From Cetobacterium somerae (GTDB lineage Bacteria; Fusobacteriota; Fusobacteriia; Fusobacteriales; Fusobacteriaceae), in NCBI RefSeq assembly GCF_022430525.1, contig NZ_CP092520.1, positions 310,001 to 374,000 of the forward strand: DNA of 64,000 nt, written 5' to 3'. The position numbers were made by a program, and so were the translations under genes. The notes beneath the pieces were generated by a model. That model had not been told where the DNA came from and made no database searches. It was given only the letters and a program-made list of their open reading frames with translations. Of this stretch, positions 1-64,000 are shown one piece after another; position 1 is the stretch's first letter, and every line of letters begins with the position of its first letter.

Positions 1-1225
1 CCTCAGGCTTTTCTTTTAAAATTTCTCTACAATTCCCTACATCTGTAGCTATAAATGGTATTCCACAAGCTAATCCTTCTAAGATACTAAGAGGTTGTCC
101 TTCTGAAATTGATGTAAGCATTAAAAAATCTAAAAATTTATAATATTCTTTTACATCTGCTCTACCAGTAAAAATAACATAATTTTTTAAATCCAAATTT
201 TCAACCAATTCTAAACATTCATTATAATATTCTTCATTTTCTTCTATTGGTCCTATTAAAAAAAGTTTTGTATTTCTAAGTTTAGGTAATGCCATTTTAA
301 ATCCTTTTAGCATCATTTTCACGTCTTTTATTGGTACAACTCTTAAAACTGAACCTATATTAAATCCTTCTCTTTTTTCTCTAATAACTTTTTCATAAGC
401 CTCAATATCAATACCATTTGGAATCACTTCACATTTTTTAAAATTTGCCCCATTTTCAATTTGTAGTTTTCTATTATATTCAAATAAAGATATTATTTTG
501 TCACATCTATCATAAGTTAATCTCGATAAAAAATAAAAAAAATCTATCCAAATTTTTTTAAAATCTTTCTCTATCCATTTAGCTCCAATAACTTCCTCTT
601 CTCTTTCACGAGGATAAATTCCGTGTTCTGTTAAAAGTAACGAGCCTCCATTTTTAAGCTTTGCAACTACTGATATATACCCAGAGTACCCCGTTGCCAC
701 AGGATGGTATATATCTGCTTTAGGTAAAGTTTCTTGAGATAGAGAAATCATATTCAAAAATATATTTCTATATGTCCAATAAAAAGTATTAAAACCTATT
801 TTACTATAATTCTCATTATAATATTTTAATAAACTATTCCAAAAACTTTTATTAATTATTATCTCTAATGGATTACCATATTTTTTATCTGATATTTTTT
901 CTATAATTTTTATGACTTCTTCAGAGTTAGTATTGTTAAAATTTAAAATTTTCTCTATATCTCCCTCTAATTTTTTGAAATCAAATCTATTTTTTAAAAC
1001 TTTAAATGGTGAAATTTCATAGTTTTTATCTAAAACTATATTTTTAATTTCTATTATATTTTTAGGTATTTCATATTTTATTTTTGCAAAATCCAAATTT
1101 GGTATTATACATACAATGGAAAATGTATGTTCCTCATTAGATTTTACTAATTCTTGAATCCATGAGGAAACTCCACCTACAACATATGGATAAGACCCTT
1201 CACATATCAAACAGATTTTTGCCAT
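1..1225 (-). CDS. pelF: PelF-like glycosyltransferase (C-terminus off the window)
   Basis: Cytosolic GT4-type glycosyltransferase that in Pel systems polymerises the Pel polysaccharide from UDP-sugars. The start is ATG at 1225 and reads MAKICLICEGSYPYVVGGVS, the characteristic PelF opening (LICEG.YPYV.GGVSSW). The reading frame stays open to base 1, giving about 408 codons, so the C-terminal end is missing. The start overlaps the end of the PelE-like gene by 19 nt, which implies translational coupling. It is the last visible gene of the Pel operon; pelG (the membrane transporter) would be expected beyond base 1. Family call is confident from the N-terminal motif and the neighbours; enzymatic role is from the family. 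Confidence 0.88.
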   Translation of the reverse strand, partial: MAKICLICEGSYPYVVGGVSSWIQELVKSNEEHTFSIVCIIPNLDFAKIKYEIPKNIIEIKNIVLDKNYEISPFKVLKNRFDFKKLEGDIEKILNFNNTNSEEVIKIIEKISDKKYGNPLEIIINKSFWNSLLKYYNENYSKIGFNTFYWTYRNIFLNMISLSQETLPKADIYHPVATGYSGYISVVAKLKNGGSLLLTEHGIYPREREEEVIGAKWIEKDFKKIWIDFFYFLSRLTYDRCDKIISLFEYNRKLQIENGANFKKCEVIPNGIDIEAYEKVIREKREGFNIGSVLRVVPIKDVKMMLKGFKMALPKLRNTKLFLIGPIEENEEYYNECLELVENLDLKNYVIFTGRADVKEYYKFLDFLMLTSISEGQPLSILEGLACGIPFIATDVGNCREILKEKPE

Positions 1226-2085
1226 CTTCTAACCTCTTTCAACATTTCATTATTATTTAAATCATAATAATATTTTTCTATAAACTCTACTGTAGTTTGA
1301 TCCAAGCTCTCATTTTTTATAATATCTTCAATAAGTTTATCGCATTCCATATAATTTTTCATATCTTTATATATATTTAAAAGATTATATTTATCTCTAG
1401 ACTCTATCTCCTTTTTAGATTTTACATAATATATATACTTTTTTTGATAAAATTCTAAAATTTCTCCAATTAAAAGTCCGGACGTACAGTAATCGTAATA
1501 TACTTCACAAATTTCATTTAAATTCTTTAGATTAGTTTTTTCTTTTATTAATTTTTGAAAATTTTCATCAATTTTATTTATCTCTGTTGCAGCATAGTGA
1601 ATAACTTCGATATCTTCATCCCATAAAGCTTTTTTTAGAACTTCAATCTTAAATTTTAAATTTTGCGTTTCAAATCCAATTAAAAAATTTTTCTTTTCTA
1701 CTGGAGTTCCAACAGCTAAAATATCATAAGCTCCTATTAAATTGAGATCAATAGAACTATTTACTATTATCTCTTTCTCTTCATTTAAAATATATTTTTC
1801 TAAATCTTCATTTATTTCAATCTCGCTTTTAAAGTAGTCTCTAAAAAATAAAAATTGATTTATTAAAATCATACAATAACCAATTACAGGAAAAATTAAA
1901 ATTAAGATGTCAAATTGCTTTTCTCCTGAAATTAATTTATTTAAATATATAAAAATTAAAGATAATGAGAAGTGGCAAATCCAAAAGTATGATCTAAAAC
2001 TTAAAACTTCATTTTTAAAATTATAAAATATTAGACTATCTAATATAAGAAATACACTTATAAATAATATATATTTTATTTTCAT
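1207..2085 (-). CDS. PelE-like membrane protein with helical repeats
   Basis: A 292-residue protein with hydrophobic segments near residues 4-22, 31-51 and 58-82, followed by a soluble, all-helical tail that looks like TPR/HEAT-type repeats (for example around residues 145-175 and 225-285). This matches the PelE layout: N-terminal membrane helices plus TPR-like repeats, acting with PelD, PelF and PelG in the inner-membrane Pel synthase. Sequence recognition alone is weak; position between the PelA-type deacetylase and pelF is the main support. Its first base is the last base of the upstream gene's stop codon (1 nt overlap), and its end overlaps pelF. Confidence 0.6.
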   Translation of the reverse strand: MKIKYILFISVFLILDSLIFYNFKNEVLSFRSYFWICHFSLSLIFIYLNKLISGEKQFDILILIFPVIGYCMILINQFLFFRDYFKSEIEINEDLEKYILNEEKEIIVNSSIDLNLIGAYDILAVGTPVEKKNFLIGFETQNLKFKIEVLKKALWDEDIEVIHYAATEINKIDENFQKLIKEKTNLKNLNEICEVYYDYCTSGLLIGEILEFYQKKYIYYVKSKKEIESRDKYNLLNIYKDMKNYMECDKLIEDIIKNESLDQTTVEFIEKYYYDLNNNEMLKEVRRWQKSV

Positions 2086-3914
2086 TATAAGTCCTCCAAT
2101 ATTATTTTAACTTCCGGCTCTTTTACTGTCACAATATAAAAAGATTCATTTTCACTAGTACTTATAAATTTAAAATCTCCACCTAAGACTTTAACTATTT
2201 TTTTATTCTTTACTTTAAAATGTGAATCAAATTTTCCTCTATAATTTTTTATATTTACCAATACCATATTATCTTTTCTTTCATATTCTACTTCGATATT
2301 TTCTATAATACTATAATCATATGTCATTTCACTTTGAATTTGTGATTTTAAAACTGGATAATTACTATTTACAGTTGAAAATATCTTTTCAAACTCTGCC
2401 TTTAACTCTTCCCAAGATTTTCCATTTCCTCTTTCTTTATCCATAATATCATCTGGATGTATAAAATGAGAAAGATACCCATACGCTCCAATAGCATTAT
2501 ATATTTGCCAAATAATTGTATCTGTATAAAAAAAACCTGAAGACATTCTAGGAAGAGAATATATATCCTTAAAATCTGGATCTCTTCCTACTTCTTGTAA
2601 AAGTAATCCAGGTTCATGTTCTCCATAAAAAATTCCACAAAATGCTTTTAATTTAGTAAATGTTTCAACTATTGCTTTTTTTCCACTTACAGGTAATAAG
2701 TTACTTGGTGCAACATAACTATAGATATTAAAATTTTCTCCATAAATATTTTTTATCTCATCTTTTGCTACTATTAATCCTTTTTTCATTGCATCAATAC
2801 TTTCCCAAGGAGTATACCCATAGTCCTCATAATCAATCTCTTTTTTCAAACCTAAAGAATAGTGATTATATCCATGTAATCCTAATTCTCCACCTACTGA
2901 CTTTAACTCTCTTCCTCTTTTACTAAGATCGTCGAATGTCTTTTTACCAACTTTAACTATTTTATCTTTAATAGTTAAATCATTATATTCTATTATAATA
3001 AATCCTGTCATTTTTAACCTTTGTCTTTCTGCAATTCCCATCATATCTTGCCACCAAATAAGATTAAAAAATTCTGAAGTATTCATTCCATATTCTTTTT
3101 TTATAATTTCATTTTGAACTACTGGAATTGGTGAGGGAAAATCATCAATTTGAAGTATTTTAGAATTTAAAATCGGAAAAAATGTAACATCCTCCACATA
3201 AGCTATAAGTTGTTTCATTATTCCTCTGAAAATTTTACCTTGAAATAGTGTAGTATTACTAAAAAATATTTTCCCCTCTCCATATTTTCTAATCCACATT
3301 AGTGGTTCATTAGTATCTGTTGTTGCTATTACATCTATATCTTTTTTTAGATCCATCTTTAGTCCAGAACTACCAAAAATAATACTTCCTGGTTTCAACT
3401 CTTTTAATCCTGGAAATATATCCTTTTTTAGATTGAAACTTTTAGTTTCAATAAATTCTCCTATTTTTTCTATACCAGCCATTTGATTAAATGGACTTCT
3501 ATATGATCTTTGAGTTATAAATAAATTTCCACCCTTTTCAATTTTATTTTTTATTCCTAAAAAATTTTCTTTTAATAATCCACTATAGTTTTCTACTGCT
3601 AAAATTATTAAACTATATTCCGAAAAATCTAATACTTCATCTGTAGAAATTGAAATAGAATCATACTTAACTTTTGAAAAATTAAAAATTTCTTCTAAAC
3701 CATTCTTTATATCTTGACTTCCTTCACTTCCATCTCCATATAAAATAAGATATTTTTCAGGTTTTTCTATTTTTAAATTTCCAGATATTGGATCAGGAAG
3801 ATTAAAATTATAAATTTGCTTTAAATTAAATAAATCTTCTAAATTTTTTATCCTTAACTCTTGAAAAAAGAATACTGTTATTAATACTAAACCTAATATA
3901 TATTTAGATTTCAT
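2085..3914 (-). CDS. Pel polysaccharide deacetylase-like protein (DUF2194/PelA deacetylase type)
   Basis: A 609-residue protein with one N-terminal membrane or signal segment (residues 4-18). Residues about 50-240 form a glutamine-amidotransferase-like/ThuA-like fold region. Residues about 250-510 form a NodB-like barrel: IDDFP at 256-260 fits the metal-binding Asp-Asp motif and HGYNHY at 347-352 the His motif. The C-terminal 90 residues look like a beta-rich domain. This is the layout of the DUF2194 proteins that supply the PelA deacetylase function in Pel clusters of Gram-positive bacteria. Partial de-N-acetylation of Pel makes it cationic. It overlaps pelD by 11 nt. The hydrolase half of canonical PelA is a separate gene at 5128-6027. 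Confidence 0.75.
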   Translation of the reverse strand: MKSKYILGLVLITVFFFQELRIKNLEDLFNLKQIYNFNLPDPISGNLKIEKPEKYLILYGDGSEGSQDIKNGLEEIFNFSKVKYDSISISTDEVLDFSEYSLIILAVENYSGLLKENFLGIKNKIEKGGNLFITQRSYRSPFNQMAGIEKIGEFIETKSFNLKKDIFPGLKELKPGSIIFGSSGLKMDLKKDIDVIATTDTNEPLMWIRKYGEGKIFFSNTTLFQGKIFRGIMKQLIAYVEDVTFFPILNSKILQIDDFPSPIPVVQNEIIKKEYGMNTSEFFNLIWWQDMMGIAERQRLKMTGFIIIEYNDLTIKDKIVKVGKKTFDDLSKRGRELKSVGGELGLHGYNHYSLGLKKEIDYEDYGYTPWESIDAMKKGLIVAKDEIKNIYGENFNIYSYVAPSNLLPVSGKKAIVETFTKLKAFCGIFYGEHEPGLLLQEVGRDPDFKDIYSLPRMSSGFFYTDTIIWQIYNAIGAYGYLSHFIHPDDIMDKERGNGKSWEELKAEFEKIFSTVNSNYPVLKSQIQSEMTYDYSIIENIEVEYERKDNMVLVNIKNYRGKFDSHFKVKNKKIVKVLGGDFKFISTSENESFYIVTVKEPEVKIILEDL

Positions 3915-5115
3915 CTATTTCAACTCCTGGAATAATTTCAGATACTCTTTTCATTAGAACTTCCTTACTCTCTTTATTAGCATTTACAAAAAGGAATTTT
4001 ATAGCTTCATTACTCATTCCAACAACATCTATATCTCTCACTTTTCCTTTCAATTTTTCATTCAACTCTTTTGGAGTAATTCCTGGATTTTCACCCTCTA
4101 AGGCTATATATTCAGATCCAAATAATTTTTTTCTTTTTTTATCCTCTTCTAATATATATGAAAAATATTGTAAATTATATATTCTTGTATTCTCGTATGA
4201 ATTTTTTAATGTTTCAATCTCTGCCTTATCAAAAGCATTTACTAAAGCGTTATTTATCCATTGACTGATTACCTTAAAAAGTTCTAATAAATATTTCTCT
4301 TGATTTCCATATTTTAATCTTTCTATATTTATAATTCCAACAACCTCTTCTCCTTTTAAAATTGGAGCTACATAGACAGGATTTTTTATATTTAAATCTC
4401 TATTTCCTTCAATAGTTTCTTTATTTTTTAAAACTTTAGAATAAATATCACCTTCTTCTACAACTATAAAATTTGGAATTATACTATTTCCAATTTTTAC
4501 TCTTGCTCTAAAGGTATTTCTTTCTTTATTATAAATATAAATTGAAACTACATCACTTCCTAAAAAATCTGTTAATATTTCTAAAATCTGAGTAAATATT
4601 TTTTCCACATTTTTAGTTAATATTGAAGATGTTATTTGATGCAAAGTTAAAATGCTCTCTTTACTTCCTACTATTCTACTTTTTAATCTTTCATTTATAT
4701 TTACTAACTCTAAATTTTTCTCTCTTTGATTTTTATTTTTCTCTTCTAATATTTTATTTTCATCCTTTAATTCATCTATTTTTTTTCTAAGATTATCTGA
4801 AAATCTTCCAAGAGATAAAGCAATAAAAAAGAAAATTAATACAAATTTATAATAATTAAAATCTAAAAAAAAGACTACTATATCATTTCCTAGCTGATAA
4901 TATGCAAGCATATAAAATAATGAAGCTATTATAACTGTTTGTAGACTAATATAAACCCCATATTTTAATGCCATTATTCCTATAATAATTGCTAATGGCT
5001 GCATATTCATATTTAAAAAATCACTTTTAAAATCTGAAAAGTAAAAAAATATTAAGTATACCCCTAAACAATATAAAATACTTTCAACTATACTTAAAAT
5101 AAATTTTTTTTTCAT
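3904..5115 (-). CDS. pelD: PelD-like c-di-GMP receptor of the Pel synthase
   Basis: A 403-residue protein with about four membrane helices in residues 7-105, a charged coiled coil at about 107-150, a GAF-like domain at about 155-300, and a C-terminal degenerate GGDEF-like domain. There is no GGDEF motif, but an RxxD inhibitory-site motif is present as RDID at residues 360-363. In P. aeruginosa PelD this site binds c-di-GMP and switches on Pel synthesis; Arg390 is a candidate for the second binding arginine. Tail and start overlap neighbours in a tight operon. Domain order, motif and context together make the call strong; c-di-GMP binding itself is inferred. Confidence 0.83.
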   Translation of the reverse strand: MKKKFILSIVESILYCLGVYLIFFYFSDFKSDFLNMNMQPLAIIIGIMALKYGVYISLQTVIIASLFYMLAYYQLGNDIVVFFLDFNYYKFVLIFFFIALSLGRFSDNLRKKIDELKDENKILEEKNKNQREKNLELVNINERLKSRIVGSKESILTLHQITSSILTKNVEKIFTQILEILTDFLGSDVVSIYIYNKERNTFRARVKIGNSIIPNFIVVEEGDIYSKVLKNKETIEGNRDLNIKNPVYVAPILKGEEVVGIINIERLKYGNQEKYLLELFKVISQWINNALVNAFDKAEIETLKNSYENTRIYNLQYFSYILEEDKKRKKLFGSEYIALEGENPGITPKELNEKLKGKVRDIDVVGMSNEAIKFLFVNANKESKEVLMKRVSEIIPGVEIDEI

Positions 5116-5127
5116 AAAATACCACCT

Positions 5128-6027
5128 CTAAAACTGTTCATAAGTGTCTATAGTGTCTAAGTAATAACCATCTACTCCTATGTCATCTAATTTCTTTTGA
5201 TAATTTTTGATAATTTTTTTCCATTGTGGACTCCAATATTTTATTATAAAATTACCCTTCCAATTTTCATTCTCTTTAACTATCCACTCAGGTAGTTTTT
5301 TATTCCAAGACGTCTGCCAATAATCTCTATAATTTTCTGCCTCTCCTATACTAAAGTAAGCAATTATCAATCTTCGGGTTCCATTTTTTCTTATTTTTAA
5401 AGAATCAATTTGTTCTTTTGTCAAAAATTTACCATTTAAACTAGGTTCTATAATTAATAAATCAAAATCTGTATTCTTTAAAACTCTATAATAATCATCT
5501 ATATTTTTAAATTTTTCAGGATTTAAAAGATATAAAAAATTTTTAACTTCCTTTAAGTTAGTTACATTTTTTAAACTATTTTTTTGAAGAGGTTGAAAAA
5601 TACTATTAGCACTATACGATGGAACTGCCTCTCCTATAAAATTATATTTTCGTGTATCTTTTAAAATTTTATTTCTAAGATTTTTAGCATTGGCATAATT
5701 TACTGAGAGTACAACTTTTCCCTCTTTTTCTATTTCGATTAAATTCTTTAAAAGATAATTTTTTTCATCTTCAGGAGTCTCTTCATTTATACCTCCCACT
5801 CCATAAAATAGTGATTCTTGTGAAACGCCTTCTACATTTTTTATAAAAATCTTATCCAATTTATCTCCATTAAAAAAAATATTAGTTCCATTTTGTGGCA
5901 CTAATATTTTTTCTTTGGATTGGATTTTTATTTGTTCAATAAGCTCTCTCATTTTATTTTTACTAATTTCATCACCTTTTATAAAAGATACAAATGAAAT
6001 AAATAGGAAAACTATGATTTTTTTCAT
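5128..6027 (-). CDS. Exported GH114/PelA-hydrolase-type glycosidase, apparently circularly permuted
   Basis: A 299-residue exported protein (signal peptide in residues 1-18). I chose ATG 6027 over an in-frame ATG at 6039 because GGAGAG sits 6-7 nt upstream of it. All conserved GH114/TM1410-family blocks are present but in unusual order: PQNG (44-47), ESLFYG (71-76) and GKVVLSVNY (103-111) come first, then DLLIIEPS (189-196), SIGEAENYRDYW (226-237), NFIIKYWSPQW (259-269) and GYYLDTIDTYE (287-297), where the protein ends. In the family as I know it the second set precedes the first. Likely cleaves alpha-1,4-galactosaminoglycan such as Pel. The conserved acids would be Glu71 and Asp291. It lies 12 nt upstream of pelD. 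Confidence 0.78.
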   Translation of the reverse strand: MKKIIVFLFISFVSFIKGDEISKNKMRELIEQIKIQSKEKILVPQNGTNIFFNGDKLDKIFIKNVEGVSQESLFYGVGGINEETPEDEKNYLLKNLIEIEKEGKVVLSVNYANAKNLRNKILKDTRKYNFIGEAVPSYSANSIFQPLQKNSLKNVTNLKEVKNFLYLLNPEKFKNIDDYYRVLKNTDFDLLIIEPSLNGKFLTKEQIDSLKIRKNGTRRLIIAYFSIGEAENYRDYWQTSWNKKLPEWIVKENENWKGNFIIKYWSPQWKKIIKNYQKKLDDIGVDGYYLDTIDTYEQF

Positions 6028-6047
6028 AAATCTCTCCATCCTTAAAA

Positions 6048-7334
6048 TTAATAGTTTTTTAATAACTTCTCTAAATAAACTGACTTCATCTGTTTGCTCG
6101 CCATAATCTTATGAACAGGAGATAGTTTTAAAATTGCTCCAAGTATAGCTGCCATAGCTCTATGACTAAACAAAGCTTTATTATCAAAAATTAACTCTTG
6201 AAGCATTCCTTTTTCTATAGCCATCAAAACTGATCTATGAACAGAGTTTATCGGAGTTATTACTCTTGTTTCACGAGGCATTAATAATATACTACTTTTA
6301 GGACAAGCTCTTCCACATACACCACATCCTAAACACAGCTCTTCTTGAACTACATATTCACTTTCTACTTTCTTTATTGCATTAACTGGGCAAACTTTTA
6401 AACACTTTCCACAGCTTACACATGTATCATGATTTATTTTAGGAATAAAATTTGTTGTTTCTACAGGATGCATCATCCCAAATTTTTTAGCCGCTACTAA
6501 AGCTTCGCAGCAACATCCACAACAATTACAAATAAATGTTACTCCTTCTCTAACATTTTCACCACATTGAACTAAATTACTATCATATGCTTGCTGAAGT
6601 AAGTCCATTCCTTCTATTTTATCAACTCTTCTTGCGTACCCGTTATTTATTAAAGAGTTTGCTACATTTCCAAAAGTCATACAAATATCCATTGGTGCAT
6701 CACAAGCTTTTCCCACATGTTGCATCTTGTGTCTGCAATAGCACATACTAATCCCCATATGATCTGATGTTTCTATTATATGGGAAGCTTTTTCATAATC
6801 TAAAACTTGAACTAAATTGTCTAAAGTATTTGAAGACATAGTTTTTTGCGCTTCTCTAGTTTTTTCTAGGGCATCTTCATTTATAAAAACTCTTCCTAAT
6901 TTTGTCTCAGAACTATAAAAAAGATCTTTTATAAAATCCTCTTCTACATTCATATACTGGTATAAAAGTTCACCTAAAAGTTTTTGATCAATATCTCCTC
7001 TAGTTCTCATCATAGAGAACTCTATAAATCCAGCCATTGGTGGTGGTAATATATAAGTTTGAACCCCTTTATGTATAGTATCTAATAAAATCGCTCTTGA
7101 TGCTAATGTATCCAAAATATTTTTAGCATCTTTTTCTGATATCTTCCAAATTGACGCTGCTTTTTTTACTGTAAAGGGTTTTATTGGAAGTTGTGCTACT
7201 AACTCTGCCTCTTTTTCTGAAAATAGTATCGCTAGTATATCATATAAGACTTTAGATGGTGGTGCTCCTTGAGGAAATCTATTCAGTCTCTCCTCTAAAC
7301 TTTTATATGCTGACTTACCTACAATATGGCTCAT
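6048..7334 (-). CDS. Winged-helix and 4Fe-4S ferredoxin-domain protein
   Basis: A 428-residue cytosolic protein. Residues about 25-95 look like a winged helix (helical, with VKKAASIWKISEKDAKNIL as a candidate recognition region). A cysteine group follows at CYC (198-200), CDAPMDIC (211-218) and the unusual CNCCGCCCE cluster (269-277), then two clear 4Fe-4S motifs, CVSCGKCLKVCP (305-316) and CLGCGVCGRACP (334-345). This resembles uncharacterised 4Fe-4S dicluster proteins of anaerobes; substrate and partner are unknown. It lies 20 nt upstream of the Pel hydrolase gene and 20 nt downstream of an EamA transporter, so read-through into the pel genes is possible. Confidence 0.7.
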   Translation of the reverse strand: MSHIVGKSAYKSLEERLNRFPQGAPPSKVLYDILAILFSEKEAELVAQLPIKPFTVKKAASIWKISEKDAKNILDTLASRAILLDTIHKGVQTYILPPPMAGFIEFSMMRTRGDIDQKLLGELLYQYMNVEEDFIKDLFYSSETKLGRVFINEDALEKTREAQKTMSSNTLDNLVQVLDYEKASHIIETSDHMGISMCYCRHKMQHVGKACDAPMDICMTFGNVANSLINNGYARRVDKIEGMDLLQQAYDSNLVQCGENVREGVTFICNCCGCCCEALVAAKKFGMMHPVETTNFIPKINHDTCVSCGKCLKVCPVNAIKKVESEYVVQEELCLGCGVCGRACPKSSILLMPRETRVITPINSVHRSVLMAIEKGMLQELIFDNKALFSHRAMAAILGAILKLSPVHKIMASKQMKSVYLEKLLKNY

Positions 7335-7354
7335 GTTTTCCTCCTAATTAACTT

Positions 7355-8218
7355 TTATCGTTTTTTGACTTCTGTTAATAGTATAGATGTAAAAATCAGT
7401 AATCCACCTATTATAACTTGAAAAGTCATCTTATCTCCCAATAGTAAAACAGAGAATAGTGCTCCAAATATTATCTCTGTTGTTAAAATTAAAGAAACTT
7501 GACTAGGATTAATCTCTTTTTGAGCATACGTTTGAATTGAATAACAGATGAAAGTATTAAAAAGAATTATATATACTAAGGCCAAAATCTGTTTTAATTC
7601 ATATGTTCTAGTAAAGATTGTTGCTCCTTCAAATATTATATTCAGCAAGATACCAATAATTCCTGCTGAAAACATTTGAAAACCATTAATCGTAAAGGGA
7701 TTTTTATTTTTTATCCGACTTCCTATAACTACGATTTGAAGTGCAAAGCATATCGCACATATAAATGTTAAAAAATCTCCAAAATTAATCGTTAAATTTT
7801 TTTCAAAAGAAAGAAATCCTATCCCTATAAAACACAGAATAGATGATAGTATATAAATTAATTTTGGCTTCTCTTTTGTAATGATCCATACAATATATGG
7901 TACAAAAATAACATTTGCCCCAGTTATAAAGGCATTTTTAGATGAAGTTGTGTAAACCAATCCAACCGTTTGAAAAGCAAAAGCTGAAAATAAAATTAAA
8001 CCAGCTATTAAACCTAAATTTTTTTCTGTTTTTTCAATTTTTATTTTTTTTACTCTCATAATACAAAACATAACTACTGCCGTTATAAAAAATCTTATAC
8101 CTAAAAACTCAAATGGCTTTATGCCACTATCTAAAATTATTTTCGTAGCTGGAAATCCACTTCCCCAAATCATGGCAACTAAAAGCAATAATAATTTACT
8201 AAAGTTTTCTTTTTTCAT
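7355..8218 (-). CDS. EamA/DMT-family transporter
   Basis: A 287-residue integral membrane protein with about ten hydrophobic helices and the two-fold repeat of the drug/metabolite transporter superfamily; the opening MIWGSGFPATKIIL is typical of EamA proteins. It probably exports or imports a small metabolite, but the substrate cannot be read from sequence. It begins just after the minE terminator and ends 20 nt before the iron-sulfur gene. A GGGGGAT ribosome binding site lies 5-6 nt before the ATG. No convincing promoter was found between it and minE. Confidence 0.85.
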   Translation of the reverse strand: MKKENFSKLLLLLVAMIWGSGFPATKIILDSGIKPFEFLGIRFFITAVVMFCIMRVKKIKIEKTEKNLGLIAGLILFSAFAFQTVGLVYTTSSKNAFITGANVIFVPYIVWIITKEKPKLIYILSSILCFIGIGFLSFEKNLTINFGDFLTFICAICFALQIVVIGSRIKNKNPFTINGFQMFSAGIIGILLNIIFEGATIFTRTYELKQILALVYIILFNTFICYSIQTYAQKEINPSQVSLILTTEIIFGALFSVLLLGDKMTFQVIIGGLLIFTSILLTEVKKR

Positions 8219-8261
8219 TTTTATCCCCCTGTATTATTTAATTTTTCTCCCCTAACCTATC

Positions 8262-8293
8262 AAAAAAAAATAGCACCGTAGTACTATTTTTTT
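8262..8293 (-). terminator. Intrinsic terminator of minCDE overlapping the minE stop
   Basis: On the minus strand an A-rich stem ends in TAGTAC, loop TACG, then GTGCTA and a run of nine T. The six-pair core contains one G-U pair and is closed by C-G around TACG, a UNCG-type stable tetraloop. The TAG stop codon of minE is part of the stem. Confidence 0.85.
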
Positions 8294-8538
8294 ATTTTTA
8301 TAGGTATATTCGCTATCAGTGCTGTTTCTCTTCCCGTTTCCGCTTCTTGAGAAACTTCAATATTTAAAGAATCCCTATCTATATCTACATACTTAGATAT
8401 TACTGCAATTATCTCATCTTTTAAAGTTTCAAGCATTTTGGGAGAAAGCATAGCTCTATCATGTATCAGTACTAACTTCAAACGGTCTTTAGCTACTGAA
8501 CTAGATTTTTCTTTATTCAAAAAACTAAAAAATCCCAT
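8284..8538 (-). CDS. minE: Cell division topological specificity factor MinE
   Basis: An 84-residue protein, the usual MinE length. The N-terminus MGFFSFLNKEKSS is the amphipathic membrane-targeting segment; residues 18-32 (AKDRLKLVLIHDRAM) are the MinD-activating stretch that competes with MinC; the rest is the dimerising topological-specificity domain. MinE stimulates MinD ATPase at the membrane and drives pole-to-pole oscillation so that the division ring forms at mid-cell. It is the last gene of minC-minD-minE, 13 nt after minD. The presence of MinE rather than DivIVA-only control fits a diderm-type Min system. Confidence 0.95.
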   Translation of the reverse strand: MGFFSFLNKEKSSSVAKDRLKLVLIHDRAMLSPKMLETLKDEIIAVISKYVDIDRDSLNIEVSQEAETGRETALIANIPIKIKK

Positions 8539-8551
8539 ATTTCGCCTCCCC

Positions 8552-9343
8552 TTATTTTTTAAATATCTCTTTTATCTTATCAAAAAAACCAACTTTAGGA
8601 TCTAAATCTAAAAATTCAACATTTTGTCCAAGTGTTCTTGAAGCTATATTTACATATGCTCTAGCTGCTAAAGATTCTCCTCTATATACTAAAGGTTCAC
8701 CTTTATTTGTAGATATAACTATATTTTCATCATCTGGAACTATTCCTATAGGTTTAATTCCTAAAATATCTGTTACATCATCAACACTTAACATATTTCC
8801 ATCTTTAACCATTTCTACTCTTAAACGATTAACTATTAGTTTTGGATTTCTAATTTCATTTGCTTCTAACAATCCAATAATACGATCTGCATCTCTAACT
8901 GCAGAAATTTCTGGTGTTGTTACAACGTAAGCTTCTTCTGCGGCTGCGATAGCATTTTTAAATCCTTGCTCTATTCCTGCTGGACAATCAACTAATACAA
9001 AATCATATTCAGCTTTTAATATTTCAATTAATTCTCTCATTTGCTCTGGAGTTACAGCATTCTTATCTCTTGATTGAGCTGCTGGCAATAAATGCAAGTT
9101 ATCATTTCTTTTATCTTTTATTATAGCTTGCTTAGGTTTACAAACTCCTTCTATCACATCTATTAAATCATAAACTATTCTATTTTCTAATCCCATAACA
9201 ACATCTAAATTTCTTAAACCTATATCTGTATCAATTAATAGCGTCTTTTGATTTTGCATAGCTAGTGCTGCACCTAAGTTCGCACTACTTGTCGTTTTCC
9301 CTACTCCACCTTTTCCTGAAGTAATTACTATAACTTTTCCCAT
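8552..9343 (-). CDS. minD: Septum site-determining ATPase MinD
   Basis: A 263-residue ParA/MinD-family ATPase. The deviant Walker A motif GKGGVGKTT starts at residue 10, the switch region is LLIDTDIGLRNLDVVMG, and Walker B is FVLVDCPAG. The C-terminal FFDKIKEIFKK is the amphipathic helix that anchors ATP-bound MinD dimers to the membrane. MinD recruits MinC to block FtsZ assembly and is displaced by MinE. It sits 19 nt after minC. All expected motifs are intact. Confidence 0.96.
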   Translation of the reverse strand: MGKVIVITSGKGGVGKTTSSANLGAALAMQNQKTLLIDTDIGLRNLDVVMGLENRIVYDLIDVIEGVCKPKQAIIKDKRNDNLHLLPAAQSRDKNAVTPEQMRELIEILKAEYDFVLVDCPAGIEQGFKNAIAAAEEAYVVTTPEISAVRDADRIIGLLEANEIRNPKLIVNRLRVEMVKDGNMLSVDDVTDILGIKPIGIVPDDENIVISTNKGEPLVYRGESLAARAYVNIASRTLGQNVEFLDLDPKVGFFDKIKEIFKK

Positions 9344-9362
9344 AATTCCTCCTATTTTCCCT

Positions 9363-10052
9363 TTATATTTTTATCATATGCTCTAAAGTTGCTTTATTGA
9401 ATTTTTCAATAAAAATATTCCCATCTTTTAAATAAGCTACTTCAAAATCTAAGGTTTTTTTTACTTTGTTAACATCTAATACATTTGTACTAGGATTTTT
9501 TGCTATAACTTGGCCTATTTTAATTTGAATAGGATTTAAAGAAAATGCTCCTACAAATGCTTCTGATCCATCATTTTCTCCAGCATAAACAGTTCCATTT
9601 AAATATCCTAATACCACTACATTTCCTTTAGATTTAATAACTGCACCTGGGTTTACATCTCCTAACACAACTACATTTCCATCAAACTCTAAATTATGTC
9701 CAGAACGTAAAGTTCCTTTATGAAACTTTGTGCACCCTTCATCTGTTACATCTTTTATATTATTAAATGGAAGTTGCCCTCCTGGTAATTGTGAGAAAGT
9801 AGACTTTTCAGAAAAAATGAAAGCTATCTTTATATTCGTCTCTCTATTTATTACTCCGATTAAAATATTTTCCTCTATTTCTGTTAGTTTTCTATTAGTA
9901 AATTCAATGGCTATTTTCGCATCTCCTATGAATGCTTCCGCCTGTTTAATCTTTTCAGAAAATTTATCTTTTAAAGAGCTAAAATCGATGTTACTATCTA
10001 ATTGCACAACTAACCTGTCCTTTTTTCCCTTTAGAATTACACAGTCATTCAT
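9363..10052 (-). CDS. minC: Septum site-determining protein MinC
   Basis: A 229-residue protein. Residues 1-100 form the variable N-terminal FtsZ-inhibiting domain; residues about 110-210 form the C-terminal right-handed beta-helix (LRSGHNLEFDGNVVVLGDVNPG and VVVLGYLNGTVYAG repeats) that binds MinD and dimerises. It blocks Z-ring assembly at the poles. First gene of the operon, with a well-formed promoter at 10092-10120. Confidence 0.93.
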   Translation of the reverse strand: MNDCVILKGKKDRLVVQLDSNIDFSSLKDKFSEKIKQAEAFIGDAKIAIEFTNRKLTEIEENILIGVINRETNIKIAFIFSEKSTFSQLPGGQLPFNNIKDVTDEGCTKFHKGTLRSGHNLEFDGNVVVLGDVNPGAVIKSKGNVVVLGYLNGTVYAGENDGSEAFVGAFSLNPIQIKIGQVIAKNPSTNVLDVNKVKKTLDFEVAYLKDGNIFIEKFNKATLEHMIKI

Positions 10053-10091
10053 ATTTGTACGCTCCTAATTTCATTTTTTACATATTACCAA

Positions 10092-10120
10092 ATTATAGCA
10101 CTTTTATGTTCAAACATCAA
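10092..10120 (-). promoter_or_regulatory. Promoter of minCDE
   Basis: Minus-strand -35 TTGATG (10115-10120), 17-nt spacer and perfect -10 TATAAT (10092-10097), about 40 nt upstream of the minC start. Confidence 0.75.
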
Positions 10121-10171
10121 TCATTTTATAACTATATAGTTTTTTTTTATTGGATAATTTTTTATATTTTT

Positions 10172-10210
10172 TCTAAAAAAAAAAGTTATGAAATTTCTTC
10201 ATAACTCTTT
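10172..10210 (-). terminator. Terminator of the beta-galactosidase gene
   Basis: Nine-base-pair stem AGTTATGAA / TTCATAACT with a 5-nt loop, followed on the minus strand by a long T run (complement of the A run at 10175-10183). Confidence 0.85.
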
Positions 10211-10233
10211 TTCTAACTAATTACTTTAACCTT

Positions 10234-14010
<3,777 letters not shown>

Positions 14011-14026
14011 GAGCGCACAAATAAAA

Positions 14027-14075
14027 ATATGAAACTAATTTCACCTAGGTAAAATTAGTTTCATATTTTTTCATA
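14027..14075 (-). terminator. Terminator of the fucose operon, strong long stem
   Basis: A perfect 15-bp stem, ATATGAAACTAATTT / AAATTAGTTTCATAT, with loop CACCTAGGTA. T-rich tracts follow on both strands, so it could also stop plus-strand transcription. The loop contains the 8-nt palindrome ACCTAGGT. Confidence 0.88.
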
Positions 14076-14100
14076 TTATCATATTTTTAATCTAATCTCC

Positions 14101-15894
14101 TTATCCTTTAAGTTTTCCATAAATAGGTCCAAAGTTTTTACAAGCTCTGTAGTCTGCTCCCTCTTTATCTATTGTACCAAATGACGACCAAACTTTTGGT
14201 CTAAATATTTTTTCATCAGATACATTATGCATAGCAATAGGTATTCTTAACATAGATGCCAACGTTATAAATTTATCTCCAACATGCCCATATGAAATTG
14301 CTCCATGATTTGCTCCCCATGTATCCATAACAGTATGAACATCTGTAAATGCTCCCTCACCAGTTAAATTAGGAGCAAACCAAGTTGTTGGCCATGTAAA
14401 GTTTGTTCTTCTATCCAAAATATCATGAACATCTTTTTGTATGTCAACAGCATATCCTTCTGCTATTTGTAAAACAGGACCTAATCCTTTTATTAAATTT
14501 ATTCTTGTCATTGTTATAGGCATTTCACCTTTAGTTAAAAATTGTGATGAATATCCTCCACCTCTAAAATATCCTAAATCTGCTTCACACCATTTTGTAG
14601 AATCTAAACATTTATTTACTTCTTCTTCTGTTACTTCCCAAAATGGTTTCATCACTCTATTTCCATCTTTATCTATTTGATCTCCCGTTCCATCTAAAGA
14701 AGATGAACCTGAATTTATTAAATGTATTAATCCATTTTTAGCTTTTCCATCTAACTCTTTTCCTGTAACTCTTTTTACAGCTTCTGGAGACCAAAATGTT
14801 CTAACATCGGAGAATATTTGAGCTCTTCCTGTTAATAGATGACCAAATAACATTGCTACACCATTTAAAGAATCATTTTCTGTTGCTACAACAAATGCTT
14901 CTCTGATTCCATTCCAATCAAAAGATGAGTTTAATATTGCTTCTGAAAAATCTCCATTTGGCATATAATCAGTCCATTGTCTTTGTCCTTGGAATCCTGC
15001 AGCAATAGCGTTATGGCCTTCAGCTTCTTCTATGTAACCTTTTTCTTTCAACTTTTTATTTCCAATCATAAGATCTCTCATTATAATTGTCATTTTTACA
15101 ACAATCTCCCAGTCTTTATCTTTTGCTTCTCTAGTTTTCTGAATATATGAATTGTTACAATCCTCTCCTTCTTTACAGTGAAGTTTTGTCCATTCCATAG
15201 CTTTTTTAAACTCTTCAGCATCGTATATCTCTTCATCTAATCTTCTTTTCAATTCTACCATATCAACATATTCATTTCTCATTCCTAAATAATCAGAGAA
15301 AAAATCTGGGTTTACTATAGAACCTGCTATTCCCATAGAGACACTACCAATAGATAGATATGATTTACCTTTCATTAAAGCAACTGCTAAACCAGATTCA
15401 ACAAATTTTAATATTTTTTCCTTTACATCTTCAGGAATCTCTTTATCAGTTCCATCTTGTACATGTTTTCCATATATAGAAAACACGGGGTCTCCAATTT
15501 GAGCGTGCCCTGCTGCTGCTGCTGCTAAATATACAGCTCCTGGTCTTTCAGTTCCATTAAATCCCCATATAGCTTTTGGTATATTTGGAGTACAATCTAT
15601 CGTTTCTGTTCCATAACACCAACAAGGAGTTACCGTTAGTGAAACACCAACATTATTGTCTTTAAATTTTTGCTCACATCGAGCTGCCTCAGGAACTCTT
15701 CCTATTGTTTCTTCAAAAACATAACATTCCACTGACTCACCACTAGGATATTTTAAATTTTCTTCAATAAATTTAGCAACCATTTTAGCCATATCCATAG
15801 CTTGTCCTTCTAAGGATTCTCTTACTCCTCTTCGTCTTCCGTCTATAGTAGCTCTTATTCCAACTTTTGGTAATTTCCCATTTAATCTATACAC
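14101..15894 (-). CDS. fucI: L-fucose isomerase
   Basis: A 597-residue cytosolic enzyme (E. coli FucI 591) converting L-fucose to L-fuculose with Mn2+. The conserved blocks are intact: [35 protein letters not shown] (metal ligand Glu), [11 protein letters not shown] (metal ligand Asp) and [10 protein letters not shown] near the C-terminus (metal-site His region). It is the last gene of the fucose operon and overlaps the end of the M81 gene by 8 nt. A strong terminator follows. D-arabinose isomerase activity is also typical of the family. Confidence 0.96.
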
Positions 15895-17383
15895 GTTTAT
15901 CCTCCTTAGTTTTTGCTTTATAACTGAAGTCTATATCTAACGGAAATATTGGTCTTTTAACTTTTTCATATTTTATGTTTAAAATATCCTCATTAGTACT
16001 TCCTGTTGTTAAAGCCATGATAGTTCTTTTAGAAAGAAGTTTATGGTGCTCAGTTAAATATCCCAATTTACAAACAATAATATTACGATTTTTAGGATCT
16101 AATCTTAAATCTTCATACATTTCAGGAGTCACATACCCTACATGTTTCTCTGCTAAAATTACATCTACATTATTTACTCTTAAGACTGCTAAATCACTTT
16201 CATATGTTCCCCATTTTTCTAAATAATTAATAACCTCTCCTTTTAAAGTTAAAGGTTTTGTAGTTTTAGTATCAAACTTTGCTCCTGCAACAACCTCTAT
16301 AGTTTGTCCAATTTTTCCTTTACAAAATAGCGTTGCTTCAGGATCATAAATTCCTCCGTAAATAACTGGAGTAGATACATCTTTCGTTTTAGAATTTTCT
16401 AAAATTATTTTTAAAAATCCTGTACAATCTGATGATGAACCTGCAGTAGGATTGTCTCCAGAGTCTGATAAATATATTGGAAATTTATTTTCCTCTAAAG
16501 CTTTTAAGGCAACCTCATAAGCTTTTTCAGGCTGATAAGTTTCTGTATGAAAAGAAAACTCGTCTCTTCTATCAAAAAACTCTTGTCCTATCTCTTTTGA
16601 AATTGTATTTGCTAAATTTTCATCATCTGCTACAACATAGATTCCAACAGCAGCATCTTCACTATCTGCCCAAGGATATCCCATAAGAATAGAAACTCCT
16701 AAAACTCCCTGCTTTTTTTCATATTCTCTACATCTATTTATAAAATAAACCATAGGTTCAGTTGAAGTTTCTGACTGTTCTCCAGCTATTAGCATTGGAA
16801 CGCTTGCCCAAGATTTTTTAGGAATTTTATTCTCTTTAAAAATATACATTAATATCTCTGCTGCATGCTCTCCAGTTTCAAAACAATCAGTGTGTGGAGC
16901 ACATTTATATCCAACATATGCATCAGCGTATTTGTGCATTTTATCAGTCATAGTTGTATGCATATCAAGGGCAACTACAATTGGGATATCTTTAAAATGC
17001 TTTCTAAGTTCCTCTAAAAGATCACCTTCTGCCTCTCCCAATCCAACTACTCTCATAGAACCGTGAAGAGCTAAGTTGATTCCATCTAGTTTTTTTATTT
17101 TGTCTGCTTCTAAAGCTCTCTCAATAAATTCTTTTTTTAATCTACTATAAAGTTCGTAGCTTACCTCCCCATTTGGAACTGCTCTTGCACTAAGCGTTGG
17201 AACAACATCATATCCATTTTCTTTTAAAGTATCAACTATACCTCTTAATGCATTATTTTTTGTTTCAAAAACTAATGAATCCTCTCCATATCTTATAGAG
17301 AAATCCTTTTCATCTGTGATAATCGGATTAAAAGAATTTGATTCATGATGCATAGATCCTACTAAAACTCTTTTCATTTTCAT
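15887..17383 (-). CDS. M81-family metallopeptidase (MlrC/DUF1485 type)
   Basis: A 498-residue member of the M81 family, named for microcystinase MlrC but mostly of unknown substrate. Zinc-site candidates are visible: [10 protein letters not shown] near the N-terminus, ALDMHTTM and [13 protein letters not shown]. The C-terminal half carries [12 protein letters not shown] typical of the family. Its place between a glycosidase and fucI suggests a hydrolase for an amide- or ester-linked sugar derivative, but this is inference. ATG 17383 has no nearby Shine-Dalgarno sequence; a GGAGG lies about 40 nt upstream, before a short overlapping frame starting GTG, so coupled translation is possible. Confidence 0.85.
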
Positions 17384-17441
17384 TTTGTATGATAAATATA
17401 AGTCTATTTATCACTACATCCTCCTTCTTTGGTATTTTAAG

Positions 17442-19436
17442 CTAATTTTCATAATTAAATATAGTCATATGATGACCATTCACAGAGTTAATTTTAAATT
17501 TTATTATTTGTCCATTCTGTTCAAACGGAATCTCCTCTCTTGTTTCCTCTTCAAAAATAGATACAATCTTTTTATCAGGGATATTAACTTTAACTTCTAA
17601 TTCATATAATTTTAATTTATTTTGGATTGTATAAATATCTTGAGAAGGTTTTTCTATAAGATAGTTTAAAAGATGAAGAATAATTCGATTCTCATTTTTT
17701 TGTTCATTTAAACTAGTTATTAGAGTTGTGGGACCATTGTGATCAACTAATTTTTTATCTAATAGCATTTCCAAACTATCTTTAAGTATCTCCTTACACC
17801 ATTTAGCACCATTTTTTCTATATATTCTAAAAATTGGATGTGAAAAATAAATGTAATTATTGCCCTTTAAAGCTCCTGGAAACCCCTTTTTTCCAGATGA
17901 TGGAGCGTGTTGGTGTGAGCAGAAAAATATACCCTCTCTATTAAAGTAAGGTTCTATTGTTTCTAAAACAACTTCACTATTTATTGCTTCTACTTTGATT
18001 CCTTTTAAATACATTACATGCTCTTCTTTAGGAAGAGATCTCCCTATCTTTTCATTAGGAAGAATAAAATCTCTGTCAAACTCTGATTCTCCAAGATACT
18101 TTAATGAAAAAAGATTATTTTCATTACTAGTATCTATTAAAGATATGTAAGAACTAATTATTTTTCCACCATTTTTCATATAATTTTCTAATTTATTTTT
18201 TAATGTTATATTAAATTCTATTTTATCTGGCAAAATAAGGACTTTGTATTTATAAAAATCCATAGAAGAATCTATAATTTCAAATTGATAAGACATTTCT
18301 TGAAGTATTCTCATAGCACCTATGAGCCCAGGATCTATTCCACTTTCATTAGAAGAATAAGATTCTTCTGGTGTTAAAAGCGCTATTTCTGACATCGGTG
18401 TAATTTCTGTACAAAACTCTTCTTTTCTTTCTATTTGTTCATAAACTTTTCCAATTAAATCATAAGAACTTAAAGATAATTGCCCTTTATTATGAAGCTG
18501 ATCTCCTATAGAACATCCAGCCCCTAATGTCAGCATATTAAAGCATTCAAATTCTAAAGCTTCTAAATTTTTATATGAATGAAAATCTCCCCAATAAGTA
18601 TGAAATTTACCAGTCATTCCAATAATATCTTTTCCTAAATTTCTAGCATACCTTACCGTAGCAGGAAAGTGATCATATCCCCATCCACCGCTCGGTAAAG
18701 ATTCTAGTTCTAAATGAGAATATACATCTAAAGCTTTTTTGAAATTTGGTCCTACATGAGAGCTATTAAAAAATAAACTTTTTCCTGGTACAAGATTTTC
18801 AATATAAGTTGCAATTTCTCTTCTAAACTCATCTAGCATAATAGAGGAATAAATTAGTCTTTCTTCTTTATCATATATATCCATATTTAGAGCCTTCATT
18901 TTTTCTTGACACTGTTTACAATTACAATCGACTTTAAATAAAATATCTAGAAAAAAACCATCAATTCTATCTTTTCCAACAGAACTTACAATATCTTCCA
19001 AATGTTCTTTAAAAAATTGACGATACTCAGTATTTAGGCAAATTGTATTATAAAAATGAGGCTTTGGAATATTTTGTGTATCGATAAACTCGCCATTTTC
19101 ATCTAAAGATAACCATTCTGGATTTTCTCTCATCACTCTTCCATCCCATTGAACTGTTGTATATATTGGCGTTTTTATACCTTGCTTATGACAAACCTCT
19201 ATTTGTTCTATTAATAGATTTTTATTTTTTAAATTAGGATGAATTAAATGTGGGTATTTTTTAGATGGATAATAAAGCCATCCATGATGACATCGTGCAA
19301 ACAACGTCACTGAATTGACATGGGCATTTTTTAAAGTTTCTCCAAACTCTGTTGGATCAAAATCTATTCCAATATCTTCTATAAATTCACTAGTATGGAA
19401 ATCTAAATGTATTTGTCTTTGGATTTCTTTTTTCAT
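17442..19436 (-). CDS. GH151-like (GHL6-type) glycosidase, probable alpha-L-fucosidase
   Basis: A 664-residue intracellular protein without a signal peptide. Residues about 1-340 form a TIM-barrel of the hypothetical glycosyl hydrolase 6 type (DFHTSEFIEDIGIDFDP, VNSVTLFARCHHGW, DGFFLDILF), followed at about 345-460 by a beta-galactosidase-trimerisation-like region. This layout matches GH151, whose characterised members are alpha-L-fucosidases. Residues CNCKQCQEKM (about 171-180) contain three cysteines that could bind metal. The position between the sugar ABC permeases and fucI supports a fucosidase acting on imported fucosylated oligosaccharides. Substrate is not proven; a different alpha- or beta-glycosidase remains possible. 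Confidence 0.65.
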   Translation of the reverse strand: MKKEIQRQIHLDFHTSEFIEDIGIDFDPTEFGETLKNAHVNSVTLFARCHHGWLYYPSKKYPHLIHPNLKNKNLLIEQIEVCHKQGIKTPIYTTVQWDGRVMRENPEWLSLDENGEFIDTQNIPKPHFYNTICLNTEYRQFFKEHLEDIVSSVGKDRIDGFFLDILFKVDCNCKQCQEKMKALNMDIYDKEERLIYSSIMLDEFRREIATYIENLVPGKSLFFNSSHVGPNFKKALDVYSHLELESLPSGGWGYDHFPATVRYARNLGKDIIGMTGKFHTYWGDFHSYKNLEALEFECFNMLTLGAGCSIGDQLHNKGQLSLSSYDLIGKVYEQIERKEEFCTEITPMSEIALLTPEESYSSNESGIDPGLIGAMRILQEMSYQFEIIDSSMDFYKYKVLILPDKIEFNITLKNKLENYMKNGGKIISSYISLIDTSNENNLFSLKYLGESEFDRDFILPNEKIGRSLPKEEHVMYLKGIKVEAINSEVVLETIEPYFNREGIFFCSHQHAPSSGKKGFPGALKGNNYIYFSHPIFRIYRKNGAKWCKEILKDSLEMLLDKKLVDHNGPTTLITSLNEQKNENRIILHLLNYLIEKPSQDIYTIQNKLKLYELEVKVNIPDKKIVSIFEEETREEIPFEQNGQIIKFKINSVNGHHMTIFNYEN

Positions 19437-19438
19437 AA

Positions 19439-20269
19439 TTACTCCTTTATGGCTCCAGCGGTTAACCCACCTTCTATTTTTTCTTGAAATAACATATAGA
19501 TAATCAAAGGTATCAAAACTGTAATTGTGATAGCAGCCATTAACAATCCATATTCTGAACCACGCTCACCATTAAAGTTAAGAAGCCCAAGAGTTATAGG
19601 CTTTAATTTATTATCATTTATAAAAAGGAGAGGAAAAACCACATTATTCCATGCTCCTAAAAAATTAAAAATAGATACAGTAGCAATAGCTGGCATACTT
19701 AAAGGAAGCACTAATTTTAAGTAAACTTGCCAAAAACTGGCACCATCAATAATAGCAGCTTCTATTAAAGAGTTATTTATCCCTTTCATAAATCCTGTCA
19801 AAACTAAAATACTAAATGGTAAAGAAAATGCAACATAAACTAAAACTAAAGCTATTAAATTATTTTTTAGATTAAGAATTCCCACAAAATATGAAATAGG
19901 AACCAATACACTTTGCATAGGTATCATCATCCCAAGAAGAAAGAATACTGACAGATACTTATTAAATTTAAAGTTAAATCTCGATAAAATAAACGAAACC
20001 ATTGATGCAGTAAAAATTAAAATAATAACAGTTGATACCGAAATCACTATACTATTGAAAAAATAAGTTCCCATATTAGCAGCATTCCAAGCTTCAATGA
20101 AATTTTCCACTCTAAAAATTTTAGGAATTGAAAAGGGAGTAGAAAATATCTCATTATTATTTTTAAAAGAAGAAAAAACTGTAAAAATCATAGGACCTAT
20201 GAAAGATAAGCTTACAAAAATTAAAAATGAATAAGTTATAACTACGTGATGAGTTTGCTTTTGTTTCAT
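19439..20269 (-). CDS. Sugar ABC transporter permease (MalG type)
   Basis: A 276-residue permease of the CUT1 class with six membrane helices. The EAA loop is visible as EAAIIDGASFWQVYLKLVLP, the docking site for the ATPase. It pairs with the permease encoded next to it (4-nt overlap) and the lipoprotein at 21160-22461. No ATPase gene is present in this operon. The imported substrate is inferred from the operon to be fucose or a fucosylated oligosaccharide. Confidence 0.92.
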   Translation of the reverse strand: MKQKQTHHVVITYSFLIFVSLSFIGPMIFTVFSSFKNNNEIFSTPFSIPKIFRVENFIEAWNAANMGTYFFNSIVISVSTVIILIFTASMVSFILSRFNFKFNKYLSVFFLLGMMIPMQSVLVPISYFVGILNLKNNLIALVLVYVAFSLPFSILVLTGFMKGINNSLIEAAIIDGASFWQVYLKLVLPLSMPAIATVSIFNFLGAWNNVVFPLLFINDNKLKPITLGLLNFNGERGSEYGLLMAAITITVLIPLIIYMLFQEKIEGGLTAGAIKE

Positions 20270-21156
20270 TTACTCCTCCTTTTTTCTCCAGTTAAAAAAT
20301 TACTTAAAAATACTAAAGATAATGCTAAGAGCAAAAGTAAAACTCCAATTGCACTTCCCTTTCCAAAATTATCATATCTAAAAGATTCGTAATAAAGCAA
20401 AGTGGTTGGTAAATTAGTCAAACCATTAGGTCCACCCTCAGTCATGGCAAATATTAGATCAAAAACTTTAATAGACCCTATAATATCCATAACAATACAT
20501 ATTCCTATGATTGGCTTTAACATTGGAATAGTTATTAAAAAAAATTGTTTAATTGAATTAGCTCCATCAATTTGTGCAGCCTCGTAAAGCTCATCTGGAA
20601 TTGTTGCTAATCCTGCCAATAAAATAACCATATAAAATCCAACACCTACCCAAATATTAACTGATATTATAGCATTCATAGCAGTACTTTCATTTATTAG
20701 CCAAGGTACAACATGCTGATGTAAATTTACAGATTTTAAAAATAAATTTAGAGCACCATTGGGCATAAATATAAAATACCACATAAGTCCTACTGCAGTT
20801 AAAGGGAATATAGTAGGAACAAAGAATATAGCTTTAAAAAGTTTATGACCTCTACACTTTGAGTTTATAGCTACAGCTAACAAAAGAGCTATAGGAGTAT
20901 GAAAGCCAACACTAAATACCACCATTTTTATCATATTTTTTAAAGATATTAAGAAATTCTTATCATTTAGAAGAATTTTAAAATTATCTAATCCAACGAA
21001 TTTAACAGGAGAGACAGCTAATCCATTCCATTTAGAAACAGAAAATACTAATGCTCCAATTAGTGGGATAATTTGAAAAGCAACATATATAAGTAACGCT
21101 GGTAAAACAAATCCTAGGATTAACATTTTATCTGATTTTTTATGAATTTTTATCAT
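20266..21156 (-). CDS. Sugar ABC transporter permease (MalF/UgpA type)
   Basis: A 296-residue CUT1 permease with about six membrane helices and the EAA loop YEAAQIDGANSIKQFFLITIP. It forms a heterodimer with the next gene product. It starts 3 nt after the binding-protein gene and overlaps the second permease by 4 nt, so all three are translated as a unit. Confidence 0.92.
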   Translation of the reverse strand: MIKIHKKSDKMLILGFVLPALLIYVAFQIIPLIGALVFSVSKWNGLAVSPVKFVGLDNFKILLNDKNFLISLKNMIKMVVFSVGFHTPIALLLAVAINSKCRGHKLFKAIFFVPTIFPLTAVGLMWYFIFMPNGALNLFLKSVNLHQHVVPWLINESTAMNAIISVNIWVGVGFYMVILLAGLATIPDELYEAAQIDGANSIKQFFLITIPMLKPIIGICIVMDIIGSIKVFDLIFAMTEGGPNGLTNLPTTLLYYESFRYDNFGKGSAIGVLLLLLALSLVFLSNFLTGEKRRSK

Positions 21157-21159
21157 TAA

Positions 21160-22461
21160 CTACTCCTTTCTTGAAATCTCTTCTTGAATTTCTTTTCCAG
21201 CTTCCATTGGTGAAGCTCCCATCAAAACACTAACAATAGAGTTTCTAGTTCTATCTTGCATAGATGGTATTTTATCAAAATCAAAGACATCAACACCTAT
21301 TCCATCAGAAGTTTGAGCTAATGTATTATTAGCTAAGAATAGCTCTCCTACTTTATTTTTATCCGCTTCAAAATCAATACGAGGAAGTAAAAATTCTGCT
21401 TCATTTACATATCTAATTCCAGCATCTTTAGAAGTTAACATTTTTAAAAGTTCAATTGTATAATCCTTTTCTTTTCCTTTTAAATTTCCAGAAATCATAT
21501 ATGGACTAATAACTTGCATGTCTTGATTTTTAAACTCTGCTTTTTCTTTAAAATAAGGAAATTTAGCAAAATCTATATTTGCATAAACTGGTGTTTTCTC
21601 AGAGTCTACAAATGTAGATATATTCCATGGACCAGTAAATATCATAGCTGCTTCACCATTTTTGAACTGAGTTGTAGCAATATCATTGCTTATTCCAGGA
21701 GCAGAAGGAGAAAAAGCATCTTTATCATTTAAAACTTTTATAAACTCTAAAGTTTGAACAACTTCCGGATCAGTCCACTTAATTTCTCTTGAACCTAGTT
21801 TTTTAGCTGCATCAACACCTAACCAACGATAAAAAATCTGATTATGTAAATGTCCTACTGAGTAAGTAGATTTTGCACCTAAAGCAATTGGGATAACATT
21901 AATACCTTTTAATTTATCAATAGCAACTAAGAATTCATCCCAAGTTTCAGGAAACTTTTCAACACCTGCTTTATTAAATAAATCTTTGTTATAATAGAAT
22001 CCCATTAATCCTTGTTCCATAGGAATCGCATATATTCCATCTTTCCCAGGAATTGTGTAATAATTTAAAGCTCCTTTATTAAATCCTTCACCCCACTCTT
22101 TATCTTCATCTAAAATTGGTTTCATATCAGCTAATAAGTTTGTATCAACATATTCCCCTAAATTAGCAACTCCTTGTATTCTAAAAATATTAGGTAAAGT
22201 TCCAGAGGCTAAATCTGTTTTTAATTTATTATTAAAAGAAGACTCATCTCCTTGAGATTCATCTACAACAATAACATCTGGATATTTTTGTTCAAACTGA
22301 TAAATAATATCTTTATAAACTTTGACTGAATTTGATGTTCCAGCCATTCTAGTTAATAATCTAATTTTAACCCTATCATTATCTTTAGATTTATCTCCAC
22401 AAGCAAGAAAAGCTAAACATATGCTACAAAGAGTAAGTGATTTAATTATTTTTTTTATCAT
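21160..22461 (-). CDS. Sugar-binding lipoprotein of the ABC importer
   Basis: A 433-residue family-1 extracellular solute-binding protein. The N-terminus has a lipoprotein signal peptide with lipobox FLAC (Cys at residue 21). Typical UgpB/MalE-like features include the F-Y-N-K-D-L-F motif, PETWDEF and a tail of repeated helices. It captures the sugar for the permeases downstream. Residues PSAPGISNDIATTQFKNG are the usual ligand-loop region. Substrate assignment rests on operon context only. Confidence 0.92.
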   Translation of the reverse strand: MIKKIIKSLTLCSICLAFLACGDKSKDNDRVKIRLLTRMAGTSNSVKVYKDIIYQFEQKYPDVIVVDESQGDESSFNNKLKTDLASGTLPNIFRIQGVANLGEYVDTNLLADMKPILDEDKEWGEGFNKGALNYYTIPGKDGIYAIPMEQGLMGFYYNKDLFNKAGVEKFPETWDEFLVAIDKLKGINVIPIALGAKSTYSVGHLHNQIFYRWLGVDAAKKLGSREIKWTDPEVVQTLEFIKVLNDKDAFSPSAPGISNDIATTQFKNGEAAMIFTGPWNISTFVDSEKTPVYANIDFAKFPYFKEKAEFKNQDMQVISPYMISGNLKGKEKDYTIELLKMLTSKDAGIRYVNEAEFLLPRIDFEADKNKVGELFLANNTLAQTSDGIGVDVFDFDKIPSMQDRTRNSIVSVLMGASPMEAGKEIQEEISRKE

Positions 22462-22477
22462 AAATTCCTCCTATTAA

Positions 22478-23809
22478 TTATAAACTTTTAAATTGTATTA
22501 AAGCATTTCCTGTAACTGAAGCTTCAATTGGACCTATTATAATGGAACAATCAAAAGATTTTCTAATAATTTCTATTAAAAAACTATCTTGATTACCTCC
22601 TCCTAAAAGTACAACATTATTAATCTCTTTATTAGATAAAGTTTTTATTAATTCTAAAGATTCTCTATAGTTATTTCCTAAACTGTTATAGATTATTCTT
22701 AAAATATCTTCTTTAGAATTTATTACACAACGATACTTTTTAAAATATTTATCTTTTATTAGATTTTCAATATCAGATGTGATTAAAAACTCTTCAGTTA
22801 TTTCAATATGATTATTCAAAATAGAATTTTTAGCTAGATTTGAAAAATCTTTAAAATCTATATTTTCATTTTCTTTTTTCCATTGATTTCTTAAAGATTG
22901 TAATGGTAACGTTCCTATTGTCATAGACATAAATCTTATTTTTTTTTCTAAAGATCCTTCATTTACCAACCCCTTTTTTAATCCTACTAAATCAGTTATA
23001 GTTTTAGAAAGCTCAACTCCTAAAAGAGACCAAGTTCCATTTATCAAATATGCACTATTGTTATCTAAATTAGCTCCAATAACTGCACAAGCTGAATCAT
23101 GACCTGGAACACAAACTATTGGTATATTTTGAGATATATCTAACTCTTTTAAAATTTCATCTTTTAAAAAATAAGATGTAGTCCCTGGATGAGTCAGCTC
23201 ACCTTTAATCGTTGAAGGAATTTCTAACTTTTGGAAAATAGTTTTAGACCAATCTCGATTTTCAGCATTTAATAATCCAGAGGTAGAAGCTATAGTATAT
23301 TCCCATACTTTTTCTCCTGTTAAATAATATAAAATTAAGTTTGGCATAAATAAAAATTCTTTAGCACCACTCTCTAATATATTTTCATACTTTATATCAT
23401 AACATAGTTGATATATTGAATTAAATGCAAAATGACCATTTCCACAAATGTTATAATGTTCTTCCAATGATATTTTATTATGAACCTCATCAATTACTTT
23501 TTGTGGTATACAAGTTCTATATGATCTCGGATTTCTAAAAAGTTGACCATTTTCATCCAACCATCCATAGTCACATCCCCAAGTATCTATGCCTAAAGAT
23601 TGAATATTTGAATTTTCTTTAAGTGCTTTTTTTATTCCTATTTTAATTTCATTTAAAATATAGGGCAAATCCCAATAAATTTTTCCATTTTTATTTAAAG
23701 TTTTGGTTGGAAATCTATGAACTTCATTTAATTCTAAGCAATTATTATTTGTAACAATGATTGCCCTTCCACTAGAAGCACCTAAATCTAAACATAAAAC
23801 GGATTTCAT
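22478..23809 (-). CDS. FGGY-family sugar kinase, probable L-fuculokinase
   Basis: A 443-residue kinase, most like rhamnulokinase: LDLGASSGRAI at the N-terminus, GIDTWGCDYGWLDENG, VPGHDSACAVIGA and a C-terminal VVLLGGGNQD. In this operon, between fucA and the importer and with fucI further down, it most likely phosphorylates L-fuculose to L-fuculose 1-phosphate. L-rhamnulose is the alternative substrate, but no rhamnose isomerase is present. It starts 9 nt after fucA. Confidence 0.85.
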   Translation of the reverse strand: MKSVLCLDLGASSGRAIIVTNNNCLELNEVHRFPTKTLNKNGKIYWDLPYILNEIKIGIKKALKENSNIQSLGIDTWGCDYGWLDENGQLFRNPRSYRTCIPQKVIDEVHNKISLEEHYNICGNGHFAFNSIYQLCYDIKYENILESGAKEFLFMPNLILYYLTGEKVWEYTIASTSGLLNAENRDWSKTIFQKLEIPSTIKGELTHPGTTSYFLKDEILKELDISQNIPIVCVPGHDSACAVIGANLDNNSAYLINGTWSLLGVELSKTITDLVGLKKGLVNEGSLEKKIRFMSMTIGTLPLQSLRNQWKKENENIDFKDFSNLAKNSILNNHIEITEEFLITSDIENLIKDKYFKKYRCVINSKEDILRIIYNSLGNNYRESLELIKTLSNKEINNVVLLGGGNQDSFLIEIIRKSFDCSIIIGPIEASVTGNALIQFKSL

Positions 23810-23818
23810 AAAACCTCC

Positions 23819-24466
23819 CTATTTTATTTTTTTACCATAATCTTTGAATCTTTCTATCATATTATATATTTCTTCATCTTCTATAATTGCTGGCTCTCCA
23901 ACAGCTGAAGATAATAGATACAAACTTGAAATATATTCTACTTGAATTAAAACATTATAAGCTATTTCAATATCCTCTCCTACTGTTGTTATTCCATGGT
24001 TAGCTAATAGACACGCTCTTGAATTTCTCATAGTATTAAAACAATTTTCAGCTAGTTCTTTTGTTCCATAACTTGCATAATCAGCGCATCTAACTTCTTT
24101 GTCACCTGTAACTGCTATCATATAATCTATTGCAGGTAACTTTTTTCTTAAACATGCTATGGCTGTTGAATATTTAGTGTGACCGTGTATCACTGCATTT
24201 ATATCATTTCGATTTCTATAAAGCATTAAATGCATCTCTAACTCACTACTTGGTGTTTTTCCTTCTATTAAATTTCCATCTAAATCAACAACTGATACAT
24301 CTTCAGGTTTTAAAAGTACATATGGAATTCCTGAAGGAGTTATTGCGATTAATTTTTCATTTCTATCGTAGATACTAATATTTCCTGCTGTTCCATTTGT
24401 AAGTTGATCACTCAACATTTTTAGTGATGTTGCAATAATTTTTTCTCTAATATGCTCAATTTTCAA
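23819..24466 (-). CDS. fucA: L-fuculose-phosphate aldolase
   Basis: A 215-residue class II (zinc) aldolase, the same length as E. coli FucA. It cleaves L-fuculose 1-phosphate to dihydroxyacetone phosphate and L-lactaldehyde. The catalytic Glu in PSSELEMHLMLY, the zinc ligands in HGHTKYSTA and the third His in ANHGI are all present. Translation starts at TTG (24464-24466), with GGAGG 9 nt upstream and no better ATG nearby. It is the first gene of the fucose operon. No lactaldehyde reductase (FucO) or fucose mutarotase is encoded in the window. Confidence 0.92.
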   Translation of the reverse strand: MKIEHIREKIIATSLKMLSDQLTNGTAGNISIYDRNEKLIAITPSGIPYVLLKPEDVSVVDLDGNLIEGKTPSSELEMHLMLYRNRNDINAVIHGHTKYSTAIACLRKKLPAIDYMIAVTGDKEVRCADYASYGTKELAENCFNTMRNSRACLLANHGITTVGEDIEIAYNVLIQVEYISSLYLLSSAVGEPAIIEDEEIYNMIERFKDYGKKIK

Positions 24467-24487
24467 TTAAAATTACCTCCCTATTTT

Positions 24488-24500
24488 CAGTAAAATACTG
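24488..24500. promoter_or_regulatory. Short inverted repeat in the fucose operon leader
   Basis: CAGTA-AAA-TACTG, perfect arms, lying between the -10 box and the fucA ribosome binding site. It could be a secondary operator or a small RNA hairpin; it does not match the larger palindrome at 24580-24601. Confidence 0.35.
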
Positions 24501-24523
24501 TCTATATTTTTTATTCTATTAGA

Positions 24524-24552
24524 TATATACTTTATATTTTTCTTGAAATCAA
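24524..24552 (-). promoter_or_regulatory. Promoter of the fucose operon
   Basis: Minus-strand -35 TTGATT (24547-24552), 17-nt spacer, -10 TATATA (24524-24529), about 58 nt before the fucA start. Confidence 0.6.
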
Positions 24553-24579
24553 TAATAAAACAAGGAATTTTATAATTTA

Positions 24580-24601
24580 TTTACGCAAAAATTTGCGTAA
24601 A
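24580..24601. promoter_or_regulatory. Palindromic operator, probable site of the adjacent LacI-type regulator
   Basis: Perfect inverted repeat with 10-nt arms TTTACGCAAA and TTTGCGTAAA separated by AA. The central CG-containing arms fit LacI-family operators. It covers the -35 box of the plus-strand regulator promoter and lies just upstream of the minus-strand operon promoter. Confidence 0.75.
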
Positions 24602-24621
24602 TTTCATAAGAAAATTATATT
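24593..24621 (+). promoter_or_regulatory. Candidate promoter of the LacI-type regulator
   Basis: -35 TTGCGT (24593-24598), 17-nt spacer, -10 TATATT (24616-24621). The -35 is inside the palindrome, so autoregulation is likely. Confidence 0.5.
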
Positions 24622-24693
24622 AAATATATACATTTTTTTCTATTTCTGTTATATACTTAAAAATATATCAGCTTAATTTTAGGGAGGAACCTT

Positions 24694-25695
24694 ATGAAAT
24701 TAAAAGAAATTGCTAAAAGTGCAAATACCTCTGTTTCAACAGTATCTAGAGTTTTAAATAATAAAACAGGTGTAGGAAAAGAAAAACGAGATTTAATTGA
24801 AAAACTTTTAATAGAATCTGGATTTTATAATAACTCTTATAAAATAGCTAATGATATAAAAAGAATTGCTGTCATTGTCTCAGATTTGAAAAATCCTTTT
24901 TTTTCTGAAATTGTAAAAAAGATAACTGAAGAGTCAAGAAAAGAGTCCTATCAAGTACTAATTTTTGATACAGATGAAAACTTTCAAAATGAAATAGAAT
25001 CAATTGATTCTATAATTAAATCAAATATTCTAGGTGTTATAATGTGTCCTTCTGGTGGTAGTAACTCTGAAAAAAATTTAAAAAAACTAGAAGACTATTC
25101 TATCCCCTTTGTTTTATTTGATCGAGAGCTAGATTTTTATCATGATGGAGTTTTTTTAGATGATTTTAAAGCAGGTTTTCTCGCAACAGAAGCTTTAATA
25201 AAAGAGAATCATAGTAATATAGGAATTTTAGTTGGAAAATTGAAGCATAAAAATATGTATAATAGATTTCTTGGTTATTGTCACGCTCTAAAAGTTTATA
25301 ATATTGAATTCAATAATAGTTTTATTTATGAAATTGACTTAGAAGTTCAAGATGGTTACAATGTTGCAAAAAGTATTTGTTCAAAAAACTCTAACCTATC
25401 AGCTATTTTTTCCTGTAGTAATCTTATTACACTTGGTTTTATAAAATATCAAAATGAAATTAATAAAAAAAATAAAATTTCTATCATCGGGTTTGACAAT
25501 CCAGATTATTTTGATATATTAAATTTAAATATAAGCTCTATTACTAGATCTATTTCTGAAATAGGATTGATTTCAGCAAAAATGTTATTTAAAAAATTAA
25601 AAAACAATACGGAGCACACTCAAAAAATTATTATAAATCCTATTTTAAAATTAAAAGGCTCTGAAAAAATAAAAAATGAAGCTGTAGATAACTAA
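24694..25695 (+). CDS. LacI-family transcriptional regulator of the fucose operon
   Basis: A 333-residue LacI/GalR-type regulator. The N-terminal HTH reads LKEIAKSANTSVSTVSRVLN, followed by the hinge region and a periplasmic-binding-protein-like effector domain. It is divergent from the fucose operon and shares a 227-nt control region with it, containing a perfect 22-nt palindrome at 24580-24601. The expected effector is fucose, fuculose phosphate or a fucosylated sugar. The role is inferred from position and family. Confidence 0.9.
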   Translation: MKLKEIAKSANTSVSTVSRVLNNKTGVGKEKRDLIEKLLIESGFYNNSYKIANDIKRIAVIVSDLKNPFFSEIVKKITEESRKESYQVLIFDTDENFQNEIESIDSIIKSNILGVIMCPSGGSNSEKNLKKLEDYSIPFVLFDRELDFYHDGVFLDDFKAGFLATEALIKENHSNIGILVGKLKHKNMYNRFLGYCHALKVYNIEFNNSFIYEIDLEVQDGYNVAKSICSKNSNLSAIFSCSNLITLGFIKYQNEINKKNKISIIGFDNPDYFDILNLNISSITRSISEIGLISAKMLFKKLKNNTEHTQKIIINPILKLKGSEKIKNEAVDN

Positions 25696-25712
25696 TGATC
25701 TACAGCTTTTAA
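25679..25712. terminator. Bidirectional terminator between the LacI-type gene and the BCCT gene
   Basis: Eleven-base-pair stem AAGCTGTAGAT / ATCTACAGCTT with an 8-nt loop containing the regulator's stop codon; T-rich sequence on both sides. Confidence 0.8.
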
Positions 25713-25722
25713 ATTAAATCTT

Positions 25723-27354
25723 TTATCTCATATTTATCTCTTTCAAGGTATCAGAAAGATATCCTATCTCTTCTAAAGACATTTTTTTTATTTCATTTTT
25801 CAATTTCATACGCTTTTTTATAAAAATATCTCTTTTAAGAGAGTAAAAAAGTGAAAAAATCATTATAGGAAGCAATATCAAAAGTGGAAAAGCTATTATT
25901 ATAGATGCTGTTTTCAACATATCTAATCCACCAGCAAATATAAGTGCTATTGCTAAAAGTGATTGGAAAATTCCCCAAATTAATTTTTTATATCCTGGTG
26001 GATTTAAATCTCCATCTGAACTCATCATCCCTAAAACATAAGTGGCTGAATCTGCTGAGGTTATAAAAAATGAAGCTAAAAGTACTATAGCTACCCCACT
26101 CATTAAATCTCCCAAAGGATACTCACCAAAAACTAAAAATAATGCTGTTTCAGTGTGTTCTATTGCTATTTTTGCGAACTCTTTTCCTAAAGATATTCCT
26201 AATGTTCCAAAAGCTGAAAACCAAATAAATGAAACTAGCGATGGGATTACCACAACTCCTATAATAAACTCTCTTATAGTTCTTCCTTTAGATATTCTAG
26301 CTATAAAAGTTCCTACAAATGGAGTCCATGCAACCCAATTAGACCAATAAAAAATTGTCCACGAAGATAACCATGTTTTGTCACCAAAACTATTTGTTCT
26401 TAAACTTATCTTCAAAAAATTATTCAAATAGTTTCCCAAACTCTCTGAAAAAACATTAAAAATTCCAATTGTTGGCCCAAATATAATAACAATAAAAAGT
26501 AATAAAAATGATATAAGTACATTTAAGTTAGACAAAGTTTTTATACCTTTATCTAAAGACCCTAATGCCGAGTATACAAAGATAACTGTTACAACTCCTA
26601 TTATTATAATTTGACTAGTTATATTATTAGGAATATTAAAAAGATAATTTAATCCACTATTTATTTGAAGAGCACCTAATCCAAGAGTTGTTGCTACCCC
26701 TGTTATAGTAGCTAAAACTGCTATTACATCTATTCCCATTTTTATTTGTTTTTCATATTTTTTTCCTTTTAAAATCGGTGAAAACAATGAACTAATAAGT
26801 CCTTTTTCTCCTTTTCTAAATTGAAAATATGCCATTCCTAAAGCTAAAAAACTATAAATTGCCCAAGGATGTATTCCCCAGTGAAAAAACGATGTATTAA
26901 ACGCAAAATCTATTGCTGACTTGGAACCGCTCTCTATTCCACCTATTGGATTTACAAAATGAGTCATAGGCTCTGCTACTCCAAAAAATACCAATCCTAC
27001 TCCCATTCCAGCTGAAAAAAGCATTGAAAACCAAGAAATATTTGAATATTCTGGTTTTGAATCATCTTTTCCTAATCGAATATCCCCATAACTACTACAA
27101 CAAAGATATAAACATACTAATGCTATTAACAATACTATTATTAAATATAAAAATCCAAAATTTGTTATTATGGAATTTAATAATACTTTTGTTATCTTTT
27201 CAAACTGAGATTTATTTAATCCAATAACAGATAAAATTGCAAAAATGATGAAAAATGAAATGTAAAAAATGGGATCCTCTTTTAATAAAACTTTTTTGAA
27301 AGTTTTTGTTTTTTTAATATCTAACCCTATATTTTCTCTTTTGTTCACACTCAT
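25723..27354 (-). CDS. BCCT-family betaine/carnitine/choline transporter
   Basis: A 543-residue integral membrane protein with about 12 helices. Family motifs include FSAGMGVGLVFFGVAEP and, in helix 8, WTIFYWSNWVAWTPFVG followed by RISKGRTIREF. It would import a quaternary amine or related osmolyte/nutrient using a sodium or proton gradient. In the substrate cage the pattern is WSNWVAW where BetP has WAWWISW, so one cage tryptophan is replaced by Asn. It stands alone between terminators. No choline or carnitine degradation genes are nearby. Confidence 0.92.
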   Translation of the reverse strand: MSVNKRENIGLDIKKTKTFKKVLLKEDPIFYISFFIIFAILSVIGLNKSQFEKITKVLLNSIITNFGFLYLIIVLLIALVCLYLCCSSYGDIRLGKDDSKPEYSNISWFSMLFSAGMGVGLVFFGVAEPMTHFVNPIGGIESGSKSAIDFAFNTSFFHWGIHPWAIYSFLALGMAYFQFRKGEKGLISSLFSPILKGKKYEKQIKMGIDVIAVLATITGVATTLGLGALQINSGLNYLFNIPNNITSQIIIIGVVTVIFVYSALGSLDKGIKTLSNLNVLISFLLLFIVIIFGPTIGIFNVFSESLGNYLNNFLKISLRTNSFGDKTWLSSWTIFYWSNWVAWTPFVGTFIARISKGRTIREFIIGVVVIPSLVSFIWFSAFGTLGISLGKEFAKIAIEHTETALFLVFGEYPLGDLMSGVAIVLLASFFITSADSATYVLGMMSSDGDLNPPGYKKLIWGIFQSLLAIALIFAGGLDMLKTASIIIAFPLLILLPIMIFSLFYSLKRDIFIKKRMKLKNEIKKMSLEEIGYLSDTLKEINMR

Positions 27355-27412
27355 GTAAAACCTCCCTTTTTTTAAACATGATTTATAGTTTCAGTCAAAT
27401 TAGTGACATTTA

Positions 27413-27447
27413 TAAAAATAGCGAAGTTAATAACTTCGCCATTTTTA
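27413..27447 (-). terminator. Terminator of the siroheme reductase operon
   Basis: Eight-base-pair stem GCGAAGTT / AACTTCGC with loop AAT, followed on the minus strand by TATTTTTAT. Confidence 0.75.
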
Positions 27448-27459
27448 AATGTTTATTTT

Positions 27460-28098
27460 TTAATTCTTTTTTAATATCTTATACTCTCCTAAAGATTCTT
27501 CTAAGTACTCAAAATTATTGTTTAATTCCTTTATAAAATATTTTATCCAAATATTTCTTAAGTTATAAAAAACCCTTACATCTATACCTTCTTTATTCCA
27601 GATTTCTTCGTGAACACAAATCCTTCTTTTCCAGCTCACAAGATTTTCTTCAGAGATAGATATGATATTTACTCTATCACAAGGCATCCCATCTAAAATA
27701 TAATTATTTACACTATTATATATATCAATGGCATTATTATATTCTCTTTCAACTTTAGCCTCTCTTGCTGCTAAAATACCTTGCTCTTGAAAGATCTCCT
27801 CTAATTTTTCCTTAGCATCTAAATCATCTTCCAAAATAATTTTTATCCATGCTGCTAATTTTGCTTCTGATGAATGTATTCTATTTTGTAACCATCCGTG
27901 TATATTTTCTAAATCAATAATCTCTTCTAAATTTCTATTTTCAAGTTTTTTTCCATATTTACTTTCAATTTCATTTCTAACATTTTTAATATCTATTCCC
28001 TCTTCTAAAGCTAAGGTAATAACACATTCCTCTATATTTTCAAACCATAATATTTTATTAAAAAGCCAATAGTGTATTTTTCCTAAAAATAAACTCAC
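27460..28098 (-). CDS. Uncharacterised helical protein in the siroheme reductase operon
   Basis: A 212-residue, largely helical, soluble protein I do not recognise. There is no signal peptide or membrane helix. Residues 1-60 contain a conserved-looking opening (KIHYWLFNKILWFENIEECV), and the middle has an acidic stretch (about 85-110). Cysteines occur at residues 24, 139 and 161 only, so no obvious metal site. It lies 11 nt after the DUF1858 gene and is the last gene of the operon. A role in electron transfer or assembly with the siroheme protein is only a guess from context. Confidence 0.6.
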   Translation of the reverse strand: MSLFLGKIHYWLFNKILWFENIEECVITLALEEGIDIKNVRNEIESKYGKKLENRNLEEIIDLENIHGWLQNRIHSSEAKLAAWIKIILEDDLDAKEKLEEIFQEQGILAAREAKVEREYNNAIDIYNSVNNYILDGMPCDRVNIISISEENLVSWKRRICVHEEIWNKEGIDVRVFYNLRNIWIKYFIKELNNNFEYLEESLGEYKILKKN

Positions 28099-28109
28099 TT
28101 TACACCTCT

Positions 28110-28295
28110 CTATTTTTTATTTAATTTTTCTAAAACTTCATCTATATTTAATCCATGTATTTCACATGCCTGTTCTAAAGTTTCCATTTGTGCTGACGGA
28201 CACCCTATACATCCCATGCCATACCCCATTAAAATTTCTACTGCCATTGGATTTATCTCAATAATATCCGCTATTATAGTATCCTTAGTTATCAT
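28110..28295 (-). CDS. DUF1858-domain small protein
   Basis: A 61-residue protein that consists of a single DUF1858 domain. The GMGCIGCPSAQMETLEQAC motif (residues 26-44) has three cysteines and is the domain signature. Such domains often accompany hybrid-cluster or siroheme proteins in anaerobes; biochemical role is unknown. It overlaps the end of the reductase gene by 11 nt. Confidence 0.88.
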   Translation of the reverse strand: MITKDTIIADIIEINPMAVEILMGYGMGCIGCPSAQMETLEQACEIHGLNIDEVLEKLNKK

Positions 28296-28974
28296 TTTTT
28301 TCCTCCTTTGAATTTCTTTCTTTTATAATATCGTTTCTAAACTTATCTATTGTTATTCTATCTATAAAATGACCTAACTTTTCTCCCATTTGAGCATTCT
28401 CATTATAATACTCCAACACAATTTTTACTAAAAGGTACGCTTCATTTTCAGAAAGATTTTTAACTAAAATATCTGCATTTCTAGGATTAAAACCTGCACT
28501 TCCACCAACTGTAATAAAAAATTTTCCATCCATATCTACAATAACACCAATATCTTTAGAATAAGCACTTGTACATGCGTTTCTACATCCAACTACTGCT
28601 ATTTTAGTTCTACATGGAAGTTCCATTCCATGAAAATCATTACTAATTTTCATACCCAAACCTATTGTAGGATATTTTGATCTTTTGCAAAAATTTGCAG
28701 GACAAATCTCCACATTTTTTATAGAATTTTGAGTTTTTACAGCTGGTTCCATCCCTAATTCATTCCAAATGCTAGGCAAGTCTTCTTCTTTCAAATTTGT
28801 TATTAAAATTCTTTGGCCCGATGTAATTTTTAAGACACCTTTATATTTTTTAGCAACTTCTGCTATTTTTATTAGCATATTTGGTGTTACAAATCCTCCA
28901 GGAATGTGAGGTGTTATTCCATATGTTTTTTTACCATTCTTAATCTTTTGTAAATTTCCTCCAAAATTTCCCAC
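28285..28974 (-). CDS. Small siroheme/4Fe-4S sulfite or nitrite reductase-like protein
   Basis: A 229-residue single-repeat member of the sulfite/nitrite reductase family, about half the usual catalytic subunit. I chose GTG 28974 because AAGGAG lies 8-10 nt upstream; an in-frame ATG at 29037 has no ribosome site and sits inside a palindrome. The N-terminal ferredoxin-like half carries TYGITPHIPGGFVTPNML; the cluster motif follows as CPANFC and then PCRTK...GCRNACTSA. The last Cys pair is the CxxxC that coordinates the 4Fe-4S/siroheme site. Small reductases of this type occur in methanogens and clostridia; substrate (sulfite, nitrite or other) cannot be set from sequence. Confidence 0.8.
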   Translation of the reverse strand: MGNFGGNLQKIKNGKKTYGITPHIPGGFVTPNMLIKIAEVAKKYKGVLKITSGQRILITNLKEEDLPSIWNELGMEPAVKTQNSIKNVEICPANFCKRSKYPTIGLGMKISNDFHGMELPCRTKIAVVGCRNACTSAYSKDIGVIVDMDGKFFITVGGSAGFNPRNADILVKNLSENEAYLLVKIVLEYYNENAQMGEKLGHFIDRITIDKFRNDIIKERNSKEEKNDN

Positions 28975-29029
28975 AATATCCTCTCCTTTCTTTTCTGAAT
29001 ATATAATATATCTTTTTGGACAATTTTTC

Positions 29030-29045
29030 TGTAACATAAGTTACA
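29030..29045. promoter_or_regulatory. Palindrome upstream of the siroheme reductase, CRP/FNR-type operator candidate
   Basis: TGTAAC-ATAA-GTTACA: perfect 6-nt arms with a 4-nt spacer, 56 nt upstream of the chosen GTG start. The spacing fits CRP/FNR-family dimers; HcpR, which controls hybrid-cluster and nitrogen-oxide genes in anaerobes, is one candidate. Confidence 0.55.
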
Positions 29046-29064
29046 TTTTTTATTTTTTTATATA

Positions 29065-29100
29065 AAAACAAGCTATTAAAATATAACTTTAATAGCTTGT
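29065..29100 (-). terminator. Terminator of dhaKLM
   Basis: Thirteen-base-pair stem ACAAGCTATTAAA / TTTAATAGCTTGT with loop ATATAAC, followed on the minus strand by TTTTTATA. Confidence 0.85.
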
Positions 29101-29105
29101 ATTCT

Positions 29106-29501
29106 CTATATCTTACTTAAAAACTTTAACTCTTTTAATTCAGCTTCTAACTCTTTTAAAGTTAATTTTTCATCATTTATTGCCATTCCCATTAATACAC
29201 CTTCAACTAAAGGAGCATCCATTATTTTTATTTTTTCTTTATCATAATCTTCATCTAAGAATTCCAAAGCCAACTCTGCGTTTAATATTGAGCTTCCTAA
29301 ATCACCAAAAATAGCAACCCCTCCTTTTATATAAGCTTTTTTTATAGCTTCCGCTATAATTAAAGGATTTGATCCTAGATAATCTTCATCTGTTCCACTT
29401 CCATTTACTACAGGAAAGTTATATTTTTTCATTTCATTACAAAGTTCAATAACCTCATCAGCTAAACGTTTACTATGAGAAACAACTACGAAACCTAACA
29501 T
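29106..29501 (-). CDS. dhaM: Dihydroxyacetone kinase phosphotransfer subunit DhaM
   Basis: A 131-residue EIIA-mannose-type domain with the phospho-accepting His9 in VVVSHS. It receives phosphate from HPr and re-phosphorylates ADP bound to DhaL. Unlike E. coli DhaM there are no attached HPr or EI domains, so general PTS proteins must supply phosphate. It is the last gene of dhaK-dhaL-dhaM, 8 nt after dhaL. Confidence 0.93.
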   Translation of the reverse strand: MLGFVVVSHSKRLADEVIELCNEMKKYNFPVVNGSGTDEDYLGSNPLIIAEAIKKAYIKGGVAIFGDLGSSILNAELALEFLDEDYDKEKIKIMDAPLVEGVLMGMAINDEKLTLKELEAELKELKFLSKI

Positions 29502-29509
29502 TTTATCAC

Positions 29510-30118
29510 CTACTTTAAATTTTTACAGATTGTATCAATGATTAAATATGAAGACATTGCTCCTGGGTCTATATGACCAATACTCCTTGCTCCTAGATAA
29601 CTCGCTCTTCCTTTTGTTGCTAACATATTTTCAGTTGATTCCATTCCTTCTTTTGCTGTTATTTGAATTTTTTTCAATAATATATCTAAAGAATCTTCTT
29701 TATTATTTTTTAATACCTCAACTACTGGCACTATTGTATCTAACATTGTTTTCTCACCACATTGAGCTTTTCCCCTCATTTTTATTCCTTCTACCATTGC
29801 TTCAGCTGCTTTTATTATATTATTCCTATCTAATATGTCAATTCCTTTTAAACTTTGTGCTACTTTCATTAGGCCGGTTCCATATATTGCTCCTGATGCT
29901 CCACCTACATTAGATATTAGTATCATTGCTATTTTATTGAAGCAATCTGAATAATTAAGACTTTTTAATGTTTCACTTTCATCTTTAATTTTTTGAAAAC
30001 CTCTAGATAGATTTACACCATGATCACTATCACCAATCTCTCTATCTAATTCACTTAAGTAATCTTTATTTTCATATATTCTATCTGCTATTTTGTCTAT
30101 TAAAGTTATTAATTCCAT
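29510..30118 (-). CDS. dhaL: Dihydroxyacetone kinase ADP-binding subunit DhaL
   Basis: A 202-residue DhaL subunit. The magnesium/nucleotide site REIGDSDHGVNLSRGF is near residue 25-41, and GGASGAIYGTGL and the DPGAMS tail are typical. It holds ADP as a cofactor that is charged by DhaM and passes phosphate to the substrate on DhaK. Confidence 0.95.
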   Translation of the reverse strand: MELITLIDKIADRIYENKDYLSELDREIGDSDHGVNLSRGFQKIKDESETLKSLNYSDCFNKIAMILISNVGGASGAIYGTGLMKVAQSLKGIDILDRNNIIKAAEAMVEGIKMRGKAQCGEKTMLDTIVPVVEVLKNNKEDSLDILLKKIQITAKEGMESTENMLATKGRASYLGARSIGHIDPGAMSSYLIIDTICKNLK

Positions 30119-30126
30119 CTGTCCTC

Positions 30127-31119
30127 CTAGAATGTTTTTAATGCCACAGTATCAGATTTAGCATTTAATAATTTTTCAATTTCATCATTAAGTTTTAATA
30201 TTGTAATTGAAAATCCTCCCATGTCTAAAGATGTCATATAATTTCCTACTAAAGTTTTTTCTATGATAATATTTTTTTCCTTTAAAATATCTGTAACTCT
30301 ATTATTAACTATAAACAATTCTATTAAAGTTGTTTCTCCTAATCCATTTACCAAAACCGCTACTTTCTCATTCTCTACTTTGGATTCTTTCAATATTTTT
30401 TCTAAAAGATGATCTACATGTGTATTTGCATCTACAAATTTTTCTCTATGAGTCCCTGGTTCACCATGTATTCCTAATCCAATTTCAACTTCATCTTCTG
30501 CTAAATCAAAACTATTTTTTTCAGTAGTAAATACCATACATGATTTCAAAGACATTCCCATTGTTTTTATATTTTCTACAACAACTTTTCCAAGCTCTTC
30601 GAGCTTTTCCAAAGAATATCCAGCCTCTGCTGCTGCTCCTAAAATTTTATGTACAAATATAGTTCCTGCTATTCCTCTTCTTCCAACTGTATATGTACTA
30701 TTTTCTACTGCTATATCATCATCAACAATTACCTTCCCTACTTTTATCCCTTCCATTTCTGCCATTTCTGCAGCCATTTCAAAGTTCATTACATCTCCAC
30801 TATAATTTTTAATTATAAGAAGAACTCCTGCACCTGAGTCAACTGCTTTTATTGCTTCATAAACTTTATCAGCACTTGGAGAAGTAAATATCTCTCCAGC
30901 TACTGCTGCATCTAACATCCCATATCCTACAAATCCTGCATGAGCTGGTTCATGGCCACTTCCGCCTCCACTGATTAAAGCTACCTTTTCACTCTTCTTT
31001 TCTTTTCTCACAATAATTGGTAAATCTTTCACACTTTCAATACTATTTGGATATGCTTTTATCATTCCATCAATCATCTCTTTTACGATATTCTCTTTTT
31101 TATTGATAAGTTTCTTCAT
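30127..31119 (-). CDS. dhaK: Dihydroxyacetone kinase substrate-binding subunit DhaK
   Basis: A 330-residue DhaK with SGGGSGHEPAHAGFVG and the substrate-linking His in LGIHGEPGTHR. It binds dihydroxyacetone covalently through His and yields dihydroxyacetone phosphate. First gene of the operon, with a near-consensus promoter at 31155-31183 and a GGAGGAG ribosome site. No glycerol dehydrogenase gene is adjacent, so the source of dihydroxyacetone is not shown here. Confidence 0.95.
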   Translation of the reverse strand: MKKLINKKENIVKEMIDGMIKAYPNSIESVKDLPIIVRKEKKSEKVALISGGGSGHEPAHAGFVGYGMLDAAVAGEIFTSPSADKVYEAIKAVDSGAGVLLIIKNYSGDVMNFEMAAEMAEMEGIKVGKVIVDDDIAVENSTYTVGRRGIAGTIFVHKILGAAAEAGYSLEKLEELGKVVVENIKTMGMSLKSCMVFTTEKNSFDLAEDEVEIGLGIHGEPGTHREKFVDANTHVDHLLEKILKESKVENEKVAVLVNGLGETTLIELFIVNNRVTDILKEKNIIIEKTLVGNYMTSLDMGGFSITILKLNDEIEKLLNAKSDTVALKTF

Positions 31120-31154
31120 AAATCTCCTCCTATTTTGAGTTATTTCAATATCTC

Positions 31155-31183
31155 TATATACTTTAATTTTTCTTTTTTGTCAA
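31155..31183 (-). promoter_or_regulatory. Promoter of dhaKLM
   Basis: Minus-strand consensus -35 TTGACA (31178-31183), 17-nt spacer, -10 TATATA (31155-31160), 36 nt before dhaK. Confidence 0.8.
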
Positions 31184-31275
31184 ATACAATAAAAACTATA
31201 AAATTCTTTGTAGGATTTTTATCAATTCTTTAGTAGAAAGTAACATAAGCTAATTAGGCTAAGGGAGGAATAAAA

Positions 31276-31506
31276 ATGGAAATGAATAAGAGTGAAGCTT
31301 TAAAAATTTATAAACAATATTTTAATGATGGAGAGTTTATTGATTTTTTAGAATCTCCATATATTGTTGAAGACTCAGATGACTTTGAAGATTATTATCC
31401 AGAGGGAACACCTAATCTCTTTTCAAAAGAAGCAAGTTCTTTGTTTTTTACAGCTTATAAATTAAACGAAGATTTGTTATCTGTTACAGTAGAAATCAAA
31501 AAATAA
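31276..31506 (+). CDS. Small acidic hypothetical protein
   Basis: A 76-residue protein I do not recognise. It has a strong GGGAGG ribosome site 7 nt before the ATG and its own terminator, so it is very likely expressed. Residues 24-45 are strongly acidic (EDSDDFEDYYPEG). There is no signal peptide, membrane helix or cysteine. It stands alone, divergent from dhaK and convergent with the sugar ABC ATPase gene. Confidence 0.65.
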   Translation: MEMNKSEALKIYKQYFNDGEFIDFLESPYIVEDSDDFEDYYPEGTPNLFSKEASSLFFTAYKLNEDLLSVTVEIKK

Positions 31507-31513
31507 ATTTAAT

Positions 31514-31550
31514 ACAAAAAAGAGGCCTTTAAAAAGACCTCTTTTTATAT
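31514..31550. terminator. Bidirectional terminator between the small gene and the ABC ATPase gene
   Basis: Stem AAAAAGAGG / CCTCTTTTT with an inner CTTT/AAAG helix; T runs follow on both strands. Confidence 0.85.
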
Positions 31551-31558
31551 TCATACTA

Positions 31559-32683
31559 TTAAATTGTTATATTCTTTTCTGTCTCTATATCAAATAAATG
31601 ACACTTATCCATTTCAAAATAGAAATTCTCTTGTTGATTAAAGTTTGCTCCTGTAGATTTCTCTGCTGGAATTCTTGCTGTATACTGAGTATCTCCTATA
31701 AAGAAATAGATAAACTCCTCATTACCCATTTGCTCTACTATATTTACTTTTCCTACTAACGATGAATCACCAGGTTTTGCTGTATTTTTATTTCCTACAT
31801 TTTCTGGTCTTATTCCAAACCATACATCTTTTCCTATATGCGCTTTTGCTTTTTCAGCTTTTTCTTTTGGTAATTCTAATTTGTCTCCATTAGCCAATTT
31901 TACAAGAGTTTTTCCTTCGTCTGAAATTAAAGAGGCTTTAACTATATTCATAGCTGGTGAACCAATAAATCCTGCTACGAATTTATTTGCTGGAGTATTA
32001 TATAAATTTAATGGTGTATCTACTTGCATAATTTTTCCATAATTTAATACACAAATTCTATCACCCATTGTCATAGCTTCAACCTGATCATGAGTTACAT
32101 AAATCATTGTTGCATTTTGTCCTTCTTCTTTTAATTGCTTATGAAGTTGAGTTATTCTTACTCTCATAGAAACTCTTAATTTTGCATCTAGGTTTGATAA
32201 TGGCTCGTCAAATAAAAATACTTCTGGCTTTCTCACAATAGCTCTTCCTACAGCAACCCTTTGTCTTTGTCCTCCAGACATCTCTTTAGGTTTTCTATCT
32301 AAAAGATCTGTAATTTCAAGCTTCTCAGCTGCTTCTTTAACTCTTTTATCAATCTCATTTTTAGGAACTTTTGCCATTTTAAGTCCAAACGCCATATTAT
32401 CATAAACTGTCATATGAGGATATAGTGCATAGTTTTGGAAAACCATTGCGATTCCTCTATCTTTTGGAGGTAAGTCATTAACTAGCTTCTCTCCTATATA
32501 GATTTCTCCACCTGTAATTTCTTCTAAACCTGCAACCATTCTAAGAGTAGTTGATTTTGCACAACCAGATGGTCCTACAAATACCATGAACTCTCCATCT
32601 TTAATATTAAGGTCGATACCATGAACTGCCTTAAATCCATTAGGATACTGTTTTTCTACTTTTTTTAGTACTACTTCTGCCAT
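31559..32683 (-). CDS. MsmK/UgpC-type sugar ABC transporter ATPase
   Basis: A 374-residue CUT1-class ATPase. I start it at ATG 32683, where AAGGAGG lies 8 nt upstream; the longer open frame to 32917 runs into galM and lacks a ribosome site. Walker A GPSGCAKSTTLR, Q-loop FQNYALYPHMTVYDNM, signature MSGGQRQRVAVGRA, Walker B VFLFDEPLSNLDAKLR, His-loop YVTHDQVEAMTMGD, then a C-terminal TOBE/OB regulatory domain. Walker A has CAKST where CGKST is usual, an Ala for Gly also seen in this family. It has its own promoter and no adjacent permeases, so it likely serves importers encoded elsewhere, such as that at 19439-22461. Confidence 0.93.
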   Translation of the reverse strand: MAEVVLKKVEKQYPNGFKAVHGIDLNIKDGEFMVFVGPSGCAKSTTLRMVAGLEEITGGEIYIGEKLVNDLPPKDRGIAMVFQNYALYPHMTVYDNMAFGLKMAKVPKNEIDKRVKEAAEKLEITDLLDRKPKEMSGGQRQRVAVGRAIVRKPEVFLFDEPLSNLDAKLRVSMRVRITQLHKQLKEEGQNATMIYVTHDQVEAMTMGDRICVLNYGKIMQVDTPLNLYNTPANKFVAGFIGSPAMNIVKASLISDEGKTLVKLANGDKLELPKEKAEKAKAHIGKDVWFGIRPENVGNKNTAKPGDSSLVGKVNIVEQMGNEEFIYFFIGDTQYTARIPAEKSTGANFNQQENFYFEMDKCHLFDIETEKNITI

Positions 32684-32722
32684 ATTAATTCTTCCTCCTT
32701 GTTTTTTACTAAATCTGAGGTT

Positions 32723-32751
32723 ATTATATAGCATCTTTTTATTTTTTTCAA
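32723..32751 (-). promoter_or_regulatory. Promoter of the sugar ABC ATPase gene
   Basis: Minus-strand -35 TTGAAA (32746-32751), 17-nt spacer, perfect -10 TATAAT (32723-32728), 40 nt before the ATG. It gives independent expression from galM. Confidence 0.75.
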
Positions 32752-32795
32752 CTATTTTGTTTATTTTTAACTCTTTTTTTACATTTATTCTACAA

Positions 32796-33800
32796 TTAGT
32801 TGTTAAATTCGAATGTTGTATGTGTATAATACTTCGTTTTATTATTATAAATTTTAGCCTTTTCTGGCATAAAGTTAAAAATATCTGGATAATCTTGCAT
32901 TTCAAAACATATTCCATTATGCTTTTTATCTAAGAAATTTCCTGTATAAATAACTGCTACAGGTTCACTAGATTTCACTTTAATGTTTCTTCCTGATTCC
33001 TCATCCTTTAACTCAATATCAAAATTATATTTTTTTGATAATTCAAAAGGATGATCAATTCCTCCTCCAACAATCTCTACTTGTTTATGTGGTAACTGTA
33101 AAATCTCTCCTAATTTTTGAAAGTTTTCAAAGTTAATAAAATTATCTTCTCTCTCCATTTTTAAAGGAACTGTATTTTCATCTACCCAACCATACCCCTC
33201 TGCATTAACTTTTAAAAATTGTTCTTTTATATCATATTTTGCTTCTCCACTCAAATTAAAATATGTATGGTTTGTTAAATTTATATATGTATCTCTATCA
33301 CTATCTCCAAAATATTCTATTTTCAATTTGTTTTTCACTAAAGTGTATACAACTTTAAAGTCTACTTCTCCTGGAAATCCATTTTCTAAGTGAGGACTTT
33401 TATATGTTAATGTTAAAATTCCTTTATCCTCAGAAATTTTTACATCACCCTTCCACACTTTTGTATTTAAACCATTAGGACCTCCATGTAAATTGTTTCC
33501 CCCATTATTTTTGTGCAACTCATAAATTTTATTTCCTATTTTTAAAATTCCGTCTTTTGTTCTTCCAGCTACTCTTCCTGTTATACATCCATAAAAATAT
33601 TCATTTTTTTCATATTCTTCTAAAGTCTTATATCCTAAAGCTATATTTTCAAAATTTCCATTTTTATCAGAAGTTTTTAAAGATTTTATAATTCCTCCCA
33701 AAGAAATAATTTCCAAATCAACAAATTCATTTTTCAAATTATACAAAAATACTTGTTCACCATTCAAAGTTGTTCCAAACTCTGTAATATTTAATTTCAA
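32796..33800 (-). CDS. galM: Aldose 1-epimerase (galactose mutarotase)
   Basis: A 334-residue GalM-family enzyme interconverting alpha and beta galactose so that GalK can use the alpha form. Expected residues are present: GRVAGRTKDG, NNGGNNLHGGPNGLNTKVW, the catalytic His in NLTNHTYFNLSG, and IDHPFELS; the catalytic Glu is in ICFEMQDYPDIFNF. Its ATG overlaps the TGA stop of the ROK regulator gene, so the two are translationally coupled. Confidence 0.94.
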   Translation of the reverse strand: MKLNITEFGTTLNGEQVFLYNLKNEFVDLEIISLGGIIKSLKTSDKNGNFENIALGYKTLEEYEKNEYFYGCITGRVAGRTKDGILKIGNKIYELHKNNGGNNLHGGPNGLNTKVWKGDVKISEDKGILTLTYKSPHLENGFPGEVDFKVVYTLVKNKLKIEYFGDSDRDTYINLTNHTYFNLSGEAKYDIKEQFLKVNAEGYGWVDENTVPLKMEREDNFINFENFQKLGEILQLPHKQVEIVGGGIDHPFELSKKYNFDIELKDEESGRNIKVKSSEPVAVIYTGNFLDKKHNGICFEMQDYPDIFNFMPEKAKIYNNKTKYYTHTTFEFNN

Positions 33801-34969
33801 ATCTCATCCCTCCACATATTTTTTTTAAATAAATTATGTCTTACAACCGATATCGGATTATAAGTATGCATTTCATCTAACATATTTGAAACTATCAAAT
33901 CATATTTTTGTTCCTCTAAAGTAACTTTTTGTAACTCTAACTTCAAAGTATTTAAAAGTAATTTTTCTTTAAATAGCTCTCCTACTAAAATTATTTTTTC
34001 TGGATTTATTAAAGAAATTATCATATCTATACTGTGAGCAATTATAACCATGGCTTCTGTACTAACCTTTGTACTTAAAAAATCTCTCTCTTTAACTCCT
34101 TGTAATACATCTAGAATCCCAATTATTCCTTTGGTATTTAATTTTTCTTTTAACGAACTATAGTTATTCAATTTAATCATAGAAATAAGTCTATTTATTA
34201 TGGCTTTATTTGATGCCTCTGCTTCTAAACACCCTCTTTTTCCACAAGAACATCTTCTTAAACTACTTCTATCCATTACTACATGACCAATCTCTCCAGA
34301 AATAAATCCATGACCTGATAATAAATTCCCATTTACAAATATTGAACTTCCAATTCCTTCTGAAACATTTAAAACTACATAATTTTCACTATCCTGAGCT
34401 CCACCAAAATATTTTTCTGTTAAGGCCATAGCTCTAACATCATTTTCTATTAGTGTCGGCAAATTAAATCTTTTTTCAATCCTATCTCTTATATCAATTT
34501 TTTTTCTTTTATAGTGAGGAGAAAATATAATAATCCCCTTCTCTGAGTTTATAAGTCCAGTTATTGCCATCGATATAACTTTTATTCCTTTTTCCTCTTC
34601 TAACTCTTTTTCAATAATTTTTTCTAAATAATCTATTAACTCTTTATCTTCTGATATTTTATAACTTTTTGTTTTAACTATCTCTCCAGCTACATTTCCA
34701 ACTGATATTACCAACGATGTAGGAGTTAATGATATTCCCAAAATTTTTCCTACCCAATATTTATTTAAAGATAAATCTATCGCTCTTCTTCCTCCAGTTG
34801 ATTCTCTTTGAGATACTTCTAAAACTATTCCACATTGTAATAAAGGTTCAATTGATTTTGTTATAGCTGCTGGAGTTAGTTCCAACTCTTCAGCAATTCT
34901 TTTTCTTGATATTTTGTTTTTATTTTTAATCATCTCTAATATTCTTAATTGAGATTGTGTAAAATCCAT
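33797..34969 (-). CDS. ROK-family transcriptional regulator of galactose genes
   Basis: A 390-residue NagC/XylR-type ROK protein. Residues 1-65 form a winged HTH (ISRKRIAEELELTPAAITKSIEPL); the ROK domain follows with GEIGHVVMD and the zinc motif CSCGKRGCLEAEAS. It is divergent from galK-galT and upstream of galM, so galactose-responsive control of both sides is likely. Effector and operator are not evident from sequence alone. Confidence 0.9.
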   Translation of the reverse strand: MDFTQSQLRILEMIKNKNKISRKRIAEELELTPAAITKSIEPLLQCGIVLEVSQRESTGGRRAIDLSLNKYWVGKILGISLTPTSLVISVGNVAGEIVKTKSYKISEDKELIDYLEKIIEKELEEEKGIKVISMAITGLINSEKGIIIFSPHYKRKKIDIRDRIEKRFNLPTLIENDVRAMALTEKYFGGAQDSENYVVLNVSEGIGSSIFVNGNLLSGHGFISGEIGHVVMDRSSLRRCSCGKRGCLEAEASNKAIINRLISMIKLNNYSSLKEKLNTKGIIGILDVLQGVKERDFLSTKVSTEAMVIIAHSIDMIISLINPEKIILVGELFKEKLLLNTLKLELQKVTLEEQKYDLIVSNMLDEMHTYNPISVVRHNLFKKNMWRDEI

Positions 34970-34996
34970 ATATTCCTCCCTAAATCTATATAATTT

Positions 34997-35026
34997 ATAA
35001 TACCTCTATCCAAGTCTCTAAGTCAA
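34997..35026 (-). promoter_or_regulatory. Promoter of the ROK regulator-galM genes
   Basis: Minus-strand -35 TTGACT (35021-35026), 18-nt spacer, -10 TATTAT (34997-35002). Confidence 0.65.
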
Positions 35027-35153
35027 TGTATTTAACACTAACTTTTTTAACTTTTTTAATTAACTTTGTTCTAAAATTATATTTTTACTTTTAAGTAATC
35101 TATTTTTAAAGTATACTCAAATCAAAATAAACAAAACAAAGGGGAGAGTATTT

Positions 35154-36341
35154 ATGGAACTTATCAATAACTTAGTAAAAAATTTTAAAAAAGAATTTAA
35201 AAAAGATGAGAAAACTTCAGTTGAAGTTTTCTTTGCACCAGGTAGAGTTAATCTAATTGGAGAACATATTGATTATAATGGTGGTAAAGTTTTCCCATGT
35301 GCTTTAGATTTTGGTACTTATGCAGTTGTAACTAAGAGAGAGGATAAAATTTTTAAAATGTATTCTGAAAATTTTAAAGAGTTAGGAATTATTGAATTTT
35401 CTTTAGATTCTTTAATATATGACAAAAAAGATGATTGGGCTAATTATCCAAAAGGTGTTGTAAAAACTTTTTTAGATTCTGGTTTTAATATAAATAGTGG
35501 ATTTGATGTTTTATTCTTTGGAAATATTCCAAACGGTGCAGGTTTATCATCTTCTGCTTCTATTGAAGTTTTAACATCAGTTATTCTTAAATCTCTATTT
35601 AATTTAAATATTAATATGGTTGATATGGTTAAATTAAGTCAAAAAACAGAAAATGAATTTATTGGTGTTAATTGTGGTATTATGGATCAATTTTCTATTG
35701 GAATGGGTAAGAAAGATCACGCTATACTTTTAGACTGTAATACGCTTGAATATTCTTATGCTCCATTTATTTTAAATAATGCGTCTATTATTATTGCAAA
35801 TACAAATAAAAGAAGAGGTCTTGGTGAATCTAAATATAATGAAAGAAGAGCTTCTTGTGAAAATGCACTAAAAGATTTAAAAGATAATGGTATTAACATT
35901 AATACTCTTTGTGATATGGATTCAGAAAAATTTGAAAATACAAAACATTTCATAAACTCTGAAGAAGCTATACCTAGAGTTAGACATGCTGTTACTGAAA
36001 ATGAAAGAGTTTTAAAAGCTATGAAATGTTTAAAAGACGGAGATATCTTAACTTTTGGAAAACTTATGAATGATTCTCACAAATCTTTAAAAGATGATTA
36101 TGAAGTTACTGGTCTTGAACTTGATAGTTTAGTTGAAGCAGCTTGGGAAGAAGAGGGAACTATCGGTTCTAGAATGACTGGTGCAGGATTTGGTGGTTGT
36201 ACTGTATCTTTAGTAAAAAATGATTGTATTGAAAAATTTATTGAAAATGTTGGTAAAAAATACAAAGAAAAAACGGGTCTAGAAGCTACATTCTATATTG
36301 GTAATCCAGGAGATGGAGCTAAAAAGTTAGGTGATTTTTAA
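35154..36341 (+). CDS. galK: Galactokinase
   Basis: A 395-residue GHMP kinase. PGRVNLIGEHIDYNGGKVFP is the galactokinase signature, PNGAGLSSSASIE the ATP loop, and SRMTGAGFGGCTVSLV the third motif. It phosphorylates alpha-D-galactose at C1 for the Leloir pathway. A GGGGAG ribosome site precedes the ATG. The stop codon overlaps the galT start by 1 nt. No galE is present in the window, so UDP-galactose epimerisation must be encoded elsewhere. Confidence 0.96.
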   Translation: MELINNLVKNFKKEFKKDEKTSVEVFFAPGRVNLIGEHIDYNGGKVFPCALDFGTYAVVTKREDKIFKMYSENFKELGIIEFSLDSLIYDKKDDWANYPKGVVKTFLDSGFNINSGFDVLFFGNIPNGAGLSSSASIEVLTSVILKSLFNLNINMVDMVKLSQKTENEFIGVNCGIMDQFSIGMGKKDHAILLDCNTLEYSYAPFILNNASIIIANTNKRRGLGESKYNERRASCENALKDLKDNGININTLCDMDSEKFENTKHFINSEEAIPRVRHAVTENERVLKAMKCLKDGDILTFGKLMNDSHKSLKDDYEVTGLELDSLVEAAWEEEGTIGSRMTGAGFGGCTVSLVKNDCIEKFIENVGKKYKEKTGLEATFYIGNPGDGAKKLGDF

Positions 36342-37828
36342 TGATTAACTCTTTAATACAAGAACTACTAAACTACGGCTTACAAAAAGAACTAATCGAT
36401 TCATGTGAAGAAATTTACTCTAGAAATCTTTTACTCGATGTTTTAAATTTAAAAGAGTGGAAAAAAGAAGAACCTAAAACAGGAAGAGATATTGAAATTA
36501 TACTTCTAGATATTTGTCACTGGGCTATTGAAAATAATTTGATTAATGACTCTCCGTCTGAAATGGAACTTTTAGATACTAAGTTAATGAACTGTATTAC
36601 TCCAAGACCAAAAGAAGTTATTAATAAGTTTAATAACGATTTTAAAATTTCACCTGAAAAAGCAACAGCTAACTATTATGAATTTTCAAAAAATACCAAT
36701 TATATTAGAGACGCTAGAATTAAAAGAAATTTACATTGGTTTTCAAATACTCCCTACGGCGATTTAGAAATAACTATTAATTTGGCTAAACCTGAAAAAG
36801 ATCCTAAAGATATTGAAAGAGAAAAAAATATGCCTAAGTCTTCTTATCCTAGTTGTCTTTTATGTTTAGATAATGTAGGATACAGTGGCAGATTAAATCA
36901 TCCAGCTAGACAAACACATAGAGTTATTCCTATGAATTTAAAGTCTGAAAATTGGTATTTTCAATTTTCTCCATATGTTTATTATAATGAACACTCTATA
37001 GTTTTTTGTGAAGATCACAGACCTATGAAAATGGGCAAAGATACTTTTGATAGACTTTTAGAATTTATTGAAATCTTTCCACATTATTGTATTGGTTCTA
37101 ATGCTGATTTACCTATAGTTGGAGGATCAATTTTATCTCATGATCATTATCAAGCTGGAAAGCATACATTCCCAATGGAAAAAGCTCCAATCGAAAATAA
37201 ATTTCAAATGAAAGCTTTTCCTGAAGTTAGTTGCGGAACCATTAAATGGCCTATGTCTGTTATTAGAATATCTTCAAAAAATAAAGAAACTCTATCTAAA
37301 GCAGCTGAATATATTTTTGAAAAATGGAAAAATTATAGTGACGAAACTGTTGATATTATAGCTTATTCTGAAGGTATTCCTCACAATACCGTTACTCCTA
37401 TTGCTAGAAAAGTAGGCGCTGAATATCAAATAGATTTAGCTTTAAGAAATAACAGAACCTCTGATGAGCATCCTATGGGAATATTCCATCCTCATTCTGA
37501 AGTTCATAACATAAAAAAAGAAAATATAGGACTTATTGAAGTTATGGGACTTGCTATTTTACCTGGAAGACTTCAAGAAGAAATGATTCTTTTAGAAAAA
37601 GAATTACAAAATCCAAATTGGCAAATTACTTTAAAAGAGAATCCTACTCTTGGTAAACATTATGATTGGATTAAAAATATAGTGTCAAAAAGAGATGATA
37701 TTGTAACATTAGATATTTTAAAAGAAGAGATAGGAAAAACTTTCTCTACAGTTTTAGAGCATGCTGGGGTCTTCAAAAGAGATGATACTGGAAAAAAAGC
37801 TTTTAAAAACTTCACAGACACATTATAA
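36341..37828 (+). CDS. galT: Class II galactose-1-phosphate uridylyltransferase
   Basis: A 495-residue GalT of the long type found in Firmicutes and Fusobacteria, distinct from the E. coli type of about 350 residues. Motifs include CLLCLDNVGYSGRLNHPARQ, SHDHYQAGKHTFPME around the uridylylated site, and LAILPGRLQEE near the C-terminus. It transfers UMP from UDP-glucose to galactose 1-phosphate. Start overlaps galK's stop. Confidence 0.95.
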   Translation: MINSLIQELLNYGLQKELIDSCEEIYSRNLLLDVLNLKEWKKEEPKTGRDIEIILLDICHWAIENNLINDSPSEMELLDTKLMNCITPRPKEVINKFNNDFKISPEKATANYYEFSKNTNYIRDARIKRNLHWFSNTPYGDLEITINLAKPEKDPKDIEREKNMPKSSYPSCLLCLDNVGYSGRLNHPARQTHRVIPMNLKSENWYFQFSPYVYYNEHSIVFCEDHRPMKMGKDTFDRLLEFIEIFPHYCIGSNADLPIVGGSILSHDHYQAGKHTFPMEKAPIENKFQMKAFPEVSCGTIKWPMSVIRISSKNKETLSKAAEYIFEKWKNYSDETVDIIAYSEGIPHNTVTPIARKVGAEYQIDLALRNNRTSDEHPMGIFHPHSEVHNIKKENIGLIEVMGLAILPGRLQEEMILLEKELQNPNWQITLKENPTLGKHYDWIKNIVSKRDDIVTLDILKEEIGKTFSTVLEHAGVFKRDDTGKKAFKNFTDTL

Positions 37829-37851
37829 TATTTTATATAACTATTATAATG
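37821..37851. repeat. Inverted repeat overlapping the GIY-YIG ribosome site
   Basis: Perfect 10-nt arms CATTATAATA (37821-37830) and TATTATAATG (37842-37851) around an 11-nt centre, beginning just before the galT stop. The last G of the right arm is the first base of the GAGG ribosome site. It is mostly A-T and has no T run, so it is not a standard terminator. Confidence 0.5.
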
Positions 37852-37859
37852 AGGATGAT

Positions 37860-38147
37860 ATGAATAATTCAAATAAAAAATGGTACGTTTATATTCTAAG
37901 ATGTGAAAACAACTCTTTATATACGGGTATTACAACAAATGTTACAAAGCGATTTCAACAACATATTAGTGGAAAAGGAGCTAAATATACAAAAATTTAT
38001 AAACCTACAAAAATTGAGGTTGTTTTTATTAAAGAAAATAGATCTGAAGCATCCAAAGAGGAAATTCGAATTAAAAAACTAACTAAGTTAGAAAAAGAGA
38101 GATTGTGTAAAAATATATTTAATGATATACTCAAAACAAATAATTAA
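37860..38147 (+). CDS. GIY-YIG domain protein (UPF0213/YhbQ type)
   Basis: A 95-residue protein made of one GIY-YIG nuclease-like domain: WYVYILRCENNSLYTGITTN carries the two Tyr-containing motifs, and RFQQHISGKGAKYTK follows. I start at ATG 37860 with GAGG 5 nt upstream. Related small proteins are implicated in DNA repair or stress, but the function is not settled. It sits after galT and 15 nt before the TSUP gene. Confidence 0.88.
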   Translation: MNNSNKKWYVYILRCENNSLYTGITTNVTKRFQQHISGKGAKYTKIYKPTKIEVVFIKENRSEASKEEIRIKKLTKLEKERLCKNIFNDILKTNN

Positions 38148-38162
38148 CTAGGGGGCGTTTTA

Positions 38163-38951
38163 ATGTTAGAAACCTTTTTTTCAGAGATTTCTTTAATTAA
38201 CTTTATGTTTTTAGCTTCAGCTTGCTTCTGTGCAGCATTTGTTGATGCTATTGCTGGTGGAGGTGGATTAATTAGCTTACCAGCTTTTTTAGCTGCAGGA
38301 TTAGATCCTCATATGGCACTTGGAACAAATAAACTAGCAGCTTTTTTTTCAAGTAGTGGTAGTGCTTTTAAGTTTGCTCGTTCAGGAAAAATAAATTGGG
38401 ATTTAATAAAATACCTAATTCCTTTTTCCTTCATTGGAGCTATTTTAGGAGTTAAAGCAGTTATTTTGATTGATTCAAAATATCTATATCCTATTGCATT
38501 CTTTTTACTAGTTTTCGTTCTTATTTATACTTTAAAAAATAAAAATTTAGGTAGCCATGATAATTTTCAAGGAGTAAATTCAAAAAATTTAAAACTTGGA
38601 ATCTTAATGGCATTTTCTCTTGGATTTTATGATGGATTCTTTGGTCCTGGAACAGGTTCGTTTATAATATTTGGATTTATTGAAATTTTTAAATTGGATT
38701 TCATCAGAGCGAGTGGAAATTCAAAATTTTTAAATTTAGCTAGTAATATTGCTAGTGTTATAACATTTATATACTATGGAAAAATTGCTTATATGTACGC
38801 CCTTACAGTTGGAGTTGTAATGCTAATTGGAGCTAATGTTGGTGCCAAAGTTGCTGTTACAAGAGGTACAAAGTTCATAAGACCTGTTTTTCTTGTTATA
38901 ACAACTATTGTTACTGCTAAAATGGCTATAACTTTTTTACAACAACTATAA
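38163..38951 (+). CDS. TSUP-family (TauE/SafE) membrane permease
   Basis: A 262-residue integral membrane protein with about eight helices. The two-fold repeat motifs FVDAIAGGGGLISLPA and FYDGFFGPGTGSF are diagnostic of the TauE/SafE sulfite/organosulfonate exporter family. Substrate is unknown. It is preceded by GGGGG and followed by a strong terminator shared with the convergent M42 gene. Confidence 0.9.
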   Translation: MLETFFSEISLINFMFLASACFCAAFVDAIAGGGGLISLPAFLAAGLDPHMALGTNKLAAFFSSSGSAFKFARSGKINWDLIKYLIPFSFIGAILGVKAVILIDSKYLYPIAFFLLVFVLIYTLKNKNLGSHDNFQGVNSKNLKLGILMAFSLGFYDGFFGPGTGSFIIFGFIEIFKLDFIRASGNSKFLNLASNIASVITFIYYGKIAYMYALTVGVVMLIGANVGAKVAVTRGTKFIRPVFLVITTIVTAKMAITFLQQL

Positions 38952-38965
38952 ATATAACCAAATAA

Positions 38966-39001
38966 TAAAAACCCTCTTCTTTAATTAGAGGGTTTTTTAT
39001 T
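38966..39001. terminator. Bidirectional terminator between TSUP and M42 genes
   Basis: Ten-base-pair stem AAAACCCTCT / AGAGGGTTTT, 9-nt loop, with T-rich flanks in both directions. Confidence 0.88.
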
Positions 39002-39003
39002 AT

Positions 39004-40032
39004 TTAAAAGTATGCTATTAACAATTTTATAGTTTCTACTATTCCATCTACATGAGTTCTTTCATAGTGATGAGTTGCATCAACATTTGGTCCTATACAA
39101 GCATATCTTAAATCTGCACCTTGGAGAATTGATGCTGTAGCATCTGATCCATATCTATTATAAACACCTACTGTATAATTGATACCGTTCTTATCAGCTG
39201 CCTCTTGTAATCTTTTTCTTATTTTTAAATCATAAACCGTTTTATTATCTCTTGCAGCAATACTAACTTTTTTTTCATCACCGTGGGCATCATCAGCTAC
39301 AAGTCCAATATCTAGTGCTACAAATTCATCTACATCTTTTGGTATTTCTGATACTCCATGTCCTACCTCTTCAAAATTTGAAAAATAAACATATAAATTA
39401 TTATTTGGTTTTTTATTATTATCTTTTAAATATTTTAGATAAGCTAGTACTTGAGCTACACAAAGCTTATCATCTAAGTATCTTGATTTTATATATCCTG
39501 ATTCTGTTATTTTAGTTTTAGTATAATAACTTACAAAATCTCCCTGACAAATTCCAAGAGCTCTAGTATCGCTTTCAGAGTATACCTCTTCATCTAATCT
39601 AACTTCCATATTTTCAGCTATTCTTGGCATTTCTCTTGGAATATCTCCATACACATGAACCGATGCTTTAATAGGTAATAATGTTCCTTCGTATTCTCTC
39701 TCATCTAAAGTATGAATAATAACATTTTCTCCTTCTACAGATCCCCAAGCATATCCTCCGATATTTATAAGCTCTAAACGGCCATTACTTTTTACTTTTT
39801 TTACTACAGCACCTAGTGTATCAACATGAGCTGATAATAATCTTGTATAAGTAGAATCTTCCCCTTCTATTTTCACAATTAAACACCCTTTTTTACTGTA
39901 ACTATATTTAAATCCTAACTTCTCCAACTCTTGAGCTATTCTATTCATAGCTTTTTCTGTATAGCCAGCTGGACTTGGAATAGCTAAAATTTCTTGTGTA
40001 AATTGTAGTGTATAATTTAAATCTAACTTCAT
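39004..40032 (-). CDS. M42-family metallo-aminopeptidase
   Basis: A 342-residue cytosolic aminopeptidase of the M42 (glutamyl aminopeptidase/TET) family. Metal-site motifs are visible: LLSAHVDTLGAVV, RYLDDKLCVAQ, FSNFEEVGHGV, DIGLVADDAHG, and the C-terminal ATHHYERTHVD. I chose ATG 40032, reading MKLDLNYTLQFTQEILAIPS, over GTG 40044, which would sit on the ribosome site. These enzymes trim N-terminal residues from peptides. A consensus promoter precedes it. Confidence 0.92.
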   Translation of the reverse strand: MKLDLNYTLQFTQEILAIPSPAGYTEKAMNRIAQELEKLGFKYSYSKKGCLIVKIEGEDSTYTRLLSAHVDTLGAVVKKVKSNGRLELINIGGYAWGSVEGENVIIHTLDEREYEGTLLPIKASVHVYGDIPREMPRIAENMEVRLDEEVYSESDTRALGICQGDFVSYYTKTKITESGYIKSRYLDDKLCVAQVLAYLKYLKDNNKKPNNNLYVYFSNFEEVGHGVSEIPKDVDEFVALDIGLVADDAHGDEKKVSIAARDNKTVYDLKIRKRLQEAADKNGINYTVGVYNRYGSDATASILQGADLRYACIGPNVDATHHYERTHVDGIVETIKLLIAYF

Positions 40033-40078
40033 ACCCCTCAACACTCCCTTTTTTTATTTTTTATCTAAATTGTTGACT

Positions 40079-40107
40079 ATAATACTCTTCTTCTTCACCT
40101 TTGTCAA
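40079..40107 (-). promoter_or_regulatory. Promoter of the M42 peptidase gene
   Basis: Minus-strand -35 TTGACA (40102-40107), 17-nt spacer, -10 TATTAT (40079-40084). Confidence 0.75.
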
Positions 40108-40116
40108 GAAGATTTA

Positions 40117-41631
40117 TTATTGAATTTCAATTGCCGCATAATTATGAATTGTATTAGCAACTGGGATAAAATTCTTTATTCTTTTATTTAATCCCATATT
40201 TTCATTTTTATAATACAATGGAACTAGTGGATTCTCCTCTGCTAAAATCTCTTGTGCTTTTGAATAAGCCTCTATTCTTTCTGAACTCTCTGTTGATTTT
40301 CTACCTAACTCAACTAATCTATCATATTCAGAATTTTCAAAATTAGCTCTATTTCCAGCTCCTCCTTTATAGCTACTATGTAATAAAGGAAATAAAACTA
40401 TATCCGAGTCTGAAGTTCCAGCTACCCATCCCCCTATAAACACATCAAAATCTCCTTGAGCTGTCATTTGTAGGTAAGTTCCCCATTCTACAGTTTCAAT
40501 TTCTGCATTTATTCCAACCTCTTTTAAATTGGCTTGTATAATCTGAGCAGCTTGTAATCTTACTGGATTATCATTAGACATAATTTTTATTATCTTATTT
40601 TTTACCCCTGATTTTTCTAAAAGTTCTTTAGCTACTTCTGGATTATAATCTATTTTTCCAACTTTTTGGTCACTTCCAAAAACTGTAGGATTTACTATTG
40701 TATTTGCCACACTTGCTTTTCCTAAATAAACTGCATCTACTATACTTTGTTTGTCTATAGCATAATTTAAAGCTTTTCTATAATCCTTATTATTAAAAGG
40801 TTCTCTTGCTGTATTCAAAGTCAAATACTCTGTTGATGTTGTAGGAAATGACACTGCATATAAGTCCAAACTTCCCTCTACAGTTTGAACATCAATTGGT
40901 GCAATCGTTGCTATATCAATCTCTCCTGTTTCTAGTGCTGCTAATCTACTTGTATTCTCAGGAATAGCTCTAAATATCAGTTCATCTATTTTAGCTTTAT
41001 CGCCAAAATATTCCTTATTGGCAACCAATTGTATTTTTTCTCCATCTCCCCAATTCTTATATTTAAATGCTCCAGTTCCCATAGCATCTGTAGCAATATT
41101 TCCATTTTTTTCTTTTGTATACTTTTCATTTAATATTGCAGTTAAAGGATATGACAATGTATATAATAAGGGTGCCGATGGTTCTTTTAATTTTATTTTA
41201 ACTTCATAATCATTTATTGGTTCAATACTCTCAATAGCATCTAACATTACTTTGGTAGCTGGTTTTTCTATCATTCTATTTAAACTAAATATAACATCAT
41301 TTGCTTTTAACTCATCTCCATTATGAAACTTGATGCCCTTTTTTAATTTTATTACTAATTCTGTTGGTGTTATATACTCATAAGATTCAGCTAATTCTGG
41401 AGCTATTTTTCCATTTTCATCAATTTGAAATAACGTATTGTATATTTGCTCTACTATAGAAAGAGACGGAATTTCATTATACATAGCTGGATCTAAGCTT
41501 TTAGGTTTAGATCCCAAAGAAACTGTTACTATTTTAGATTTCTCTTCTTTCTCTATCCCACTCTCTTTTTCACCACAAGCTGATATAGCTAAACAAGCTA
41601 ATGCTAACCCAAATAAATATTTTTTCTTCAT
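40117..41631 (-). CDS. Peptide/nickel-type ABC substrate-binding lipoprotein
   Basis: A 504-residue family-5 solute-binding protein (DppA/OppA type). The signal peptide ends in lipobox ISAC (Cys19). Family features: SLDPAMYNEIPSLSIVEQIYNTLF, the ALNYAIDKQSIVDAVYLGKA motif, and ENPLVPLYYKNE. It would bind peptides or a related ligand and deliver it to Dpp/Opp permeases, none of which is encoded nearby. It lies upstream of the M42 peptidase gene, consistent with peptide use, but each has its own promoter. Confidence 0.92.
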   Translation of the reverse strand: MKKKYLFGLALACLAISACGEKESGIEKEEKSKIVTVSLGSKPKSLDPAMYNEIPSLSIVEQIYNTLFQIDENGKIAPELAESYEYITPTELVIKLKKGIKFHNGDELKANDVIFSLNRMIEKPATKVMLDAIESIEPINDYEVKIKLKEPSAPLLYTLSYPLTAILNEKYTKEKNGNIATDAMGTGAFKYKNWGDGEKIQLVANKEYFGDKAKIDELIFRAIPENTSRLAALETGEIDIATIAPIDVQTVEGSLDLYAVSFPTTSTEYLTLNTAREPFNNKDYRKALNYAIDKQSIVDAVYLGKASVANTIVNPTVFGSDQKVGKIDYNPEVAKELLEKSGVKNKIIKIMSNDNPVRLQAAQIIQANLKEVGINAEIETVEWGTYLQMTAQGDFDVFIGGWVAGTSDSDIVLFPLLHSSYKGGAGNRANFENSEYDRLVELGRKSTESSERIEAYSKAQEILAEENPLVPLYYKNENMGLNKRIKNFIPVANTIHNYAAIEIQ

Positions 41632-41665
41632 TTTATTAAACCTCCCCGAGTTTGTAATTTTTAAA

Positions 41666-41694
41666 ATACTACTCCTTCTTTAAAATTTTGTCAA
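41666..41694 (-). promoter_or_regulatory. Promoter of the peptide-binding lipoprotein gene
   Basis: Minus-strand -35 TTGACA (41689-41694), 17-nt spacer, -10 TAGTAT (41666-41671). Confidence 0.7.
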
Positions 41695-41731
41695 TTCAAT
41701 TTTGAAAATTTTTTTCAATATATTACAAAAA

Positions 41732-41766
41732 AGAAAAAAAGTTATAGAAATATTCTATAACTTTTA
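41732..41766 (-). terminator. Terminator of the alpha/beta hydrolase gene
   Basis: Thirteen-base-pair stem AAAAGTTATAGAA / TTCTATAACTTTT with loop ATA, overlapping the stop codon; minus-strand T run follows. Confidence 0.82.
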
Positions 41767-43173
41767 CTTAAGTACCATTTTTATATCATTTTCAATATAC
41801 TGAAAAAATTCGTTATACCTCAATCTATACAAAAGATTAGGAGATAAATATAGAGAATTATTTTCTCCTTTTAAATTCAAACCACCTAGTATTGAATCTC
41901 TTCCATAAATAGAATTATCAGGTGATATTGGTATCGCTACATGTGATAAAGAAAAATTGGATTCATTCCATTTAAGGTTTGATTTACTTTCTTCTGAAAA
42001 TTCATTATTATTATAGTTTAAGATAGCTACCTCATCATCTTTTTTACTACTGTAATTACTAATAAATGCTACATTAAATTTAAAATTTAATTCTGACATT
42101 TCGTCTTTTAAATTCAATTTTATTAAGTTTGGTTTAAAAAAATCTTCAAATTTTCTATTTATATCAAAAATAACTAGCTTATTATTTGGATTTTCCATTT
42201 TTTGAAAAATATCATATAAATCTTTATCTAGAACAGTAGAATCTACTAATGAAGTGTAGCTATAAATAGGAGGTAAGTTCATTTTTTCTTCTTTACTCAA
42301 CTTTGAAAAATTTAATTTTGCTTTTTTTATTAGATAATATACTTGAATTCCTGGATTTTTAGGAAAAGAGTTGTACTTACTCGGATCATATTCTGGATTT
42401 ATATCTAACCATTGAAACTTTTTAAAGTATGGAATCATACTAACCCAACTATCTAAAAAACCAAATTTTGCTGCAGAAGATACTCCCATAGCTGGTGATA
42501 ACCAAAATACCTTTTTAGGCCTAGGTAAATCTTTATCTTTCTTTACACTCTGAGTCATATATTGTAAAGTTGCTGCTGCTCCTGTTGAAAACCCTACCAT
42601 ATAAAACTCTGGATTTTTTATATCTTTTAATTTTTCTTTTATCATTTTAGAACCAAATATTGCAGCTTCTTCAAAATCTTTTTGAGATATTTTCGGTAAC
42701 TCTCCTGGAAAAGTTCCATGGTATTTATATCTTAATCCTAAAACATAGTATCCCTTTTCATAAAAAATTTGACCCACATCTCTCATCATAAAAGGTGAAT
42801 CTGTTAATCCATGAAGTAAAAGTACTCCACCTTTAATTTCTTCTGGAATAAGCTCAAAAGAACTATTTATATTTTCACCTTTTTCATTTATTGGTGATAA
42901 TATACCATTTTTAGAAAATCTTGTTAAATCATCTTTTGATTTAATTTCTACTTCTGCATAAGTTTTTTCTAAAAATTCTTTTTCCGCAACTAAATATTCA
43001 TCAATTGTTTTAAATTTTTCATAGGATGGTTCTTCATATTTACTTTTTTCGTGCCATTTTTTTAGTTCTGGTGCCATTTTATTATATAAATAAGCTCTAG
43101 TAAATTGAACTACTAATATTAATATTATAAGAAAAATTAAAAATTTCTTAATTATATTGATGACTGTTTTCAC
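41764..43173 (-). CDS. Membrane-anchored alpha/beta hydrolase
   Basis: A 469-residue protein. I chose GTG 43173, which has GGGGGG 7 nt upstream, over an ATG at 43227 with no ribosome site. An N-terminal membrane helix (residues 9-27) is followed by a large alpha/beta-hydrolase domain: LLHGLTDSPFMMRD (oxyanion region) and the nucleophile elbow GFSTGAA. A lipase/esterase-like or acyl-transfer role is likely, but substrate is unknown. Single gene with its own terminator. Confidence 0.83.
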   Translation of the reverse strand: MKTVINIIKKFLIFLIILILVVQFTRAYLYNKMAPELKKWHEKSKYEEPSYEKFKTIDEYLVAEKEFLEKTYAEVEIKSKDDLTRFSKNGILSPINEKGENINSSFELIPEEIKGGVLLLHGLTDSPFMMRDVGQIFYEKGYYVLGLRYKYHGTFPGELPKISQKDFEEAAIFGSKMIKEKLKDIKNPEFYMVGFSTGAAATLQYMTQSVKKDKDLPRPKKVFWLSPAMGVSSAAKFGFLDSWVSMIPYFKKFQWLDINPEYDPSKYNSFPKNPGIQVYYLIKKAKLNFSKLSKEEKMNLPPIYSYTSLVDSTVLDKDLYDIFQKMENPNNKLVIFDINRKFEDFFKPNLIKLNLKDEMSELNFKFNVAFISNYSSKKDDEVAILNYNNNEFSEESKSNLKWNESNFSLSHVAIPISPDNSIYGRDSILGGLNLKGENNSLYLSPNLLYRLRYNEFFQYIENDIKMVLK

Positions 43174-43209
43174 AAATAATCCCCCCTTTAATTTATATAT
43201 ATCTAAACT

Positions 43210-43258
43210 AATAAAAGCTATCATCAAACTTTCTATAAGTTGATAATAGCTTTTTGCT
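43210..43258 (-). terminator. Terminator of the glycine-zipper lipoprotein gene
   Basis: Stem AAAAGCTAT plus ATCAA pairing with TTGAT plus ATAGCTTTT (one mismatch between), followed by T-rich sequence on the minus strand. Confidence 0.7.
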
Positions 43259-43281
43259 TTTTTAGTAAATTTTATCTAGCT

Positions 43282-43506
43282 CTAATTTCCTAGAACATTA
43301 CCCTTTTTATTATAATTATCCACTGCTGCTCCACCTAAAGCTCCAACTCCAGCTCCTATTAAAGCACCTTTAGAGTCTCCTGAAATTGCTGTTCCAACTA
43401 ACGCCCCAGCTCCAGCTCCTACTAATGCACTTTTCTCTCTAGATGTCATATTCGAGCAACCTACTAACATTAAACCTAAAATTAAACCTAAAAATAATTT
43501 TTTCAT
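43282..43506 (-). CDS. Glycine-zipper lipoprotein
   Basis: A 74-residue protein with a lipoprotein signal (MKKLFLGLILGLMLVGC, lipobox LVGC) followed by a glycine-zipper repeat, GAGAGALVGTAISG and GAGVGALGGAAVDN. Proteins of this kind (YMGG/OmpA-like glycine zipper) insert in or contact the outer membrane; function is undefined. It supports a diderm envelope. It has a clear AGGAGG ribosome site. Confidence 0.85.
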   Translation of the reverse strand: MKKLFLGLILGLMLVGCSNMTSREKSALVGAGAGALVGTAISGDSKGALIGAGVGALGGAAVDNYNKKGNVLGN

Positions 43507-43584
43507 TTTAAGGACCTCCTATAAAATTAAATCAACACAATAATTCAATTTATTATACTATCTAACTTTATAATTTCCTTGCTT

Positions 43585-43824
43585 TTAAACTAATTCTCTC
43601 AATAATTTAGCCAACTGATCTGGGCAAGATGTTCCTCTCTCTGAACAATCAATACCTTCTAATTTTTTTATTACGTTTTCTATTGTCATTCCTTCAACTA
43701 ATTTTTCAATAGCAACTGTATTCCCGTCACATCCTCCGAAAAATTCAATTTTTTCAACAACGTTTCCATTTAATTTTATACCAATCTCTTTTGCACAAAC
43801 ACCTTTTGTTTTTAAAATTTTCAT
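43585..43824 (-). CDS. TSCPD-domain protein (TIGR03905 type)
   Basis: A 79-residue protein of the TSCPD family: four cysteines at positions 9, 32, 60 and 67, with FFGGCDGNT and GTSCPDQLA as family signatures. Its four-cysteine fold may bind iron or zinc. The biological role is unknown. It lies 45 nt downstream of the Rrf2-type regulator and may share its transcript. Confidence 0.85.
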   Translation of the reverse strand: MKILKTKGVCAKEIGIKLNGNVVEKIEFFGGCDGNTVAIEKLVEGMTIENVIKKLEGIDCSERGTSCPDQLAKLLRELV

Positions 43825-43869
43825 TTCCCAAAATCTCCCTTTTAAATTCTTGTTAAATATATAAGATTA

Positions 43870-44286
43870 TTATGAGTCATATCCTGAGCAGTTTTCAAGT
43901 TTATCCATAGTTATCTTTTCTAACTCCTCTTTTATTTTTAAGTTAACTCCCTCTAATTTGCATCTTAATCCACATAAAGCCATTTTAGAAGTTGTACAAC
44001 TTGTTTTATCTTCAAAACATCCGTTTACTTTAATTCCACCTTCTAAAACTTCTACTATATCGTATACACTTATATTTTCTGGCTTCTTTGCTGCTACATA
44101 GCCACCTTTTGCACCACGAAATGATTCCACTAAATCAGATGAAGTTAATTTTCCAAGAATTTTAAGTGTAAATCTTATAGAAACACCTGAAATTTCAGAA
44201 ATCTCCTTTGCATCCATTTTTCTATTTGCTTCACACAATAAAAGTACGATTCTTATACCGTAATCAACTTCTCTACTTATTAACAT
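43870..44286 (-). CDS. Rrf2-family transcriptional regulator
   Basis: A 138-residue Rrf2/IscR-type winged-helix protein. I chose ATG 44286, reading MLISREVDYGIRIVLLL, with GGAGG 5 nt upstream. The HTH is about 24-46, GAKGGYVAAKKP is the wing, and four cysteines lie at NGCFEDKTSC and LCGLRC, the usual 2Fe-2S cluster region. Likely senses iron-sulfur or redox state. Target genes cannot be read here; the adjacent TSCPD gene is a candidate. Confidence 0.88.
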   Translation of the reverse strand: MLISREVDYGIRIVLLLCEANRKMDAKEISEISGVSIRFTLKILGKLTSSDLVESFRGAKGGYVAAKKPENISVYDIVEVLEGGIKVNGCFEDKTSCTTSKMALCGLRCKLEGVNLKIKEELEKITMDKLENCSGYDS

Positions 44287-44319
44287 TGTTCCTCCAGTTT
44301 TTTTAATTTCAATACTAAT

Positions 44320-44348
44320 ATTGTAGACCATTTTTTACTATAAATCAA
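44320..44348 (-). promoter_or_regulatory. Promoter of the Rrf2-type regulator
   Basis: Minus-strand -35 TTGATT (44343-44348), 17-nt spacer, -10 TACAAT (44320-44325). Confidence 0.6.
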
Positions 44349-44380
44349 TACATATTTTATATAATTTAATTGAAAACGCT

Positions 44381-44587
44381 TTATTTAAATAAGATAAAAA
44401 ACAACACAACTATAAAATCTACTATAAAAATTTTGGTAAGAAGACTTTTTCTATACATTGGATTACTGAATAATCTAATATAATCATTAATACCTAAGTA
44501 ACCTCTATATTTTTCATTCATAAAAAAATATGTAAATGCATCAAAAGTTAGTACTATTAAGTTATATATTATCAACCTTTGAACCAT
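44381..44587 (-). CDS. Small membrane protein, unknown
   Basis: A 68-residue protein with hydrophobic helices at about 4-22 and 51-67 separated by a charged loop containing NEKYRGYLG. I do not recognise the family. AAGGAGG precedes the ATG by 6 nt and a near-consensus promoter lies upstream, so it is likely expressed. Confidence 0.65.
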   Translation of the reverse strand: MVQRLIIYNLIVLTFDAFTYFFMNEKYRGYLGINDYIRLFSNPMYRKSLLTKIFIVDFIVVLFFILFK

Positions 44588-44620
44588 AATTTCCTCCTTA
44601 AACTTCTTTGATATAATAAT

Positions 44621-44649
44621 ATATTACTTTATGTATTATATAATGTCAA
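44621..44649 (-). promoter_or_regulatory. Promoter of the small membrane protein gene
   Basis: Minus-strand -35 TTGACA (44644-44649), 17-nt spacer, -10 TAATAT (44621-44626). Confidence 0.7.
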
Positions 44650-44675
44650 ATATTTGAAGAATACTATATTTTAAA

Positions 44676-44704
44676 TTGAATTTTTGATTAAAATGAATTA
44701 TAAT
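44676..44704 (+). promoter_or_regulatory. Promoter of the coiled-coil/HhH gene pair
   Basis: -35 TTGAAT (44676-44681), 17-nt spacer, perfect -10 TATAAT (44699-44704); a second TATAAT lies at 44717-44722. Confidence 0.65.
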
Positions 44705-44764
44705 GATATCAGTTAGTATAATATCTATATATAAATAAAGTATTAATCTATAAGGGGGAGAGCT

Positions 44765-45457
44765 ATGAGTTTTTTATTTAAACTTTTTAACAATAAGAAC
44801 ATCAAGGAACTCGAAAAAATTAATCTAACTTTAAGTGAGAAGTTACAAAATCTTCAAAAAGAGTTGGAGGAGAAAGAGGTTCTTATTAGTAATTACTCTT
44901 CTTTGCAATCTAAGCCAAATACTGACTATTCTAAGCAATGGCAACTTATGGAAAAAAATCTTAGAAATCTACAAGAAGAAAATAGAATGTTAAAGGAGAA
45001 TTTCATTAAATTAAATAGAATTATTCCGAAACAACAATGGCAATACTCTTTTTTAGTTGATTTACATTACTTTTATTCAGCTAATAAATTTGTAAGTATT
45101 AGAGAAAAACTTTTAGAATCTGGTATTAAATATTTACAAGAAATAAATGAAGAGATGTTTTCAACACTTTTAAAAGAAGATCGTTATGTACAAGAAGGAC
45201 TTCAAAAATTTTTAGATTATAAAAAGGGAATTATTGATTGGGATGTGAAAACTTTCTTAATGAAAGGTGATAAGGTAACTAAAATTTATCAAAAATCTAG
45301 AAAATTTTTAAACATTTTATCTGAGCAAAATATTGAATTTATGGTTGATTTAGAATCTTTCGATTTTCAATCGCTTAATGATTTTGGATTTGCTCAAGAA
45401 GATATAGATGCTTTTAAACAAAAATATGAATCATATAATGCCGAAAGAAAAATATAA
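44765..45457 (+). CDS. Coiled-coil protein of unknown function
   Basis: A 230-residue cytosolic protein. Residues about 10-85 form a coiled coil; the rest is helical, ending in a compact segment (about 195-228, FMVDLESFDFQSLNDFGFAQ) that may be a small helix-hairpin-helix-like fold. I do not recognise the family. A GGGGGAG ribosome site precedes the ATG. It lies 53 nt before the HhH/sigma-4-like gene with no terminator between, so the two are probably co-transcribed. Confidence 0.65.
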   Translation: MSFLFKLFNNKNIKELEKINLTLSEKLQNLQKELEEKEVLISNYSSLQSKPNTDYSKQWQLMEKNLRNLQEENRMLKENFIKLNRIIPKQQWQYSFLVDLHYFYSANKFVSIREKLLESGIKYLQEINEEMFSTLLKEDRYVQEGLQKFLDYKKGIIDWDVKTFLMKGDKVTKIYQKSRKFLNILSEQNIEFMVDLESFDFQSLNDFGFAQEDIDAFKQKYESYNAERKI

Positions 45458-45510
45458 TAGCTTTTACCTAGTTTATATATTAGGCGTAGAGTTTTGGGGA
45501 GGAAATTTTG

Positions 45511-47343
45511 ATGAGTACATACAAATTATGGTGCAACTACCTTAGAATTGATAGATTTATTTACCCTGATGAAAAAAAATTAAAATTTTTAAATTTTTGT
45601 CAGGAAAATAATGTAATTTACCTATCTGAAATAGATGAGGAGTTACTAACTCAATACTCCAAAGTACCTGGTGTTGGTCCTGGAAGAATTGCAGATATAA
45701 AAAATGATCTGTCTGAAATTGTAGAAAGATTTTCAAAACAAAAAACTTTTAAAAAGATTGTTGATTGTCGGTTAGACAAAATAATTTTTAATATAAAGCA
45801 TATTGAAGGAATAACAGTTGGAGAATTTCTAAACTATAATCAAAAGGATATTGATTCTTTACAACTAACTAATAATGAACTTGAAAGAATATATGAGATA
45901 TGTACTACTACACTTCCTCTGGAAGAAACTTTAAAAAAAATTAAAACCACTCTTTCTCAAGATGATATTCAACTTTTAGTTGATAGACTTGAAAATAATA
46001 AAACTTTAGAAGAGATTGGTACCCTAAGAAATATTAGTCGTGAACGAACAAGACAAATTGAAATAAAATTAAAACAAATTATTGCAAATGTGTTTAAAAA
46101 TACAAATCTAAATATTGCACTAAAAATCGAAGCTGATTTTAAAGATGAAATCTCTCTAGATGAAATGTTCGAACTTTTTGGCAAAGATTATCGTTTTTTA
46201 GTTAGCTTCTTAAAAAGAAATGAAATTTTCTCAAGACCTTTTTATATAGATTTCTTAGATTTATTTCTTTTTGATAAAAGAGAACGATTTTTTAAAATTT
46301 TCTATTCACTAGAATTTACTAATATTTTAACTACAGAAAACGTAAAAACAATTAGAAGTAGTTTTAAAAGCTTTAAATGGATTACCCAAGAAGAAATTGA
46401 AAAAATAATAACAAAATTAGGGTATGAGAAACATGGAAAATATTATGTTCAAAATAGTGGATATAAAGATATTTTAGAGCTTTATTTTGTTAAACTAGTT
46501 TCTCATCCATTGAGAGTCGATGAAAATACAATTAAGTTAATTATTGAAGATATTAACTCTAGACTAGATTACAATCTTTATTCTGAAGAGATTAAGAATA
46601 TGAATGATAACACTGCAATTTACTTAGCTCGTAGATTAGAAGGTCTACTTTCAAGAATAGATGGTATTATAATGACAGATTCTAGAACTTATATTCATAT
46701 AAATAAAATAAAATATAATGTTGAAGAGTTTTTAAATTTAAAAAATACTATTCTTTCTTTTAATGAAAATTATATTGATAGTATTGCTGTTTATAAAAAT
46801 TTAGAAAGCATACTAAATAGTATTGGTATTTACTCTGATCATGTTTTTTACTCATTATTTAAATATCATTTTGCTCAAGAATTAAACTTAACTACAAATG
46901 GTAATAGTAGAGTTTTAACAATTGGAGATCAGGGATTTAATAGAGTTGATGAACTTGAAAAATTTATTGAAACTGAAGGTAAAATATTAGAAAAAAGTTA
47001 TATACAAGAAAAACTTAATTATTCTAACGTTTCTTTAAATAATGCCATTGATAATTCGAATAAAATTATAAGTTTTGATAGGTCTTTTATCGGATTAATA
47101 AATTTTGTTCAAATGTCAAAAAATGAAATTGAACTTTTTAAGGAACTTATTATCTCTAATGATAATGATGGTAATGTATCTATACCTGAATTAATAAGTA
47201 AAATAAATCTTAATAAAAGTTTTAAAGCCTTTATTAAGAAAAATAATATAAATAAATACTTTATTGCTTCTTTAGTTAGATATTACTTTCCTGAATATAA
47301 GGGTGGATGTAACTTACTTAGTAAAAAAAGTATTACAAAATGA
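45511..47343 (+). CDS. HhH and sigma-70-region-4-like protein
   Basis: A 610-residue protein (ATG 45511, GGAGG 8 nt upstream). Residues 48-62 hold a helix-hairpin-helix, SKVPGVGPGRIADI. Residues about 148-192 resemble sigma-70 region 4, with TLEEIGTLRNISRERTRQIE as a DNA-binding HTH. The remaining 400 residues are helical and unrecognised. There is no region 2, so it is not a standard sigma factor; DNA or RNA-polymerase contact is plausible. It ends at a terminator and is followed by an SF1 helicase. Confidence 0.68.
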   Translation: MSTYKLWCNYLRIDRFIYPDEKKLKFLNFCQENNVIYLSEIDEELLTQYSKVPGVGPGRIADIKNDLSEIVERFSKQKTFKKIVDCRLDKIIFNIKHIEGITVGEFLNYNQKDIDSLQLTNNELERIYEICTTTLPLEETLKKIKTTLSQDDIQLLVDRLENNKTLEEIGTLRNISRERTRQIEIKLKQIIANVFKNTNLNIALKIEADFKDEISLDEMFELFGKDYRFLVSFLKRNEIFSRPFYIDFLDLFLFDKRERFFKIFYSLEFTNILTTENVKTIRSSFKSFKWITQEEIEKIITKLGYEKHGKYYVQNSGYKDILELYFVKLVSHPLRVDENTIKLIIEDINSRLDYNLYSEEIKNMNDNTAIYLARRLEGLLSRIDGIIMTDSRTYIHINKIKYNVEEFLNLKNTILSFNENYIDSIAVYKNLESILNSIGIYSDHVFYSLFKYHFAQELNLTTNGNSRVLTIGDQGFNRVDELEKFIETEGKILEKSYIQEKLNYSNVSLNNAIDNSNKIISFDRSFIGLINFVQMSKNEIELFKELIISNDNDGNVSIPELISKINLNKSFKAFIKKNNINKYFIASLVRYYFPEYKGGCNLLSKKSITK

Positions 47344-47345
47344 TT

Positions 47346-47376
47346 AGAGTCTGGTTAAATCTAGACTCTTTTTTCT
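47346..47376 (+). terminator. Terminator after the HhH/sigma-4-like gene
   Basis: Seven-base-pair stem AGAGTCT / AGACTCT, 10-nt loop, then TTTTTTC. Confidence 0.75.
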
Positions 47377-47394
47377 TTTTAATTCTTAAACTTC

Positions 47395-47421
47395 TTGAAA
47401 ATTTAACTAAAATGATATAAT
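47395..47421 (+). promoter_or_regulatory. Promoter of the helicase-hydrogenase transcript
   Basis: Extended -10 TGATATAAT (47413-47421) with perfect TATAAT; -35 candidate TTGAAA (47395-47400) at a short 15-nt spacing. Confidence 0.6.
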
Positions 47422-47453
47422 ATTTAATTAAGTCAAATTTTTGGAGTATACAT

Positions 47454-50315
47454 ATGAAATTTTTAATTACTGATTATTTTTTTAAAAGTATTCCCATTGA
47501 AAAAAATAAAAAGGTTCTTGATAAACTTTATTTTTTTTATAATACAATTAAAAATTATAAAATTTTGTCTTATAATCTTCCTAAAGGTTTTTGGATTAAA
47601 AAAATTGCAGGAGCTAACTCTCTTTACGAGTTTAGAGTAGATAGTGGTGACCGTATTTTTTTTCTTCTTAATAGCTTTTCAAGAGATGATATTGAAGGGA
47701 ATCTTATTTTTCTTATTTATTCCTCTCATGATATGGCTATAAAAAAAGCTAAGCGAAAAGAGATTAATGAAAGTTCTTTAAAAGATTTTATAGTCTTTGA
47801 TAAAGAGGACAATATAGAATCTATTGATGAAAATTTCTTTAACTATAATAATTTAATTACTTATGAAATTATTGATGATTCTCATTTTGTAGAAAATTTT
47901 TATAATAAAAAATATAAATACTATTATTTAAATGATGAACAATATTCGTGTCTTGTAGATTTACCTCCTCATTTTATTGCCGGTAGTGCTGGTAGTGGTA
48001 AAAGTACAATAACATTAAGAAAACTTTTAAATTTAGAAGAAAATTATGAGTTTTATGATATATCAAAAATTCTGTATTTAACAGCTAATAGATATTTAAA
48101 AGATAACTCTTTTGAACAATATTTAGAATTTCGAAAAGAGGGTAAAAAAATTGCTGATTTTTTTACATTAAAAGAGTTTATATGTCAAAAATTACAAGTT
48201 TCATCAAAACAAATTATTGAATTTAATAAATTTAAAGAATTTTTTCTTCTTTCCTATCCTAATAGAAAAAAGTTTAATCTTTCTATTGAAGAGATTTATT
48301 CAGAAATAAATGGAATTATTAAAGGGCTTATGATTAAAGGAAATGCAGATAATTGGAATAGAGACTTAAATCAACGGACAATAGCGTTAGAGGATTATTT
48401 AAACTTAAGTTCTAAATATTCAACACTAGATAGAGAAAATCGAATATTTTTTTATGAAATATGTTTAAAGTATAACCAATGGTTAGATGATAATAATCTT
48501 TTTGATTTAAATGATCTTTCTTTAACTCTTTTAAAAAAAGATATTCAATTTGACTTTATTATAATAGATGAAATTCAAGACTTAACAGAGTTACAAATTT
48601 TTGCTTTAACTTCTCTTGTTAAAAATAAAGAAAACTTATTCTTAGCTGGAGATATACATCAAATGATAAATGCAACTTTTTTCAACTTTGAAAGAATGAA
48701 AAATCTTTTTTACTCTAAATACAATAAAAAAGTTAATATAAAAATTCTTTCTAAAAATTATCGAAGTTGTAAAAAAATTGTAGATTTAGCTAATTATTTT
48801 GCTGAACTTAGAAGTTCATACATTGGAAATTTAGGAAGTGATGATTACAAAGAGATTGCTATTCAAAAAGATGGTGAAGTTAACCTAACTACAGTAAATT
48901 TTTCTCTCCTTGAAAAAGCACAAAATGATGCTAATACTGCTATCGTTGTTTCTGATGCAAAAACAAAAACTGAACTTCTTGAACAATTAAATAATAAGCA
49001 TAGAGTTTTTTCTATTCAAGAAATTAAAGGATTAGAGTACAGTAATATCATTTGTTACAATCTATCATCGACTTATAAGTCACAATGGGAAAAAATTTTT
49101 TCTAAAGTCACTAAACATGATCAAAAGTACAGAAAATATTTTAATATTTTTTATGTTGGAATTACTAGAGCCCAGGAAAACCTTATCATCATGGAATCTA
49201 ATATAGAAAATAATAAAGTTCTACAAGAACTTCATAATTTTTTAACACCAAATGATAATATTAATATAACAAAGAGTACTAATGATGCTCTAAACGAAAA
49301 AGATGATTGGTTAAAAGAAGGAATTAAACTTTATAAACTTGAACAATTAAGTGAAGCTCAATATGCTTTTGAAAAAGCTGGGGAACCTACATGGATTTTA
49401 GAAAGAGATCTTGAAAATGATATATCAGACCTTAATTTTAAATATGCAATTACTAAACTTTCAAATAAATTATTAAAAAGTAAAGAAGTTTTTTATAGAA
49501 AATTAATCATCGATACTGCTATTGAAAATAATCTTTTTTTTACTGCTGCTGAATGCAATCGTTCTTTTGGAATAGCTTATAAAGATAAGGAAATTAAAGA
49601 AGGAATTAAAAAAGGTGTTTTAGAGAATAGATATACCCAAAAAGAGCTTCAAAAAATTATCCAACTTTATAAAGAGCGAAAAGATTCCAACTTCGTCGGA
49701 GATTTACTCTTAAAAATGAAGCGTTTCAATGAAGCATTAATTTTTTATCAAAATTTAAATAATATTCCAGGTATAAGGTTAGCCCGTTGTGGAATTTTAC
49801 AAGATTATTTTAAGAATCTTCCTAATTTTCAAGATAAGGTTGCGGAACTAGATGAACTTATTTTCAATAAAAATATAAATAGTTTTGACAAAAAAGATAA
49901 ATTAACCGCTTTACACAAAGCTCTTTTAGTTAAAACCGATCCTGTACTTTTTGAAATGATAATGTATCTAGGTGGTAATTTAAATACTTTCGTAAAAGGT
50001 AAAGATTTAGTACCTTTTTATTGTTTATATAATATGACTTTATCAAAAGAACTTCAGTCGATATTCTTAAATATTTTCATTAAGTTTAACTTTAATTTTA
50101 ACAATAAATTATTTTTTCCAACATATTTAAAAAGCATTCCTATTTTTAAACTTTTATTACATAAAGGAGTTTTTGATTTAAACTCTTATGAGAACACAAT
50201 TAATGAACTACTTAATAAGTTAACAGACCTTTCTAATAATAATCTAGAAAAAAGGAAATTAATTTTATATAAGAATATAATAAAAAACTACAAAAATAAA
50301 AAGGAGAATTTATGA
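47454..50315 (+). CDS. SF1 (UvrD-like) helicase with RelE-like N-terminus and repeat C-terminus
   Basis: A 953-residue protein. Residues about 1-102 resemble the RelE/ParE toxin fold ([44 protein letters not shown]). Residues about 157-620 are an SF1A helicase: Q-motif LNDEQYSCL, Walker [10 protein letters not shown] (177-185), Walker [49 protein letters not shown] and [15 protein letters not shown]. The last 300 residues look like TPR and ankyrin-like helical repeats (LTALHKALL...). The domain order suggests a nucleic-acid surveillance or defence protein, but this is inference. It has its own promoter and overlaps hydA by 4 nt. Confidence 0.8.
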
Positions 50316-52243
50316 ACAAGAAGCAAAACTTACTTAGAACAACTTTAGGTTCTGTCTTTATGGAAAGCGATCTTATGGGGGGACTTGTAGGAGAAAACAG
50401 ACTAATTACAATTTCTGGAAAAGTTAATAATCCAGGAATCTATGAAATTCCTGAAAATGCTACTCTAAAAGATATTTTAGATATTGCAGGAGGAATGAAA
50501 AATGGAAAAGACTTTAAAGCAGCTCAATTTGGATTACCTTTTGGAGGATTTGCTACTAAAGAATCATTAAATGAAATTGTTGATTTTGATCACTTTTTTG
50601 ATTCAAAACATCCAAAAGCACTAATCGTTTTATCTAACGAAAGTTGTATTGTTCAATTTGCTAAATATTATATTGAGTTTATTTTAGGAAAACTTTCTAA
50701 AGGAGAGTATAGAGAGTATCTTATTGCAAAATTTGAAATAGAAAGATCTTGGAGAGTTTTAGATAGAATCTCTAAAGGTAAAGGAAATATGAGAGACCTT
50801 TATCTTTTAAGACAACTTTCTAAAAATATAAAAGAAACTACTCAACAAAAACACAATTTAATAGAAGAAGCTATTGATGCTTTTTATCATGAATTTGAAG
50901 AGCATATTGAAGAACATAGATGCTATACTGGAGAGTGTCCACAATTAGTTAAATTTAGAATTACAAGCAAATGTATAGGGTGTACCGCTTGTGCTAGAGT
51001 TTGTCCAGTTCATTGTATTGAAGGAAAAATAAAAGAGAGACATCGTATTGATATTGAAAGATGTACTCACTGTGGTCAATGTGTTGCTGCTTGCCCAGTA
51101 AACGCAATTAATGAAGGAGATAACAGTTTAAAATTCCTTAGAGATTTATCTACACCAGGTAAAGTTGTTATCACTCAAATGGCACCTGCAGTTAGAGTTG
51201 CTTTAGGTGAAGCTTTTGGATTTGAACCTGGAGTTAATATTGAGAAAAAAATAAATGGTGCTCTTAGAATGCTTGGAGTAGATTTTGTTTTCGATACTAC
51301 TTGGGCAGCTGACCTTACTATAATGGAAGAAGCTACAGAGTTCCAACAAAGATTAGAAGCATTCTTTAAAGGTGATGACAATGTTAGATTACCAATCCTT
51401 ACTTCATGCTGTCCAGCTTGGGTTAAATTTATTGAACAAAGCTATCCTGATATGCTTGATGTACCTTCAACAGTTAAATCTCCTATGCAAATTTTCTCTA
51501 CAATAGCTAAAGATATTTGGGCTAAAGAAAAAGGATATAAAAGAGATGAAATAACAACTGTTGCTATTATGCCATGTTTAGCTAAGAAATATGAAGCTTC
51601 TAGAGATGAATTTTCTAGAGGAGATAACTATGATACTGATTATGTTATCACTACAAGAGAATTGATAAAAATATTAAAAGAAACTGAAATTGATTTAAAT
51701 GCAGTTGAAGAAGAAGAGTTTGACAATCCATTAGGAGAGTACTCTGGGGCTGGTATTATTTTTGGTAGAACAGGAGGAGTTATCGAAGCTGCAACTAGAT
51801 CTACTATTGAAATGATTACTGGTGAAAGAATTGATAATATTGAATTTGAAGCTTTAAGAGGTTGGGATGGATTTAGAAGTTGTGATTTAACAATTGGTCA
51901 TATTGAACTAAGAATCGGTATTGCTCATGGTCTTGAAGAAGCTAAAAAAATGCTAGACAAAATTAGAAGTGGTGAAGAATTCTATCATGCTATTGAAATC
52001 ATGGCATGTAAAGGAGGTTGCATCGGTGGTGGTGGACAACCTAAAGCTATAAAAAAACAAGAAACTCTTGAAAAGAGAGCACAAGGTTTAAATAATATTG
52101 ACGTAGCTTCTGAATATAGAAGATCTCATGAAAATCCACAGGTGCTTGCTATTTATGAGAAGTACTTAGATTATCCTTTAAGTAGAAAGGCTCATGAGCT
52201 TTTACACACTAAATATTTCCCAAAAATAAAAACACATAGATAA
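50312..52243 (+). CDS. hydA: [FeFe] hydrogenase with N-terminal NuoF-derived module
   Basis: A 643-residue [FeFe] hydrogenase. Residues about 29-110 form an SLBB fold and 110-210 match the NuoF C-terminal helical domain, but all four cysteines of the usual ESCGKCxPCR...C cluster site are absent. Two 4Fe-4S motifs follow, [12 protein letters not shown] (221-232) and [12 protein letters not shown] (251-262), then the H-cluster domain: TSCCPAW (364-370), [22 protein letters not shown] and [14 protein letters not shown]. No NADH/FMN-binding part is present. It makes or oxidises H2 in fermentation, probably with ferredoxin or a partner subunit. ATGA overlap with the helicase gene; HydEGF maturases are at 60694-64000. 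Confidence 0.93.
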
Positions 52244-52253
52244 TGTGATTACA

Positions 52254-52288
52254 GAATATAGAAGTCCATTGTGACTTCTATATTTTTA
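52254..52288 (+). terminator. Terminator after hydA
   Basis: Eleven-base-pair stem ATATAGAAGTC / GACTTCTATAT with a 6-nt loop, followed by TTTTATAT. Confidence 0.83.
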
Positions 52289-52319
52289 TATCTTTTAACC
52301 TATTTAACAGGAGGTTTAT

Positions 52320-53783
52320 ATGAAATATAATAAAATTTTTATCAATAAATATAATCTATCACTCTTTGCTCTACCATTTATTTTAGGAACATATACCTAT
52401 TCAGAAGATAATTCTACATCTAAAGTTGATGTAGACATTATGATGAAAAAATCTATTGTTGAAAATATTATTAATAATCAATTACCTTATACAATTGAAG
52501 ATTCAGGTTCTGGAAATCAAATTTTTAATGGTGGCAAAAATAATCTATTAGGATTTGGACTTGATATTCTTGGAAGTGTAGATAAAAAATTCTCACAATT
52601 TTCAGAATCTTTTGTTTGGGCTTATAAAATAAATCGTTCTCCTATTAGTTTTTCAGCACAAGAACAACAAATTCAAGCTGTCACTAATATTAATGGAAAC
52701 TTTAAAGCAAGTTGGAGTAGAGAAAGTCAAAGTACTGAAATTGCACTAAATGGTACTGCTGGAATATCAAGTATCGTTAGTATATCTCCCAATTGGCAAA
52801 TAAGTGCTAATAGCACACCATTTTTAAATATCTCTAACAATAATTTACCATTAACTTTAAATATTTATGGTCTTAATTTAAAAACCGATATAAATATTGG
52901 AGATAGTTTGGAAAAAAGTATTGTTTCAAAATTAAGAACTGCTACAAAGGAACTTGATAATAAAATTCAAGCCTTTGACTTAAGATCTCTTGTTGAAAAA
53001 TATTGGTTAGAATTTAAAGAACCTATTTTAGTTAATCCTGAATATAAACTTTGGCTAACAGTAAATCCACAATCAGCAAGATATTCTAACTTAGTTACTA
53101 CTGATAATAATTTAGGAATTAAAGTTGGTAGTGATGTTAATCTTCATCTATATTTTGGCGAGAAACCTGCTGCTTTAAATCTTACAACCCTTCCTAATAT
53201 GAATTATGGATTTGTAAACGATTCATTTAATATTATATTACCTGTTTCAGCATCATATAAAAGCTTAAATGAAGTTATAAATACAAATTTAACTAATAAA
53301 GATATTCAATTGACATCAGGTATATCTTCAAATATAAAAAATATAAATATATCTTCAGAAAACTCAACTTTGTATGCTACATCTGACTTTAATCTATCTA
53401 TCTTTAGTTTTTTACATCCAATTGGAACTATAAAGGCTAGTGTAAAACCTAATTTTAATAATGAAACTGGAACTTTAAGTGGTGACGATTTTGATTATAC
53501 ATTAGAAACTGATAGCATTATACTAAAAATAGGAAATTATTTCTTTAAAAATAAAATAATAAATTTAATTAAAAATAATTATCTATCTTTTAATCCAGCA
53601 AATGAAATGAAATTAGCTCAAAATTACTTACAAACAAAAGTTGAAAATATTGAACTAGAAAAAAATATCAATTTAAAATCTACTATAAACACTTTTAAAA
53701 TCGTAGGTCTTAATATAAATAATGATTCTATTTCAGCTATTTTCAATACTAGTGGTAAAGCAACTATTGAAATATCTGAATAA
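52320..53783 (+). CDS. DUF4403-family exported protein
   Basis: A 487-residue protein with an N-terminal signal or membrane segment (residues about 12-28). WLTVNPQSARYSNL, two tandem beta-rich halves and an all-beta profile fit DUF4403, a family thought to resemble lipid-binding BPI/TULIP-type folds. Function is unknown; an envelope location is likely. AGGAGG ribosome site. It is alone, converging with the oxidoreductase gene. Confidence 0.75.
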   Translation: MKYNKIFINKYNLSLFALPFILGTYTYSEDNSTSKVDVDIMMKKSIVENIINNQLPYTIEDSGSGNQIFNGGKNNLLGFGLDILGSVDKKFSQFSESFVWAYKINRSPISFSAQEQQIQAVTNINGNFKASWSRESQSTEIALNGTAGISSIVSISPNWQISANSTPFLNISNNNLPLTLNIYGLNLKTDINIGDSLEKSIVSKLRTATKELDNKIQAFDLRSLVEKYWLEFKEPILVNPEYKLWLTVNPQSARYSNLVTTDNNLGIKVGSDVNLHLYFGEKPAALNLTTLPNMNYGFVNDSFNIILPVSASYKSLNEVINTNLTNKDIQLTSGISSNIKNINISSENSTLYATSDFNLSIFSFLHPIGTIKASVKPNFNNETGTLSGDDFDYTLETDSIILKIGNYFFKNKIINLIKNNYLSFNPANEMKLAQNYLQTKVENIELEKNINLKSTINTFKIVGLNINNDSISAIFNTSGKATIEISE

Positions 53784-53796
53784 TTTTATACTTATT

Positions 53797-53831
53797 ATAA
53801 AAATAGAGGAGAATATCTCCTCTATTTTTGT
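53797..53831. terminator. Bidirectional terminator between DUF4403 and oxidoreductase genes
   Basis: Perfect 14-bp stem AAAAATAGAGGAGA / TCTCCTCTATTTTT with a 3-nt loop ATA. Confidence 0.88.
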
Positions 53832-54769
53832 GTTAATATTCTTATTACCTCTTTTGATATTTCTTTAGTATTTATATCTGATTCAACTTTATCTTTTTTT
53901 ATCAAATTTATAAACTCTTCTAATTCATAAATCATACTATTTTCTTCTTGAGGAACGCTAATATTTTCAATCTCACCATTTCTATAACAAATTTTTACCT
54001 CTTTTATATTAGAAATACTATCTATTATAATCGAACCTTTTTCTCCTTGAATTTCACTTCCTATATAACTGTTTGTTATTTTTGAATAAACTATTACTCC
54101 TGTCATATTTTTATACTCTAAAAGTGCACTTCCAATCCCAGGAACTCCACTTTCTAAAGTATAATTTATTATTTTACTATTTAATGGAATTCCAAAAAGT
54201 CTCAATATAAAATACAATGGATAAACACCAATATCTAAATGCGCCCCCCCTCCATATTTGGGATCAAAAATATTTGTTAATTCTCCATCTTTTAAATTAT
54301 CATACCTCGATGAATATTGACAAAAATTTCCTATAAAACCTCTTACATCACCTATTTTATAGATATTTTTTTCTATTGACTTAAAATTAGGTAAGAATGT
54401 ATTTTTCATAGCTTCCATTAAACTCACTTTATTTTCATAAGCTACTCTATACATCTCTTCAATTTCTTTTTCATTAATTCCCATAGGTTTTTCACACAAT
54501 ACATGTTTTTTACTTTTTAATAACTCTAAAGTCTGGTTATGATGCAACGAGTTAGGACTCGCTATATAAACCATATCTAAATCTTCTCTTTTACATAGTT
54601 CTTCAAACTCTATAATTATATCCTCTACTCCATATTTTTTACCAAACATTAATCCTTTTTCAAAATTTCTTGAATAAATTGCTTTAAGCTCACATCCCAT
54701 AACTTTTTGAATAGCATTTGCAAATTCATCTGAAATTTTACTAGTACCTATTATCGCTATCTTTATCAT
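53822..54769 (-). CDS. Gfo/Idh/MocA-family oxidoreductase
   Basis: A 315-residue NAD(P)-dependent oxidoreductase. The Rossmann opening IKIAIIGTSKISDEFANAI, then YIASPNSLHHNQTLE, the catalytic-type Lys in HVLCEKPMGIN, and the GGGAHLDIGVYPLYF motif are typical of dehydrogenases acting on sugars, inositol or related polyols. The substrate is not clear from context. Single gene between terminators. Confidence 0.92.
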   Translation of the reverse strand: MIKIAIIGTSKISDEFANAIQKVMGCELKAIYSRNFEKGLMFGKKYGVEDIIIEFEELCKREDLDMVYIASPNSLHHNQTLELLKSKKHVLCEKPMGINEKEIEEMYRVAYENKVSLMEAMKNTFLPNFKSIEKNIYKIGDVRGFIGNFCQYSSRYDNLKDGELTNIFDPKYGGGAHLDIGVYPLYFILRLFGIPLNSKIINYTLESGVPGIGSALLEYKNMTGVIVYSKITNSYIGSEIQGEKGSIIIDSISNIKEVKICYRNGEIENISVPQEENSMIYELEEFINLIKKDKVESDINTKEISKEVIRILTQK

Positions 54770-54797
54770 TAGTATCTCCTTTATAAAACTTAATTTT

Positions 54798-54832
54798 CAA
54801 AAAAAAGATGACATAATTTTTATGTCATCTCT
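54798..54832 (-). terminator. Terminator of the hut operon
   Basis: Eleven-base-pair stem AGATGACATAA / TTATGTCATCT with loop TTT; on the minus strand it is followed by eight T. Confidence 0.87.
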
Positions 54833-54844
54833 TGCTGTTTAAAG

Positions 54845-55483
54845 TTATAGGCTATTGTTAACTACATTCAAAATTTCATCTTTTAACTCTTTTGATGCAA
54901 CTAATATTTCATCTAACTGATTAATAGTTTCCATTTTAAATCGTTCATCATCTAAACCTGCTAAATTAACTTTGACATTTAAAATACCACCTTCTATTCC
55001 AGAGTAAAGTAGTATTGCTGACACACCTAAATCTGTAATTGCATTTTTATTACCATATTTTAATATAATTTTTAATGCTTTCAAAGTTTTTTTTGAAATT
55101 TTACAAATTTCTAAAGGTGTTTCAATTGCTAATTTTAGATTTTTTTCAATAGTTATTTTTCTAATTTCTTTTTCAGCATCATTTTCTTTAGGAAGTTTAT
55201 AAGCTGCCATAACTAAATTATATGCCTCTGTATCTTTATCTACTAATTCTTCAAGAACTTTTCTATAATCATCAATCTCTTCAAAAGCATTTTTAAAAAT
55301 AATCTGTTCTTCTTCAGGTAACTCTTTATATTTCTTTTTATCAAACGTTAAGTGAGCAACCATTCTTCCTAAAGTACACCCTAATGCCGATACCAAAGCT
55401 GATACTGAACCTCCCCCTGGGGCTGGACTTTTAGAATCAACTATGTTTAAAAAATCTTTAACTGATAATTCTACTAGCTTCAT
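54845..55483 (-). CDS. Formiminotetrahydrofolate cyclodeaminase (FchA type)
   Basis: A 212-residue cyclodeaminase domain: SPAPGGGSVSALVSALGCTLG near the N-terminus is the folate-binding signature. It converts 5-formiminotetrahydrofolate to 5,10-methenyltetrahydrofolate and ammonia, the second half of what mammalian FTCD does in one chain. Here it is a separate gene, last in the hut operon, ending just before hutI's downstream partner region; the start abuts the hutI stop. Confidence 0.92.
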   Translation of the reverse strand: MKLVELSVKDFLNIVDSKSPAPGGGSVSALVSALGCTLGRMVAHLTFDKKKYKELPEEEQIIFKNAFEEIDDYRKVLEELVDKDTEAYNLVMAAYKLPKENDAEKEIRKITIEKNLKLAIETPLEICKISKKTLKALKIILKYGNKNAITDLGVSAILLYSGIEGGILNVKVNLAGLDDERFKMETINQLDEILVASKELKDEILNVVNNSL

Positions 55484-56740
55484 TTATCCTCCTACCTTTT
55501 TATAAACTAAACATCCATTTTTGAAAACTTTTTTTGTATGACTTACACCAAAATGATATAAAATATACTCTATATTTTTAGCATCAAATACTACAAAATC
55601 CGCTTTTTTTCCTTCTTCAATTGAACCTATTCTTTTTTCTCGACCAATAGACTTTGCTGCATTTATAGTTACTGCTTTAAAAATCTCTTTAGGCTTCATC
55701 TTCAATTTTAAAGCTGCAATTTGCATTATTAATTGTAAATTTTCCGTTGGACATGATCCAGGATTATAGTCTGTTGATAGTGCTACTTGAACTCCTGATT
55801 CTATCATTTTCCTTGCAGGTGCATATGCTTTTCCCAAGCTAAAAGATGTTCCAGGTAAAAGATTTGCAATTGTTTTACTATTTTTAAGAGCTTCTATACC
55901 TTCATCACTTATTGCCATTAAATGGTCTGCCGAGTTCATTTCAAACTCTACTGCTAACTCTGCTCCTTTAGTGTTTACTATCTCATCTGCATGAATTCTT
56001 AATTTAAATCCATATTTTTTAGCCTCTGAATACAATCTTCTGCTTTCCTCATTTGAAAAAACACCCTCTTCACAGAAGACATCAAAAAACTCAGCTAAAT
56101 TACGCTCTTTTATAATTGGAAGTAAATCTACAATCTTCTCAAGGTACTCTTCTCTTTTATTTTTATATTCTTCTGGTAAAGCATGAGCTCCCATAAATGT
56201 TGAAACTACTTCAATTTCTTGTTCATGGTTTAATCTTTCATTAACTTTAAGTTGCTTTAATTCTGTTTCACTATCTAATCCATATCCACTTTTAGATTCT
56301 ACCGTTGTTACTCCAAATGATAACATTTTTCTTAAGGATTTTTTTGCTTTATCAAGGAGCTCTTCTTCACTTAACTCTCTAGTTGCTCTTACACTACTTA
56401 ATATTCCTCCACCATTTTCTAAAATTTCTAAATATGGCACACCTTGAATTTTATCTAAAAATTCATTTTCTCTAGAACCTCCATGCACTAGGTGAGTATG
56501 AGAATCTATTAATCCAGGAGTTACTACACATCCTTCTGCATCTACTAATTTTGTTGTAAATTTTATCAACTTTGACGGCACTTCTCCCTGTCCAACTTCC
56601 ATTATTTCATTTCCTGAAATTACTATATATCCATTTTCTAAAATTTCAATATTTTCCATTGGACTTTCTCCATCTTTTAACGGTATCTCTTTACCTGTTA
56701 CTAATTGTCCTATGTTGTAAATTATTAAATCTGCGTTCAT
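55484..56740 (-). CDS. hutI: Imidazolonepropionase
   Basis: A 418-residue amidohydrolase. Metal and substrate motifs: DSHTHLVHGGSRENEF, ESKSGYGLDSETELK, MGAHALPEEYK, LRIHADEI and STDYNPGSCPTENL. It hydrolyses 4-imidazolone-5-propionate to N-formimino-L-glutamate. It directly follows the formimidoyltransferase gene and abuts the cyclodeaminase gene. Confidence 0.96.
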   Translation of the reverse strand: MNADLIIYNIGQLVTGKEIPLKDGESPMENIEILENGYIVISGNEIMEVGQGEVPSKLIKFTTKLVDAEGCVVTPGLIDSHTHLVHGGSRENEFLDKIQGVPYLEILENGGGILSSVRATRELSEEELLDKAKKSLRKMLSFGVTTVESKSGYGLDSETELKQLKVNERLNHEQEIEVVSTFMGAHALPEEYKNKREEYLEKIVDLLPIIKERNLAEFFDVFCEEGVFSNEESRRLYSEAKKYGFKLRIHADEIVNTKGAELAVEFEMNSADHLMAISDEGIEALKNSKTIANLLPGTSFSLGKAYAPARKMIESGVQVALSTDYNPGSCPTENLQLIMQIAALKLKMKPKEIFKAVTINAAKSIGREKRIGSIEEGKKADFVVFDAKNIEYILYHFGVSHTKKVFKNGCLVYKKVGG

Positions 56741-56760
56741 AAACTCACCTCATAAAAATT

Positions 56761-57657
56761 CTACTTTAATAACTCATTCTCTATTATTTTATCTATTTTA
56801 AACCCATCTAATCCTAAATAATATTCTATTGAATCAGATAAAGCCTCCATTGGAACAGCTCCTATTATTTCACTTCCAAGAACATTAACTCCGTATCTTT
56901 TTGCTTCCATTTTTACAGTTTCAAATACTCTATAAATAGGATTTTTCTTATAGTCCTTTATATTCATCGTTACTTGAACAATTCCTTTTTCTTTCATCTC
57001 AGCTGGTCCAGCCTGAATAAATCTAAATCCACCACTTGAAAATCTTATAGCCTTAGATATCTCTTTCGCTATATTTATATCTGTTGTATCTAAATTTATA
57101 TTAAAAGCTATTAAAGGCATCCTTCCTCCTACTGCAGTTACTCCTGCTGTTGGATGAGGAGTTCTCTCTCCAAAATCTGGTTTCCATTCTTCTAACTTTA
57201 ATTTTTCTTTCATTCCTTCGAATTCACCTTTTCTAATAGATGGTAACGAAACTCTATTAGGTGCTGTAGCTGATTCCTCATATAAAAATACTGGTACTTT
57301 AAACTTTTCCCATATTTTTTCGCCTACAATTTTTGAAAGTTCTACACATTCCGCCATTGTCATATCTTTTATTGGAATAAATGGAATAACATCTGTTGCT
57401 CCCATTCTTAAATGCTCTCCTTTTTGAACATTCATATCGATTAATTCTGTAGCTATTCCAACTGATTCAACTACTGCTGCCACAATATCTTCTGGTTCTC
57501 CTATTACAGTAATTACAGTTCTATTATAATCAGCATCTGGTTCACATCCCATAAACTTTATATTTTTATTATTCTTAAAAGGTGCTGCTATTTTTGCTAT
57601 TTTTTCTAAATCTTTTCCTTCACTATAATTTGGAACACATTGAACTAACTTCTTCAT
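56761..57657 (-). CDS. Glutamate formimidoyltransferase
   Basis: A 298-residue formiminotransferase domain protein, equivalent to the N-terminal half of FTCD. VQCVPNYSEGKD at the start, TVIGEPEDI, HLRMGATDVIPFIPI and the C-terminal GSEIIGAVPMEAL are family blocks. It moves the formimino group from N-formimino-L-glutamate to tetrahydrofolate, releasing glutamate. I chose ATG 57657 with GGGGG 5 nt upstream over a TTG at 57669. Confidence 0.93.
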   Translation of the reverse strand: MKKLVQCVPNYSEGKDLEKIAKIAAPFKNNKNIKFMGCEPDADYNRTVITVIGEPEDIVAAVVESVGIATELIDMNVQKGEHLRMGATDVIPFIPIKDMTMAECVELSKIVGEKIWEKFKVPVFLYEESATAPNRVSLPSIRKGEFEGMKEKLKLEEWKPDFGERTPHPTAGVTAVGGRMPLIAFNINLDTTDINIAKEISKAIRFSSGGFRFIQAGPAEMKEKGIVQVTMNIKDYKKNPIYRVFETVKMEAKRYGVNVLGSEIIGAVPMEALSDSIEYYLGLDGFKIDKIIENELLK

Positions 57658-57669
57658 TTTTACCCCCAA

Positions 57670-59202
57670 CTATATTTTTAATTTACCCACATTCTCTTCT
57701 ACTTTTACTACTATTTTATTAGTTTTAATTAACTCCTCTACTCTTTCTATATCAATATACATAACTCTATCTTTATCATAAAATTCAACTATTTCTCTCA
57801 CTAATGTATGAGCTTCATTTGTTCCTTTACCTAATCTTTTTACATCTCTCAAATCAATGCCTTGACATGCAGCTAAAATTTCCATTGCAATTACTTTTCT
57901 AACATTTCCTAAAATTTCATTAGCTTTTCTAGCAGCTATAGTCCCCATAGATACATGATCCTCTTGATTAGCTGAAGATGGTATTGAATCAACAGATGCA
58001 GGATGAGCTAAAACCTTATTCTCTGAAACCAAAGAAGCTGCACTATATTGAACAATCATAAATCCTGAGTTAACTCCTCCATTTTCAACTAAAAATGCCG
58101 GTAACCCGTTATTCAAAGATGGATTGACTAATCTTTCTAATCTTCTTTCAGATATATTAGCCATCTCTGCTAAAGCTATTCCTAAAAAGTCGAAAGGTAA
58201 TGCCATTGGCTGGCCATGAAAATTTCCTCCAGATAAAACTTCATTTTCTGTTGGAAAAATTATAGGATTATCCGTAACTGCATTCATTTCAATCTCAACT
58301 TTATCTCTTATATAATTTAAAGCATCTTTACTAGCCCCATGAACTTGAGGTGTACATCTAAGTGCATAAGGATCTTGAACTCTTAATTCTCCTTGCTTTG
58401 TTATTGCAGTACTATTCTTTAAAATCTTATTTACATTTTTTGCTGTATTAATTTGTCCTAAATGCCCTCTCACTTCTTGTATTCTTGGATCAAAAGCACA
58501 AATAATTCCATTTAAAGCTTCCATAGATAAACTTGCTGCTACATCTAAATGCTTCATTAAATTTATTGCATCATATACTGTATGAGCTCCAATTGATGTC
58601 ATAACTTGAGTTCCATTAATAAGTGCTAATCCCTCCTTAGAAGACAAACTTTTTATAGGTTTAATTTTCGCTTTTTTTAAGGCTTCTTCCCCGGTATATA
58701 ATTCACTTTTATAATAAGCTTTTCCCAGTCCTAACATAACTAAAACCATATGTGATAATGGTGCTAAATCTCCTGATGCACCTAATGATCCTTTCTCTGG
58801 TATATATGGTGTTATACCTTTATTTAGCATTTCTACTAATAAATCTAAAACTTTTTGACGTATTCCTGAATGACCTTGAATCAAATTATTTACTCTCAAA
58901 AGCATTATTCCTCTAACTTGATCTATTGATAATGGGTTTCCTACACCACATGCATGGCTTATTATTAAATTTCGTTGTAACGTAGCAGTTTCCTCTTTAG
59001 AAATTATACTATCTGAAAATTTTCCAAATCCAGTTGTTATTCCATATGATATTTTTCCTTCTTCTACGTAGTCATCCACTAATTTTCTAGCTATAGAAAC
59101 TCTTTCTTTAGCTTCATCTGAAATTTTTACCTCATACCCATTTCTTGTAACATTAATTAAATCCTCTAAAGTTAGTTTTTTGTTTCCTATTAGTAGTTCC
59201 AA
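57670..59202 (-). CDS. hutH: Histidine ammonia-lyase
   Basis: A 510-residue lyase. GSLGASGDLAPLSH contains Ala142-Ser143-Gly144, the residues that cyclise to the MIO prosthetic group, in the same positions as in the Pseudomonas enzyme. The tyrosine loop YGITTGFGKF and NEDHVSMG-like motif QEDHVSMGTIAARK are also present. It converts L-histidine to urocanate and ammonia. The next enzyme, urocanase (HutU), is not encoded in this window. Confidence 0.97.
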   Translation of the reverse strand: MELLIGNKKLTLEDLINVTRNGYEVKISDEAKERVSIARKLVDDYVEEGKISYGITTGFGKFSDSIISKEETATLQRNLIISHACGVGNPLSIDQVRGIMLLRVNNLIQGHSGIRQKVLDLLVEMLNKGITPYIPEKGSLGASGDLAPLSHMVLVMLGLGKAYYKSELYTGEEALKKAKIKPIKSLSSKEGLALINGTQVMTSIGAHTVYDAINLMKHLDVAASLSMEALNGIICAFDPRIQEVRGHLGQINTAKNVNKILKNSTAITKQGELRVQDPYALRCTPQVHGASKDALNYIRDKVEIEMNAVTDNPIIFPTENEVLSGGNFHGQPMALPFDFLGIALAEMANISERRLERLVNPSLNNGLPAFLVENGGVNSGFMIVQYSAASLVSENKVLAHPASVDSIPSSANQEDHVSMGTIAARKANEILGNVRKVIAMEILAACQGIDLRDVKRLGKGTNEAHTLVREIVEFYDKDRVMYIDIERVEELIKTNKIVVKVEENVGKLKI

Positions 59203-59220
59203 ATCAATCCTGCCTCCTTT

Positions 59221-60519
59221 TTAGAATAATACTCCGCCAATAACCCCTGCTATTATAAGAGGTATATTATAATGTATAAATGTTGGAATACATGTATCCC
59301 TTATATGATCATGCTGTCCATCAGCATTTAATCCAGCTGTTGGTCCTAATGTTGAGTCTGATGCAGGTGATCCTGCGTCTCCTAAAGCTCCTGCACATGC
59401 GATTAATACAATAGTTCCTAATGGAGATATTCCTAATTCTATACATAAAGGAACGTATATAGCTGCTAAAATTGGAATTGTACCAAAAGATGTTCCTATT
59501 CCCATAGTTACAAAAAGTCCAACTAATAGCATCACAAATGACCCCATCAATTTACTTCCCCCTACGACACCAACAACACCTTGTACTAACGGTGCTATTG
59601 CTCCAGTCTCTCTAATAACGCTTCCGTATCCTGCTGCAACCAGCATAATAAATGCTATCAATCCCATAATTCCAATTCCACCACTTATTAATCCATCTAT
59701 TTCATCCCATCTAATAACTTTTGTAGCTAACATAAATCCTATTGCCACAATTGCTCCTAAAGGAAGTGATCCTGTATAAAGTTGTATACCAAAAGCTATA
59801 ATTGCTGATATTAAAGTATACCAATGCTTGAGTTCCATTTTCTCTGGAATATCTTCATGTACTCCACCTATTGATAACTCTTTATAATCTCTTGGTTTAC
59901 TATAACTTACAAAGACAGCTATTAATAAGCCAGCTAACATAGCAATTCCTAAAATCCAAGTAGCTTTCCAAACTTGGCTTAACTCTATATTCATACCATT
60001 ACTAACAATTTGATCTCTAATTATTCCATGAAAAATTAATCCAAATCCTACAGGAAGAACTATATATGGCATTTTTAATCCAAATGTTAAAGAACATGCC
60101 ATAGCTCTTCTATCCATTTTTAATTCATCCATTAATTTCAATAAAGGTGGAATTAATATTGGAATAAAAGCTATATGAACAGGAATTAAATTTTGAGAAA
60201 AACAAGCTATTACAGCAATAATTAATGCTAATATCCATTTTTTTCCACTAACTACTTTAGATATCTTTTTTGATAAAAGTGCAGCTACTCCTGTGCTATT
60301 AATTGCTACAGCTAGCGTACCCAAAAGAATATAACTAAGTGCTGTTTCAGAGTTACCTCCCATTCCACCTATTAAAGTTTTCATAGTTTCGTTTATACCT
60401 ATTCCTGAAGTTGCCCCTGCTACTAAAGCTGCCACTAATATTGCTAGAATTACATTTAATTTTAATAAACTTAGTACAATCATAGTAGTAACTGATAATA
60501 TCACTGGATTAAAAATCAT
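59221..60519 (-). CDS. NhaC-like Na+/H+ antiporter-family transporter, probable histidine importer
   Basis: A 432-residue protein with about 11-12 membrane helices, of the Na+/H+ antiporter-like family. LVAAGYGSVIRETGA and GALGDAGSPASDSTLGPTAG are conserved-looking blocks. As first gene of the hut operon, it most likely takes up histidine (sodium- or proton-coupled); this is an inference from position. GGGAGG ribosome site; promoter at 60561-60589. Confidence 0.82.
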   Translation of the reverse strand: MIFNPVILSVTTMIVLSLLKLNVILAILVAALVAGATSGIGINETMKTLIGGMGGNSETALSYILLGTLAVAINSTGVAALLSKKISKVVSGKKWILALIIAVIACFSQNLIPVHIAFIPILIPPLLKLMDELKMDRRAMACSLTFGLKMPYIVLPVGFGLIFHGIIRDQIVSNGMNIELSQVWKATWILGIAMLAGLLIAVFVSYSKPRDYKELSIGGVHEDIPEKMELKHWYTLISAIIAFGIQLYTGSLPLGAIVAIGFMLATKVIRWDEIDGLISGGIGIMGLIAFIMLVAAGYGSVIRETGAIAPLVQGVVGVVGGSKLMGSFVMLLVGLFVTMGIGTSFGTIPILAAIYVPLCIELGISPLGTIVLIACAGALGDAGSPASDSTLGPTAGLNADGQHDHIRDTCIPTFIHYNIPLIIAGVIGGVLF

Positions 60520-60548
60520 ATGGCCCTCCCTTTACTTTTTTATTTTCT

Positions 60549-60589
60549 TAAGTGGTACTTATATTACCTCACAGATATTTTGAAGTCAA
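60549..60589 (-). promoter_or_regulatory. Promoter and operator-like repeat of the hut operon
   Basis: Minus-strand -35 TTGACT (60584-60589), 17-nt spacer, -10 TAATAT (60561-60566). Just past the -10, an inverted repeat TAAGT-GGT-ACTTA (60549-60561 on the plus strand) covers the likely start point and could bind a repressor. Confidence 0.65.
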
Positions 60590-60626
60590 TAGCTATATAT
60601 AAATTTATTTATATTAATAACTTAAA

Positions 60627-60680
60627 TAAAAAAAGCCATAAAATTAATTAAAAAAGAATTAATTTTATGGCTTTTTATTT
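60627..60680 (-). terminator. Terminator of the hydEGF operon
   Basis: A perfect 20-bp stem (left arm 60630-60649, right arm 60657-60676) beginning AAAAAGCCAT and ending ATGGCTTTTT, loop of 7 nt, followed on the minus strand by T-rich sequence. Confidence 0.88.
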
Positions 60681-60693
60681 TTATAAATATTTT

Positions 60694-61881
60694 TTATTTA
60701 AAAATTTCTAAGGATTTATCTAAAATTCCAGTTACTTCAGCTATAACCAATCCATAATTTGTTATTGGAACATTTAACGACATTGATTCATCTATTCTAC
60801 TTTGCATATGTTTTTTATTTATCATACAAGCTCCACAATGAATAACTAAAGCATATTTTGATAAATCTTCCGGAAAATCTTTTCCTCCTACAAAAGTAAA
60901 TTCAATCTCTTTTCCAGTATAATTTTTTACAAGTTTTGGAATTTTTACTCTACCAATATCTTCATGAGAAGTATTGTGAGTACAAGTTTCTGCAATTAAT
61001 ATCTTATCTCCATGATTCAAAGATTTAAGTTTTTTTACACCTCTAATCAAGTCATTTAAATCTCCTTTTTGTCTAGCAAAAAGAATTGAAAAACTTGTCA
61101 ATTTAGCTCTATCATTTAAAATTCTATCGACATTTTTAAAAGCTTGAGAATCTGTTACAACTAAATCAATATTTTTAATATCCTCTAATGCACTTTCTAA
61201 TTCAGTATCTCTTACCACATAACTTTTTATTCCATGGTCAAGACACTCTCTTATAAGTTGAACTTGAGGTAGTATCAATCTCCCTTTAGGAGCTTCTGAA
61301 TCTACAGGGACAACCATTAAAACTTTCCCATTATAAGGAACTAAATCTCCTAAAAGTTTTGGCTCCTCTTTTTCTTTAGTTATTTCTTTTAAAATATTTT
61401 CTTTTAACATTAAAATAGAATCTCTATTTTTTGTTGAAGCAAATATTGCTCTTGGAAATATCTTTTTTATAACATCTTTTTCGTTTTCAGTTAAAAGATC
61501 ATCTTTATTTATAACAAATAAAAATGGTATATTATATTTCTTAAATTGAATTTCCTGATCTTTATAGAACGCCATATCAATTTTTGTTGCATCCATAACT
61601 AAAATAGCAAAATCAGTTCGTTTTAATTCGTCCAAAGTTTTTTTCACTCTTAACTTTCCAAGAGTTGTATTATCCTCTAATCCGGCAGTATCTATGAATA
61701 ACACTGGTCCAAAAGGTAAAAACTCCATAGCTTTTACTACAGAATCAGTTGTAGTTCCTTCAATTTCTGAAACTATCGCTATATTTTGCTCTGTAATAGC
61801 ATTTAAAAGAGATGATTTTCCAGAGTTGGTTTTTCCAAAAATCCCTATATGTAACCTATTTGAATTTGGGGTATTTTTCAT
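60694..61881 (-). CDS. hydF: [FeFe] hydrogenase maturation GTPase HydF
   Basis: A 395-residue protein. The N-terminal GTPase has G1 GKTNSGKSS, G3 DTAG and G4 NKDD; a dimerisation domain follows; the C-terminal 4Fe-4S site has the HydF pattern CTH near ETCTHNTSHED and HCGAC near the end. HydF is the scaffold on which the 2Fe subcluster of the H-cluster is assembled before transfer to HydA. Last gene of hydE-hydG-hydF. Confidence 0.96.
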   Translation of the reverse strand: MKNTPNSNRLHIGIFGKTNSGKSSLLNAITEQNIAIVSEIEGTTTDSVVKAMEFLPFGPVLFIDTAGLEDNTTLGKLRVKKTLDELKRTDFAILVMDATKIDMAFYKDQEIQFKKYNIPFLFVINKDDLLTENEKDVIKKIFPRAIFASTKNRDSILMLKENILKEITKEKEEPKLLGDLVPYNGKVLMVVPVDSEAPKGRLILPQVQLIRECLDHGIKSYVVRDTELESALEDIKNIDLVVTDSQAFKNVDRILNDRAKLTSFSILFARQKGDLNDLIRGVKKLKSLNHGDKILIAETCTHNTSHEDIGRVKIPKLVKNYTGKEIEFTFVGGKDFPEDLSKYALVIHCGACMINKKHMQSRIDESMSLNVPITNYGLVIAEVTGILDKSLEIFK

Positions 61882-61890
61882 AAGCTCCTC

Positions 61891-63282
61891 CTAAAGATAC
61901 AAGTCTCTTTCTCCATTTTTTATTTTTTCTAATTTTTCTAAAGTCAATAATTTAATATCTTCTCTTTTTATATTTTCTATCTCTCTTGCTATAACTTTTT
62001 CAACTTTTTCCGTTAATTCTAAATCTCCATAATCCATAGCATACTCCATTAAAGTCAATAATGCATTTGGCGAGCAAACATTTTGAATATTTCCACTTTT
62101 AGCTAATTGCATAAATCTATCTCCTGTTCTTCCCATTCTATAGCATGCTGTACAATAACTTGGTATGCAATCTTGATCTAAAAGTTCTTTTAATACCTCT
62201 AGAGGTGTTCTATGATCAGCCAGTTCAAATTGTGTCTGAGTTTTACCTTCTTCTCTGTCTGTATATCCTCCAACATCAGCAGAAGAACCTGCACTTATTT
62301 GAGAAATTCCATATTTTATTAACTCTCTTCTTAACTCAGCAGTTTCTCTCGTTGAAAGAATCATTCCAGTAAATGGAACAGCTAATCTTATTATAGCCAC
62401 AATATTTCTAAATGTATCATCATCTATTTGATGAGGATATTCATCTAAACTCATTCCTTCAGCTTTTTTTATTCTAGGTACAGATATTGTATGGAATCCT
62501 ACTCCGTAATGCTTTTCTAAATATTCATTATGCATCATTAATGCTATAATTTCATATTTATAATCTGCTAATCCAAAAAGAACTCCTGCACCAACATCAT
62601 CTATTCCACCTTCCATTGCTCTATTAAAAGCAGTTAAATGATATTCATAATCTCCTTTTAAAGATTTAGGATGAACTCTCTCATAGGTTGGCTTATGATA
62701 TGTTTCTTGAAATAAAATATATGTCCCTATTTCAGCATCTTTTAATTTTTTATAATTTTCAACTGTTGTTGCTGCAATATTTACATTTATTCTTCTTATA
62801 GAACCATTTTCAAATTTAGTTGTATAAACTGCGTCAATAGCTTCTAGCACATAATCAATAGGTACATTTACAGGATCTTCTCCTAATTCTAAAGCAAGTC
62901 TTTTATGTCCCATTTTCTCTAATAATTTAACTTCATTTTGAATTTGTTCTCTAGTTAGTTTTTTTCTTGGGAATTTATTATCTCTTTTATATCCGCAGTA
63001 TGTACAATTATTTACACAATAATCACTTACATAAAGAGGTGCAAAAACAACTATTCTATTTCCATAAATTGATTTTTTCAACTCTCCTGCAATTTCATAA
63101 AGTCTTTTCTTTTGATTTTCATCTTTTATCTGTAAAAGAGATGCAACCTCTTTATGTGTTAATCCCTCTTTATTGCTAGCTTTATCTAATATTCTATCTA
63201 TCTCTTTGTAATCTGTTACTTTAGATTCTTCTAATAATTTTTCTATATACTCTTGATCAATAAAATTTATTTTCTTTTCCAT
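61891..63282 (-). CDS. hydG: Radical SAM tyrosine lyase HydG
   Basis: A 463-residue radical SAM enzyme. The cluster motif is CVNNCTYC (Cys89, 93, 96). The C-terminal auxiliary cluster site CTACYRMGRTGDRFMQLAKS and a following Cys in NVCSPNAL match the CX2CX22C pattern. HydG cleaves tyrosine to make the CO and CN ligands of the H-cluster. It overlaps hydE by 16 nt and precedes hydF by 9 nt. Confidence 0.97.
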   Translation of the reverse strand: MEKKINFIDQEYIEKLLEESKVTDYKEIDRILDKASNKEGLTHKEVASLLQIKDENQKKRLYEIAGELKKSIYGNRIVVFAPLYVSDYCVNNCTYCGYKRDNKFPRKKLTREQIQNEVKLLEKMGHKRLALELGEDPVNVPIDYVLEAIDAVYTTKFENGSIRRINVNIAATTVENYKKLKDAEIGTYILFQETYHKPTYERVHPKSLKGDYEYHLTAFNRAMEGGIDDVGAGVLFGLADYKYEIIALMMHNEYLEKHYGVGFHTISVPRIKKAEGMSLDEYPHQIDDDTFRNIVAIIRLAVPFTGMILSTRETAELRRELIKYGISQISAGSSADVGGYTDREEGKTQTQFELADHRTPLEVLKELLDQDCIPSYCTACYRMGRTGDRFMQLAKSGNIQNVCSPNALLTLMEYAMDYGDLELTEKVEKVIAREIENIKREDIKLLTLEKLEKIKNGERDLYL

Positions 63283-64000
63283 CTGACATTATCTCCTCTT
63301 GTTAGTATTGGCTGAAAACCAGCTTCTAAAATGCTATTTTCAATCTTTAGTTTCTCTTCTGCTGACTCTTTACCTAAAAAGACCTTTCCATTGTATAAAG
63401 CATATTTTTTTCTGCATTCCATTGGAGAAAGATTTGGCATAATTACATTAGCTCCTGCTTTAAATCCTTTCTCTCTTCCCTTAGGATCTATTGTTCCCAA
63501 AGCAGTTGTTGCTGGTAATAATACATCTGGTAAAAGAAGCCTTATTATTGCAAGTAAAGTAATTGTATCGTAAGCAGTTCCTCCATTTTCATTTTTTAAA
63601 GGAGTATCTTCATGGGGAATAAATGGTCCAATGCCTACCATATGCGGTTTAAGTTTTTTTAAAAAAATTAAATCTTTAGCATAGTCTATTAGTTTTAACC
63701 CTGGTAATCCTATTAAAAATCCACTTCCCACTTGATATCCAATTTCTTTAAGAGATTCTAAACATTTTTTTCTATTATCTAAAGACATATTTGGATGAAG
63801 CTCTTTATAAAGTTTCTCATTTACTGTTTCATGTCTCAATAAATATCTATCTGCTCCTGCTTCATATAATCTTTTAAAAGATTCTTCTCCTCTTTCTCCA
63901 AGAGAAAGAGTAATAGCTATGTCTGAGTATTTACCTTTTAAAGTTTTTATTATACTTTCTAAAAGCTCATCAGAAAAATAACTATCTTCTCCACCTTGAA
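63267..64000 (-). CDS. hydE: Radical SAM maturase HydE (N-terminus off the window)
   Basis: About 244 codons of the C-terminal part are visible; the frame is open to base 64000, starting within QGGEDSYFSDELLES, so the radical SAM CxxxCxxC motif lies beyond the edge. RYLLRHETVNEKLY, GSGFLIGLPGLKL and GPFIPHEDTPL are HydE blocks. HydE works on the dithiomethylamine bridge pathway of the 2Fe subcluster. An in-frame ATG at 63839 is internal, not a start. Confidence 0.94.
   Translation of the reverse strand, partial: QGGEDSYFSDELLESIIKTLKGKYSDIAITLSLGERGEESFKRLYEAGADRYLLRHETVNEKLYKELHPNMSLDNRKKCLESLKEIGYQVGSGFLIGLPGLKLIDYAKDLIFLKKLKPHMVGIGPFIPHEDTPLKNENGGTAYDTITLLAIIRLLLPDVLLPATTALGTIDPKGREKGFKAGANVIMPNLSPMECRKKYALYNGKVFLGKESAEEKLKIENSILEAGFQPILTRGDNVRWKRK

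What the first reader, a model, noticed from the sequence alone, without database searches (positions are those of the whole stretch)
5128..6027. Circularly permuted GH114-type hydrolase in a Pel operon
The protein holds all the conserved GH114/TM1410 blocks, but those normally C-terminal (PQNG, E-S-LFYG, GKVVLSVNY) come first, right after the signal peptide, and those normally N-terminal (DLLIIEPS, SIGEAENYRDYW, YLDTIDTYE) come last. The barrel would be closed by a new junction near residues 140-160. The reading frame, signal peptide and ribosome site are intact, which argues against an assembly error. I am comparing with the family order from memory.
Basis: partly seen in the sequence, partly recalled or inferred. 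Interest (0 to 1): 0.8.

Follow-up and report, generated by a model that had tools for sequence, protein, structure and literature searches.

The report
Circularly permuted Pel-sugar-cutting enzyme
The first gene of a biofilm-sugar (Pel) operon in a fish-gut type bacterium (Cetobacterium) encodes a barrel-shaped sugar-cutting enzyme whose two halves are in swapped order; the same swapped form recurs in about 50 sampled species of four phyla with the catalytic residues kept, yet no paper found here describes it.

Summary
The 299-aa ORF at 5128-6027 (-) matches T. maritima TM1410 (GH191) in two swapped pieces: residues 187-302 hit TM1410 35-149, and residues 29-117 hit TM1410 168-250. Its AlphaFold model (pLDDT 81, pTM 0.83) is one closed (beta/alpha)8 barrel in the order a5-b6-b7-b8-b1-b2-b3-b4-b5. 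Sequential structure alignment to GH191 covers only 143 columns; a canonical relative, even as a poor model, covers 270. Both catalytic residues (Tm Asp156/Glu225) are kept, at D295/E75, in 41 of 41 permuted sequences.

It is not a one-off. Permuted genes occur in 29 of 98 Fusobacteriota species, 19 of 21 Bacteroidota with a hit, one Planctomycetota and one Eubacterium MAG. Characterised GH114/GH135/GH166/GH191 enzymes have the canonical order. All permuted rows lie on one side of one branch; root and direction are not settled.

In the window it is the first of the pel genes (pelD, pelA_DA, pelE, pelF, pelG). In Fusobacteriota 21 of 24 pelG genomes carry it, and two carry a canonical GH191 in the same operon. 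Most likely it is a secreted Pel hydrolase, untested at the bench. New variant of a known kind.

The parts
5128..6027 (-). CDS of the circularly permuted GH191-type hydrolase, 299 aa (303 aa if started at 6039). Residue numbers in this report use the 303-aa reading.
   Evidence: ORF and translation; RefSeq start of the 91% identical C. somerae gene
6032..6037 (-). ribosome-binding site GGAGAG, 4 nt before the ATG at 6027
   Evidence: read directly from the sequence
5974..6027 (-). signal peptide-like N-terminus MKKIIVFLFISFVSFIKG (residues 5-22)
   Evidence: sequence; low pLDDT 1-21; no signal-peptide predictor was available
5689..5970 (-). half that is C-terminal in canonical enzymes (alpha5, beta6 PQNG, beta7 QESLFYG with E75, alpha7, beta8 VVLSVNY), residues 24-117
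   Evidence: second HSP to TM1410 168-250; model elements H24-41, E45-49, E71-75, H90-105, E109-115
5539..5688 (-). junction: alpha8 and a linker joining the old C-terminus to the old N-terminus (residues 118-167)
   Evidence: rotated alignment; pLDDT below 50 at 143-146 and 148-153
5131..5538 (-). half that is N-terminal in canonical enzymes (beta1 to beta5: FDLLIIEPS, YFSIGEAENYRDYW, GYYLDTIDTYE), residues 168-303
   Evidence: first HSP to TM1410 35-149; model elements E168-171 to E291-295
5815..5817 (-). E75, predicted general acid/base (Tm Glu225)
   Evidence: alignment with the numbering of PMC12054363; E in 41/41 permuted and 32/32 canonical rows
5155..5157 (-). D295, predicted nucleophile (Tm Asp156)
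   Evidence: alignment with PMC12054363; D in 41/41 permuted and 32/32 canonical rows
3904..5115 (-). pelD-like gene (GAF domain), next gene of the operon
   Evidence: Pfam GAF_3, GAF; gap of 12 nt
2085..3914 (-). pelA_DA-like gene (DUF2194)
   Evidence: PF09960 E 2.5e-93
1207..2085 (-). pelE-position gene, 292 aa, no Pfam hit
   Evidence: position, and conservation in other pel loci
1..1225 (-). pelF (470 aa, runs beyond the window); pelG (705 aa) follows outside it
   Evidence: PF11997 and glycosyltransferase hits; PelG PF16933 E 1.6e-125; layout

Best explanation
The gene encodes a secreted endo-alpha-1,4-galactosaminidase-type hydrolase of the GH191 (TM1410) kind whose barrel is circularly permuted. 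The chain starts after the signal peptide at alpha-5, runs beta-6 to beta-8, crosses a linker that joins the old C-terminus to the old N-terminus, runs beta-1 to beta-5, and stops just after the strand carrying the catalytic Asp. The eight strands close into the usual barrel, so Glu75 and Asp295 should meet at its C-terminal face as in TM1410. Most likely it trims or clips the partly deacetylated galactosamine polymer (Pel) made by the operon it opens. Shown here: swapped order, conserved catalytic residues, predicted closed barrel, spread and operon linkage. Inferred: activity, Pel as substrate, and an origin by tandem duplication with loss of the outer halves.
For: Swapped HSPs to TM1410 and swapped half scores with z mostly 8-42. 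End-to-end alignment of rotated canonical sequences, with the canonical tail and head meeting in the linker. Model pLDDT 81, pTM 0.83, full barrel order. Foldseek: GH191 on top but only 143 columns, while unrelated barrels align over 40-303; the canonical control aligns over 270 columns. Catalytic E and D invariant in 41/41. dN clearly below dS in both halves among five Cetobacterium-group genomes. 29/98 Fusobacteriota, 19/21 Bacteroidota hits. 21/24 pelG genomes against 9/74 without, Fisher 1.6e-11. Two related loci hold a canonical GH191 in the same operon. Env-GH191 cuts Pel (PMC12054363). In F. nucleatum pelF, pelG and an 'endo alpha-1,4 polygalactosaminidase' fall together in expression (PMC9848294).
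Against: No activity was measured. The best studied relative, TM1410, showed no activity on GAG oligomers (PMC12054363). Nine Fusobacteriota carry the gene (one of them broken) without pelG, and most Bacteroidota copies looked at are not next to pel genes. The model rests on only 11 sequences, several of them fragments, and the beta-3 insertion is of low confidence. No direct tandem-duplicate ancestor of the permuted clade was found.
Confidence: 0.85

Rival explanations
1. Assembly error or recent local rearrangement that scrambled an ordinary GH191 gene.
For: The swapped order is unusual for the characterised family members.
Against: The same order is in 29 Fusobacteriota species, 19 Bacteroidota, one Planctomycetota and an Eubacterium MAG, in unrelated assemblies, and in the complete C. 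somerae replicon. Purifying selection acts on both halves.
Confidence: 0.01
2. The permuted enzyme is real, but its main job is to cut galactosamine-rich polymers of other microbes or hosts, not its own Pel.
For: Nine Fusobacteriota without pelG keep an intact or broken copy. Many Bacteroidota copies are orphans. Cross-kingdom activity of the GH166 PelAH is stated in PMC12054363.
Against: In the window's own family the gene sits within the pel operon in nearly every pelG genome (19 of 21 on the same contig within about 8 kb), a setting like that of PelAH, which acts on self-made Pel in B. cereus (PMC7112168).
Confidence: 0.2
3. The permuted protein is no longer an enzyme and only binds the polymer.
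For: Activity is untested, and TM1410 itself was inactive on the tested substrate (PMC12054363).
Against: E75 and D295 are invariant in 41/41 permuted rows, and the loop Trp260 (Tm Trp121) is W in 40/41.
Confidence: 0.06
4. The two halves were joined anew from separate half-barrel genes rather than by rotation of one gene.
For: No duplicate intermediate of this clade was found.
Against: Both halves match GH191 sequences best among those seen, and the linker matches the canonical tail followed by the canonical head. Tandem whole barrels exist in the superfamily (L173 in GH191; L065/L073 in GH166-like), so rotation through a duplicate is open.
Confidence: 0.04

Closest known systems
GH191 (TmGH191/TM1410, PDB 2aam, 9eux, 9euz; Env-GH191, PDB 9ep5)
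   Same: Closest by sequence and structure; same catalytic Asp/Glu, same loop Trp, same PQNG, GEAE..YR.YW and YLD motifs.
   Different: Here alpha5-beta8 come first and beta1-beta5 last; the signal peptide sits before alpha5; TIGR01370 scores below its cut-off (139 against 181 bits).
GH166 / PelAH of Pseudomonas PelA and Bacillus cereus PelAH
   Same: Pel-operon setting, barrel fold, likely substrate.
   Different: Canonical order; only half of the model matches PelA by structure (5tcb); the GH166-like genes form a separate group in the trees.
GH114 (Pfam PF03537; Ega3, FsGH114)
   Same: Pfam model hit above cut-off; same fold class.
   Different: Only profile 29-119 of 231 matches, because the other half is displaced; canonical order.
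GH70 glucansucrases
   Same: Natural circular permutation of a glycoside hydrolase barrel (relative to GH13, starting at alpha3), PMC11046441.
   Different: Unrelated family, other cut point, large multidomain alpha-glucan enzymes.
Gram-positive pelDEADAFG operons with a separate PelAH gene (PMC7112168)
   Same: Same gene set, with the hydrolase encoded apart from the deacetylase.
   Different: The hydrolase here is a permuted GH191, and the host is a Gram-negative fusobacterium.

Membership tests
GH191 (TM1410 family) | Sequence similarity to TmGH191 / Env-GH191 | tested here: met
   phmmer 1.5e-26 to TM1410, 5e-10 to 9ep5; TIGR01370 E 1.3e-40, but below its curated cut-off
GH191 (TM1410 family) | Catalytic Asp and Glu at the ends of beta5 and beta7 | tested here: met
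   D295 and E75, invariant in 41/41 permuted rows; at the ends of strands 291-295 and 71-75 of the model
GH191 (TM1410 family) | (beta/alpha)8 barrel | tested here: met
   AlphaFold model, full-length match to TIM barrels over residues 40-303; a prediction, not a structure
GH191 (TM1410 family) | Canonical strand order beta1 to beta8, as in TmGH191 and Env-GH191 | tested here: not met
   Swapped HSPs and half-length structural alignment, against 270 columns for a canonical control. So it is filed as a permuted relative, not as an ordinary member
GH191 (TM1410 family) | beta3 insertion with loop Trp (Tm Trp121) | tested here: inconclusive
   W260 is present (W in 40/41), but the model is weak around 231-262
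GH191 (TM1410 family) | Endo-galactosaminidase activity on Pel | not testable with these tools
   Needs purified protein
GH114 / PF03537 | Collinear match over most of the profile | tested here: not met
   Only residues 208-301 match, to 29-119 of 231; a canonical gene in L133 matches 14-228
Pel operon | pelD, pelA deacetylase, pelE, pelF, pelG together | tested here: met
   Pfam hits GAF, DUF2194, DUF3492+GT, PelG; RefSeq names pelF and pelG in C. somerae; pelE by position only
Natural circular permutation | Rotated canonical sequence aligns end to end, order fixed across orthologues | tested here: met

The most novel reading that the evidence does not exclude
The permuted clade is a separate enzyme subfamily kept by selection for its new ends (for example export, anchoring or partner contact in the Pel machine, or the catalytic Asp strand being made last), with its own substrate preference.
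Probability: 0.2. Interest if true: 0.72.

Novelty: new variant of a known kind. Interest (0 to 1): 0.6.

Why it matters
Natural circular permutation of a catalytic TIM barrel is rarely documented; GH70 is the known glycoside hydrolase case. This one is compact, single-domain, widespread, and sits in an operon where a canonical relative fills the same slot in related bacteria, so the two topologies could be compared directly for folding, export and Pel cleavage. It also shows that profile-based annotation sees only half of such enzymes. Pel hydrolases are of interest as biofilm-dispersing enzymes.

Tried and rejected
Assembly artefact: rejected by orthologues. A nested origin of the permuted clade inside canonical GH191 appeared in the first careful tree (99/90, sisters L056 and L101), but the AU test did not reject the alternative (p 0.594). 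With more canonical rows the distant GH166-like outgroup attached inside the permuted rows, which I read as long-branch and profile bias. Without the outgroup the permuted/canonical split stands at 100/97. Direction of change therefore rests on parsimony only. The control structure (L029) was a poor model (pLDDT 55) and is used only for its full-length alignment. VIA-align listed only unrelated TIM barrels; absence of GH191 there says nothing. Viral contigs gave one canonical hit. Loci from the genome search were not sent to the structure predictor because its rule names other sources. L065/L073 were labelled permuted by the script, but are tandem canonical barrels. In 348 genomes of the Eubacterium MAG's family no further permuted gene was found.

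Full report
Observation. The ORF lies at window 5128-6027 on the minus strand (299 aa); a longer reading from 6039 gives 303 aa, whose numbering is used here. GGAGAG stands 4 nt before the ATG at 6027, and the 91% identical Cetobacterium somerae gene is annotated from the same start as 'endo alpha-1,4 polygalactosaminidase'. phmmer against PDB sequences finds TM1410 in two stretches in swapped order: residues 187-302 on 35-149 and 29-117 on 168-250. TIGR01370 also hits in two stretches (E 1.3e-40, below its cut-off), and PF03537 sees only the second half of the protein.

Is it chance? Local alignment of swapped halves against six canonical relatives gives z 27-42 for the large half and 8-14 for the small half (1.5 in one case, L028); same-order halves score 22-45. 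When canonical sequences are cut after beta-5 and rejoined tail to head, they align with the permuted ones from end to end, and the canonical tail ('GYVPYCTVRNL') and head ('SWNDANDFVYQLQ') fall on the two sides of the linker.

Structure. Foldseek ranks GH191 of T. maritima first (E 9e-9, 33% identity) but over 143 columns only, whereas unrelated barrels align over 40-303. A canonical relative, although a much poorer model (pLDDT 55), aligns to TM1410 over 270 columns. This is what a circular permutation of a complete barrel predicts.

Active site. PMC12054363 gives Asp156/Glu225 for TmGH191 and Trp121 on the flexible loop. Counting in the alignment puts these on D295, E75 and W260. They are D, E and W in 41/41, 41/41 and 40/41 permuted rows. 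Among five genomes of the window's genus dN is clearly lower than dS in both halves. The same paper reports Pel cleavage by Env-GH191 and none on GAG by TmGH191.

Spread. Fusobacteriota: 29 of 98 species genomes have the permuted gene, one more has a copy broken by a TnpB-like ORF, and two of one genus have a canonical GH191. Bacteroidota: 19 of the 21 genomes with a hit, among 296 sampled, have the permuted order. Planctomycetota: one permuted, the rest canonical. Clostridia: only the Eubacterium MAG (L026), with two permuted copies beside a full pel operon. All hits in the phylum of a Candidatus Eremiobacterota MAG are canonical.

History. With junction columns left out, permuted and canonical GH191 separate on one branch (100/97, all bootstrap trees), so one origin is enough. 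The root is not settled: one careful tree nests the permuted clade among canonical rows, an AU test does not reject the alternative, and a larger set places the distant outgroup implausibly. That the permuted order is the derived one rests on GH114, GH135, GH166 and the solved GH191 enzymes having the canonical order. Tandem whole barrels exist in the superfamily (L173, L065/L073), so permutation through a duplicate is feasible, though no intermediate of this clade was seen.

Operon. On the minus strand the permuted gene is followed by pelD (GAF), pelA_DA (DUF2194), a pelE-position gene, pelF (DUF3492 and GT) and pelG (PF16933, E 1.6e-125), then a 308-aa protein. In Fusobacteriota 24 genomes have pelG over the cut-off; 21 of them also have the permuted gene (19 on the same contig within about 8 kb, two on split contigs), two have the canonical one in the same operon and one has neither; of 74 without pelG, nine have the permuted gene, one of them the broken copy (Fisher 1.6e-11). 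The PelG tree places the canonical-hydrolase operons beside permuted ones (98/99, root uncertain), which suggests a swap of the hydrolase inside the operon. In F. nucleatum TDC 100 the pelF, pelG and polygalactosaminidase genes fall together in co-culture (PMC9848294); that this gene is the permuted one is inferred from the F. vincentii hit.

Function. By analogy with B. cereus PelAH, whose loss raises biofilm mass (PMC7112168), and with Env-GH191, the likeliest role is endo-cleavage of exported, partly deacetylated Pel. This is inference. Genomes without pelG that keep the gene may use it on foreign polymers.

Known or new. Natural permutation of a glycoside hydrolase barrel is known in GH70 (PMC11046441). 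In the held open-access library, searches for permutation with galactosaminidase, and for GH191, found no description of this case. It is a new variant of a known kind.

Noticed in passing
L026:6639-10181 (Eubacterium sp. MAG RGIG2473): Two permuted barrels side by side after a full pel operon; the first is fused behind a DUF4832-bearing domain as in the Streptococcus SIR_1591 hydrolase.
   Followed up: partly
L030:5692-7809 (pelG, just outside the window): Fusobacterial PelG proteins carry a C-terminal extension with a lipobox-like LFLSGC and repeats of the GYN.EG kind (open frames of 526 to 1053 aa in relatives); function unknown.
   Followed up: no
L020:280-1377 (G045): The permuted gene is split by an ORF that looks like a TnpB-type (IS605) gene.
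   Followed up: partly
L173 (G1373) and L065/L073 (G343): Tandem whole barrels in one protein: two canonical GH191 barrels in 775 aa, and several GH166-like barrels in a 954-aa frame.
   Followed up: partly
L042:3348-8776 and L043 (G013, G026): The pel operon of one fusobacterial genus carries a canonical GH191 where its relatives carry the permuted one.
   Followed up: yes
window 5128-9343 and NZ_CP143320.1 (L178): In C. somerae the pel operon and minCDE lie together on a 664-kb circular replicon called plasmid p1, which suggests a chromid; the window's contig is 704,842 bases.
   Followed up: no
G049:C3:10208-15023 (L160, L165, L050): A fusobacterial relative with a frame-broken pelG beside an intact permuted hydrolase gene, as if the operon were decaying.
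   Followed up: no
L030:4785-5711 (outside the window, after pelG): A 308-aa protein with a signal-like start, conserved next to pelG in Fusobacteriaceae and without a Pfam hit; it could be an outer-membrane barrel.
   Followed up: no
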